This document shows positions 1 to 49,122 of a stretch of 49,122 nucleotides of DNA, piece by piece. Source of the stretch: a bacterium. GTDB lineage: Bacteria; Patescibacteriota; Patescibacteriia; JACQRZ01. The first letter of the stretch is position 1, and each line of letters opens with the position of its first letter. The notes beneath the pieces were generated by a model. It worked only from the letters and a program-made list of their open reading frames with translations. It was not told where the DNA came from and ran no database searches. The stretch lies in assembly GCA_023246095.1 (NCBI GenBank), contig JAHFJA010000006.1:1-49122 (forward strand). Reading direction: 5' to 3'. The translations under genes were made by a program, and so were the position numbers.

Positions 1-2697
1 GGCACAACTGGTGCCAATCGCGAAGTAGACGTCACTCCATTTTCAGGTAATCAGCATGGTTGCACTAATGGTGGCCAAACGATTCAAAGCTACCTCGATG
101 TTGATAAAAGTAATTCCATTACAGAAGGTGATATTCTTTCTACCCCGTCGTATCTCTGTAATGGTGTGTCAGGAAACAGCACGACCGGCATGACAAGCCT
201 AGTAAAAGTAACCAACGAACTATCTGGAACCCACTGTGCTAATGGAGGAAAAAAGATTGAAAGTGGGCTCGATTTAAATAAAAATGTGATTTTAGATGCT
301 GGAGAAATCACGGCTGTTGAATATGTGTGTAATGTGACGATAGGTGATGTGACCACCGGTTCGTTAGTAAAAGTAACCAACGAACCAGCAGGCCCCCACT
401 GTGCTAATGGAGGAAAAAAGATTGAAAGTGGGCTCGATTTAAATAAAAACAACATCTTAGAGGACAGCGAGACCACCTCAACTGATTACACCTGCAATGG
501 AACTCCCGGAACGAACGTAGAGGGAACGAACGGATTAGTCAGTGTTTCAGATGAGCCAGCAGGTATTAACTGTTCAAATGGAGGCAAAAAAGTACGAAGT
601 GGACTTGATACAAATGCAAATAATGCATTGGACGTCAGTGAAGTGACGTTTACAAACTACGTCTGTAACGGAATCCCCGGCACAAGTACAGAAGGAATGA
701 ACAGTATCGTCTTGGTATCAAACGAATCGCCAGGTGCAAATTGTCCAAATGGAGGGAAGAAAATTGAAACTGGTCTTGATTCGGATAAGAATGGAACTTT
801 AGATCCAAGTGAAGCTGTTTCTGCGTATGTCTGTAATGCCACCCCCATTGGTGGTACGTCAGGTACAAACCGAGAAGTTGATATCACTCCATTTTCAGGC
901 AATCAACATGGCTGCACCAATGGTGGTCAGACGATTCAAAGTTACCTTGATGTAGATAAAAGTAAAACGGTCACGACAGGAGATGTCCTTGACAACCCTA
1001 TATATGTTTGTAACGGCACTGTGGGAAATAATTCAAGTGGAAACAGTAGTATTTCTAAAGTTTCAGACGAACCAATCGGGGCTAACTGTACTAATGGCGG
1101 CAAAAAAATTGAGAGCGGAATTGACTCAAATAGCGACAGCATCTTACAAACTACGGAAGTAACAGACACACAATACGTATGTAAAACACTTGTCACTGGC
1201 GATTGTCAATCAACTTTCGAAAAACATTCGGATGGAAATTGTTACTCCATTGTCGACCCCAATATCACCAACAATCCTGTCGTTGAAATTATTAAGACAA
1301 ATGATCAGATAGGTAAAATTGCGCACCTAACTTTTCTTGTTAATGGTTTAGAAGCAACCAGCGATAGATTTACATGCGCAAAAAATAACTGTGAAACTAA
1401 TGACATGAGTACTGCTGAGGGAAACCAGCATCAGTATAAGGTCCGCGCGTATGCTTCTGACGGTTCTCAAATTGGAAATATTCAATCATACAGCTGGTCA
1501 GTTCCAGTTACAAACAAAACACTTCTCTTTCCACCTGGAGTGAATACCGATGAGGTAGAGGTGACGGCAAAGCAAGTTAACGGTACTACAACGGTGAGTG
1601 TTGTTGTAGAAGAAAGAAACTCGACATGCAGCACTGATATGACTATGCCATGTGACAAACCAGGCCCCGTCACGACAGCTGAGCTGAGCGTTGAGAATTA
1701 TCTATGTGAAAACTTATGGGAATTTGAAAGTTCGGCACCAGGACTGCCGAATGGATTTGATGGAATGGATTTCCGTACTGCATACTGCAAGGGTAATGCT
1801 GACACAAATCAACTGCCCGCGTTACTGGAACCCATCCCTATTGAAACAAGTAAGGTAGTCTTTGCTTTGGAAGATGTATTCCGATTTGCTATTCCGTGTA
1901 CTGCAACTTGCAATCCTGAGGATGAGGGTGTTGCGGATCCAAAAAACCCTGACGTTATTGTCTTGCGTGTTGGAATTAATGATCATAACTACTCCCCCTA
2001 TCAGTGGTATCTTAAAGCTAAAGCGGGGGCCAGTCCAACTCCTACAACAATAGATGGTTATCAAGCAGTTCGGGATGCTCAAGGAGTGTATATCGGCATA
2101 CCAAGTAAAAACGATGCTCACTTGTATATTTTATCATTTACGTACAATGAAGGGGCAAGTGCACAGACACAGCAAATTTTTGCAACATTTATATCTAACC
2201 TAAAATTATCCGCAAGTATTGTGGACGCAAGTGAGTCTGCTATAATAAGGAGAGATGTTCTTCGCCTTTCCGATATGGCTGATATGAATTATTTTCTGGA
2301 TGCTTACAGCAAGCTTATGGCGCCCCTGGGTAAAGTTCCTTATCCTGACTTGGCAGCAGGAAGCTTTTTCAAAGGTCAAACATTGTCAGCTTGGCCCTCT
2401 TGGCAAAGTGCGTTAGGCAATGTGCTGCGCGCAGCACTGCCAACTGATCCCCTCAAACCCTTTCCTTCATGTCCAGGTTTTGACACTAAAACATGCTGGA
2501 ATGCTCAAATAGGGAGGTTTGCATTTGGCCCAACTACAGGAACGCAAAAAGTTGAAGACGCACTTGGAAAACCAAACGTTCATGTGTACACATACACGAC
2601 TACAGATAATGGAAATACATACAAGTTGTGTATGAATCTAGAGAACCCGGGACGGTTTGGAAAAAATAGTCCATATTGCAGTACTGACTCAAACTAG
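1..2697 (+). CDS. Repeat-containing surface/secreted protein, 5' truncated by window start; tandem ~55-60 aa Cys/Gly/Asp-rich repeats (C.NGGKKIESGLD.N.N..LD..E....YVCNG..G), DUF7151-like
   Basis: Frame +1 is open from base 1 (GTTGANREVDVTPFSGNQHGCTNGG...) into the ORF at 166; at least six imperfect repeats; unrelated C-terminal region. Confidence 0.8.
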   Translation, partial: GTTGANREVDVTPFSGNQHGCTNGGQTIQSYLDVDKSNSITEGDILSTPSYLCNGVSGNSTTGMTSLVKVTNELSGTHCANGGKKIESGLDLNKNVILDAGEITAVEYVCNVTIGDVTTGSLVKVTNEPAGPHCANGGKKIESGLDLNKNNILEDSETTSTDYTCNGTPGTNVEGTNGLVSVSDEPAGINCSNGGKKVRSGLDTNANNALDVSEVTFTNYVCNGIPGTSTEGMNSIVLVSNESPGANCPNGGKKIETGLDSDKNGTLDPSEAVSAYVCNATPIGGTSGTNREVDITPFSGNQHGCTNGGQTIQSYLDVDKSKTVTTGDVLDNPIYVCNGTVGNNSSGNSSISKVSDEPIGANCTNGGKKIESGIDSNSDSILQTTEVTDTQYVCKTLVTGDCQSTFEKHSDGNCYSIVDPNITNNPVVEIIKTNDQIGKIAHLTFLVNGLEATSDRFTCAKNNCETNDMSTAEGNQHQYKVRAYASDGSQIGNIQSYSWSVPVTNKTLLFPPGVNTDEVEVTAKQVNGTTTVSVVVEERNSTCSTDMTMPCDKPGPVTTAELSVENYLCENLWEFESSAPGLPNGFDGMDFRTAYCKGNADTNQLPALLEPIPIETSKVVFALEDVFRFAIPCTATCNPEDEGVADPKNPDVIVLRVGINDHNYSPYQWYLKAKAGASPTPTTIDGYQAVRDAQGVYIGIPSKNDAHLYILSFTYNEGASAQTQQIFATFISNLKLSASIVDASESAIIRRDVLRLSDMADMNYFLDAYSKLMAPLGKVPYPDLAAGSFFKGQTLSAWPSWQSALGNVLRAALPTDPLKPFPSCPGFDTKTCWNAQIGRFAFGPTTGTQKVEDALGKPNVHVYTYTTTDNGNTYKLCMNLENPGRFGKNSPYCSTDSN

Positions 2698-2722
2698 AAG
2701 TTTAAACACTATATCATACAGT

Positions 2723-3385
2723 ATGCCAGGCGAAATTAGTTCAAATAATAGCGATAATCCCACTACTCCCAATTCAGTACAAACTCAAGTGCAGGATATA
2801 TTTAGTGACACCGATTCATCAGTGATGAGCCCCGAACCTTCAACTCAAGTATCTCATGAGACAACGTACAATCCGTATGCATCATCTGTAAGATCTGGAA
2901 CAAACAAAAAAACTATTATTTTGATAGTCGGTGCTCTTGTAGTGTTAGGTGGTATTGCTGGTGCAGCAATTTTGATTTATGGTCTTCTACAGAAAGCTCC
3001 ACAGCCCGTAGTCAATAACCCATCACCCGCGCCAGTGCAACAACCCATAACCAATCCTCCAGTTACGGCTCCCGCTAATTCCCAACCAACGACAACCCCT
3101 CCTCCGACAACTCAGCCTACAGTAACTCCTGAGACACCTCCAGTAGACCAAACTGTGTCTGATCGCGACGGTGACGGTTTGACCGACGCAGAAGAAGCAA
3201 CTCTTCACACAAATCCTGACTTACCTGATACTGACAATGACGGACTTACTGATAGAGAGGAAGTGAAAGTATATAAGACAAACCCTCTTAATGCCGATAG
3301 TGATGGGGATGGATATCTTGATGGTCAGGAAGTTAAGGGTGGATATAATCCAAATGGTCAGGGGATGTTATATAATATCAAATAG
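2723..3385 (+). CDS. Membrane-anchored protein: TM helix, Pro/Thr-rich linker, thrombospondin type 3-like Ca-binding repeats (DRDGDGLTDAEE)
   Basis: ORF 2657..3385; internal ATG 2723 (MPGEISSNNS) follows the previous stop; DxDxDGxxD repeats. Confidence 0.75.
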   Translation: MPGEISSNNSDNPTTPNSVQTQVQDIFSDTDSSVMSPEPSTQVSHETTYNPYASSVRSGTNKKTIILIVGALVVLGGIAGAAILIYGLLQKAPQPVVNNPSPAPVQQPITNPPVTAPANSQPTTTPPPTTQPTVTPETPPVDQTVSDRDGDGLTDAEEATLHTNPDLPDTDNDGLTDREEVKVYKTNPLNADSDGDGYLDGQEVKGGYNPNGQGMLYNIK

Positions 3386-3405
3386 ATATTTTGTAAGTGA
3401 ATTTT

Positions 3406-4413
3406 ATGTTCGACCTTATTGAGGAATCACTTCCTGACGAGTCAAAAAATACTGGCGCTGCTCCGCTTCCTTCGTCACTCGAAGGTACGGTGTATACCAT
3501 GCCGTCTCATCGTCCTACAACATTATCTGCCTCTGGTAGTGAAACCAAAAAAAAGTCCGGTGGTTTAATACTGATCATTGTTGGTGTTGTCGTTGTTGTT
3601 TCGGCAACTGTTTTTCTTGTTTGGTGGGTTGTATTTCCACCAAATACTTCGACACCTACGCCGGTTGTAGAGCAACCTACCACACCAGTGAGTGAAGTAC
3701 CCGCGACTCCTGTAGTTGATAACACGCCCGTTACTCCTGCTACACCTCCTTCACCAATACCGGCCCCTACACCATCAGATGTTCCAACACCACCTCCCTC
3801 TGACACATTAAGTTATGTAAAGAGCCCAGATAGTGATGGCGACGATCTTACTGATGTTGAAGAGAAGCTTTTCAACACGGATCCTCAAAAGCCTGATACT
3901 GATGCAGATGGTTTTTTGGATGGTGCAGAGGTAAAATTTCTCTATGATCCAACAAAAGCTGGTGCTAAATTGGACACATCATCATCTGTGACTTTGTATA
4001 AAAACTCAGATTTTGCATATTCGCTATTATATCCATCTGCATGGGTCGTAAATTCCGTTGATAAAGGCAATAAAGATGTTATGTTTAGTTCAGCGACTGG
4101 TGAGTTTTTCAATCTGACCGTTCAGGACAATCCAGAAAAGCTGAGTGCTCTTGAATGGTACACTACAGTCCATAAGCCTAATGCTGACACTAAGTCCTTG
4201 CAGACTATGAAATATGATACATGGACGGGGGTAATGTCTGATGATGGCCTTGAAGTCTATATGACTGCAAACGACGATACGGGGACCGTAATCACTCCCT
4301 ATGTTTATGTTCTCACTTACGACATGGGCGGAAAAAAAGAAATGAATTTTGGTGCTGTTTTCCAGATGATGATCAGAAGTTTCTTGATCACTGATTTATC
4401 ATTTCAGAGGTAA
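3406..4413 (+). CDS. Membrane-anchored protein: TM helix, Pro-rich linker, TSP3-like repeats and C-terminal globular domain
   Basis: ORF 3397..4413; ATG at 3406; SDGDDLTDVEEKLFNTDPQKPDTDADGFLDGAEV. Confidence 0.75.
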   Translation: MFDLIEESLPDESKNTGAAPLPSSLEGTVYTMPSHRPTTLSASGSETKKKSGGLILIIVGVVVVVSATVFLVWWVVFPPNTSTPTPVVEQPTTPVSEVPATPVVDNTPVTPATPPSPIPAPTPSDVPTPPPSDTLSYVKSPDSDGDDLTDVEEKLFNTDPQKPDTDADGFLDGAEVKFLYDPTKAGAKLDTSSSVTLYKNSDFAYSLLYPSAWVVNSVDKGNKDVMFSSATGEFFNLTVQDNPEKLSALEWYTTVHKPNADTKSLQTMKYDTWTGVMSDDGLEVYMTANDDTGTVITPYVYVLTYDMGGKKEMNFGAVFQMMIRSFLITDLSFQR

Positions 4414-4847
4414 TGCTTCATTTTCTTATTGAAGAGGGAGCGTCAAACGTTCCTCAACTTCTTCAAAAACGCGCTTGGTATAACAAATACTATAATGCTT
4501 GTAATAAAATATTAGGGGCAAAGGCACCTCGCATTACGGTTACTGTCATACTAACGGGCGATGAACAAATCAAAAAACTCAATGCTCGTTACCGTAAATT
4601 ATCGAGGACGACAGATGTGCTATCATTTTATTACGGTGAGGATGGCATGACAGGGGAGGGAGAAGTATTCATTTCTGTACCTGTTGCGTTGAAGCAGGCG
4701 CGACGGTTTGAGCATTCACTCGAGAAAGAAATCGCACGTCTCGTGGTTCATGGTATTTTTCATGTGTATGGATATGATCATATCAAAACGGAAGAACGGC
4801 GACACATGAGAGCCCTTGAAAATGCCGCGCTTGCTCTTGTACCGTAA
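4413..4847 (+). CDS. ybeY: Endoribonuclease YbeY (rRNA maturation factor)
   Basis: HGIFHVYGYDH metal-binding motif, family length. Confidence 0.92.
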   Translation: MLHFLIEEGASNVPQLLQKRAWYNKYYNACNKILGAKAPRITVTVILTGDEQIKKLNARYRKLSRTTDVLSFYYGEDGMTGEGEVFISVPVALKQARRFEHSLEKEIARLVVHGIFHVYGYDHIKTEERRHMRALENAALALVP

Positions 4848-4851
4848 CTAT

Positions 4852-5244
4852 ATGATTAATTATCATAACCTTAAAAAAAGTGCCAGATATGCTACTCGGG
4901 GTATGGTATCGGTTTGGCGAGAAGAACAGAATTTCAGAATAGAAATTTGTGGTGGATTAGTAGCAATATTTCTGGGTTTGGTCCTTCAATTTTCGTTTAT
5001 TGAATTATCGATAATTGTACTGCTTGTTGGATCTATACTTGCTGCAGAATGTGTGAATACTGCCTTGGAACGTATTGTTGATATATTAAAACCACGGGTT
5101 TCAGAATATGTACAGGTTGTGAAAGATATTTTAGCCGCCATGATGGCAATATTGGTGAGCGTATCAGTTCTTATCGCGCTTTTTTTATACGTACCCAAAA
5201 TTGTGACAGTCTTCGCTATTGTCATTCAGGCTATTTTCCGTTAA
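4852..5244 (+). CDS. dgkA: Diacylglycerol kinase / undecaprenol kinase family
   Basis: EEQNFRIEICGG... LAAECVNTALERIVD motif, three TM segments; start ATG 4852 just after ybeY. Confidence 0.88.
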   Translation: MINYHNLKKSARYATRGMVSVWREEQNFRIEICGGLVAIFLGLVLQFSFIELSIIVLLVGSILAAECVNTALERIVDILKPRVSEYVQVVKDILAAMMAILVSVSVLIALFLYVPKIVTVFAIVIQAIFR

Positions 5245-5267
5245 GGTGAAAGCACATATTTGTCTTT

Positions 5268-6521
5268 ATGAGTGAAACTCTAATTACAGGGCTTGATATC
5301 GGGGCAACATCGGTTCGTGTTGCCATTGCTCAAGCGCGTGACGATGGTGAAAATGCGGGTCTTGAGATTCTGCACGTCTTTGAGCAACCTACTGAAGGTT
5401 TTTCACGAGATACTGTGTCCAGTATCGAGGACGCGGTTGGTTCAATCAGCCGATGTCTTGAAAAAGCGGAACGAGTAGTCGGTGTGCCAATACAATCAGC
5501 GTGGGTAGGTATTTCAGGCACACACATACAAACCAGAGCAAGTCGCGGGGTTGTTGCGGTTGGAAAAATGAATGGCGAAATATCGCCTCAGGATTTTGAG
5601 CGGGCCATTGAAGCGGCAAAAGCAATATCCACACCACCAAATTATGAGATATTACACGTTATTCCTCGATCTTGCGTAATTGATGGACAGCAAGGTATAA
5701 AAGATCCCATTGGTATGTCTGGAGTTCGTCTTGAGGTAGACACGCGCATTGTTCAGGGTCTTTCTTCTCAAATTAAAAATTTCACCAAATGTATATATAA
5801 AGCGGGAATTGAGATCGACGACTTGGTTTTCTCCTTACTCGCTGCCGCAGAGGCTACTTTGACTACCCGACAAAAAGAATTGGGTGTCGTTCTAATCGAT
5901 ATCGGTGGAGCAACTACCGGTGTTGCTGTATATGAAGAGGGTGAATTACTGCATTCATTCGTTTTGCCTTTAGGGTCGGATCACATCACGTCAGATATAG
6001 CGATTGGATTGCGTGTATCGCTTGAAGTGGCTGAACGAATTAAGGTCGAGTATGGGACCCTTCTGACAAAGCAAATCCAGAAAAAGGATGAGATTGATCT
6101 TTCCCTTATTGATCCCGCTGAGAAGGGATACATTGCACATAAATATATTGCGGAGATTTTGGAGGCACGTGTTGAAGAGATCTTTGATCGCGTAGAGTCC
6201 GAGTTGAAGCGCATAGGGAGAAGCGGGCTTTTACCTGCAGGTGCAGTTTTAAGTGGCGGCGGTGCAAAGCTTCCTGGTATAGCTGATTGTGCAAAGAGAA
6301 GACTCAGGTTGTCCTCATCTCTTGCTCACCTTAAAGCAACGATCATAGGAGGTGAACACCTGCGTGATCCTCGCTATATTACAGTCACAGGACTCTGTTA
6401 TTGGGGGTGGCATGCACAGCAGAGAAAAGAGAAGAAAATGTCGTTTTCATCCATAAATACGACCTCAGCGGCGGATGTAAAGGGGCGAGTAAAAAAATGG
6501 CTCAAGGCACTCTTGCCATAG
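5268..6521 (+). CDS. ftsA: Cell division protein FtsA
   Basis: GLDIGATSVRVAIA actin-fold motif, SHS2 domain, VLIDIGGATTGVAVY; directly upstream of ftsZ. Confidence 0.93.
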   Translation: MSETLITGLDIGATSVRVAIAQARDDGENAGLEILHVFEQPTEGFSRDTVSSIEDAVGSISRCLEKAERVVGVPIQSAWVGISGTHIQTRASRGVVAVGKMNGEISPQDFERAIEAAKAISTPPNYEILHVIPRSCVIDGQQGIKDPIGMSGVRLEVDTRIVQGLSSQIKNFTKCIYKAGIEIDDLVFSLLAAAEATLTTRQKELGVVLIDIGGATTGVAVYEEGELLHSFVLPLGSDHITSDIAIGLRVSLEVAERIKVEYGTLLTKQIQKKDEIDLSLIDPAEKGYIAHKYIAEILEARVEEIFDRVESELKRIGRSGLLPAGAVLSGGGAKLPGIADCAKRRLRLSSSLAHLKATIIGGEHLRDPRYITVTGLCYWGWHAQQRKEKKMSFSSINTTSAADVKGRVKKWLKALLP

Positions 6522-6595
6522 CGTGTTTGCGGTGTTAAGATTGTGGTGATGAATCAGAAGCTTATTCACACCATAATTTTTTTGATCGTAACCGT

Positions 6596-7792
6596 ATGGA
6601 AATTAGACCAGAAATTGAAACCTTCGCAAAGATCAAGGTGATCGGCGTAGGTGGCAGTGGTGGATCCGCTGTAAACAGAATGATTACAACTAAAATTCGC
6701 GGTGTAGAATTTCTCGTTGCCAATACCGATATCCAGGCGCTTCATATATCTCAAGCACCTATCAAACTCCACATCGGAAAAAGTGTTACCAAAGGTCTCG
6801 GAGCAGGGATGAATCCTGACGTTGGGAAAAAAGCGGCGGAAGAAAGTCAGAATGAAATCCGTGATGCATTGGCTGGCGCTGATATGGTGTTCATAACATG
6901 CGGTTTGGGTGGTGGCACTGGTACTGGTGCTGCACCAGTGGTTGCTGAGCTCGCACGCGATATTGGTGCGTTGACTATTGCTGTGGTAACAAAACCATTT
7001 TCATTTGAAGGACCAGAACGCAAACGTCTTGCCGAAGAAGGTTGGAAGGAACTAGCGGCGAAAGTAGACTCCATCATTACGATTCCAAATGACAAGGTAT
7101 TGCAGATCGTTGACAAAAAAACGACGCTGCAAGAAGCATTTGTAATGGCTGATGAAATATTGCAACAAGGTGTTCGCGGAATATCAGAGCTTATCACCAT
7201 TCCAGGACTTGTAAACGTCGACTTTGCGGACGTTAAAGCCATCATGAAAAATACAGGTTCCGCTTTGATGGGTATTGGAAATGGAACAGGGGACAATCGC
7301 GCGGTTGAGGCAGCAAAGGCAGCTATATCAAGCCCACTACTTGAGCTTTCTATTGATGGGGCAGACGGTATCTTGTTTACTGTCACCGGTGGACCGGAAT
7401 TGGGTATGCTTGAGGTGAACGAAGCGGCAAAGATCATTACCAGCTCCGCAGCGGCAGACGCTCGTGTTATCTTTGGTGCGGTTATTGATGAAAATATGGG
7501 TGATGATATTCGTATTACGGTCATCGCAACAGGATTTCCCAACAAAGATAAAGACAAGCTCACTTCAAAGGCAGCAGAACCAACGCTTCATACAGATCGA
7601 AAGACGATGACTGGAGGCCCGCATCAGAGTATCTATACAGCACCTATTCCTCGCATTATGCGTCCTCCTATTCGTATGGAGGAATACAATGTGGAGGATG
7701 ATGACGAGGTATCACCTCCACCCGCACGGGATGTGACACAAGATGATGATGAATTGGAAATCCCCGCGTTTATCAGAAAAAAAATGATGTAA
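6596..7792 (+). CDS. ftsZ: Cell division protein FtsZ
   Basis: [26 protein letters not shown] tubulin signature, [12 protein letters not shown]-terminal tail [12 protein letters not shown]. Confidence 0.97.
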
Positions 7793-7794
7793 TA

Positions 7795-7835
7795 GCAAGA
7801 AAAAAGCGCACATAATCTGTGTGCTTTTTTCTTGC
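7795..7835. terminator. Long stem terminator after ftsZ
   Basis: GCAAGAAAAAAGCGCACA-TAATC-TGTGTGCTTTTTTCTTGC, 18 bp stem with one G.U, flanked by A/T tracts. Confidence 0.8.
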
Positions 7836-7882
7836 GTATCGGTACTGCTTTTGGTATCATTATGTATAGCAAAATTTGCTTT

Positions 7883-8434
7883 ATGCAGCTGTTTAGACTG
7901 ATAGAAAATATATTATTTGCATCTGACGCGCCTGTCGCGTTTTTGAAATTATGTAAAATTGCTCACGCATCTGCCGAAGAAGTGGAAAGCGCGCTTTCTG
8001 CACTTAAAGAAGAATATAATCAAGAACGAGGAGGATTAGTGCTTGTTGAACATGAAGAAGCGTACCTATTCGCCACTAATCCTGACTGTGCTGACACAAT
8101 AGCACAATTGCGTAAAGAAGAACCGATGGGAGAGTTGACACGGCCTGCTTTGGAAACGTTGTCGGTGATTGCATATAGAGGGCCAGTTACTAAACCCGAA
8201 ATCGAACAAATCAGAGGTGTTAACTGCTCCGTCTCACTCCGTAATCTTCTTATGGCTGGTTTGATCGAGGAAACTGACGAGACAGGAGGGGAGAGAACGT
8301 ATTCTGTAAGCATAGATTTTTTACGACACCTGGGTGTGAGCGGACTTTCTCACCTTCCTGAATATCAGCGATTACATTCGTTGTTGGTAACAGGTAAATC
8401 AACAGAGGAGCCTCTTCCGGCGCTGAAGATATAA
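7883..8434 (+). CDS. scpB: Segregation and condensation protein ScpB
   Basis: MQLFRLIENILFASDAP..., PALETLSVIAYRGPVTKPEIEQIRGVNCS; start may instead be ATG 7862. Confidence 0.88.
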   Translation: MQLFRLIENILFASDAPVAFLKLCKIAHASAEEVESALSALKEEYNQERGGLVLVEHEEAYLFATNPDCADTIAQLRKEEPMGELTRPALETLSVIAYRGPVTKPEIEQIRGVNCSVSLRNLLMAGLIEETDETGGERTYSVSIDFLRHLGVSGLSHLPEYQRLHSLLVTGKSTEEPLPALKI

Positions 8435-8448
8435 TAAATACCTATACA

Positions 8449-9246
8449 ATGTCATCAACTCTTTGCATCGCAAATTGGAAAGCGCAACTTACTCCTGACG
8501 ACGAAAGTATTCTCGCACACGATATTGTTTCCTTACTTCATCGCACTCCAGCCCCCAACGTTGAAATCGCATTAAGTCCTTCATTTTTATCGTTGTGTGA
8601 AATCGCGAAAACTACTGACTACCCCTTATCCTTGGCCGCTCAGGATTGTTACTGGGAACTATCAGCTGCCGCAACAGGTGAGATTACCCCATTGGCTTTG
8701 GCGCACGCGGGGTGTCGCTATGTGATTATTGGTCACTCAGAACGTCGACGAATGGGAGAGACCGATGCAATAATTGCAAAAAAAGCTAAGATTGTTTTTG
8801 AAACACAGAAGAAATTTGGCCTCATCCCTGTGATATGTATTGGTGAAACCGCTCAGGAACGAAAAAATGGAAAGACAAAATCCGTATTGACTAAACAGCT
8901 CTTATCCATTTTTGGTGCGTCATCACTGGACAAACATCACTCGTTTGTTATTGCTTACGAGCCGGTCTGGGCAATCAGCACGAATCAAACTCCAGGCATC
9001 AAAACAGGGTGTAGCCCGGAGGAATGTGCAACTGCCGTCTCCCACATACAGCAAGTGTTTAACGGTCATTACTCTTCAATCAAGACAGCCCCCACACTTA
9101 CGATTATTTATGGGGGTAGTGTAGATGAAAAAAATGCAGTCTCCTACGTCCACGACGGAGGAGCTCAGGGGGTGTTGGTGGGGAGCGCCAGTTTGCACGC
9201 AAAACGATTTTGCGCTATTGTGCACGCACTTAATACAGCACTATGA
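8449..9246 (+). CDS. tpiA: Triosephosphate isomerase
   Basis: CIANWKAQ, YVIIGHSERR, VIAYEPVWAI, IIYGGSV motifs. Confidence 0.96.
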   Translation: MSSTLCIANWKAQLTPDDESILAHDIVSLLHRTPAPNVEIALSPSFLSLCEIAKTTDYPLSLAAQDCYWELSAAATGEITPLALAHAGCRYVIIGHSERRRMGETDAIIAKKAKIVFETQKKFGLIPVICIGETAQERKNGKTKSVLTKQLLSIFGASSLDKHHSFVIAYEPVWAISTNQTPGIKTGCSPEECATAVSHIQQVFNGHYSSIKTAPTLTIIYGGSVDEKNAVSYVHDGGAQGVLVGSASLHAKRFCAIVHALNTAL

Positions 9247-10103
9247 TATCAGTCATCATCTCTATTCTTCTTTTACTTGGTTGTTTGGTTATAATTGGCA
9301 TTATTGTCGGTCGCAAGATGACCATTTTGACATCTATCGATACGAGCATACTACCCGAAGAACGTGCCCGTACGGTAAAAAATAAGATAATCGCTGACAG
9401 AATAGAACGTAAATTACACACGGCGCGAAAAATGGCTTCGGTCGTTACGTTACCGTTATCGACGTTTCGAAAGAATTTGGGGCACAAAATGGGTGCGATC
9501 CAAAAGGGAGTATTAGAATTGCGCGAAAAACAACGCAGAGCAGCGGTTATCGGCGGGGCAAACGCGACAAATAGTGAACCCGAACGAAAACAAGAAGTCG
9601 CTAGTTCTCTTTTAGAACAAGCCCAAGAATTAGTAAATGCAGACCGATTTGTCGATGCAGAAAAAAGATACATAGATATCATTTCTCTGGATAGCAATAA
9701 TCTTGAAGCGTATGAAGGTCTAGCCGAACTATATATGACTCAAAAAGAATGGGCCGAAGCGAGTGAGGTGCTTGAGTATCTTTGTAAAAAAGAACGTGAA
9801 GGAATACAGATAACACCAGCAGAGGAATTAGGGCAGTTGCCAGCTCGATTTGCAAAACACCTATATGAACTTTCTGAGGTCCATCAAATGCTCGACAACC
9901 ACGAACGTGCACTCGAGGAAATTCTGGAAGCAGTGAGTCTCGATAAAAATAATCCAAAGCTACTTGATGCATTGGTTGAAATGTATATTTTCCAGAAACA
10001 ACGTCTCCGGGCAGAACGAGCTCTTGAACAGCTGCGACGCGCTAACCCTGATAATAATAAACTTGATGATCTGTCCGAGCGTATTGCAGAATTGTCATAT
10101 TAA
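9243..10103 (+). CDS. TPR-repeat protein with N-terminal TM helix
   Basis: N-terminal hydrophobic helix; TPR-like helices (AEKRYIDIISLDSNNLEAYEGLAELYMTQKEWAEA). Confidence 0.75.
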   Translation: MISVIISILLLLGCLVIIGIIVGRKMTILTSIDTSILPEERARTVKNKIIADRIERKLHTARKMASVVTLPLSTFRKNLGHKMGAIQKGVLELREKQRRAAVIGGANATNSEPERKQEVASSLLEQAQELVNADRFVDAEKRYIDIISLDSNNLEAYEGLAELYMTQKEWAEASEVLEYLCKKEREGIQITPAEELGQLPARFAKHLYELSEVHQMLDNHERALEEILEAVSLDKNNPKLLDALVEMYIFQKQRLRAERALEQLRRANPDNNKLDDLSERIAELSY

Positions 10104-10150
10104 ATCCCTCTTTACAAAAGAGACAAACGTGATATCATTTCGTTGTTAAT

Positions 10151-10223
10151 GCTGACGTAGCTCAGTTGGTAGAGCACGTCCTTGGTAAGGACGAGGTCTC
10201 GGGTTCAAGCCCCGACGTCAGCT
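10151..10223 (+). tRNA. tRNA-Thr (anticodon GGT)
   Basis: 7-bp acceptor GCTGACG/CGTCAGC, D arm, anticodon loop TTGGTAA, T arm GGGTTCAAGCCCC; CCA not encoded. Confidence 0.95.
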
Positions 10224-10288
10224 TATGAATTTGAAAAAACAATTCTTTAGCGTATACTATATCTATTATCATTTACTCATGCGTCTTT

Positions 10289-11119
10289 ATGGATGAACTT
10301 AACAATCAACCTGCGAGTGTGCCTAGTGCGTCGAGTGTTTCCAGTGCACCGACAAATCAACCAATGAATAAATTTTCTCCAAAAGCAAGTTTTTTCATGG
10401 GGTTGGGAGCGGGCTTTTTCGTAATTTGTACCATTGGTTTCTTTGTTCTTCTTGGTGTGTTTTTGACCGGGAACAATAAACCATCTTCAGCGCAAGCAGT
10501 GGTAACTCCTCCAGCAACTGCACCCGTTGCCCCTTCAGCACAGGCGCCTGCTGATGCGCCTGCCGCACCTATCTCGGTTAAAGGGTATCAAAAAGATGAT
10601 CACGTCTATGGCGATGTAAACGCGCCTATTACGTTAGTTGTTTTCTCTGATACTGAATGTCCATTTTGCAAACGATTTCATCCAACCATGAAGCAGGTAG
10701 TTGATAACTATAAAGGAAAAGTAAATTTGGTATACCGCCATTTTCCGCTCGCACAGCTTCATAGCAAGGCTCCAAAAGAAGCGGAAGCAACTGAGTGTGC
10801 AGCAGAGTTGGGGGGCAACGCAGGTTTTTGGAAATATCTTGATCGATTGATGGAAATTACTCCATCGAATGATGGACTTGACCCAGCAAAGCTTCCTGAG
10901 ATTGCAAAAGAGGTAGGTCTTGATCAGAAAAAATTTGAAGACTGCTATAAGTCCGGTAAATACGCAGCCAAGGTAAGTGCACAAGAAAATGAAGGGCTCG
11001 CTGCAGGTGCTCAAGGAACCCCTTATGGAATTATCCTTGCCGGAGATCAAAAGATCCCCGTTCCTGGAGCTGTACCATTTGAACAGCTGAAAGCAACGAT
11101 TGATCCATTGATTAAGTAA
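10289..11119 (+). CDS. DsbA-family / thioredoxin-fold membrane-anchored oxidoreductase
   Basis: N-terminal TM, Pro/Ala linker, FSDTECPFCKRFHP CxxC motif, GTPYGIILAG cis-Pro region. Confidence 0.88.
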   Translation: MDELNNQPASVPSASSVSSAPTNQPMNKFSPKASFFMGLGAGFFVICTIGFFVLLGVFLTGNNKPSSAQAVVTPPATAPVAPSAQAPADAPAAPISVKGYQKDDHVYGDVNAPITLVVFSDTECPFCKRFHPTMKQVVDNYKGKVNLVYRHFPLAQLHSKAPKEAEATECAAELGGNAGFWKYLDRLMEITPSNDGLDPAKLPEIAKEVGLDQKKFEDCYKSGKYAAKVSAQENEGLAAGAQGTPYGIILAGDQKIPVPGAVPFEQLKATIDPLIK

Positions 11120-11138
11120 ATGAACGACTGAATTCCAC

Positions 11139-11165
11139 AAAACGACCCTGCCTAAGGGTCGTTTT
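11139..11165 (+). terminator. Rho-independent terminator after DsbA-like gene
   Basis: AAAACGACCCT-GCCTA-AGGGTCGTTTT. Confidence 0.8.
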
Positions 11166-11227
11166 GACATATATTAAATTACGTATTATTTCGTTCAAAA
11201 CGAAGGCGACATTACAGAGGTACTCGA

Positions 11228-11943
11228 TTGGTGTGTAATAATGATATGGAAGCTAACCAACAAAATCATACTGGTGAAATTTGTTTTTTGTATCAGAGGG
11301 ATTTTTTGAGCGCAAGTGAGATTGCCGAGAAATTATCTTTGTCAATTGATGCGGTGTATTATTGTTTGAGAAAAAATAAGATACCACGACGGACAACAAC
11401 AGAACAGAATATAATGAGATTCGAAAAGACACCATCTACCTTCCTATTAATGAGCATCTAAGCGATATTGATAGAGGGTTGTTAATTGCAGGTATTATTA
11501 TGTATTGGTGTGAGGGATCCAAGAGAGGAGATGGAAAGACGGTTGACTTCGCAAACAGCGACCCGACTCTAATTATATTGTTTCTTAAGTTTTTACGATC
11601 ATTGCTCCATGTACAAGAGAAGAAACTACGATGCTATCTGTATTGTTTTGCAAATCAAGATACTGACAACCTTATTGATTATTGGTCAAGCTTAATTGAA
11701 ATCAGGAAAGATCAATTTACCAAGCCGTATGTTCGAGGTGTCTATAATCCAAGTAAAGAGGGAAGAATGCCCTATGGTTTACTACATATAAGATATGCTG
11801 ACAAGAAACTCTTGTCTTTTATCAAAAATTACATTAATATACTCCCATGTGAGTTAATAAGAAATATGGGCGGTTACCGAAGTGGTCAACCGGGGCAGAC
11901 TGTCAGTAAAGGCAGCTTTATTGAGCAATCAATATCGAATTAA
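11228..11943 (+). pseudogene. Homing-endonuclease-like gene (N-terminal HTH, LAGLIDADG-like motif LLIAGIIMYWCEGSK) split by a frameshift
   Basis: Frame-2 ORF 11228..11461 (HTH, IPRRTTTEQNIMRFEKTPSTF) continues in frame 1 (LPINEHLSDIDRGLLIAGIIMYWCEGSKR...); the switch needs a -1 shift near 11437-11445. Confidence 0.6.
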
Positions 11944-12192
11944 TTGGGTGAATTCGGGGAAATCTTCATCTCAATCTTTGGGAAAAGACAATCCCGAGCC
12001 AAGCTAGGAAGGACATAGGTTTCCTAGACGGTGTAGAGACTAGTGAGTGAGTTCCAACAATACTCTCACAAACAGCGCCCAACCCCGCTTCAAATAGCGG
12101 GTGATGATATAGTCCGTGCTCCTAGAAATAGGGGAATTACATGAAATCTGCTGGCATCGCCTTCGAAGGTTCGAATCCTTCACCGCCCACCA
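11868..12192 (+). tRNA. tRNA-Tyr (anticodon GTA), interrupted in the anticodon loop; exons 11868..11903 and 12144..12192
   Basis: 5' exon GGGCGGTTACCGAAGTGGTCAACCGGGGCAGACTGT and 3' exon AAATCTGCTGGCATCGCCTTCGAAGGTTCGAATCCTTCACCGCCCACCA form a class II tRNA: acceptor GGGCGGT/ACCGCCC, anticodon stem GCAGA/TCTGC, loop CTGTAAA, long variable arm, encoded CCA. Confidence 0.93.
11904..12143 (+). other. Group I self-splicing intron inserted between positions 35 and 36 of tRNA-Tyr
   Basis: 5' splice after U (11903), 3' end at G (12143); core elements AATCCCGAGCCAAGC (Q-like), GTGTAGAGACTAG (R-like), GATATAGTCCGT (S-like); possible P1: exon CTGT with intron GCAG (11912-11915), U.G at the splice site. 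Confidence 0.9.
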
Positions 12193-12234
12193 TAGCGCCC
12201 TTGAGGGCACCAAAGGCGTCCTTTTGGGACAGTC

Positions 12235-12306
12235 GCCACTTTAGCTCAGTGGTAGAGCAACACTTTTGTAAAGTGAAGGTCCTGGGTTCGAATCCCAGAA
12301 GTGGCT
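12235..12306 (+). tRNA. tRNA-Thr (anticodon TGT)
   Basis: Acceptor GCCACTT/AAGTGGC, anticodon loop TTTGTAA, T arm CTGGGTTCGAATCCCAG; CCA not encoded. Confidence 0.94.
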
Positions 12307-12369
12307 TATTCCCAGCTCTTGAATAGTTTTTTAAGACATGTTATAGTGTCGGCACCTATTTAAACCACT

Positions 12370-12525
12370 ATGTCACAAGATAATCTCATAAAAATGGAGT
12401 GCGGTAATTGTTCCCAGATAGGGTATTATACCTATAAGAACAAGAAAAAACTCAAGAACCGACTTGAGCTGAAGAAGTATTGCAAAACTTGCCGCGTCCA
12501 CCAGAACCACAAAGAGACCAAGTAA
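12370..12525 (+). CDS. rpmG: 50S ribosomal protein L33 (51 aa; absent from the ORF track)
   Basis: Translation MSQDNLIKMECGNCSQIGYYTYKNKKKLKNRLELKKYCKTCRVHQNHKETK with two CxxC pairs. Confidence 0.92.
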   Translation: MSQDNLIKMECGNCSQIGYYTYKNKKKLKNRLELKKYCKTCRVHQNHKETK

Positions 12526-12543
12526 GGGATGTCCAGAAGAAAC

Positions 12544-12570
12544 AAAAACCTGCGTAACAGCGGGTTTTTG
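12544..12570 (+). terminator. Rho-independent terminator after rpmG
   Basis: AAAAACCTGC-GTAACA-GCGGGTTTTT. Confidence 0.75.
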
Positions 12571-12603
12571 TGTTAAAGAGGAGGTGACTGTCGGGGGGGT
12601 TTC

Positions 12604-13416
12604 CTAAAGGGGGCTTCTTATGTTTTTTAGTATAGGGTTGGTTACTTTTGTGTATAGTTGGGTTGTTCTGATATTGGCGTGCCCCAGAAGCTCTTGTACG
12701 TATCGTACATCGACACCATTTTCCAAGAGGTGAGTAGCAAAGCTATGGCGCAAAGAATGAAATGTTGCTTCTTTTTGAATATTGGCTTTTTTCAGTGCAT
12801 GTTCAAATACTTTTTGCGCGGTTCTTTCGGTGAGTCGACCGCCACATTCGCTTGAAAATACATACTCGTCGAGCTGTTTATGCGAAATCTGATCAATTAT
12901 GACGGGGATTAATTTCTCAGGAAATACGGTAATGCGATCTTTATTGCCTTTTGCACCTTTAACGTGAATTGTCAGCTCGGAAAGATTGATATCCTTTACC
13001 TTCATCGCTGTTACTTCGCTAACGCGCAAACCTCCGGCGTAGGCAAGCGCAATCATTGTTTTGTGTTTTGTGTTAGGGATGACTCGTAGAATGGATTGAA
13101 TTTCATCGCGAGATAAGAAGATAGGGAGTTTACTGGGTGTCTTGGCAAACCGAATATCAAGCTTACTATTAAACTTGAGCACATTCCGACAGAAAAAATT
13201 TATCGCTTGAAGCTTTTGATTAACGCTTTGCGAGGCCATTCCTTGGTCTATTTTGGATAGTAAGTATTGCTTGATGAAGTCGATATCAACAGAATCGAGG
13301 TTACTTTGTTTGGAAGTTAAATATTCAGCCACACAGGCGGAATAGCTTTTGATTGTTTTGGGACTGTAATTACGCAGTCTTAGCTCATTTTCGAGCTTTG
13401 ATAAATAGACATTCAT
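12604..13416 (-). CDS. XerC/XerD-like tyrosine recombinase/integrase
   Basis: N-terminal SAM-like domain (MNVYLSKLENELRLRNYSPKTIKSY), catalytic R (GGLRVSE), HSLRHSFATHL, LGHANIRTTQLYT; start CAT at 13414-13416. Confidence 0.92.
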   Translation of the reverse strand: MNVYLSKLENELRLRNYSPKTIKSYSACVAEYLTSKQSNLDSVDIDFIKQYLLSKIDQGMASQSVNQKLQAINFFCRNVLKFNSKLDIRFAKTPSKLPIFLSRDEIQSILRVIPNTKHKTMIALAYAGGLRVSEVTAMKVKDINLSELTIHVKGAKGNKDRITVFPEKLIPVIIDQISHKQLDEYVFSSECGGRLTERTAQKVFEHALKKANIQKEATFHSLRHSFATHLLENGVDVRYVQELLGHANIRTTQLYTKVTNPILKNIRSPL

Positions 13417-13447
13417 GTATTTATGTATTACTCTTAACCTAAGAGAA

Positions 13448-13476
13448 ATTATACGAAATATTCGGGTAGTATACAA
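13448..13476 (-). promoter_or_regulatory. Sigma70-type promoter of the recombinase gene
   Basis: Minus strand TTGTAT-N17-TATAAT. Confidence 0.6.
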
Positions 13477-13486
13477 TATCTCGTAT
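13451..13486. repeat. 12-bp inverted repeat overlapping the recombinase promoter
   Basis: ATACGAAATATT-(12 nt)-AATATCTCGTAT, 11/12 matched. Confidence 0.6.
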
Positions 13487-13503
13487 GCTATATGTAAACA
13501 CTT

Positions 13504-13577
13504 CGGATATGGAAGAGTTATATGAAATGCCAAAAGGAAATAAGGTATTTGGCACATCATCTAACACGGGATATCCG
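13504..13577. repeat. Nested palindromes between recombinase and first cargo gene
   Basis: Outer CGGATAT (13504-13510)/ATATCCG (13571-13577); inner TGCCAAA (13528-13534)/TTTGGCA (13548-13554). Confidence 0.55.
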
Positions 13578-13589
13578 ACTCACAAGCAC

Positions 13590-13971
13590 TCAGAATAAAA
13601 TTATTTTTTCAAATTCATATGAAGAAAGACAATCTAAACAGCAACCCAGAGTTATCGTGGACATTTCTTGATGGAAGTAAGAGAACAGCTGGAATTCTTG
13701 AAACTGTTGTCATTGGTAAAGGAGAATATTTGCCAGGGTGGAAATGGTCAACACACGCTGGTGTAATAACAGGCAAAGAATCAGAACGGCATGTTGGCTA
13801 TGTGCTTTCAGGTGAAATGATAATCAAAAATTCTAATGGTGATGAGATTATGGTTGGTCCTGGAGAAGCCTTCGAGGCAGACCCTGGACATGATGCGTGG
13901 GTTGTTGGAAACGTCCCTTGTGTTGCTTTGGATTTTACAGATTTAGGATTGAAAAAATAATTTTATTCTGA
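13590..13971. repeat. 23-bp perfect inverted repeats bracketing the cupin gene (13590-13612 and 13949-13971)
   Basis: TCAGAATAAAATTATTTTTTCAA versus TTGAAAAAATAATTTTATTCTGA; about 31 bp with 2 mismatches when extended. Confidence 0.85.
13619..13960 (+). CDS. Cupin-domain protein
   Basis: GYVLSGEMIIKNSNGDEIMVGPGEAFEADPGHDAWVVG cupin motifs. Confidence 0.82.
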   Translation: MKKDNLNSNPELSWTFLDGSKRTAGILETVVIGKGEYLPGWKWSTHAGVITGKESERHVGYVLSGEMIIKNSNGDEIMVGPGEAFEADPGHDAWVVGNVPCVALDFTDLGLKK

Positions 13972-14033
13972 ATGCCTGTTCATCCAAATTTGTCTTCGCT
14001 ACACTACGACAAACTTCGGATATCCTGATACGT

Positions 14034-14201
14034 TATACGCAATTCAAAAAATATTTTTCTAACGGAGAATAAGGAATGATAGGCTTTTAAAAGGAAATAA
14101 ATTTGTTTTTCTTTATTTATCGAGGGGGATAATTTGTGTTTCCCTCCACTTCGTTACAGAAAACGAATTATTTATAAATATTAATTATTAAAGATACTAG
14201 T
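14034..14201 (+). repeat. Repeat B copy 1 (upstream of DHFR-like gene)
   Basis: TATACGCAATTCAAAAAATATTTTTCT... conserved with 15784-15954. Confidence 0.7.
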
Positions 14202-14795
14202 ATGAGAAAAATAACCGTTCTAACAATGATTACATTGGATGGAGTCATGCAAGCACCTGGCGGATCCAAAGAGGATACCGCAGAGGGTTTTAAATATGGC
14301 GGCTGGTCTACGCCGTATATGGATGAAGCGTATGGTAAAGTTGCAGCAGAAGAAATGAAACCAGCAGAATATCTTTTGGGCAGAACAACATTTGAGATTT
14401 TTGCCAGATACTGGCCAGAACATGAAAATGGATGGCCAGGTATCAATAATGGTACGAAATATGTCTTGAGTGGGACTATGAAAAATTCAGATTGGAAAAA
14501 TACCGTTTTTCTCACAAGTCTGGCTGATATCGAAAAGTTAAAAAATTCAGAAGGTCCCGACATACAAGTATGGGGCAGCAGTAAACTCGTTCAACTGTTG
14601 CTTAAGAATGATTTAGTGGACGAACTTCGACTCAAAATTCACCCATTGACAATTGGCGAAGGAAAAAAATTGTTTGGCGATGGCACGATTCCGGCAGCAT
14701 TTGCCTTAATAGAGAGTTCGGTTACACCAAGCGGTGTGATTATTGCCCATTACAAACGAGCTGGAGAAGTCAAGACTGGCACCGTTGGAGATTAA
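14202..14795 (+). CDS. Dihydrofolate reductase / RibD C-terminal domain protein
   Basis: RKITVLTMITLDGVMQAPGG..., LLGRTTFEIFARYWP, DIQVWGSSKLVQLLLKNDLVDELRLKIHPLTIGEGKKLF. Confidence 0.9.
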   Translation: MRKITVLTMITLDGVMQAPGGSKEDTAEGFKYGGWSTPYMDEAYGKVAAEEMKPAEYLLGRTTFEIFARYWPEHENGWPGINNGTKYVLSGTMKNSDWKNTVFLTSLADIEKLKNSEGPDIQVWGSSKLVQLLLKNDLVDELRLKIHPLTIGEGKKLFGDGTIPAAFALIESSVTPSGVIIAHYKRAGEVKTGTVGD

Positions 14796-14821
14796 AGAGA
14801 AAAGAATTTGACGCAAAAAAA

Positions 14822-14880
14822 TTGAAAAATGAAATTCACCCCTGACCCCTCTTTCATTTTTCAAAACGGAAAAAACAAAT
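14822..14880 (+). repeat. Repeat A copy 1: 13-bp perfect hairpin plus conserved loop, downstream of DHFR-like gene
   Basis: TTGAAAAATGAAA-TTCACCCCTGACCCCTC-TTTCATTTTTCAA, followed by AACGGAAAAAACAAAT. Confidence 0.8.
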
Positions 14881-14937
14881 TTCATACAAATACAAAGAAA
14901 AGTATGGATTACAAAGTCACGGAAAAGTATACTACAT

Positions 14938-15027
14938 ATAACAAAGGATATGAGGTTACGAAGCCTTACGACTTCTCCACTCAAATTGCTCCCTATATTC
15001 GCAACTTCTCATATCCTTAAACGTTAT
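14938..15027. repeat. 90-bp imperfect palindrome, attC-like in outline
   Basis: ATAAC-a-AAGGATATGAG-GTTaCGAA-(loop)-TTCGcAAC-tt-CTCATATCCTT-aaac-GTTAT. Confidence 0.75.
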
Positions 15028-15777
15028 CGGAAATAGCAAAAATCTTTCCTTATAGTTTAATATTTTGGATTTTTTTTATTTTGAATGCAAAAATTTTAAA
15101 AATATGGGCAACGAAATAGTAAGCGCGTTCGTACTGGGTCTAATAGGCGGTGTGATTCCCGGCCCAGTTTTGGCGGCCACATTCACGGAAATTTTACAGT
15201 CTGGCATGTTAAAAAGCATGCGGATAATTCTATGGGCAATGTTGACCGAAACCGTTGTTGCCCTAATAAGTTTATTGGCACTATCATCGATGAATTTTTC
15301 TGAGAGCTTTTTCCAGGGTCTTTCGGTAGTCGGGGCCGCCATCCTAATTTGGATTTCGACTTCGATTTGGAAAGTCCACAAAATCGACACCGAAGAAAAA
15401 GTCCATTTCAGTCTGGGTAAAATTTCGGCGATGATTCTGGCTAATGGTGTGCTGTGGACTTTCTGGATCACCGTGTGTGTGCCGAAAGCGATTATGTTGA
15501 ATAATAAGGCGGCTTTCGGCAATTACTTGTTCTTGCTACTCGTCGAAATCGGATGGCTCATTTCCACTGTTCTGGTTGCAGTGATATTTTCAAGATTCAG
15601 AAAAATTCTTTCCAACCCAAAAGTCGTGCCAATTATTTTTAAAATTTTTGCTCTTGTATTCGTGTATTTCGCTGTCGATATGGTTTATAGAAGTATCAGG
15701 TTTTTCCTGACCTAACAAGATAAAAAAATTCCAAAATCAATAGTAAGGAAGAAAGATTTTTTGCTACATCAGATAAC
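15023..15777. repeat. ~61-bp imperfect inverted repeats bracketing the LysE-like gene (15023-15083 and 15716-15777)
   Basis: Left GTTATCGGAAATAGCAAAAATCTTTCCTTATAGTTTAATATTTTGGATTTTTTTTATTTTG; right (revcomp) GTTATCTGATGTAGCAAAAAATCTTTCTTCCTTACTATTGATTTTGGAATTTTTTTATCTTG. Confidence 0.8.
15104..15715 (+). CDS. LysE/RhtB-like membrane transporter
   Basis: MGNEIVSAFVLGLIGGVIPGPVLAATFTEIL, multiple TM helices; ATG 15104 preferred over TTG 15065. Confidence 0.7.
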   Translation: MGNEIVSAFVLGLIGGVIPGPVLAATFTEILQSGMLKSMRIILWAMLTETVVALISLLALSSMNFSESFFQGLSVVGAAILIWISTSIWKVHKIDTEEKVHFSLGKISAMILANGVLWTFWITVCVPKAIMLNNKAAFGNYLFLLLVEIGWLISTVLVAVIFSRFRKILSNPKVVPIIFKIFALVFVYFAVDMVYRSIRFFLT

Positions 15778-15783
15778 ACGCTA

Positions 15784-15954
15784 TATACGCAATTTAAAAA
15801 ATATTTTTCTTAAGGTAAAATGAAGATAGGGTTTCAAAATATGGATAAATTTGATTTTTTCTTTTATTGTAAATGGGAATAATATTGTATTTTCTTCTGC
15901 TTCGCTACAAAAATGAATCATTTTATGAACTTTTAATTGTTAAGGGATATTATT
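15784..15954 (+). repeat. Repeat B copy 2 (upstream of PhnB-like gene)
   Basis: TATACGCAATTTAAAAAATATTTTTCT... diverged copy of 14034-14201. Confidence 0.7.
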
Positions 15955-16854
15955 ATGGAAAACAATATGCAAAAAATAACGCCAAACCTATGGTTTTACG
16001 GAAACGCTAAAGAAGCCGCGGATTTTTATACCTCTGTTTTTTCCGATGCCAAAATCGTCGCAACTTCGCACTATCCAAAGAGTAAAGAAGAGGGGCTCGC
16101 CGACTTCCAGCTAAATATGGCCAGTAAAGTATTGACGGTTGACTTCGACGTTATGGATTTTCGTTTCGTGGCTATCAATGCAGGACCTGAGTTTACTCCT
16201 AATCCTTCTATATCATTCTTTATCACACTGGATTCCAAAGAAGAAATTGACGAGTTGTGGGGAAAGCTTGGAGATGGCGGAAAAGAATTGATGCCGCTCT
16301 CAAAGTATCCATTTAGCGAGTACTACGGCTGGTTGCAAGATAAGTACAATGTGAGCTGGCAGCTTATTTTGAACAATCCCGAGGGCGACCAGCGACCGAA
16401 AGTGATGCCTTCATTTCTCTTTACGCAAGACAAAAGTGGAAAAGCAAAGGAAGCAAGAGATTTCTATCTCTCAGTTTTCAAGGATTCAAAAGAAGGTATT
16501 ACCGCGCTTTTCGAAGAAGATGCCCAAGTTGGTCAAAAGAAGGGAGACGTAATGTTTTCTGATTTCATGCTTGAAAATGTGTGGCTGGCTGCCATGGATG
16601 GTGGAAACCCACACGAATTTACCTTCAATGAAGGAGTATCACTTTCGATTAGTTGCAAAGACCAAGACGAAATTGACTATTACTGGGAGAAGCTCACAGC
16701 GGACGGCGGTGAGGAAAGTGTTTGTGGCTGGCTCAAAGACAAATATGGCGTAATTTGGCAAGTCGTGCCTGCGAATATGGAAGAGCTTATGAAGCGGTCG
16801 AATGCATTCAAAATCATGATGCAGCAAAAGAAAATAATTATTGCCGAGTATTAA
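15955..16854 (+). CDS. Tandem PhnB/VOC (glyoxalase-fold) domain protein
   Basis: Two copies of the PhnB pattern (ITPNLWFYGNAKEAADFYTSVF... and VMPSFLFTQDKSGKAKEARDFYLSVF...). Confidence 0.88.
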   Translation: MENNMQKITPNLWFYGNAKEAADFYTSVFSDAKIVATSHYPKSKEEGLADFQLNMASKVLTVDFDVMDFRFVAINAGPEFTPNPSISFFITLDSKEEIDELWGKLGDGGKELMPLSKYPFSEYYGWLQDKYNVSWQLILNNPEGDQRPKVMPSFLFTQDKSGKAKEARDFYLSVFKDSKEGITALFEEDAQVGQKKGDVMFSDFMLENVWLAAMDGGNPHEFTFNEGVSLSISCKDQDEIDYYWEKLTADGGEESVCGWLKDKYGVIWQVVPANMEELMKRSNAFKIMMQQKKIIIAEY

Positions 16855-16857
16855 GAA

Positions 16858-17145
16858 ATGAGCCATATGAATGAAAAGGAAATTGCAACCGGCTTTGTTC
16901 ACAAAGTACCTGCTGATTTAAAGGAAATCTTAACTTCTAATCCTGATGTGATCGAAAGATGGAACAAGTTAACTCCTGTTGCACGCAACGAGTGGATATG
17001 TTGGGTTACGATTGTCAAAAAACCAGAAACAAGAAAAGAGCATCTTGTTCGTTTGCAAGAAGATATTCTTATAGGGAAAAAGAGGCCATGTTGTTGGCCT
17101 GGTTGTCCTCATCGCAGAGAAAGTGCGAAAAAATGGTTTAAATAA
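16858..17145 (+). CDS. YdeI/OmpD-associated-family-like small protein
   Basis: VPADLKEILTSNPDVIERWNKLTPVARNEWICWV... family-like pattern. Confidence 0.65.
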   Translation: MSHMNEKEIATGFVHKVPADLKEILTSNPDVIERWNKLTPVARNEWICWVTIVKKPETRKEHLVRLQEDILIGKKRPCCWPGCPHRRESAKKWFK

Positions 17146-17149
17146 GAAT

Positions 17150-17206
17150 TTGAAAAATGAAATTCACCCCTAACCTCTCTTTCGTGTTTCAAATAGGAAA
17201 AAATCA
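17150..17206 (+). repeat. Repeat A copy 2, downstream of YdeI-like gene
   Basis: TTGAAAAATGAAATTCACCCCTAACCTCTCTTTCGTGTTTCAAATAGGAAAAAATCAAAT, closely matching 14822-14880. Confidence 0.8.
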
Positions 17207-17257
17207 AATATATTATTAACGAGGAAAGCCTATCTGATAAACGAAATAGAAAATATT

Positions 17258-17968
17258 TTGATGAAATCACGTATCATGGGAAATAACAAACTAATTCAAC
17301 TGAAAGATTCTCTTGTGGGCGCATTGTCAAAGCATGGATCCGTTGAGGAGATTGCTCTTTTTGGCTCGCTGGTTAAAGGCGATGTTGATCAGTATTCTGA
17401 TATAGATATGATTGTGGCCATCTCTTCACCGATAAACGGATTAGAGGCATTGGGACACTTTGGAGAGGTACGGTATTATCGATCGTTTAGTAGCGTAAAA
17501 TTTCCTTCAGGACGGTACTGGATGAAGGGTTACTCCGTATTCAATAAAATTGATATAAGTTTTCATACCCTTGATGAGTTTGAGAAAATTGTACTTCATG
17601 GTGATCCTGAAGGATATACAACACCGCCGTTCAATATTGAGTGGAAAGCAAATCGGGTCACCAGTGCAAAGTCCATCTCGACAAACATTGATATGGCGAG
17701 TCCATATATATTTTCCGAAGCAGAGGACAAGATAGGCAAGCTTGTGTATCGTTTGTCTCGTTCGCTTAAGTCTGTATATAGAAACGAATCCCCAGAACAT
17801 GATCCCCATGACGTTTATTCAGAATTGAGCTCATTATGGGCTATTCATTCAAACTCAAAGTGGGTTGGTGGTGCCTTGGATAGTCTTGTGACAGAAATAT
17901 TGTCTTTGGGTTCTGAGAGTGATACTGTAGTGTTACATAATGTGACGCCACTAAACAAATATGAATGA
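17258..17968 (+). CDS. Nucleotidyltransferase-fold protein
   Basis: IALFGSLVKGDVDQYSDIDMIVAIS (GS...DxD motif). Confidence 0.8.
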   Translation: MMKSRIMGNNKLIQLKDSLVGALSKHGSVEEIALFGSLVKGDVDQYSDIDMIVAISSPINGLEALGHFGEVRYYRSFSSVKFPSGRYWMKGYSVFNKIDISFHTLDEFEKIVLHGDPEGYTTPPFNIEWKANRVTSAKSISTNIDMASPYIFSEAEDKIGKLVYRLSRSLKSVYRNESPEHDPHDVYSELSSLWAIHSNSKWVGGALDSLVTEILSLGSESDTVVLHNVTPLNKYE

Positions 17969-18215
17969 AATAAAACGCAAATGGGATTTACTCCCAAAAA
18001 CAAAAAGACAGTCTTGTATTGACGAAATCGTTACTTTCTTCAAACAAAAACGAGACGAGGAAATTGGCATAATTGCAGCGGAAGATATTTTAGATTTTTT
18101 CTTGCAAGATATCGGAACAGACATATATAATAAAGGCATAGAAGATTCAAAAGAACTGCTAAAAAAACAGTTTGAGAATTTGGAAATAGATCTAGATCTT
18201 TTACTGAATAAATAG
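17961..18215 (+). CDS. DUF2164-like protein
   Basis: FFKQKRDEEIGIIAAEDILDFFLQDIGTDIYNKGIEDS. Confidence 0.75.
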   Translation: MNEIKRKWDLLPKTKRQSCIDEIVTFFKQKRDEEIGIIAAEDILDFFLQDIGTDIYNKGIEDSKELLKKQFENLEIDLDLLLNK

Positions 18216-18270
18216 TTTTGTTCAGTCATTACGAGAAGACGTACTGGGTGATTTTTCTTAACCACAGAAT

Positions 18271-18687
18271 ATGAAACAAAAAATCAAAAGAGGTGTTGCG
18301 ATTGTTGCAATTTATAATGGCAAGATTGTTTTATTAAAACAAATGCGACCTCCGCACAAAGTACCATTTTTAAATATTGTAATGGGTAGTATTAAAAATA
18401 ATGAAACACCAGAGCAAGCAGCAAAAAGAGAATGTATTGAAGAAATTGGTTTGGTGCCAAAAAAGCTGGTGAAGATTGGCAGAATAATCCAATTACCCGG
18501 AAGTGCAAATATCGAAACGGTTATTTTTTACTCTGAATTTCAGGAAAAGCCAAGTGTTCCTAAAAACATTTCCGAACCCATAATTGGTTTGGGGTTTTAT
18601 TCTGAGGAAGAGATAAAAAAGCTAATTAGCAAAGAAAAGATTATAGAGTCAACAACACTTTTGGCTCTACTATTGATAAAAAAATAA
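18271..18687 (+). CDS. NUDIX hydrolase
   Basis: Nudix box GSIKNNETPEQAAKRECIEEIG. Confidence 0.9.
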   Translation: MKQKIKRGVAIVAIYNGKIVLLKQMRPPHKVPFLNIVMGSIKNNETPEQAAKRECIEEIGLVPKKLVKIGRIIQLPGSANIETVIFYSEFQEKPSVPKNISEPIIGLGFYSEEEIKKLISKEKIIESTTLLALLLIKK

Positions 18688-18709
18688 ATCTGCGAAATTA
18701 AGAAAATCT

Positions 18710-19471
18710 ATGACCTACCAATGGGAAAAAACTGACAACCCTGACAAGATCAGATTTCGAAAAGAATTCGATCTTGATTCTGTTGTAGAAAAAGGGAAAA
18801 GTGAGTTTGAAAAATTACTCTTGTTAAGGTCTTGGGTACACAATATTTTACCTCCTGGCACCCCCTCGAGAGACTATTCTGAATTGGGGGTATTCGAAAT
18901 ACTGAGCGATGCAAAGAAAGGACTTCAGTTTTGGTGCACTCAATATAATCAAGTCTTTGTTCAAAGCGCAGTTGCTTTAGATTTTTATGCAAGAAAACTG
19001 GGAGTCGATTCTAAAGATCCGTCAAAAGACATGCATCACGGAGTTGCTGATATTTGGTCAAACGAATTTCAAAAATGGTATGTTGTAGACACGCAACATA
19101 ACCAACATTATGAAAAGGATGGTGAACCTCTGAATGTGTTGGAAATAAGAAACGAATATCTTAAAGATGGAGGTCAAAAAGTTAAAGGAATAATTGGAAA
19201 CTACGAAAAAGTCCTTGAATATAAGAAGGATTCTACTGGATACGACTCTCCTTCAAATTACTTTTGGTTTTTTATCCCTTTAAGAAATAACTTTTTTGAG
19301 GATCCTCGTATATACCATTCTCAAGCGCTACTCTGGGTAGATGAATTTAATAAAGATATGAAATGGGTGAGGAAGGGTGGAATTGAGGATCATCCTATGT
19401 ATGAATCCCAATTTGTTGAGACGTCTGATATTAATGAATGTTTCCCGGATATGGATAACATGAATAAGTAA
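18710..19471 (+). CDS. Transglutaminase-like (papain-fold) protein, putative
   Basis: WCTQYNQVFVQSAVALDFYARKLG, then HHGVADIWSNEFQKWYVVD: Cys-His-Asp order. Confidence 0.55.
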   Translation: MTYQWEKTDNPDKIRFRKEFDLDSVVEKGKSEFEKLLLLRSWVHNILPPGTPSRDYSELGVFEILSDAKKGLQFWCTQYNQVFVQSAVALDFYARKLGVDSKDPSKDMHHGVADIWSNEFQKWYVVDTQHNQHYEKDGEPLNVLEIRNEYLKDGGQKVKGIIGNYEKVLEYKKDSTGYDSPSNYFWFFIPLRNNFFEDPRIYHSQALLWVDEFNKDMKWVRKGGIEDHPMYESQFVETSDINECFPDMDNMNK

Positions 19472-19477
19472 CCAAAA

Positions 19478-20128
19478 ATGGCCATGAGCGAACTAGAAAA
19501 ATTTATGCCACCATTTGAACAGTCACAACCAGAAAAAATACTGGCCTCGTTTGATGGAGAGCAGAAGACAGTACAGGATCAAGTCAAACAAGAGATACAA
19601 AACTGCCTTGGTATTGAGCAAAAAGATATTGAGAGAATAGAACTACTAAAGGTTGAAAATCTTCCAGAACACTATCGAGCGCAATTCGAGATTCTTCATG
19701 ACGAGCGGTTGAATGGAGTTACTATCGCAGTAGTACCCGATGAGTTATGGGTCAAAGGAGATCAGCCGTCTGAATCGAGTGCTGATAAACAGCTTATATT
19801 GATCAAGAAAAGCTATTTTGAAACACAAGAAAATCCTGACGAAATTGCTTGGCTATGCCATGAATTAGCGCACTGTCAAAATTTCCTTGATTCCCAGTCA
19901 CCTGAAGAATATCAAGATAACATGCAAAAATTGGCTTTTGAAGACTTGAACACTGGGTTTCCATACCCCAATAATCTCGTTGAAAAGTTCACATTCACCA
20001 GACAGTTTCAATATCTAAAAGAACAAGGTAAAAGTAGGGATGAGGTCCTAGAAATGTTGAGCCATGATTACAAAGAAAAAGACATCCCGTTTTTTAGTCG
20101 GCTGTTGGATGCTGTGTATGGGGAATAA
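19478..20128 (+). CDS. Hypothetical protein with HExxH motif
   Basis: IAWLCHELAHCQNFLDSQ. Confidence 0.5.
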   Translation: MAMSELEKFMPPFEQSQPEKILASFDGEQKTVQDQVKQEIQNCLGIEQKDIERIELLKVENLPEHYRAQFEILHDERLNGVTIAVVPDELWVKGDQPSESSADKQLILIKKSYFETQENPDEIAWLCHELAHCQNFLDSQSPEEYQDNMQKLAFEDLNTGFPYPNNLVEKFTFTRQFQYLKEQGKSRDEVLEMLSHDYKEKDIPFFSRLLDAVYGE

Positions 20129-20135
20129 ACTCGAT

Positions 20136-20567
20136 ATGAAAAAACTAAAATGCAATATTGGTGAATATGGCATCATCGTAAATCAACAAGGAGAATTGTT
20201 AATTTTGAAATTGGCAGCTAGCAAGAAGTACCCAAAGGAGACATGGATGTTACCGGGCGGTCGATTGAATATTGATGACCAACCAGAAGAAGGGCTCCAG
20301 CGTGAAATCAGCGAAGAGACAGGATTAAAGGTGAAAGTTATCAGCCCATGCCACGTTGCGCGATGGGGTTCAGAGAAACCGCCAAAATATGGGGTATTCT
20401 TTCTCTGTAAATTAGTCGGTAAGCAAACAGTGAAAATAAGTAATGAGCATGTTGAAAACAAATGGATACAATTTAGCGACATCGAAAAAATATCTTGGCA
20501 CAATGTGAATAGTAAAATAGCCATCAAAAAATCAAGAACTCTCATGAGTGGGGTTTGTGATGTATAA
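20136..20567 (+). CDS. NUDIX hydrolase
   Basis: GGRLNIDDQPEEGLQREISEETG Nudix box; ATG 20136 avoids overlap with the upstream gene. Confidence 0.9.
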   Translation: MKKLKCNIGEYGIIVNQQGELLILKLAASKKYPKETWMLPGGRLNIDDQPEEGLQREISEETGLKVKVISPCHVARWGSEKPPKYGVFFLCKLVGKQTVKISNEHVENKWIQFSDIEKISWHNVNSKIAIKKSRTLMSGVCDV

Positions 20568-20582
20568 TGACCAGTCTTTCAT

Positions 20583-21215
20583 ATGTCAATAAATCTAAAA
20601 ATCGAATTTGGCATAGAGTACGAACTAAAAAGGGTAAACTATACTCTTGCAAAATTAGATTGGTTCGATTCGCAAGGATATAGGACGAGATTACCGGAAG
20701 GAATAACCAAAGAATCTTCGGAAGACGAAATCAAACATCAAATCGCGAATGAATTTGATGAAAAGAAATATAAAAAATTGGCTGATCAAATTGGCGCTGA
20801 TTTTGCGACGGTAAGCACTCAACTATTTAAAACGTTAAGAGAAGTATTTGGACAGGATATTCCCGAAACGTTCTGCGTCTATCTCACCACTTACGGTGTC
20901 GGTGGATCATATAACCTTCCTAATACGGTCATTTTTAACATAAACAACACAAGAGGCTACAAAACAATCATTCACGAAATTATTCATCTGCTTATTGAGA
21001 ACCAAATTATAAAATATAACGTTCAACACTGGGAAAAAGAAAGAATCGTTGATTTGATTTTGAATTCTAAGGAGTTGAGCTTTTTAGAGTATACTGAGTG
21101 GCAGAACAGCTATAATGGTGTTGAAAAATATATAGATGATTTATTCAATAGTTACTTCTTCGAGGATCCGGAAAACTTTTTTTCAAAAATACAACATGCA
21201 CGCATCTTTGCTTAA
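20583..21215 (+). CDS. Hypothetical protein with HExxH motif
   Basis: GYKTIIHEIIHLLIENQI...EKERIVDLIL. Confidence 0.5.
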   Translation: MSINLKIEFGIEYELKRVNYTLAKLDWFDSQGYRTRLPEGITKESSEDEIKHQIANEFDEKKYKKLADQIGADFATVSTQLFKTLREVFGQDIPETFCVYLTTYGVGGSYNLPNTVIFNINNTRGYKTIIHEIIHLLIENQIIKYNVQHWEKERIVDLILNSKELSFLEYTEWQNSYNGVEKYIDDLFNSYFFEDPENFFSKIQHARIFA

Positions 21216-21930
21216 TCAAATGGAACAGGAAATTAACCAAACGTTAAAATCTTTTTTTGGTAAAAATTTAGTTTCATTATTGGTAGAGGGAAGCTATGGT
21301 ACATATGACATTATCGAGGGATACAGTGATTATGATCTTTGTGCTTTGGTGAAAGATGTTAGCAAAACGCCAGACGTCGATTTAGGCGATTTGTCAAAAA
21401 AATATTCCATTGATATCAAATGTTCAGTAAAGTCGTATAAAGATTTCCAAAATAGAGTTAAGAATAGTAACAAATCCTCCAGGTTTATTGATAATCTGTG
21501 GCTTGTCAAAGCAAAAAAGCAGGCGCGGGTCTTGGTCGGGAAAAATGTACTCAACCAAATACCGAGCATAAAGGAACTCATCAAAAGAGATATTGGCTGT
21601 GAACTAAGGGCAGATTATTATTATGCCACAAATCTAAATCCAGAATGGAATATATTTAGGCGAGAACCACAAAAATGGGTTAATTATATCATTAACATGA
21701 GTAATGACCTCTTGTTAAGTAAAGGCGTTATCACAAAAAAGGCAGATATTCCGGCAATGTTAGAAAAGCACTGTCCCGAATTCAAAGGGGTCGCGTACGT
21801 CAAAGAAGCACTTTATTTGCGAAAAACAAAGAAGGTTTTACACTTAACAAAAATAGAGAAAAATCAGCTAAAAAAGACCTTAGGCTTGTTTTTGGAGGAT
21901 TATAAGTTGTATACTTTCGGTGTTAAATGA
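21196..21930 (+). CDS. Nucleotidyltransferase-fold protein
   Basis: LLVEGSYGTYDIIEGYSDYDLCALV (GS...DxD); ATG 21196 overlaps the upstream gene by 20 nt. Confidence 0.7.
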   Translation: MHASLLNQMEQEINQTLKSFFGKNLVSLLVEGSYGTYDIIEGYSDYDLCALVKDVSKTPDVDLGDLSKKYSIDIKCSVKSYKDFQNRVKNSNKSSRFIDNLWLVKAKKQARVLVGKNVLNQIPSIKELIKRDIGCELRADYYYATNLNPEWNIFRREPQKWVNYIINMSNDLLLSKGVITKKADIPAMLEKHCPEFKGVAYVKEALYLRKTKKVLHLTKIEKNQLKKTLGLFLEDYKLYTFGVK

Positions 21931-21965
21931 TCATACTCAATATGCCAAACCTCACAATTAAATAG

Positions 21966-22754
21966 ATGTCACAAAATACCAACAAACCTATATTGTCCTT
22001 TCCTTACCATGACCCCGCAGGGAAATTTAATGACTACATACGCCAGTCATTACCAAGATTGAAGGAAATTTTCTCGCATATTTGTATTAGTGCAACTCCG
22101 TCAACGTACGAGATAAATAAAGAGTTTGTCGATTTTTTGGAAAAAGAAGGCTGTCTAGTGTACAGAAATGTTGAAAATAGCAGTATAGGCGATCACTACA
22201 GAAACGCACTGCAGTTGGCGGTGGATATCGAGGGTGACAATAAAATATTCTTCAGTTTTATTGACCGGCTAGTATATATTTTAAACACCGATGTGCTGGA
22301 TCAGTTCACAGAAGATATGCAAACGAACTTTATTGACGTAGTTCTATACGAACGAAGCGAAAAAGCTTGGCAGACACACCCTGCGAACTATAGAGAGATA
22401 GAACAAACGGTAAATAAATTGGGGAGTTTTCTCATAGGTGAAGAAGTTGAATTGGGGACATGCGGATTTTCTATATATTCAGATATTGCAAGACAGATTT
22501 TACCGCAATCAATTGCCGATTCCTATTCGGCGGGGACAGAGTGGATTTTACTTATATATCTGTTAGGGATAAAACCAGCAATAATAAAGGTTGATTGGTT
22601 ATCCTGGGAAGACCCGTTCGTTGAGAAAATTTCGCCACAACAGCTCAAAGTCGAGCGGGAACAGGATAGGAATGAATATATCAAGCGTTTGGAAATGAAT
22701 ATTCCGTTCATAAATTTGCTTGTTCAAAAAAGATTTTACGGATTATTGAAATAG
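21966..22754 (+). CDS. Hypothetical protein, possibly glycosyltransferase-like
   Basis: ORF only; ILSFPYHDPAGKFNDYIRQSLPRLKEIF... no firm motif. Confidence 0.5.
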   Translation: MSQNTNKPILSFPYHDPAGKFNDYIRQSLPRLKEIFSHICISATPSTYEINKEFVDFLEKEGCLVYRNVENSSIGDHYRNALQLAVDIEGDNKIFFSFIDRLVYILNTDVLDQFTEDMQTNFIDVVLYERSEKAWQTHPANYREIEQTVNKLGSFLIGEEVELGTCGFSIYSDIARQILPQSIADSYSAGTEWILLIYLLGIKPAIIKVDWLSWEDPFVEKISPQQLKVEREQDRNEYIKRLEMNIPFINLLVQKRFYGLLK

Positions 22755-22823
22755 GGGCGGCATCTTGACTCAAACAGCTCAAAGTGGTAGCCTGATCGAA
22801 TCCTATTAGTTTAAATATTACGT

Positions 22824-23516
22824 ATGGAAAACGAAACGCTACCAAAACATATTGGCATAATTATGGACGGAAATCGCCGTTGGGCGAAGAATAACGATCT
22901 CCCTACACTTGAAGGGCATGCAGAAGGGGAAAGAACGTTGTCCGATATTGTTGATCATTGTAAAAAACGAGATATTAAAGTATTGACGGTTTTTGCGTTT
23001 TCTACGGAAAACTGGAAGAGGACTCCCGATGAGGTAAAATACCTGCTCGATTTATTTTCAAAATTAATTCATGATCGAGCGGAGCGATTAATCCAGGAGA
23101 AGGTGAAAGTTCAGTTTATTGGCGATCTCAGCGGATTTTCACCTATACTTCGCAAAGAGATGCTTGATCTTATGGAACAGACAAAAGATCATACAGTCTT
23201 AACGTTCAACCTCGCGGTAAATTATGGAGGTCGCGCAGAGATACTGAATGCAATACGCCGGATCGATGAAGAGGGTATTGATATGAACACCTTGACGGAA
23301 GAAGTTTTCTCAAACTACCTGTACACCGCAGGATTGCCCGATCCTGATCTTGTTATCCGAACGTCAGGAGAACAGCGTCTTTCAAATTTTTTAACATGGC
23401 AGAGCGTCTATAGTGAACTGTATTTTATTGATATTCACTGGCCTGATTTCACACCAGAAGAACTCGACAAAGCAATCGAAGCTTATTCTCTCCGCCAACG
23501 TCGTTTTGGTAAATAA
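22824..23516 (+). CDS. uppS: Isoprenyl transferase / undecaprenyl diphosphate synthase
   Basis: IMDGNRRWAKNNDLPTLEGHAEG, FAFSTENWKR, DLVIRTSGEQRLSNFLTWQSVYSELYF. Confidence 0.96.
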   Translation: MENETLPKHIGIIMDGNRRWAKNNDLPTLEGHAEGERTLSDIVDHCKKRDIKVLTVFAFSTENWKRTPDEVKYLLDLFSKLIHDRAERLIQEKVKVQFIGDLSGFSPILRKEMLDLMEQTKDHTVLTFNLAVNYGGRAEILNAIRRIDEEGIDMNTLTEEVFSNYLYTAGLPDPDLVIRTSGEQRLSNFLTWQSVYSELYFIDIHWPDFTPEELDKAIEAYSLRQRRFGK

Positions 23517-23517
23517 C

Positions 23518-23796
23518 ATGGAATATCCATATATTCTTTCATTGGGCAAAGAATTAGAAGAGACAGGTACCATATCGTTTACCGCGTCAGTTCATCCAGG
23601 CGCGCGTACAACCAATGTTCAAAACGTATTTGAAAATAATGTTATAAAGATTAATATTGCAAAACCGGCAGATCAAGGAAAAGCCAATAAAGAACTGATA
23701 CGATTTATTGCGGAACACTTTTCTGTTCCTCAGGTCAATGTAGATATCGTAACAGGGGAACACTCGAGATTGAAAGGAATCCGGATAATAAAATAA
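23518..23796 (+). CDS. DUF167/YggU-family protein
   Basis: VHPGARTTNVQ...KINIAKPADQGKANKELIRFIAEHFSV...VTGEHSRLKGIRI. Confidence 0.88.
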   Translation: MEYPYILSLGKELEETGTISFTASVHPGARTTNVQNVFENNVIKINIAKPADQGKANKELIRFIAEHFSVPQVNVDIVTGEHSRLKGIRIIK

Positions 23797-23927
23797 AAAA
23801 CGATAATAAGAGGCGGTGAATGCACAGAGAATCAACTTGGGTTACGGATATGTATTTGTTGCCCGACGGGTTGATTTATGGTATGATCCTTGTTGGAGAA
23901 CCTCTTATTTTATAGGAAAAGGTCACG

Positions 23928-26486
23928 ATGAATACGACTTTTTCATATTGGACACGACGGCTTCGCAGCATATATCAGTTATATGGGCGTCGTCTTTTTA
24001 TTGTTGATTTTCTAATCCTGATATCGTGGTTATTCCGATGCATTTCAGAAGGATTGGTTTTAATTATACGATCAGCTGCAGGCACGATTCGTTGGGCAGG
24101 TAATGTACTCTATCGTATAGTTGCCTTTTTTGCGTATGCCGCTACATTTTTTACTCGGACAGTGGGCCGTTCTGCAATGAGAGTGACTGAGGTCTCTTTG
24201 AAAACAACAGAACATGCGACTATCCAAACCGCGCACGTCACAAAAAAGGTTACTTTTGGTGGAGTGAGATTGGGATTGGCTATCATTGACTTTCTCGGGG
24301 AGGGGACAATCAATCTTTTTATCATGATATTCAGGGGCATTAGGTGGGTAATACAAGGTATATGCTATGTTGCTGCATACGCCATACACTTGATATTTAT
24401 TCGACCATTTTTGCTATTAGCGAGTATTTTTTCATATATTACTCGAAGTGTTCTCGGGAGTGCGCATCGCACAGGAGATGACACTATTGGATTTGTGACG
24501 TCTTTTCATCCTATTCATCCTCCACAAGGGTGGCAACGAACATTGATAAGTTTTGTAATTATGTCGATTGTTCTTATTGCCCCATTCACTGCAGTGCAAT
24601 CGCTACGGGCGATGGAGCGCGTGAAAGTGGATACGGTCACTCAAGCAATGAGCGGTGTTGATGCATTTTCGAAAGCGCAAGACGCTTTATTAAATAAGGA
24701 TGTTGGGAGTGCTAGTACCTATTTCAGTGAAAGTTATAGTCGCTTTTTAGAAGCAGAAGGCGCACTTGTTTCTATCCCTCCATTTGTGTTTGACCTTGCA
24801 CAGTATATTCCCGGCATGGGAAAAGAAGCAGCAGAGGGAAGGAAACTTTTAGAAGCAGGTAAAGAGCTCTCTTTGGCGGGTCAATCCCTTACAACGGCAT
24901 TCAATCCACTGGTTCATATTGACGAATTGTCTTCGCGGTCACTTTTGTCGGTTGCTGATACGGTACAGAAATCCCTTTCAGAGTCACTTCCACATCTACA
25001 GATTGCCTCTGATCTTGTCGAGTCAGTTGACCCTTCTTTTTTGCCCGAAAAACAACGCGAGTTATTAGTAAAAGCGCACCACCAGTTGCCCATGGTAGTA
25101 GCAACAGCTCATGACATGTCGGATGCCTTAGTTGTCTTACATAATGCGCTCGGTGCAGATCAAAAAAAACGTTATTTAGTTATCTTGCAAAACAATACTG
25201 AAATACGGCCGACAGGGGGTTTTATCGGGAGTTTTGCTTTGATTGATATCGATCGCGGTGTCATTACTTCTATTGAGGTCCCGCAAGGAGGATCGTATGA
25301 TCTCCAAGGTCAACTTGCTGCACATGTCATATCGCCTGACCCTATTCATTTAGTGAATCCTCAATGGCAATTTCAAGACGCAAATTGGTTTCCTGATTTT
25401 CCAACTTCTGCAAAAAAACTTGAATGGTTTTTTGAAAAGTCAGGTGGTTCCAGTGTTGATGGGGTTATTGCAATAAACGCAAAAATGGGTGCGGACATTT
25501 TAAAGCTCACCGGCCCTATTCCAATGCCGGCGTACAATAAAACAATATCGGCAGATAATTTCTTGTTGGAGATACAAAAAGCAGTGGAAATAGAATATGA
25601 TCGCGTAGAAAATAAGCCCAAAAAACTTATATCCGACCTTGTTCCTGAAGTAATTTCTCGCTTAAGTAATACATCCTCGAAAGACTATGACGCTTTATTA
25701 CAAATGCTTGTGCATTCGTTGAGTGTTAGTGATATACAGGTGTATCTAAATGATGGACCAGATCAGGAACGGCTGAAACATTTGGGCTTAGGAGGACATA
25801 TAAAAACATCTCCTCGTGATTATGCTATGGTAGTGGATTCAAATATTGCAGGCGGCAAAACAGACGGGGTTATACATACAAAAGCGCATGAATTAGTGGT
25901 AGTAAATGATGATGGAACTATTGACGTTACGACACGTCTCTGGAGAGAACACACGGGTGTTAAGGGGGATTTGTTTACGGGTGTTAATAACGTCGATTAT
26001 ATGCGTATGTATGTACCAGAGGGATCAAGATTGATGTCCGCGCAAGGGTTTAATGCTCCCGATCCATCATTATTTAAAAATCCTCCGCTTGACGATAAAC
26101 CAGATCAAGATTTGATGGCGATTCAGGGAGCAGTGGCATATGATCCAGTGGGGATGTATGTGAACAATGAATTTGGGAAAACGGTTTTTGGTAACTGGGT
26201 GCAGACAAAACCTGGACAAACCAGTTTGGTTGAAATAAAATATAGACTTCCTTTTAAGATAAAAGATTTAGTAACCTCAACGGGTGAATACGGATATATG
26301 CTCTTACTACAACGCCAATCAGCTTCTGTGGTTAACGATTATTCTGTCGATGTTGTATTACCTTCATCGTATGACATGACGTGGACTCTCCCCAAAGATA
26401 TGACACTCACCGATAACACGTGGCATTGGACATCTGCGTCTTTTGAGGAAGATGCGGTCATTGCCTTTCAATTTCATAAACGTTAA
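23928..26486 (+). CDS. DUF4012-domain membrane protein
   Basis: RYLVILQNNTEIRPTGGFIGSFALIDIDRG motif; N-terminal hydrophobic segments. Confidence 0.85.
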   Translation: MNTTFSYWTRRLRSIYQLYGRRLFIVDFLILISWLFRCISEGLVLIIRSAAGTIRWAGNVLYRIVAFFAYAATFFTRTVGRSAMRVTEVSLKTTEHATIQTAHVTKKVTFGGVRLGLAIIDFLGEGTINLFIMIFRGIRWVIQGICYVAAYAIHLIFIRPFLLLASIFSYITRSVLGSAHRTGDDTIGFVTSFHPIHPPQGWQRTLISFVIMSIVLIAPFTAVQSLRAMERVKVDTVTQAMSGVDAFSKAQDALLNKDVGSASTYFSESYSRFLEAEGALVSIPPFVFDLAQYIPGMGKEAAEGRKLLEAGKELSLAGQSLTTAFNPLVHIDELSSRSLLSVADTVQKSLSESLPHLQIASDLVESVDPSFLPEKQRELLVKAHHQLPMVVATAHDMSDALVVLHNALGADQKKRYLVILQNNTEIRPTGGFIGSFALIDIDRGVITSIEVPQGGSYDLQGQLAAHVISPDPIHLVNPQWQFQDANWFPDFPTSAKKLEWFFEKSGGSSVDGVIAINAKMGADILKLTGPIPMPAYNKTISADNFLLEIQKAVEIEYDRVENKPKKLISDLVPEVISRLSNTSSKDYDALLQMLVHSLSVSDIQVYLNDGPDQERLKHLGLGGHIKTSPRDYAMVVDSNIAGGKTDGVIHTKAHELVVVNDDGTIDVTTRLWREHTGVKGDLFTGVNNVDYMRMYVPEGSRLMSAQGFNAPDPSLFKNPPLDDKPDQDLMAIQGAVAYDPVGMYVNNEFGKTVFGNWVQTKPGQTSLVEIKYRLPFKIKDLVTSTGEYGYMLLLQRQSASVVNDYSVDVVLPSSYDMTWTLPKDMTLTDNTWHWTSASFEEDAVIAFQFHKR

Positions 26487-26491
26487 AAATT

Positions 26492-28387
26492 ATGATGTTT
26501 AAAACAAAAAAATTGAGCGCGACACAGTTAAAACAAGGAATAGAGTCAATTTATGACTCTTCGGACCATATCGGGAATGATGTAAGTATAATCAAGCCGT
26601 CAAAGAGCAGGAGACGATGGTGGATTATAGCTATTGTTGCACTTTTGTTAGCGTGTGCAATTACTACGTGGTTAGGTTTCCGCGTTTTTAGTAATCATCA
26701 GCCATTTCATGAGGATAGGGTGTCTATAAAAATGGATGGGCCTCGCACTGTTGCCTCCAGTGAAGAAGTGACCTACACGATTGTCTATCGAAATGATGAT
26801 CCGAATCCGATGACTAAAGTCGTGATTACTGCTAGTTACCCGCAAGGATTTAGTGTTATCAGTACTGAACCCAGTGCAAGCAACTCGTTAAATAATCGTT
26901 GGGAGCAAGATTTTCTTAAAACAGGAGAGGTCGGAACTATCACCATCAAAGGACAATTGCGTGGAAATGAAGGGCAAGAACAAGCCCTAAAAGCAAATCT
27001 AACCTACGTACCTGCTAATTTTAACTCTCCGTTTAGTCAGGAAGATACCTTATTGGTTACTGTGCAATCTTCTTTGCTCCATTTACAAATACATGGTCCT
27101 GCGCAAGCGAACCCGGGTGATGAGGTGCAATATGAAATTACGTATGATGATTTTAGCTCTATTTATAAAAAAGATGATGTCCAGCTTCGTGTTACTTATC
27201 CAAAAGGATTTGCATTCAAAGAATCGGATCCAAAAGCAGATTTTGGTCAGGATGTTTGGACTTCTGTAGCTCTCCTGAAAGGTATCGATCCAAATACTCG
27301 ACAAGGGAAGGTAAGAATTAGTGGAACATTTAATCCTGAAAGTCCGTCGGGTACTGTTGGTTTTGGTGCAGTATTTGGCTATGGTCACGGAGATGTGTTT
27401 ACTCCTGAAAAAAATGAAACTACTTCAACAGAGATAACAAAGAGTGATTTGATTCTCCATTTGCGTGTTAATGACATGCCAACAAATCCAGTAGTAAACG
27501 TTGGAGAACCTCTTGGTGTTGTTTTGGATTATGAAAATACCGGTAAATATCCGCTGTCTGATGTGACGCTTGCAGTCAAAATGGAAGGTCCTTTCATTGA
27601 TTGGTCCACACTAAAAGACAGTAAGTCAGCAGAGTTTAGTAATGACTCACTTACTTGGTCGAAGGGAAAGACGATCTCCTTGGCTGATGTTGCTCCAGGA
27701 GCAAAAGGACAAGTCTCTTTTCATGTGTCGCTTCAAAATAGTGCAAGTATTGCGAATTTGATTAAAGGTGGTATGGTGGACGTGAATAAAGCGTTGGCAT
27801 TTAATGCTTCAGCACTGGCTACCTACACAGTAGCTCCGTATAAGGATAACTTACCAACCGGTGGAACAGTGGAAGCAAAAACAGGTGCAACTACCGTCAT
27901 GATAAATTCAGATTTGGCATTTGTTGCTCAAGCTCGATATTTTGATGATCAACAGACTCCTGTCGGATCGGGCCCTCTTCCTCCTCGTGTAGGTCAAACG
28001 ACCGTATATAGTATCTCGTGGAATCTCCAAAATACGCTTCATGATCTTGATCAAATCCGGGTGACGACTATTTTGCCCCCCGATGTTATGTGGTCAAGTC
28101 ATGAACGGGCTGATGTAGGCGCAATTGAATATGACGACGCTACGAGAAGTGTATCTTGGGTTATTGATCGCATGTCGGCCACTCAACCTGTATTAACGGC
28201 TGATTTTACTGTTTCTATCACTCCAGCGGCTACCTATGCGCAAAAATTGATTACATTAACTGGTGATTCCGGTGTAACGGCGAAAGATATGATTAATAAT
28301 AGTAGTGTTTCTCTTAAACGGCCATCATTGACTACAAACCTTGATTTTGATCCAGTGGGAAAAGGAAAAGGATTGGTCCAACCATGA
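26492..28387 (+). CDS. Membrane-anchored protein with tandem DUF11/Ig-like extracellular domains
   Basis: N-terminal TM, repeated beta-rich modules (VASSEEVTYTIVYRNDDPNPMTKVVITASYPQGF). Confidence 0.7.
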   Translation: MMFKTKKLSATQLKQGIESIYDSSDHIGNDVSIIKPSKSRRRWWIIAIVALLLACAITTWLGFRVFSNHQPFHEDRVSIKMDGPRTVASSEEVTYTIVYRNDDPNPMTKVVITASYPQGFSVISTEPSASNSLNNRWEQDFLKTGEVGTITIKGQLRGNEGQEQALKANLTYVPANFNSPFSQEDTLLVTVQSSLLHLQIHGPAQANPGDEVQYEITYDDFSSIYKKDDVQLRVTYPKGFAFKESDPKADFGQDVWTSVALLKGIDPNTRQGKVRISGTFNPESPSGTVGFGAVFGYGHGDVFTPEKNETTSTEITKSDLILHLRVNDMPTNPVVNVGEPLGVVLDYENTGKYPLSDVTLAVKMEGPFIDWSTLKDSKSAEFSNDSLTWSKGKTISLADVAPGAKGQVSFHVSLQNSASIANLIKGGMVDVNKALAFNASALATYTVAPYKDNLPTGGTVEAKTGATTVMINSDLAFVAQARYFDDQQTPVGSGPLPPRVGQTTVYSISWNLQNTLHDLDQIRVTTILPPDVMWSSHERADVGAIEYDDATRSVSWVIDRMSATQPVLTADFTVSITPAATYAQKLITLTGDSGVTAKDMINNSSVSLKRPSLTTNLDFDPVGKGKGLVQP

Positions 28388-28388
28388 T

Positions 28389-29837
28389 ATGATTAGAATA
28401 TTTAATACTGCCAGCGGAAAGAAGGAAGATTTTAGACCTATTCACGAAAAGAAAGTGGGCATGTATACCTGTGGCATGACAGTATATGATTATGCTCATA
28501 TCGGTCATGGTCGAAAGTATGTTGGGGACGATATAGTGCGACGAACTTTGCAGTATTTTGGCTATAGCATTAACCACGTACAAAATGTTACCGACGTTGG
28601 GCATTTAGTTTCCGACGAAGATTCAGGACAAGACAAGATGGAAAAAGGTGCTTTAAAGCACGGAAAATCCGTTTGGGAAGTAGCGGAATATTTTACTGAT
28701 CATTTCTACGCCTCCATGGATGCGTTGAACGTACTGCGTCCAACTATCATTTGTAAGGCAACTGAACATATTACAGAACAAGTTGATCTGGTGAAAACGC
28801 TCATGGAAAAAGGGGTCGCCTATGACACACCCGAAGCGGTGTATTTTGACGTAACAAAATTTCCCGACTACGGAAAGTTGTTTGGTCAAAAGCTTGAGGA
28901 TAAAAAAACCGCAGTGCGTGAAGAAGTACATACGGGTGAGTATAAGAAAAATCCTCGCGATTTTGTTTTGTGGTTCAAACGAGTAGGAAGATTTGAAAAT
29001 CATATCATGTACTGGCAAAGTCCGTGGGGGGATGGATTTCCGGGATGGCACATTGAGTGTTCAGCTATGAGCATGAAATACCTTGGCGAAACATTTGATA
29101 TTCATACGGGCGGTATTGATCATATTTCCATACATCACATAAACGAAATAGCCCAGAGTGAAGCGGCGACAGGGAAGACATTTGCACACTATTGGCTTCA
29201 CCATGCATTTTTGACAGTGGACAGTACAAAGATGAGCAAAAGCTTGGGAAACTATTTCACTGTCGAAGATGTTATACAAAAAGGATATGACCCTCTAGCG
29301 CTTCGTTTTTTTTACTTGTCAGCACACTATCGCCAGCAATTGAACTTTACTTGGGAGGCATTGAGTGGAGCCCAAGCGGGGTATAAAACTCTTTGCAATC
29401 TCGTGCGATATATTCTTGATAAAAAAAATGCAGCCAGCTCAGATGAAATAAGCCAGGCAGCTCAAGACTTTATTGATACTACTCACCTGCAATGGACTGA
29501 TGCAGTCTCTGATGATTTCAATATGCCACAAGCAGTAGCTGTCCTGTTTGAGTATCTTAAACGGATTAAAGATGAGGTCGAGTTATCAGGAGCAGATTAT
29601 GCCGCGCTTTATGATGAAGTTATCGCCCTCGATTCTATACTGGGATTAAAGTTGGATCACGTTAAGCTTGTTGATGAAGTTAACGCCCCACAACACGTGC
29701 TTACCTTAGTTAAAGAGAGGGAAGAGGCACGTCATGAAAAGAACTGGAACGAATCAGATCGTCTCCGAGAAGAAATCATTAGACAGGGGTTTAGTGTAGA
29801 AGATACGTCAGAAGGTCCTGTCATCCGTGTTGTATGA
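28389..29837 (+). CDS. cysS: Cysteinyl-tRNA synthetase
   Basis: [41 protein letters not shown]. Confidence 0.96.
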
Positions 29838-30871
29838 CCTACTATCTTGCTATCGCCGTAGCTTCTTTTATAATTAGTATATTGTGTACTGCTATAGTAC
29901 GCCGGATTTCATTACTCTTAAATATCACTGATAAGCCTGATGGTAAGCGTAAGATACATAAAGTGGCTACCCCATTGTGGGGAGGATTGGCTGTCTATAC
30001 TGCGGTATGGGGGACCGTCATTCTCTATTCTTTATTTGCGCCAACGGGTTTTCCAGAGATTATCGGGCGACATGTTGAGGTATCTGATCTTGGATATGTT
30101 GCATTGGGGGGATTTTTCATTCTTGTCGGAGGCATGCTTGACGATGTGTATAATCTTAGGCCGTGGCAGCAAATCATTTGGCCGATTGCAGCCGCAGGAA
30201 TTGTTGTAGGAGCAGGAATTGGCATTGAACATGTATCTAATCCTTTTGGGGGTACTATTGAGTTAGGAATACTCTCTTCTATTACAACGTTTATTTGGCT
30301 TTTAGTCGTCATGTATGCAACCAAACTACTTGATGGACTTGACGGTCTCGTATCAGGAGTGACGGTCATCAACGCGGGAATCATTGCTGTACTGAGTCTT
30401 TTCTTTTTTATAAATATTCCCACAGCGATATTAGCGGTAATTATCGCATCTTCATATGCAGGATTTTTGGTGTTTAACTTCCACCCAGCGTCGATATTTC
30501 TTGGCGAGTCAGGTAGTTTGCTCGCGGGATATTTTTTGGGAATCCTTGCGATTATTTCAGGAGCAAAACTAGCGACCACTATGTTGATATTAGGTATTCC
30601 AATACTGGATGCTGTGTGGGTGATTGCACGCCGAGTTTTTATTGAACATCGTTCCCCATTTCAAGCAGATCGTAAACACATCCATTTCCGTTTGCTTGAC
30701 GCTGGTTTTTCTCAACGGCAATCGGTATTGGTTCTCTATGTGTTGGCAGCCGTGTTTGGTGTCGCAGCTCTTTATTTACAAAGTACACAAAAATTAATTG
30801 GACTTATGTTTCTTGTCTTGGTTATGATGGGGTTGGGATGGTTAGTGCTTGACAGACAGCCTCGAAATTGA
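29834..30871 (+). CDS. MraY/WecA/TagO-type undecaprenyl-phosphate glycosyl-1-phosphate transferase
   Basis: TDKPDGKRKIHKVATPLWGGLAVY, GGMLDDVYNLRPWQQI, LLDGLDGLVSG, multiple TM. Confidence 0.92.
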   Translation: MTYYLAIAVASFIISILCTAIVRRISLLLNITDKPDGKRKIHKVATPLWGGLAVYTAVWGTVILYSLFAPTGFPEIIGRHVEVSDLGYVALGGFFILVGGMLDDVYNLRPWQQIIWPIAAAGIVVGAGIGIEHVSNPFGGTIELGILSSITTFIWLLVVMYATKLLDGLDGLVSGVTVINAGIIAVLSLFFFINIPTAILAVIIASSYAGFLVFNFHPASIFLGESGSLLAGYFLGILAIISGAKLATTMLILGIPILDAVWVIARRVFIEHRSPFQADRKHIHFRLLDAGFSQRQSVLVLYVLAAVFGVAALYLQSTQKLIGLMFLVLVMMGLGWLVLDRQPRN

Positions 30872-30913
30872 TATCGTCATTTCAATATAATTGTAGAAAA
30901 AGGAGGGGTCATA

Positions 30914-31255
30914 ATGGCTAAACCATTATATCCAGAATACTTAAATGAGGGATCAATCGATGCAGGGACTCAGGGTCCTGTTCGTTTTCTTCAACAGCTT
31001 CTCTGTTCCCTTGGTGTAAAGACTGAGGATGATAGAGATATCATTATTGATGGTGTATATGGAGAAGGAACGGCCTCCGCTGTAAGGATGCTCCAAAATG
31101 ACACTTTGGAAGTTGATCCGGACGGCAACTTCGGGCCTGCAACCCGTGAAGCCTTATACCGGGTAACAAGCATCGATGTAAATACTATTCCGGCAGTAGG
31201 TGATTGCACGGTAAGTGTGAAAATGCCGGATGTTGAAGCTTTGCAGAGATATTAA
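30914..31255 (+). CDS. Peptidoglycan-binding-domain-like small protein
   Basis: VRFLQQLLCSLG...DGVYGEGTASAVRMLQND...DGNFGPATREALY. Confidence 0.75.
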   Translation: MAKPLYPEYLNEGSIDAGTQGPVRFLQQLLCSLGVKTEDDRDIIIDGVYGEGTASAVRMLQNDTLEVDPDGNFGPATREALYRVTSIDVNTIPAVGDCTVSVKMPDVEALQRY

Positions 31256-31277
31256 CGTTCTTTAATTATTATTCTTG

Positions 31278-31312
31278 ACGCCACCTCATGAGGAGAGGAT
31301 TGGCGTTTTTTT
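31278..31312 (+). terminator. Rho-independent terminator
   Basis: ACGCCA...TGGCGTTTTTTT. Confidence 0.75.
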
Positions 31313-31321
31313 ATAGTACTC

Positions 31322-31349
31322 TTTACAAACTCTTAAACCTTGCTATAAT
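31322..31349 (+). promoter_or_regulatory. Sigma70-type promoter upstream of rplU
   Basis: TTTACA-N16-TATAAT. Confidence 0.65.
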
Positions 31350-31381
31350 AACGCAATACATGAATTTTCTTATAAATACGT

Positions 31382-31696
31382 ATGTTCGCAGTCATTCAAA
31401 CAGGCGGAAAACAATATATTGTAAAACAAGGAGATAAGCTTGAGATTGAAAAAATCGAAGGTGAACCTACTTCTGAGGTCACTTTTGATCAGGTTTTTCT
31501 TAAAAGTGATGAAGAGGGTAACGATGTAACTCTTGGCATGCCTGCTATTGCGGGTGCTTCGGTAAAAGCAACTATTCTTGAGCAGGGCAGGGGAGACAAG
31601 ATCGATATCATCAAATATAAGCCAAAAGTCCGTTACCGACGTAAAAACGGCCATCGTCAGCCATTTACAAAGGTTCAGATCACATCCATCGCGTAA
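31382..31696 (+). CDS. rplU: 50S ribosomal protein L21
   Basis: MFAVIQTGGKQYIVKQGDKLEIEKI...YKPKVRYRRKNGHRQPFTKVQI. Confidence 0.97.
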   Translation: MFAVIQTGGKQYIVKQGDKLEIEKIEGEPTSEVTFDQVFLKSDEEGNDVTLGMPAIAGASVKATILEQGRGDKIDIIKYKPKVRYRRKNGHRQPFTKVQITSIA

Positions 31697-31703
31697 GAAA
31701 CCG

Positions 31704-31728
31704 CAAAAGCCCCGAAAGGGGCTTTTTG
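31704..31728 (+). terminator. Rho-independent terminator after rplU
   Basis: AAAAGCCCCGAAAGGGGCTTTTT. Confidence 0.9.
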
Positions 31729-31756
31729 AGCAATTGAGATAGCTAGGTTTACAATT

Positions 31757-32359
31757 TTATACCTCTCTTCTTGCTTTTATCGCATCCGCCAGTGTAATTT
31801 CATCCGCATATTCAATATCCGCCCCCCTAGGCAGACCGCGTGCAAGACGGGTGAGTTTCATTCCGTATGGCATAAGCAACTTATAAAGATACAACCCCGT
31901 CGATTCTCCTTCGAGGTCAGGGTTAAACGCAAGGATGACTTCCTGAACTTTTTTTTCTGAGCGGGTGATACGTTCAACGAGTTCTTTGATTCGTAATCGA
32001 TCAGGAGTGATGCCATCGAGAATGTTTACATTGCCCCCCAGGATGTGATAAGCGCCTCGATATTCGCCCGTGCGCTCAAATGCTCCTACTTCATGGCTGA
32101 ATGCCACCACACAGATCGTTTCTTGGTCCCGAGTCGGATCACCACAAATATTACAGGGTGTTTTTTCAGCATAATTGAAACAGACCCGACATACAATAAT
32201 AGAGTCCTGGAGTTCCATGAGCGCTCGTGCAAAGCGAATAATATCTGCTGGCGGCTGACGCAAGAGGTAAAAAACAAACCGTTGTGCTGTTTTTTCGCCA
32301 ATACCAGGGAAGCGAGAAAATTGGTCAATGAGAAAACGAAGGGGGGCGGGATAGGACAT
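31757..32359 (-). CDS. recR: Recombination protein RecR
   Basis: LIDQFSRFPGIGEKTAQRFVFYLL, Cys4 zinc finger, YHILGGNVNILDGITPDRL. Confidence 0.96.
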   Translation of the reverse strand: MSYPAPLRFLIDQFSRFPGIGEKTAQRFVFYLLRQPPADIIRFARALMELQDSIIVCRVCFNYAEKTPCNICGDPTRDQETICVVAFSHEVGAFERTGEYRGAYHILGGNVNILDGITPDRLRIKELVERITRSEKKVQEVILAFNPDLEGESTGLYLYKLLMPYGMKLTRLARGLPRGADIEYADEITLADAIKARREV

Positions 32360-32367
32360 ACGTACTA

Positions 32368-33786
32368 CTAATTGAAGATATCAAATGAACCCCCTGTACT
32401 ACTGGTTGCTTCTTCGTTGGAGTGTTGTTGATCAAGGTTACGAAAACATGCGCGCTGTTCATCAAAGAAGAGATTCACAATTCCGGTCGGTCCATTGCGG
32501 TGTTTTGCAATATGGATTTCTGTAGTGTATTTATCTTGATCAGTCAGTTGGTCGGGACGATAGTTTCTGTCTGCGGCCTTACGATAAATAAATAGTACGA
32601 CGTCAGCATCTTGTTCGATAGATCCTGATTCGCGCAGGTGAGCCATTTTTGGAATAGCAGGCTTTGAAAGTTCCACAGCGCGGTTGAGCTGTGAGAGGGC
32701 AATGAGTGGTACATCGAGCTCGCGGGCTATAGATTTGAGACCACGACTGATTTCTGATACTTCTTGCGTACGGCCATCATTGCCTCCTGCTCGTCCTTCC
32801 ATAAGCTGCAAGTAGTCTAAAATAATCAAATCAAGTCCATGTTCGCTTTTAAGACGTCGCGCTTTTGTTCTGATCTCCATGATGTTGGCAGAAGGAGTAT
32901 CGTCGATAAAAATCTTTGCCTGAGAAAGTTGGTCGATAGCAGTACCGATGCGATTAAAGTCATCTGAATCAGGGCTGTCGGAGAGTTTTCCTGTACGCAT
33001 TTTCCATAGATCAACGCCTGCTTGCGCACAAATCATACGATCAACAAGTTGATCCTTTGACATTTCCAAGCTAAAAAATCCGACTGACGCACCACCCATG
33101 AGTGCAGCATTGCGAGCAAGGTCAAGCGCAAATGAGGTTTTACCAACACTGGGACGAGCGGCAAGAATAAGAAGGTCAGATCGTTGTAATCCCGCAAGAC
33201 TTTTATCAAGGTCAATAAAGCCGGTCGTAATACCACGCAGTTTCCCTTTTTCCTTGTGCATTTCATCAATGCGTTCAAAGGCATCGGTTAACACTTCACT
33301 GATTGAAGTAAATGCCTTTTTCAACAACCGTTGTGAAACACCAAAAACACTTCGTTCGGCACTATCAAGAGTTACTTCCACATCATTTTCTTCCTCAAAT
33401 GACATTTTCATGATATCCGACGCGGCTGCTTGCAAACGGCGCAGGGTAGATTTTTTTTGTACGATTTCAGCGTAATGAACGACATTGCTTGATGTGGGGA
33501 CGCTGTTGGCAAGCCCTATTAAATAACTGCGTCCTCCAATCATTTCGAGTTGCTTTTTTTCATCCAAACGGTTGCCAAGGCTAAGTAGATCGATGGGGTC
33601 ATGTTTACTATAAAGGTCCAGCATGGCGCCAAAAATGATCCGGTGGATGTCCTTGTAGTAGTCCTCATCAGTGATCATGTCAGCTATTTTGTGGATCGCT
33701 TCTTTGTCAATCAAAAGAGCTCCGAGAAGTGATTGCTCGGCGTCTACACTATGAGGGGGGATACGATCCATCAATTCAGTTGCCAT
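32368..33786 (-). CDS. dnaB: Replicative DNA helicase DnaB
   Basis: MDRIPPHSVDAEQSLLGALLID, LAARPSVGKTSFALDLARNAA Walker A; likely start MATELMDRIPP. Confidence 0.97.
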   Translation of the reverse strand: MATELMDRIPPHSVDAEQSLLGALLIDKEAIHKIADMITDEDYYKDIHRIIFGAMLDLYSKHDPIDLLSLGNRLDEKKQLEMIGGRSYLIGLANSVPTSSNVVHYAEIVQKKSTLRRLQAAASDIMKMSFEEENDVEVTLDSAERSVFGVSQRLLKKAFTSISEVLTDAFERIDEMHKEKGKLRGITTGFIDLDKSLAGLQRSDLLILAARPSVGKTSFALDLARNAALMGGASVGFFSLEMSKDQLVDRMICAQAGVDLWKMRTGKLSDSPDSDDFNRIGTAIDQLSQAKIFIDDTPSANIMEIRTKARRLKSEHGLDLIILDYLQLMEGRAGGNDGRTQEVSEISRGLKSIARELDVPLIALSQLNRAVELSKPAIPKMAHLRESGSIEQDADVVLFIYRKAADRNYRPDQLTDQDKYTTEIHIAKHRNGPTGIVNLFFDEQRACFRNLDQQHSNEEATSSTGGSFDIFN

Positions 33787-34007
33787 AGGGTACAAAATAG
33801 AAGGCGCTGTTATTGTAGGGCAAGCGAGCGGGGGGCGCAATGGTGTGTTCCAAACCTTACCCAAAAGGGTACCCCTAGGGCATCTCCGGACTACCGCCTA
33901 CGATATCTACGAGCTTCCGCTCTATGACTTGCCATTTTGCCTTATTTATTGTTAAATATAGGGGCAATATGGGAAGGGCTATTCACGTGGCAACCCAGTT
34001 GTCATAT

Positions 34008-34083
34008 GCGCTCATAGCTCAATCGGTAGAGCAATGGCCTTTTAAGCCAGTGGTTGAAGGTTCAAGTCCTTCTGGGCGCACCA
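34008..34083 (+). tRNA. tRNA-Lys (anticodon TTT)
   Basis: Acceptor GCGCTCA/TGGGCGC, anticodon loop CTTTTAA, encoded CCA. Confidence 0.94.
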
Positions 34084-34139
34084 AAGTCTCATTTTTATAG
34101 GTTAAAAAAAATAAACATTCATATTTTGATATTTGAGTT

Positions 34140-35129
34140 ATGTCGATGGAGATGATGCCGACTGTTGAAAGCGCGGAGGAAGACCCGGAGATTTTTCGTT
34201 ATCGAATTGACGACGAAGCCTACGAACAAGCTGTTGAATTGTTTGGTGACCAGAAAAATGATTTTATTAATAATTGTGAGAAAGTTAGAGTTTCATTGCC
34301 GGAGCGACAGAAACAATCGGTTATTTGGATTAAGGACGCTATTTATGAAATGGCGGTTGGTTATGGGTCTGAACAAGCAGGTGGGTTTCAGACTGATTTT
34401 ATCCCAATGAAGCCACAGGATTATAAAAAACTTGGTTATGGTGAAAAATCCGCTGCTGGATTTATCTCGCCTCTTAATATCATAGTAATGTCGTACGACC
34501 CGTCACTCCAAGGTAGAAGTAATGATGCTGATTTTATACAAAGCACAAGCCATGAATTTCTCCATGCGTTTTCTTTTCAGAGACACCTTGCACATTCGAC
34601 AGAAAAAAATAATCAACAAAGGTCGCACATAAGCCCTGCTCGTATTGGACTGAGTACTTGGCATCCAAATTATCCCAAAAAACACAAAGAAGGAAAATTC
34701 AATGGTCTCAACGAAGCAATTACGGAGTCTCTCGCCAAGGATATTACTGACACAGTGATTAATCAACATGCCCGATATTTTGCTGGCACTGCATCCACGG
34801 GGTTGGTGAGAGACAATGATTTTTTGACTCAAAAAAACGCTGATGTATCACCTCAAGACGATTTTCGTTATTCTTATCCACGAGATAAGATGATTTATCA
34901 GAAAGAAATAAAGATTTTTGATGAGCTAGTGGAAGCAGTGGCGCAAAAAAGACCGGATTTAGGTAGTGCGGGTGTAAAAAAGTTGTTTTACGAAGCGTAT
35001 TTTGGGGACTCAATGGTAACATTAGGCAGGTTGATGGAAGAAACACTGGGCCGAGGTGCATTTCGTGTGATTGCAGAAGATTTTAAAAGCGTTAGACAAG
35101 ATTTACTTTATACAGGAAGAGACCTATAA
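34140..35129 (+). CDS. Hypothetical protein with HExxH zincin-like motif
   Basis: STSHEFLHAFSFQRHL; LNEAITESLAKDIT downstream. Confidence 0.55.
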   Translation: MSMEMMPTVESAEEDPEIFRYRIDDEAYEQAVELFGDQKNDFINNCEKVRVSLPERQKQSVIWIKDAIYEMAVGYGSEQAGGFQTDFIPMKPQDYKKLGYGEKSAAGFISPLNIIVMSYDPSLQGRSNDADFIQSTSHEFLHAFSFQRHLAHSTEKNNQQRSHISPARIGLSTWHPNYPKKHKEGKFNGLNEAITESLAKDITDTVINQHARYFAGTASTGLVRDNDFLTQKNADVSPQDDFRYSYPRDKMIYQKEIKIFDELVEAVAQKRPDLGSAGVKKLFYEAYFGDSMVTLGRLMEETLGRGAFRVIAEDFKSVRQDLLYTGRDL

Positions 35130-35173
35130 TTAACGATAGATCAATATTTTATATTTTCTAATTCTTCAGTTTT

Positions 35174-36337
35174 ATGGAACAAATGCAATCAGGCTCAATT
35201 TCGATTATTAATCTTCCAGGGACTGGCTCTTTGTTGTCACGGACTTGGTTAATTTATCAGCGACTGAGTAAATCACTTGTCTCATTGAGCATTGGTCTAG
35301 GCCTAACGTTTCTTGTATATCTTGGGGTTACATCGTTATTGAATTTCCTGGTCAAAGACTCGTCGCATAGTGCACAAGCGCTCATAGAAATTATAAATAC
35401 TCTTGTTCAGCTTGCATCGTGCTTTGCCTATGCGTACTTCTTTACCGCCATGTTGTTTGTTATCAAACATCGGGACGAAGCGGTTTTGACAATGAAGGAG
35501 GCACTTTTAAAAGCAAAGTCCACATACCGTTCTTTGCTCTGGATTGGCGTTGTTTCAGGGCTAGCGATATATGGAGGGGCGATTACGATGATATTGCCGC
35601 TCCTTATGTCAGTTTGGTTCTATTTCGCCGTATATGTTTTGGTTACAGAAGGTCTTCGGGGAACCGATGCACTCAACAAGAGTCGGTACCTTAGTCGAGG
35701 AAATTGGTTTGCTATTTTTGGTCGTTATCTTTCACTTGCCGCAATCATGGGGGTGATTGCTTTGGTCATTTATATGTTAAGTGCCATCCCTGCCGCGGGC
35801 GCTGTCGTGTTTATCGTCATGTTTGTTGTCTTTTTGTTGGCAGCACTTCCATTCTTTGCGATTTATGACTTCCTCCGATATGAAGATCTCGTCGAGTTGC
35901 CTCGTACTCAAGGATATCAGTCCTTTAGAGGCGAAAAACATTCAGTAACTTTTTTTGCGATTATTGGTCTTATTATCACGGTGGTTATGTGGATTGGTTC
36001 ACTGTTGACCTGTGTTCAGCGGACGAGTATAGCTAATAATGCAAAAGGTGCCGCCGCCGTTATCGTGTTGTCTATTGCACAGAATGCAAGCGTGAATCTT
36101 GAAGGTCTATCAAGTACCCTTGATAAAATGATTTACGTGTACCATCCTGATGTATGCCCTCTTCCGCCTCGACCCGCGTACGACTTGAAGAACACATACC
36201 CACCAACGAGCAGTAGCGGTACCAATAACTTGAATGGCGTTCCTGTCCCGAGTGCTACTATACCTACAACGCCAAGTAGTTACGACGATTACCTCAAAAC
36301 ACTTCCATCGAGCGCCATCACTCCGACAAATCCCTAA
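35174..36337 (+). CDS. Polytopic membrane protein with Pro/Thr-rich C-terminal tail
   Basis: Multiple hydrophobic helices. Confidence 0.65.
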   Translation: MEQMQSGSISIINLPGTGSLLSRTWLIYQRLSKSLVSLSIGLGLTFLVYLGVTSLLNFLVKDSSHSAQALIEIINTLVQLASCFAYAYFFTAMLFVIKHRDEAVLTMKEALLKAKSTYRSLLWIGVVSGLAIYGGAITMILPLLMSVWFYFAVYVLVTEGLRGTDALNKSRYLSRGNWFAIFGRYLSLAAIMGVIALVIYMLSAIPAAGAVVFIVMFVVFLLAALPFFAIYDFLRYEDLVELPRTQGYQSFRGEKHSVTFFAIIGLIITVVMWIGSLLTCVQRTSIANNAKGAAAVIVLSIAQNASVNLEGLSSTLDKMIYVYHPDVCPLPPRPAYDLKNTYPPTSSSGTNNLNGVPVPSATIPTTPSSYDDYLKTLPSSAITPTNP

Positions 36338-36392
36338 TTCAGAATGACCGAACACTGGCTCTGTATTCGGAGCCAGTGTTCTCTACTCGTTT

Positions 36393-37904
36393 ATGATTCG
36401 TGTACGTCTTTGCCCTTCGCCCACTGGTCTTCTCCATATAGGAACTGCACGAGCAGCTCTCTTTAATGTTCTATTTGCGCGTCATAACAACGGTGAGGTG
36501 GTATTCCGTATGGAGGATACAGACAAAGAGCGCTCTACGAGAGAGTCTGAAAAAGACATTATTGATGGATTAAAATGGCTCGGGATTGCCTGGGATGAAG
36601 GAATGGAAATTGGAGGACCCCATGCGCCATATCGTCAAAGTGAACGCAATGACATATACACGCCGTATATTCAGAAACTTCTTGATCAGGGGAATGTGTA
36701 TCATTGTTTTTGTACGGCAGAGGCGCTGGATGAAGAACGGAAACAGGCGACAGAAGATAAGCGCCCATCTATTTACCCAGGAACATGCGCGAAATTGACT
36801 TCTGAAGAGGTGAAAGAGCGTTTAGATCGAAGTACCCCATCGACATTGAGGTTTCGCGTGGGTACAAAGGTTATCCAATTTCATGATCTGATCCGTGGTG
36901 ATGTTGAATTCGACACCGCACTTATTGGAGATATCATCATCGCGAAAGACATCAAAACACCCCTTTATCATCTGGCTGTCGTAATAGATGATCATGAAAT
37001 GGCTGTTACTCATGTGATTAGAGGAGAAGATCACATATCCAACACTCCAAAACAGATACTTCTCATTCAAGCGTTGGGGTTTGAAATCCCTGAGTATGCC
37101 CATCTTCCCCTCATTTTGAACGCGGACAAAACAAAAATGAGCAAACGAAAAAACAAGGTTTCTTTGAACGAATACCGTAGAGAAGGATATCTTCCCGAAG
37201 CTATTATCAATTTTTTAGGATTGTTGGGATGGAACCCCGGTACGGAACAAGAGATGTTTACGTTTGACGAACTGGTACAACAATTTACTATTGAACGGGT
37301 TCAAAAGTCAGGAGCGGTGTTCAATTTGGAAAAACTTCAATGGATCAATGCACAGTATATCCATGCCCTATCGCGTGAAGAACTAATGCGACGCACCATA
37401 CCGTTTTTGATCGATCAAGGATACTTGCAATCACCAAAAGGTGATATGATAGAGGCGCCTGAGTACATCATTACCAAATCAGGGGAGAGTATAGGACGAG
37501 ATACTCTTGCAGGATATATCGCCCTTGAACAAGAGCGCGCAAAAATATTGTCGGAAATCCCTCCTGCCATCGCATTTTGCTTTGCAAATGAACTTATGTA
37601 TAATCCTGCCTTGTTGTCATGGAAAGAGACTCCAGTGGATGGTACTCGCGATATGCTTGAGTGGGCGAACCTCATACTCAAAGATATTCCGGATGATTCC
37701 TTCACTGCGACAAAACTTGAAGAAGTACTGAAGGAAGCAATTTCGCAAAAAGAGCTAAAAAATGGTATGGTGTTGTGGCCATTACGCATTGCTCTAAGCG
37801 GTCAACAAAACAGTCCGGGACCGTTTGAGATCGCGCAGGCCCTTGGAAAAGAGAAAACGTTGCATCGAATAGAGCATGCGATAGCACTTCTTCCTTTGAA
37901 ATAA
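36393..37904 (+). CDS. gltX: Glutamyl-tRNA synthetase
   Basis: RLCPSPTGLLHIGTARAALFNVLFAR, RMEDTDKERST, KMSKRKNKVSL. Confidence 0.96.
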   Translation: MIRVRLCPSPTGLLHIGTARAALFNVLFARHNNGEVVFRMEDTDKERSTRESEKDIIDGLKWLGIAWDEGMEIGGPHAPYRQSERNDIYTPYIQKLLDQGNVYHCFCTAEALDEERKQATEDKRPSIYPGTCAKLTSEEVKERLDRSTPSTLRFRVGTKVIQFHDLIRGDVEFDTALIGDIIIAKDIKTPLYHLAVVIDDHEMAVTHVIRGEDHISNTPKQILLIQALGFEIPEYAHLPLILNADKTKMSKRKNKVSLNEYRREGYLPEAIINFLGLLGWNPGTEQEMFTFDELVQQFTIERVQKSGAVFNLEKLQWINAQYIHALSREELMRRTIPFLIDQGYLQSPKGDMIEAPEYIITKSGESIGRDTLAGYIALEQERAKILSEIPPAIAFCFANELMYNPALLSWKETPVDGTRDMLEWANLILKDIPDDSFTATKLEEVLKEAISQKELKNGMVLWPLRIALSGQQNSPGPFEIAQALGKEKTLHRIEHAIALLPLK

Positions 37905-37920
37905 ACGAGTTTAAAGCCCC

Positions 37921-39132
37921 ATGCGTCACCGAGCCACTATAATTATAGTTACCCTTAGCCTTATAGCGCCTTTTTTGGTGCCCTATTTAGGATATGGTAT
38001 TGATAAACCAGTGACTGATGTGACGGTTTTGGAGTTGAATAATGAGATAAAAGATAAAAAAAGTAATATCTCTGATTTACGTAAGCGCATTGATATCTAT
38101 CAACAGAATATTGCAAACAAGCGCAATGAAGCATCAACTTTAGAAAATGACATGTCTATAGTTGAGGATGAAATTGAAAAAACAAACCTTGATTTGCAGG
38201 CGTCAGAACAAGAAATCGAACAATTAACACTTGAGATTAAGCAAACGGATCTTGAAATACAATCAAAAAGCGAAGAATTTGCAGTACTTAAGAGTCAGTT
38301 GGCGGAATTTGTCCGTCAAGTATATTCTGAAGATCAGAAAAATCTTCTAGAGATTTTACTGACAAACGATTCGCTCTCTGAATTTTTTGATCAAGTAAGA
38401 TATTTGGAAGAGTCAGAGGGGGAGTTGAATAAGACAATATCACGAATGAAAGTGTTGCAGGAAGAACTGAATGTCCAGAAAATGGGTCTCGAAAATAATA
38501 AAAAAAGGCAGGAAGAAATCCGAGATCAACTCGCTAAAGATCAAGACAGTTTGGAGGAACAACGGTCAGCTAAACAAGAACTGGTTGTTGAATCTATTCT
38601 TTCTGCTGAAAAATTTGAACAACTGTTGAATGATGCTCGGTCCGATCAAGCAAGTATTGATTCTGAAATTTCAAGTTTAGAACAGACGAAGCAGGAAAAA
38701 TTAAGAATTTTATCATCAAAGTCGGTAAGCTTTATTTGGCCAGTGGATCCATCACGAGGGATATCAACCTATTTTAGGGACCCTTCTTATCCATTCCGTC
38801 ACGTATTTGAGCATGCTGCAATCGATATTCGAGCATATCAGGGAACACCCATTAGGGCTGCTGAAGACGGGTATGTTGCGCGCACCTACATGAATGGTAT
38901 CCAATATGCATACATCATGATTTTACATGACAAGGGCTTAGCGACAGTGTACGGTCATCCGTCGGTAATCAGTGTTCGACAGGATACATATGTTAAAAAA
39001 GGGACGATAATAGGCTATACGGGCGGAATGCCAGGCAGTACCGGTTCAGGAAAATTTACCACAGGACCGCACTTACATTTTGAAGTGCGACAAAATGGTA
39101 TCCCCGTTGATCCTATAAAGTTTCTTCCATAG
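37921..39132 (+). CDS. EnvC-like murein hydrolase activator: coiled coil plus M23 peptidase domain
   Basis: Long coiled coil; FEHAAIDIRAYQGTPIRAAEDGYV..., GPHLHFEVRQNGIPVDPIKFL. Confidence 0.9.
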   Translation: MRHRATIIIVTLSLIAPFLVPYLGYGIDKPVTDVTVLELNNEIKDKKSNISDLRKRIDIYQQNIANKRNEASTLENDMSIVEDEIEKTNLDLQASEQEIEQLTLEIKQTDLEIQSKSEEFAVLKSQLAEFVRQVYSEDQKNLLEILLTNDSLSEFFDQVRYLEESEGELNKTISRMKVLQEELNVQKMGLENNKKRQEEIRDQLAKDQDSLEEQRSAKQELVVESILSAEKFEQLLNDARSDQASIDSEISSLEQTKQEKLRILSSKSVSFIWPVDPSRGISTYFRDPSYPFRHVFEHAAIDIRAYQGTPIRAAEDGYVARTYMNGIQYAYIMILHDKGLATVYGHPSVISVRQDTYVKKGTIIGYTGGMPGSTGSGKFTTGPHLHFEVRQNGIPVDPIKFLP

Positions 39133-39136
39133 TACG

Positions 39137-39685
39137 TTAGCGTTTTCCATTGCATGTATTTTTTGCCCATAGACCTCGGTCATGGGCTTTTGCATTTAGT
39201 GCGTATTGTTTAAATTGTTCTTTGAAGCGAAAGTCAAATCGAGTATAGGCGTACGCATAACCACTACTGATCATGGATGCATTCACAAATGTTACGGGAG
39301 CAAAAGGCTTATCCTGAAGATATGCGTATCTCAAAAGGCGACCGTACTTATCGCGATTAGTACCCAAAGACTCATCCATCAAAGTGATCGCCTTGTTAAG
39401 AAGAAGGGAAGATAGATTTTGCGACGCTTCTTTTCCGAAACACTCAACTTTCTTTGTGGGGTGATGCAGTTCGGGAGTGTCGATACCAATCAAGCGGACA
39501 GTTTCAGTGGTTCTATCGAGTTTAACAACAAAAGTATCACCATCAACCACTCGTGTGACGACGGCTTTTTGTATGCGAGGCGGGGGAGTAGTAGGTTGCT
39601 CTGCGGCGTAAAGAGACAAGGTGGATATTGTGAGTGAAGAGAGTACGACAAAAACTAGGGAAGGGAAGGTCTTGACAAAATGCAT
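39137..39685 (-). CDS. Secreted thermonuclease-like (SNase) protein
   Basis: VTRVVDGDTFVVKLDRTTETVRLIGIDTPE, FGKEAS, DKYGRLLRYAYL. Confidence 0.92.
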   Translation of the reverse strand: MHFVKTFPSLVFVVLSSLTISTLSLYAAEQPTTPPPRIQKAVVTRVVDGDTFVVKLDRTTETVRLIGIDTPELHHPTKKVECFGKEASQNLSSLLLNKAITLMDESLGTNRDKYGRLLRYAYLQDKPFAPVTFVNASMISSGYAYAYTRFDFRFKEQFKQYALNAKAHDRGLWAKNTCNGKR

Positions 39686-39799
39686 AATAAGTGATATTTT
39701 GGCACCTAATGATCGCCGTTACTATTGTATTGTAACTCACGAATCAGAATTTAGCACATTTACATTAGGATATCCCTAAACAAGGGAAAAGGAGTCATC

Positions 39800-40780
39800 G
39801 TGGCTAAACTAAAATTTCTCGCAAGCATCTTCATTGTCCTCATGAGTTTTGCTTTATCGGGGTGTGTTATAAGACAAACAGCCCCCATAATTGCACCTTC
39901 TCCAGCATCCATTGTTCAAATGTCACCATCTCAATCTAGTGTTCCAATAATTATGAACATGATTGTGATAGACCCACTCAACACTGATCCAACAACATCA
40001 GATTTTGAGTTGATCAAAGGTGAATTAAGAACTCAGATTACCCCCGATGTTCTTAAAGCAGCTGGAGTTGACCTGGGAGCAAAGGAAGATATCGTTGATA
40101 ATATCAAAAATATGTGTGGTATTGATGAGTCTACCCCTGACAAGAAGGTCGTTCTTGTTATCAATCGATCTATGATTAACAATGGGGTGAAGGTATTTTA
40201 CGAAGGTCCTATGAATAAGTTCAATCTGAAGACCGCTACCGACTTTTCTCTTGAAGATCAATACGCAGCTATTCAGAAAGGAATGAATATATTTAGCAAT
40301 ATTACAGGACTTCCTGTTAGTATGGTTCACTCTAAAGAAGAAGCCAATATCGTTCTTGAAGCCCCCGCTGGTCTTGACAGACCTCGCAGCTCTCTCACTG
40401 GCGAAGTACATGGATCATTCCAAACAGAAACAGGAAGACTCAATGGCTTATGGGATGAGATCGGAGTTGATATGCGCCTATATGATGTTGAGCCATCTTC
40501 ATATATTGATTTTTCTTCTGTGAAAGATCCAGTACTTAAGGCCAGGATGGAGAAGGCAGTCAAAACAGTTGCGTGGACGTATTCTACTGTCCACGAATTA
40601 GGACACGCTTTCGGGTATCGCATACACAGTAGCAACCCTAAAAGTATCATGAGTGCTCAGCTGGATATTCGTATAAAATACGTTGATACTCCGGAGATAT
40701 TTACTGTGGGTTTTATCAATAGTGATACTAACAACGCTGCATACAAGGTTGCACGACTTCTGGTGGCAAAAGGAATGTAA
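39800..40780 (+). CDS. Lipoprotein metzincin-like metalloprotease
   Basis: Lipobox LSGC; HELGHAFGYRIH (HExxHxxGxxH) then KSIMSA Met-turn-like. Confidence 0.75.
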   Translation: MAKLKFLASIFIVLMSFALSGCVIRQTAPIIAPSPASIVQMSPSQSSVPIIMNMIVIDPLNTDPTTSDFELIKGELRTQITPDVLKAAGVDLGAKEDIVDNIKNMCGIDESTPDKKVVLVINRSMINNGVKVFYEGPMNKFNLKTATDFSLEDQYAAIQKGMNIFSNITGLPVSMVHSKEEANIVLEAPAGLDRPRSSLTGEVHGSFQTETGRLNGLWDEIGVDMRLYDVEPSSYIDFSSVKDPVLKARMEKAVKTVAWTYSTVHELGHAFGYRIHSSNPKSIMSAQLDIRIKYVDTPEIFTVGFINSDTNNAAYKVARLLVAKGM

Positions 40781-40789
40781 TCAAATAAG

Positions 40790-40847
40790 AAAACCTTAGC
40801 AGGCTATTGCACTCGGAATGAGTACTCAATAGTAGCTAAGGTTTTTT
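40790..40847 (+). terminator. Terminator with nested stem
   Basis: AAAACCTTAGC...CTATTG...CAATAG..GCTAAGGTTTTTT. Confidence 0.75.
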
Positions 40848-40958
40848 GATATAGCAGATTCAGGGTATAATATTTTGCGACACATAATCTTGTGCGATTG
40901 ACACAGAAGAGAGGATATTGTATTCTCATCGGTAATATAGAGGTAAAGGAGGGAAACA

Positions 40959-41084
40959 GTGAAATCGAAAGATATCAAGGATTTATTCGAGTACATTTGC
41001 CGGTTAGCGAGATCATTCCTCAATGAGAATGAAAACATTCAGGATGAAGAGAAGGAGGATGAGAGTGGCACAACACAACCGTGA
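40959..41084 (+). CDS. Putative 41-aa small protein
   Basis: GTG start after AAAGGAGGGA; MKSKDIKDLFEYICRLARSFLNENENIQDEEKEDESGTTQP; terminator-like hairpin follows. Confidence 0.45.
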   Translation: MKSKDIKDLFEYICRLARSFLNENENIQDEEKEDESGTTQP

Positions 41085-41288
41085 ACACATATTCAAATAG
41101 AAAGCGGGAGGTACTAACGTACCAATACCCGCTATTTTTATATAACTAGATGCGTCGCTCAATATATCTTAAACGACGCCAAGGAGAGGGGCTTTGAACA
41201 AATATGTGATACATTGGTACCTTGACTCTGACAAGATAAGGGTCTATAGTTCAGCATAATCATAGATACAAATATTTAGGGGGGTAAT

Positions 41289-41435
41289 GTGAGAAGAGAG
41301 TTCTTTGTTGGAGCCGCTATGTTTTTTGCAGGTATCGGTTTCTCGGTGATTGATACTTTTAGTGGTGTGACCATTACACTGGCAGGTCTTTTTGGTATGT
41401 TTATGAACACCGAGTAAAAATAATGATCGATTAAA
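41289..41435 (+). CDS. Putative 48-aa small membrane protein
   Basis: GTG start after GGGGGG; MRREFFVGAAMFFAGIGFSVIDTFSGVTITLAGLFGMFYEHRVKIMID. Confidence 0.45.
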
Positions 41436-41532
41436 AAAGGAGACATAAGTCCCCTTTTCTTTTTCCCTCACGATATCGCATGCGTCGCACAATAAATATC
41501 CCCTACTCTATCTTATTTACTCTACGCAATAT

Positions 41533-41763
41533 TTATTCGACGATGATCTCTTTAAGATACTCAACAAAATCCTTTGTTGACTGAATCTTTGCCTGTTCCC
41601 TTCCCGCAAGCTGTTGCCAGTCCTTTTGACTTGGCTCGGCAATGAGTTTTCGGCTATAAAAACGCTCAGTGATCTCATATTCACAAACCTGGTTTTCCGC
41701 GTGCTCGAGCATCTTTTTTGCCGCTTCTTTGTGTGCTTGGGTGAATGCCATAGTGGTTATCAA
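41533..41763 (-). CDS. Hypothetical protein
   Basis: ORF with charged helical composition; flanks noncoding. Confidence 0.5.
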   Translation of the reverse strand: MITTMAFTQAHKEAAKKMLEHAENQVCEYEITERFYSRKLIAEPSQKDWQQLAGREQAKIQSTKDFVEYLKEIIVE

Positions 41764-41826
41764 TATGTAGTAATGGGTAAAGAATAAAAGATTTCCCGAG
41801 TTATGTCAATGATAATACAAATTCAA

Positions 41827-41847
41827 AGACCCTTCCATGAAGGGTCT
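41827..41847 (-). terminator. Hairpin downstream of 41865 gene
   Basis: AGACCCTTCCATGAAGGGTCT. Confidence 0.55.
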
Positions 41848-41864
41848 GTTTAGAGGCTAAATAT

Positions 41865-42317
41865 TCAATTGCATTTGAACTGTTTATAGATTTTCAGGAC
41901 AATATCTATATCTGTTGTGTTTGGTGCACTGATCTCTAGTTCCTTGTCGAGGCTCATGACATAGAATATGTTATCAATTCCTGTTTTTGGCATTTTTACT
42001 CCTACTATACCAGCATCCATAAGGTCAATATACCCTAAATTAGCAAATTGCCTGGCGTGCTCCATTTTTCCGCTCAATATGTGAAAAACCTTGATATGTG
42101 GTGCGAGTTTTGCTAGCACGTATACAGATTTCCCTACCTGTATTGGTTGAAATTTGTCGATACTGCAGGTGTTTACTCTCTGGATTTGCTGTTGCAATTC
42201 CTTAGAGAGGCTCCCTAATTTAATATCATTATAGCCACCATCGTTTTCAGCTGCCCAACTAGGAAGGCATAAAGCAGTAACAGCAAGTGAAATGAACAAT
42301 TTTTTAAAAACTTTCAT
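41865..42317 (-). CDS. Secreted hypothetical protein with signal peptide
   Basis: MKVFKKLFISLAVTALCLPSWAAE signal sequence. Confidence 0.65.
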   Translation of the reverse strand: MKVFKKLFISLAVTALCLPSWAAENDGGYNDIKLGSLSKELQQQIQRVNTCSIDKFQPIQVGKSVYVLAKLAPHIKVFHILSGKMEHARQFANLGYIDLMDAGIVGVKMPKTGIDNIFYVMSLDKELEISAPNTTDIDIVLKIYKQFKCN

Positions 42318-42510
42318 TTTGTTTCTCCTTATTGAAACAAAAATAATCTATATGCAAGATATTAACGCAATAATGACTTTTTGTCAATCCTACTGTCTTG
42401 ATGCCGGAGAACAAACCTTTTAATTGATGGGGACTTTGTAGAAAATCTATAAACAATAAAATAAAATACACCTTGTATAAAGAGGTGTATTTTTATTTCG
42501 CATTATAACA

Positions 42511-44283
42511 CTACCACCCTCCCCCACCTCCACCACCGCCTCCACCACCAGAGAAGCCACCCCCACTAGAACCTGATGAAGTCGTCACATGCGACCCAAT
42601 CTCAGAAGACATCGACGATATTTGTGTTGTCAGAGCGTCAAACGATGTAAATGCTTGCGTACCCACGTACCATGCGGGCGCATAATTTGCAGCAGGTACC
42701 GCGCCTATATCATTCATCTTGCTAATCCACCGTTTGGTCATATCGAAGGCAATCGCATATGGCAGCATTTCTTCAAAAAAGTTTTGTTTTTCATTCCATT
42801 GTTGACGATACTTTTCTACCGTTTCCATGAAGAGTTTGAAGCCTTTTATTTTCCATAGAACCTCAGCTCCTTTCAACGTTGGTCGCTTCATTACAAGGCC
42901 GAATAAAAACATGATGATTGCAGAGACAATCAAAGACAGCCCAAAAGTGGTTACAAGTCCGATCAGATAGTATCCGATAAATCCCATCACTACACTAACT
43001 CCGGCTAATATACCCGCCAACTTTTTTCCTTTTCCTGGATCAATATAGCCTAAATCAGTAAGATCTTGTTCTGCTATTTTTTGTATCTCCGGAACTTGTT
43101 TATAAAACGATAACTTCAAGCTATTGACGCTCACATCATCGCCGAGGTGGAATAATCCATTAACAAATGCACGTTCCGTTTTGCTGAGTGTGCGTTTCCA
43201 TTCAGATTCAGGACGTTTTTGTAGATTGAATTGGGCAGCACTCAAGAATGCCGCGGGTTTAGTTTCCTTGATGATCAAAACGTTGTGAATCGCCAAATCA
43301 ACGATCGCAGCAGTGATTCCCTGTTTATCAAGTTTCCCGTACGTCTGTAATAACCTCATCATCAAAGGTGAGAGCTTATCGGGCGCCTCATATTCGGCAA
43401 TGATTGTCTTATTGGATTTGGGATCCTTCCCGTATTTTCTCCAATAGAGGAAACAGACTATTAATACAGCGAGGGGCAGTAAAAATACCCCATAGTAAAG
43501 TAGTGCAAAGAATATCGCCTCAATCCCGACAAGCTTATCTTGACTTGAAGCCGTTGCGGAAGTAATGAGTCCTTTAGGGAAACTCATCGACACGGTCATG
43601 TCATGTTTTTGAGGAAACGTCTGTATTGATTCCAGTGTGAGAGTGTGATCATCTACCCATTGAGATGTCATCCATTCCTTCGGATCACCGTTCTTTCCTT
43701 GCGGGCCTGCATATGTGTATAACTGTATGTCTTTTTGAAAAAGATTTGATGGCAAGTGAATGGTCGCGTTGACATGGTCCATTTCTAATGTCCAAAAACC
43801 GCCAACAAGGTTCCAGTAGAGCTCGTCAAACTGTTTTTGGTCGCGCACCACTCTATCGACTGAATAATTGATAATATAGTGGTGTTCACCGGTGACAGTG
43901 GTATCGGCATCACCAATCTTCCATGTTACGGTACCATCTTTAGTACTTTGACTTTCGGAGTAGGGATATGTATTTCCCTGCTCATCGGTGATGTCGTTAA
44001 GGGTGACTGGTGTTGAGTACACATTCCCTTCTTTTGTTTTAACTCGTTCAGGTACAATGCGAAAAATTCCATGGCGATCGCTACATTGCCCGCAATCCGC
44101 CAATATGTCTTCCACAATATCCAATCCCCCATCCTGTTTAACAGTGATATCAGTTTTAAAGTCCTCAATATACCAATCAGTCGCATTGGGTCGTGGAGCA
44201 GCGAAGGTAGAACCACCAATGAATGTAAAACTCAAAACGGTCAGCACAACCCCCGTGCGTAATATATTCAAAAATAATTTCAT
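42511..44283 (-). CDS. DUF2207-like membrane protein with Gly-rich C-terminus
   Basis: Signal sequence, beta-rich ectodomain (WYIEDFKTDITVKQDGGLDIVEDI), TM helices, C-terminal GGGFSGGGGGGGGGGGW. Confidence 0.85.
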   Translation of the reverse strand: MKLFLNILRTGVVLTVLSFTFIGGSTFAAPRPNATDWYIEDFKTDITVKQDGGLDIVEDILADCGQCSDRHGIFRIVPERVKTKEGNVYSTPVTLNDITDEQGNTYPYSESQSTKDGTVTWKIGDADTTVTGEHHYIINYSVDRVVRDQKQFDELYWNLVGGFWTLEMDHVNATIHLPSNLFQKDIQLYTYAGPQGKNGDPKEWMTSQWVDDHTLTLESIQTFPQKHDMTVSMSFPKGLITSATASSQDKLVGIEAIFFALLYYGVFLLPLAVLIVCFLYWRKYGKDPKSNKTIIAEYEAPDKLSPLMMRLLQTYGKLDKQGITAAIVDLAIHNVLIIKETKPAAFLSAAQFNLQKRPESEWKRTLSKTERAFVNGLFHLGDDVSVNSLKLSFYKQVPEIQKIAEQDLTDLGYIDPGKGKKLAGILAGVSVVMGFIGYYLIGLVTTFGLSLIVSAIIMFLFGLVMKRPTLKGAEVLWKIKGFKLFMETVEKYRQQWNEKQNFFEEMLPYAIAFDMTKRWISKMNDIGAVPAANYAPAWYVGTQAFTSFDALTTQISSMSSEIGSHVTTSSGSSGGGFSGGGGGGGGGGGW

Positions 44284-44306
44284 ATTATAAACATCGTTAG
44301 GTACCC

Positions 44307-45014
44307 TTATGGTACCATAGATTTGATGGAAGCGACTTCTTCGGGGGTCAGATTACGCCATTGTCGCCTTCGTAGTCCTTCATGAGTAATACCTGCGCAT
44401 GAAAGTCGATCCAGCTTTTCTACGATGTACCCTTTGGATTCAAACATTTTTCTGATCTGTCTATTTCTTCCCTCTTTGAGAGTAATTCGTACGAAGCGAC
44501 GGTCTCTTGGCGAAATGTCTATCTCACAGCTGTGTGTCGTGACCCCGTCTATCTCGACACCCTTCGCAAGCGTTCGTCTATCTGGTTCGATGAGTGGGAT
44601 ATCAAGAATAGCCTCGTAAATTTTCTCCATGTGGTGTTTTGGATGAGTCAATTGATATGCAAAGTCACCATCATTGGTGAGAAATAACACGCCCGTTGTA
44701 TGTCTATCGAGTCGTCCTACAGGAAATATTCTTTCTCGGGATTTGATAATATCTAAAACAGTCGAACGATCTCGCTCGTCTGAAGCGGTGGTAATATATC
44801 CATCCGGTTTGTTGAGAAGGATATAAATTGGCTTTTGATTTCGTGGAATCTGGATTCGGGAACCATTCACTTCAATGTCTTCCGTACCTTCAACTTTTTG
44901 TCCCAATTGTGCAACGACACCGTTTACTTTTACGCGACCATTCTCAATAAGGCTATCGACGGCGCGCCGTGATGCTATCCCTGCTTTTGCCAGAAATGTA
45001 TTAAGTCGTTCCAT
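44307..45014 (-). CDS. RsuA/RluB-family pseudouridine synthase
   Basis: S4 domain (MERLNTFLAKAGIASRRAVDSLIENGRVKVNG), LNKPDGYITT, VGRLDRHTTGVLFLTNDG. Confidence 0.93.
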   Translation of the reverse strand: MERLNTFLAKAGIASRRAVDSLIENGRVKVNGVVAQLGQKVEGTEDIEVNGSRIQIPRNQKPIYILLNKPDGYITTASDERDRSTVLDIIKSRERIFPVGRLDRHTTGVLFLTNDGDFAYQLTHPKHHMEKIYEAILDIPLIEPDRRTLAKGVEIDGVTTHSCEIDISPRDRRFVRITLKEGRNRQIRKMFESKGYIVEKLDRLSCAGITHEGLRRRQWRNLTPEEVASIKSMVP

Positions 45015-45016
45015 AT

Positions 45017-46156
45017 TTAAAAAAGTAATTTCATTTCGCGTAAACGGCGAATATGTTGCATTTCTTTCCATTGTTGCCACGAGGAATCAATAAATGTCCC
45101 CATCTCTTTTTGAAAACGCTCAGTGCTGAACTTTAATGCATGTTGGCGGATGACTTGAGGATCAAACTTTTCTGGGTGAAAATTGAGGATTACGTTCGCA
45201 AGCGCCGGCCAGTCTTGATCATAAAAAAATGTGCCCGTGACTCCATCAACGATTGTTTCTAACGCACCTCCCGCTGCTAAGGCAATGGCCGGCCTGCCCG
45301 CGGCCGCTGCTTGAACTAATGTGATACCAAAATCTTCTTCTTGTGGGTGGATATATGCGATACAGTGACGATATAGTTCGATCTTTTCTTCATCGGGAAC
45401 CTTACCGACAAACTCAATATTTTTGTTCGCAAGTTTTTTAAGTTTTTTAAGCTCAGGTCCTTCTCCGAATATCTTTAATTTTATACCAAGACGGTTAAAT
45501 GTATCAACAATCAGATCAAACCGCTTATACGCGACCAGGCGGCCTCCTGCAAGGTAATAGTCCCCTATCTTGTCCGATATGGAATAATGCCCGACGTCAA
45601 CGGGAGGATAAATAATATCACTATCTCTTTTGTAATATTTTTTTATACGCTCCTGTACTGTTTTGGAATTTGCAATAAATTTGTCGACACGGTCGGCAGC
45701 TAATTGATCCCAAATCCGAAGATGGGTCAGCAAAAACGGTAAAAACGGTTTCAAAAATTTTCCTTGTTGCAGTCCACGAATATAACTGTGCGTATCCATC
45801 CAAAGATATCGTGTTGGGGTATGGCAATAGCACAGATGCAATGTTGTTGATCGAGTGATTATTCCCTTTGAAAATGCAGAACTACTTGAAAGTACTACAT
45901 CGTATTGACTGAGATCATAACTTTCAGTGGCGGTGGGCATAAGAGGTAAAAACCACTGATAATGTTTCGTTCCAAATGGAAATCTTTGCAAAAACGAAGG
46001 ACGTATACTCTTCTTATTAAAAAACTTCCCTAGTCTCTTTTCATCATAGACAAGGGTGTAGATAGGTGCTTCGGGGTACATATCATGAAAGGCTTTGAGA
46101 ACACGCTCTGCTCCGCCTTCCTGGGTCAGGTGGTCATGTACAAGGGCAATCTTCAT
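45017..46156 (-). CDS. GT4-type glycosyltransferase
   Basis: ALVHDHLTQEGGAERVLKAFHDMYPEAPIYT; GEGPELKKLKKLANKNIEFVGKV. Confidence 0.88.
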   Translation of the reverse strand: MKIALVHDHLTQEGGAERVLKAFHDMYPEAPIYTLVYDEKRLGKFFNKKSIRPSFLQRFPFGTKHYQWFLPLMPTATESYDLSQYDVVLSSSSAFSKGIITRSTTLHLCYCHTPTRYLWMDTHSYIRGLQQGKFLKPFLPFLLTHLRIWDQLAADRVDKFIANSKTVQERIKKYYKRDSDIIYPPVDVGHYSISDKIGDYYLAGGRLVAYKRFDLIVDTFNRLGIKLKIFGEGPELKKLKKLANKNIEFVGKVPDEEKIELYRHCIAYIHPQEEDFGITLVQAAAAGRPAIALAAGGALETIVDGVTGTFFYDQDWPALANVILNFHPEKFDPQVIRQHALKFSTERFQKEMGTFIDSSWQQWKEMQHIRRLREMKLLF

Positions 46157-46171
46157 GCAGTTTTTCGTTCA

Positions 46172-47599
46172 TTATACGTCTGATCGTCGAGATATGACCG
46201 CCCATGGAGTTTTGATGAGAATGGACAAATCCAGCAATAACGACCAGTTTTCAATATAGTACGTATCTAACCGCACTTCGTCCTCAAAGTCAAGGTCGCT
46301 ACGGCCACTAATTTGAGCAAGTCCCGTGATACCAGGCTTGATGGCAAATACTTTATGATGATGTTTCTGATACCCTGCAACTTGAACAGGCATGTGTGGT
46401 CGAGGCCCCACGAGGCTCATGTTTCCAAAAAACACATTAAAGAGTTGTGGCAACTCATCAAAACTCATACGTTCGATATATCGACCTACTTTTGTCCGAC
46501 GAGGGTCGTTGAGTACTTTGAAAACGGGGCCTTTTCGTTCGCTTTTTTCTTTTGCCAGTTTTAGCTCATACTCCCCTGCTTTGCCGGTGGCATCATACTG
46601 TGTTGGATTATTAGACGGCCCGGTACAATATTGGATATACATGGAGCGAAATTTATATACCAAAAAATTCCCTTTTGGACCAACGCGTTCGTTTTTATAG
46701 ACAGCGGGACCTTTTGATTCAAGTCGAACCGCAATTGCAACCACGATCATGATCGGAGAAGTAATGACAATTAGTAACAGTGAAACAATGATATCAAATA
46801 AGCGCTTGATGATTCTGCCCCATCCATCGAGCTTCGTTCGCTTGAGTTCAATCATAGGTAAACCCGCTATGGTGGTAATTTCAAAATTACGTCCACCCAG
46901 CAGATCAGCAGAATAGCGAACATTCAGATGCGAAACATCCGCAAAATCAAGAATTTCTTGAAATTCGTCATGAGACAGGTCGGTGTCCACAACAAATAAT
47001 TCTTCAAGGTTATTACTGCTTGCTAACGAAGAAAGTTGCGTTCGCGCCTTAACATCGAGTGTAGAAACGCGAGCTACTACCTTGTATCCAGCACCTACGT
47101 TTTCTTTCAAGCCGTCATATAGTTTTTTACTTTTGGAATCGCGTCCTATAAGAGCGACCTTATGAACACCGATGTCTTTTTTCAAAAGAAAATATCGGGT
47201 CGCCCTCAAGGTCAATCGAGCTAGGATAATAAAAGTAATACTTAACGCCCAAAATGCGAGAACAATTAATCGTGAGGAAAACAAATCAGGGATGAAAAAA
47301 ATAAAGAGAATTACCATCAAAATTGCCGAGGAACATGCGGTGATAATCTTTGGGATCTCATTCTTGATACGATAGAACCCTATTTCATAGAGACCGGAAA
47401 TCGCAAACACTAATAAATATCCGAGCGCAGCCAAAATGGTGTAATGAAGAAATTGCGGTAAAGCGATGGTATAAAGAACAGGCCGAACGTCTGATAAAGC
47501 TTGAAAACGTAAAAAATAACTTACCACGCCCGCCAGAATAAGCATGACAAAATCAACCGGTACGAGAATAGATGTAAAAATGAGATCAGCGCGTTTCAT
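46172..47599 (-). CDS. Polyprenyl glycosylphosphotransferase (sugar transferase)
   Basis: N-terminal TM helices; KRLFDIIVSLLLIVITSPIM, KFRSM, MSFDELPQLFNVFFGNMSLVGPRP. Confidence 0.93.
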   Translation of the reverse strand: MKRADLIFTSILVPVDFVMLILAGVVSYFLRFQALSDVRPVLYTIALPQFLHYTILAALGYLLVFAISGLYEIGFYRIKNEIPKIITACSSAILMVILFIFFIPDLFSSRLIVLAFWALSITFIILARLTLRATRYFLLKKDIGVHKVALIGRDSKSKKLYDGLKENVGAGYKVVARVSTLDVKARTQLSSLASSNNLEELFVVDTDLSHDEFQEILDFADVSHLNVRYSADLLGGRNFEITTIAGLPMIELKRTKLDGWGRIIKRLFDIIVSLLLIVITSPIMIVVAIAVRLESKGPAVYKNERVGPKGNFLVYKFRSMYIQYCTGPSNNPTQYDATGKAGEYELKLAKEKSERKGPVFKVLNDPRRTKVGRYIERMSFDELPQLFNVFFGNMSLVGPRPHMPVQVAGYQKHHHKVFAIKPGITGLAQISGRSDLDFEDEVRLDTYYIENWSLLLDLSILIKTPWAVISRRSDV

Positions 47600-47637
47600 T
47601 GTGGAAGTTAAGTATTTGTTATGAATACATTTACATT

Positions 47638-48167
47638 ACGAGGTAAACCTATAAGCCGAATTCTGTCATACCCCCAAAGGGGCGGGGTGACCATCTCTCT
47701 TGCGATACTGTTGCCAGTACCGTCATGCGAGTGTTTATACTCTTGCACCTGGTAGGTGTTTGCCAAGCTGTTGTATCACTACAACACTGGTGCGCTCTTA
47801 CCTCGCTTACGCAAGTCAGCCATTCAAAAGGCTTCCGCACCTTTTCATCCTTACCTGTGCCCCGAAAGGCGTAGGCGGTATTTTATCAAAACATTTCTGA
47901 TTCGACCCCTCTTTTCGGGAGGGCTTTTCTGTTGCTCCGGTAGTTTTGAGGCCACCGAAACCAGTCTGAGACTGATACTATCCCGTGACTTGGTCATAGT
48001 ATCAAACGATCGAGTTGGGGTTTAATCCCCTTCTCTATCATAAAAGATTCTATGATTGCTTCAGGCCGTCGTTAACGGCTACCTCTTCCTTGGTTATACA
48101 CCAAGGGGTGTTCGGACTTTCCTCTATGACACTTGCGCGCCACAGCGATCACCCAGCTTACCTCGTA
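47638..48167 (-). ncRNA. rnpB: RNase P RNA (class A-like), approximate ends
   Basis: Minus strand ACGAGGTAAGC...GAGGAAAGTCCGAACACC...ACAGAATTCGGCTTATAGGTTTACCTCGT; complementary ends. Confidence 0.93.
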
Positions 48168-48192
48168 ATGTCAATGTATCATTATGTCCTTT

Positions 48193-48220
48193 ATTATACA
48201 GAAAAAGGTCATTTTGTCAA
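48193..48220 (-). promoter_or_regulatory. Sigma70-type promoter of rnpB
   Basis: Minus strand TTGACA-N16-TATAAT about 25 nt upstream of the mature 5' end. Confidence 0.75.
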
Positions 48221-48257
48221 GAAAAAGAAAGCCAGATAAATTGAAGTTATAAGCTTC

Positions 48258-48671
48258 TTACCTCCCCAAATGCTCGTCAATCGCCTCATTCACCAACCGA
48301 TCAGCATGCTTATTCTTCTCTCTCCCCACATGGGTAAACGTAATTTTTTTAAACTCCGTCGTAAGATTCCAAACTTGTATAAAAAGCTTAGCCAAACCAG
48401 GATCTTTGACTTTATATTCCTTTTTCATCTGTTTGACCACCAATTCGCTATCGAGATAGCACTCCACCTCGTCTGCACCTACATCGCGTGCACCTTCCAG
48501 GGCCATGATGAGCGCCTTGTATTCAGCCTGGTTATTGGTTGTCTCTCCAATATATCGTTTATATTCATGAATAATGTCAGTTGTGAGATCATGTACTACC
48601 GCACCGATCCCTGCGGGACCTGGATTTCCGCGCGCTCCCCCGTCGGTATATGTTGTTACTCTTTTTGACAT
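48258..48671 (-). CDS. rnhA: Ribonuclease HI-like protein
   Basis: YTDGGARGNPGPAGIGAVV, TTNNQAEYKALIMALE, HVGREKNKHADRLVNEA. Confidence 0.93.
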   Translation of the reverse strand: MSKRVTTYTDGGARGNPGPAGIGAVVHDLTTDIIHEYKRYIGETTNNQAEYKALIMALEGARDVGADEVECYLDSELVVKQMKKEYKVKDPGLAKLFIQVWNLTTEFKKITFTHVGREKNKHADRLVNEAIDEHLGR

Positions 48672-49122
48672 AATCGCATATCGAGTAAATTAAGCTGTAA
48701 CTCTTGCTGACCATTCCACTCGTTGATATCTAATTCACATAGTATATCGACTATATCCCCTGTTTGAAAGTCCGCCGTCTGAACACCCAAGGAAAATCCA
48801 ATGGCACGGCGTTTCATCCCATCTTGTGAAAATGTACAACGGACGTGCTGGCCTGTTTTTCCAATGACAGACACGTGTTCTATGGTGACGTTTGAAATAT
48901 GGAAAATTGGTTTGGTATTACCTTGCCCAAACGGCTCAAGCTGGCTTATTGCATTTACCAATTCCCAGGAAACGTCGGTTAGAGTAATAGAGATATCGGC
49001 GCTAATGGACGGTCGCGTATCGGTAGACGAAAGTAAGTCAGAAATGTGAGGAGCAATCGTTGAACGAAATGTGTCAAATGATATCTCTTCTTTCAATGCA
49101 ATACCAGCTGCCGCGGCATGTC
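48656..49122 (-). CDS. recJ: Single-stranded-DNA-specific exonuclease RecJ, C-terminal part (continues past window end)
   Basis: Minus frame stays open to the edge (HAAAAGIALKEEISF); LEPFGQGNTKPIFHI. Confidence 0.9.
   Translation of the reverse strand, partial: HAAAAGIALKEEISFDTFRSTIAPHISDLLSSTDTRPSISADISITLTDVSWELVNAISQLEPFGQGNTKPIFHISNVTIEHVSVIGKTGQHVRCTFSQDGMKRRAIGFSLGVQTADFQTGDIVDILCELDINEWNGQQELQLNLLDMRLCQKE

Follow-up and report, generated by a model that had tools for sequence, protein, structure and literature searches.

A group I intron in a bacterial tRNA-Tyr gene and the putative selfish gene adjoining it

Introduction

The window analysed here, a stretch of 49,122 nucleotides of bacterial DNA, contains a tRNA-Tyr gene that is split within its anticodon. 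This raises the question of what the inserted sequence is, from where it came and how it reached this site. Group I introns of bacterial tRNA genes have been described for Leu, fMet, Ile and other isotypes, with examples in cyanobacterial tRNA-Leu(UAA) and tRNA-fMet, in Azoarcus tRNA-Ile and in tRNA-Ile2 of Acidovorax and Burkholderia (PMC3984707, PMC4033280, PMC8450103). Group I introns are also mentioned for some CPR tRNAs, the isotypes not being given (PMC8172020), and insertions with LAGLIDADG enzymes are known from CPR rRNA genes, in a paper that does not mention tRNA (PMC11270868). No bacterial group I intron hosted by tRNA-Tyr was found in the literature searched, subscription papers lying outside it. 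A first-pass annotation of the window had called tRNA-Tyr a less usual host. This holds for that literature and fails for genomes, in which the site recurs as described below.

The interrupted tRNA-Tyr gene

The sequence at 11904-12143 is a group I intron located between U35 and A36 of tRNA-Tyr(GUA) (Table 1). Joining of the two exons gave a tRNA-Tyr(gta) of 85 nt whose class II variable arm is short and whose CCA is encoded (ARAGORN score 120.7), and the 11903/12144 join obtained the top score among all U|...G joins tried. The Rfam model Intron_gpI (RF00028) matched positions 11893-12135 with 68.2 bits (gathering threshold 50, E 2.7e-15). The borders follow the rule for group I introns, as the 5' exon ends in a U that is paired to a G in P1 and the intron ends in G. 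The predicted spliced junction reads CUGUAAAUC.

The first-pass annotation had proposed this intron and this host, and its borders turned out to be exact to the base, as judged from the best-scoring join and from the empty site presented below. It was equally right about the U and the G at the two borders, about the insertion between anticodon positions 35 and 36 (U35|A36) and about a P1 with a U.G wobble, which is formed by CUGU|C and GGCAG with the wobble at the splice site. Among the checks that it had proposed, the Intron_gpI search scored above gathering, the spliced sequence was recognised as tRNA-Tyr, no second tRNA-Tyr was found in the genome and the same insertion site was found in other genomes. 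It did not extend to the link with tRNA-Phe introns, to the empty site of a congeneric genome or to the gene that overlaps the tRNA and was probably inserted with it.

Annotation suffers from such an insertion. The default run of ARAGORN overlooked the tRNA-Tyr gene together with its intron, while the intron mode placed the borders off by one base and labelled the gene tRNA-Ser(GGA). That Tyr and not Ser(GGA) is the right identity follows from the group I rules and from the intact gene of a relative.

Table 1. Coordinates of the tRNA-Tyr locus, its intron and neighbouring genes in the window
Feature	Position	Strand	Evidence or remark
tRNA-Thr(GGT), upstream in conserved Thr-Tyr-Thr tRNA cluster	10151..10223	+	ARAGORN/Rfam; order kept in L236, L239, L240, L241
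N-terminal helix-turn-helix piece of tRNA-linked gene	11246..11461	+	Other frame than the rest; homologous to N-terminus of L338, L339
C-terminal open frame, YWxEG domain (conserved 11479-11844)	11404..11943	+	Crosses tRNA 5' exon, stops inside intron
tRNA-Tyr 5' exon, ending in U35	11868..11903	+	Sequence; joined-exon ARAGORN call
P1: CUGU|C (exon 11900-11903 + 11904) with guide GGCAG (11911-11915)	11900..11915	+	U11903.G11912 wobble; 4 exon pairs plus 1
Group I intron, 240 nt, last base = terminal (omega) G	11904..12143	+	RF00028 11893-12135; best-scoring join; empty site
P2 hairpin, GCAA tetraloop (L2)	11919..11934	+	Helix 57% paired in alignment; MAFFT misaligns
P3 5' strand UUGGGUG, partner CGCCCAA 12076-12082	11944..11950	+	Pseudoknot with P7; 7 pairs, 100% paired, 2 covarying
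P4	11954-11958/11993-11997	+	Covariation alignment
P5	11963-11966/11985-11988	+	Covariation alignment
P6	11998-12000/12030-12032	+	Covariation alignment
P6a hairpin	12004..12027	+	7/7 pairs covary
P7 5' strand GACUA (segment R), partner UAGUC 12110-12114 (segment S)	12038..12042	+	Invariant, fully paired in 16 introns
Extra P7.1-like hairpin between P7 and P3, loop UGAG(U)YCCAACAAUA/UGAGYCCCAACAAUA	12043..12069	+	5/5 pairs covary, 100% paired
P8 hairpin	12084..12101	+	Covariation alignment
P9 hairpin, GAAA tetraloop (L9)	12119..12134	+	Sequence; RF00028 match
tRNA-Tyr 3' exon from A36, encoded CCA	12144..12192	+	Sequence; joined-exon ARAGORN call
tRNA-Thr(TGT), downstream in conserved Thr-Tyr-Thr tRNA cluster	12235..12306	+	ARAGORN/Rfam

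In the genome to which the window belongs, RF00028 gave one match even at E 10, besides a fragment of 13.6 bits. No other tRNA-Tyr was detected among the 34 intact tRNAs or by DNA search of the assembly (94.8% complete, 40 contigs), which leaves a small chance of a copy in a gap. The tRNAs for Phe, Trp, Cys and Pro were also absent from the 34 detected ones, which reflects either assembly gaps or undetected interruptions.

Secondary structure of the intron

The window intron was aligned with 15 tRNA-Phe introns (MAFFT, 16 introns in total). The alignment backs P3, P4, P5, P6, P6a, P7 and P8. Pairing was found in 87% of the alignment cells and two-sided changes in 29 of the 53 pairs, with a covariation score of 0.39 compared to 0.17 after shuffling and at most 0.17 after sliding. 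The P4-P6 domain and the P3/P7 pseudoknot are supported by covariation, P7 itself being invariant and thus only consistent with the fold. The low scores of P2 and P9 are explained by loops that were misplaced by the sequence alignment.

The S segment GAUAUAGUCC and the GNRA loops L2 and L9 presumably match subgroup IC3. Introns of this subgroup have no elements between P7 and P3, whereas the window intron displays an extra hairpin there, as judged from core signature and helix layout.

An empty site in the same genus

A genome of the same genus (G009) carries an intact tRNA-Tyr gene that is 98% identical and lies, as in the window, in a Thr(GGT)-Tyr-Thr(TGT) cluster. Window positions 11865-11903 and 12144-12525 align to positions 9153-9115 and 9114-8713 of that locus (L236), from which the 240 nt are cleanly absent (window 11903|12144 corresponding to 9115|9114). 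This exact empty site rules out a chance match. The gene directly upstream, which overlaps tRNA-Tyr in the window, is likewise missing from G009, where 54 bp replace the 684 bp found in the window between 11180 and 11865.

The taxonomic family comprises 11 genomes. The tRNA-Tyr gene is intact in six more of them (G001, G002, G004, G007, G008, G010), and one member (G006) has an intron of its own in this position. Since most of the family has the empty site, a gain is simpler than a loss, suggesting that the intron arrived at the locus recently.

Relationship to tRNA-Phe introns

BLAST searches in 384 genomes of the class returned, as top DNA matches assignable to a tRNA, overwhelmingly introns of tRNA-Phe, with about 70-74% identity over intron positions 39-213. 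A tRNA-Phe intron of the same genus also came first in a global pairwise comparison, the identities of which are gap-lenient and good for ranking only; G009 is a same-genus carrier of a Phe intron. The window intron resembles the tRNA-Phe(GAA) introns of the class, which interrupt U33|G34 in G009, G001 and many others, in its core sequence, in P6a and in the P7.1-like hairpin with its loop. It differs from them in being inserted into another tRNA, two bases further 3', and in having the guide GGCAG instead of GGUCC.

As the full-intron tree left its place unsettled, a core-only tree was used, in which the window intron is nested inside the Phe introns with moderate tree support. AU tests rejected a single origin of all Tyr introns (p=0.0003) and likewise of those found in the class and its relatives (p<1e-20); a placement outside the typical Phe clade was weakly rejected (p=0.039). 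A grouping with the L138/L063/L287 clade was kept (p=0.58), and placements with Asn introns were kept too. Introns at the Tyr site are thus polyphyletic. The core and the P7.1-like hairpin place the window intron in the tRNA-Phe lineage of the class, moderately supported by the tree, and most simply it would be a Phe intron that was retargeted by a new guide sequence, the switch presumably running from Phe to Tyr. The P1-P2 end resembles Asn and Tyr introns as much as Phe introns, and a chimera of a Phe-type core with an Asn/Tyr-type head is possible.

Recurrence of the insertion site

Group I matches were obtained in 126 of the 288 genomes of the class. Where the host could be assigned, it was mostly tRNA-Asn(GTT), interrupted at U35|U36, or tRNA-Phe(GAA), interrupted at U33|G34 (e.g. 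L181-L195, L248-L285), and in a few cases tRNA-Tyr at U35|A36. Asn and Tyr introns use the same guide because the exon end CUGU is common to both tRNAs. A search of named genomes revealed tRNA-Tyr genes that are split at this very position in Yanofskybacteria (L063), Moraniibacteriota (L138) and Omnitrophota (L111, L120), as well as in many Clostridia. The pattern scan of these genomes delivered, among the matches listed, at least 26 interrupted tRNA-Tyr genes and mostly intact tRNA-Ser genes (at least 82 CGA and at least 5 TGA). The Rfam score was above gathering for L111, L120, L138 and G006, while L063 was matched at E 4e-9. The tRNA-Tyr site is used repeatedly in genomes, and this host is not unique to the window.

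In gut Clostridia (L058, L062, L124 and others) the inserts at tRNA-Tyr U35|A36 measure about 200-250 nt. Those searched gave no Rfam match at E 0.1 and were therefore not called group I; they possibly form a divergent group I lineage. A Bacilli contig (L094) has a 602-nt insert at the same site. In G006, the neighbouring Thr(GGT) and Tyr(GTA) tRNA genes of locus L237 (C6) are both apparently interrupted by introns, and a cluster of RF00028 matches is located at C1:112312-117496.

The gene adjoining the tRNA

The gene upstream of tRNA-Tyr changes frame somewhere between about 11430 and 11460, owing either to a real mutation or to an assembly error. Homologues were detected in 38 out of 145 class genomes and, using another member as query, in 66 out of 241 sampled genomes of the phylum (27%). 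In 38 of 39 unselected class loci (L338-L376), a co-oriented tRNA begins at the stop codon of the gene, with tRNA starts ranging from 47 nt before to 22 nt after it; in one of these 38, which is frame-broken, the tRNA starts 13 nt after the last match. The phylum sample (L397-L426) displayed a co-oriented tRNA in 30 of 30 loci, at -93 to +79 from the stop. As 29 of these loci were new and one was already counted in the class set, the joint tally amounts to 67 of 68 unselected loci, for a chance adjacency of about 0.26% per locus (given a density of some 50 tRNA genes per megabase). Of 72 cases tallied, 29 have the stop codon within the tRNA itself, near nucleotides 8-10 or 13-15.

Members of this protein family precede tRNA genes of about 15 isotypes, and the protein tree is sorted by isotype, requiring 16 changes where the minimum is 14 and shuffles gave a mean of 32.6 and a minimum of 27. 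An intronless tRNA-Tyr gene follows each of the three closest relatives of the window protein (46-54%). Other copies of the Tyr type lie in front of the interrupted tRNA-Tyr in L111, L120 and L138, and none was found near the Tyr introns of G006 (L237) and L063. Nine members are present in one genome of about 0.6 Mb (G456). The family is read here as tRNA-gene-specific selfish elements lodged at tRNA 5' ends.

The protein is composed of an N-terminal helix-turn-helix (HTH) and a C-terminal domain with an invariant Y..EG. Searches of Pfam, NCBIfam and PHROGs assigned the latter to no family. Phage records contained neither similar DNA nor a similar protein, and no tRNA-adjacent HTH/YWxEG family was found in the literature searched, again with subscription papers outside it. 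An AlphaFold2 model from four sequences was weak (pLDDT 70). Foldseek delivered no significant match of the model in the PDB, and its weak, non-significant viral matches included LAGLIDADG and other DNA endonucleases. In a profile comparison (hhalign), its helix lined up in the same register as that of LAGLIDADG_3, with P=0.011 and a probability of 3.7%. Free-standing LAGLIDADG homing endonucleases are alike in size, in a helix ending in an EG motif and in this weak profile alignment; in contrast to them, the linked protein matches no family or fold significantly, possesses an N-terminal HTH and sits at tRNA 5' ends. It is endonuclease-like by behaviour (sporadic, multicopy, isotype-specific, with a clean empty site) and not by family membership. 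Members of the family are probably free-standing homing endonucleases that may help ORF-less introns to spread.

Discussion

Archaeal bulge-helix-bulge tRNA introns share the location in the anticodon loop, but they are short and usually lie at 37/38. The length of 240 nt, the position 35/36, the U|G borders and the RF00028 match rule out such an intron, and the same match together with introns of the same type in relatives, that is in independent genomes, rules out an assembly artefact; both readings have a negligible probability. An IStron was also ruled out, as no transposase lies in or beside the intron. A locus that no longer splices, with tRNA-Tyr supplied from a gap in the assembly, would fit the incomplete set of tRNAs in a 94.8% complete genome of 40 contigs, in which Phe, Trp, Cys and Pro are missing likewise. 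The core pairs, both splice sites and the tRNA body are intact, however, and the exons share 98% identity with the intact gene of the same genus, which makes a dead locus very improbable. More weight, though still distinctly little, is given to an intron inherited or transferred inside one tRNA-Tyr-specific family with no tRNA-Phe origin. U35|A36 is also used in G006, G274, L063, L138, L111, L120 and Clostridia with the same GGCAG/GCAG guide, and the grouping with the L138/L063/L287 clade is compatible with the data; but the common guide is forced by the common CUGU exon, both AU tests of Tyr monophyly gave rejection, and BLAST and the P7.1-like hairpin favour Phe introns.

Concerning the adjoining gene, a host regulator or a processing factor of the adjacent tRNA would account for the N-terminal HTH, the fixed place 5' of tRNA genes and the isotype-sorted tree. 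Such a host function would hardly be expected to be sporadic (38/145 and 66/241 genomes), to reach nine copies in one genome (G456), to be cleanly absent from the same locus within a genus and to be frameshifted, as is the window copy; it is considered unlikely, if less so than the alternatives for the intron. A selfish element is preferred.

In the joint account reached here, to which a probability of about 0.85 is assigned, a recently gained group I intron splices tRNA-Tyr, derives from a Phe host switch and probably arrived with the linked gene. The sole tRNA-Tyr gene detected is split by this ribozyme of about 240 nt. In the precursor RNA, P1 would arise from pairing of the guide GGCAG with CUGU|C; guanosine would then attack after U35, followed by attack at the terminal G, yielding tRNA-Tyr(GUA) as expected from established group I chemistry. 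The tRNA-Tyr precursor is thus predicted to be spliced. An intron of the tRNA-Phe(GAA) lineage with a new guide would have entered tRNA-Tyr, probably together with the HTH/YWxEG gene, whose product may cut the empty tRNA-Tyr gene, after which gene conversion would copy both the gene and the intron, a route known as collaborative homing (see the review PMC3984707). The arrangement resembles that of phages, in that a separate gene adjoins an ORF-less intron in a shared conserved gene and the empty allele (L236) lacks both. It differs in that cellular tRNA genes are concerned and that the protein, a putative endonuclease, belongs to no described family.

Compared to the known bacterial tRNA group I introns, the window intron is a similar small ORF-less ribozyme of the anticodon loop, with a U.G in P1, a terminal G and an RF00028 core; it is set apart by its site in tRNA-Tyr (U35|A36), the extra P7-P3 hairpin and a gene linked outside the intron. 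It adds tRNA-Tyr as a host to a known kind. It also suggests how, through a change of guide, a single intron lineage can pass from tRNA-Phe to tRNA-Tyr, with the exact empty site of the same genus representing the state before. The larger point is a protein family with an undescribed domain at the starts of tRNA genes, sorted by isotype, across a phylum that looks like Patescibacteria. The source organism is probably one of them, to judge by the small genomes in its class and phylum and by the named bacteria that carry similar introns. Tentatively, and at somewhat less than even odds, these proteins may constitute a phylum-wide undescribed homing endonuclease family at tRNA 5' ends, with one lineage per isotype and often with conserved tRNA bases as stop codon, whose cutting would help ORF-less group I introns to spread and switch between tRNA genes, the tRNA-Tyr locus being one example. 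If they are endonucleases, tRNA genes of these reduced genomes house selfish elements in large number, and collaborative homing is extended beyond phage genes to tRNA genes of cells.

Elsewhere in the window (47636-48164, minus strand), a bacterial class A RNase P RNA was identified, in which a stretch of 167 nt stands against 15 positions of the model.
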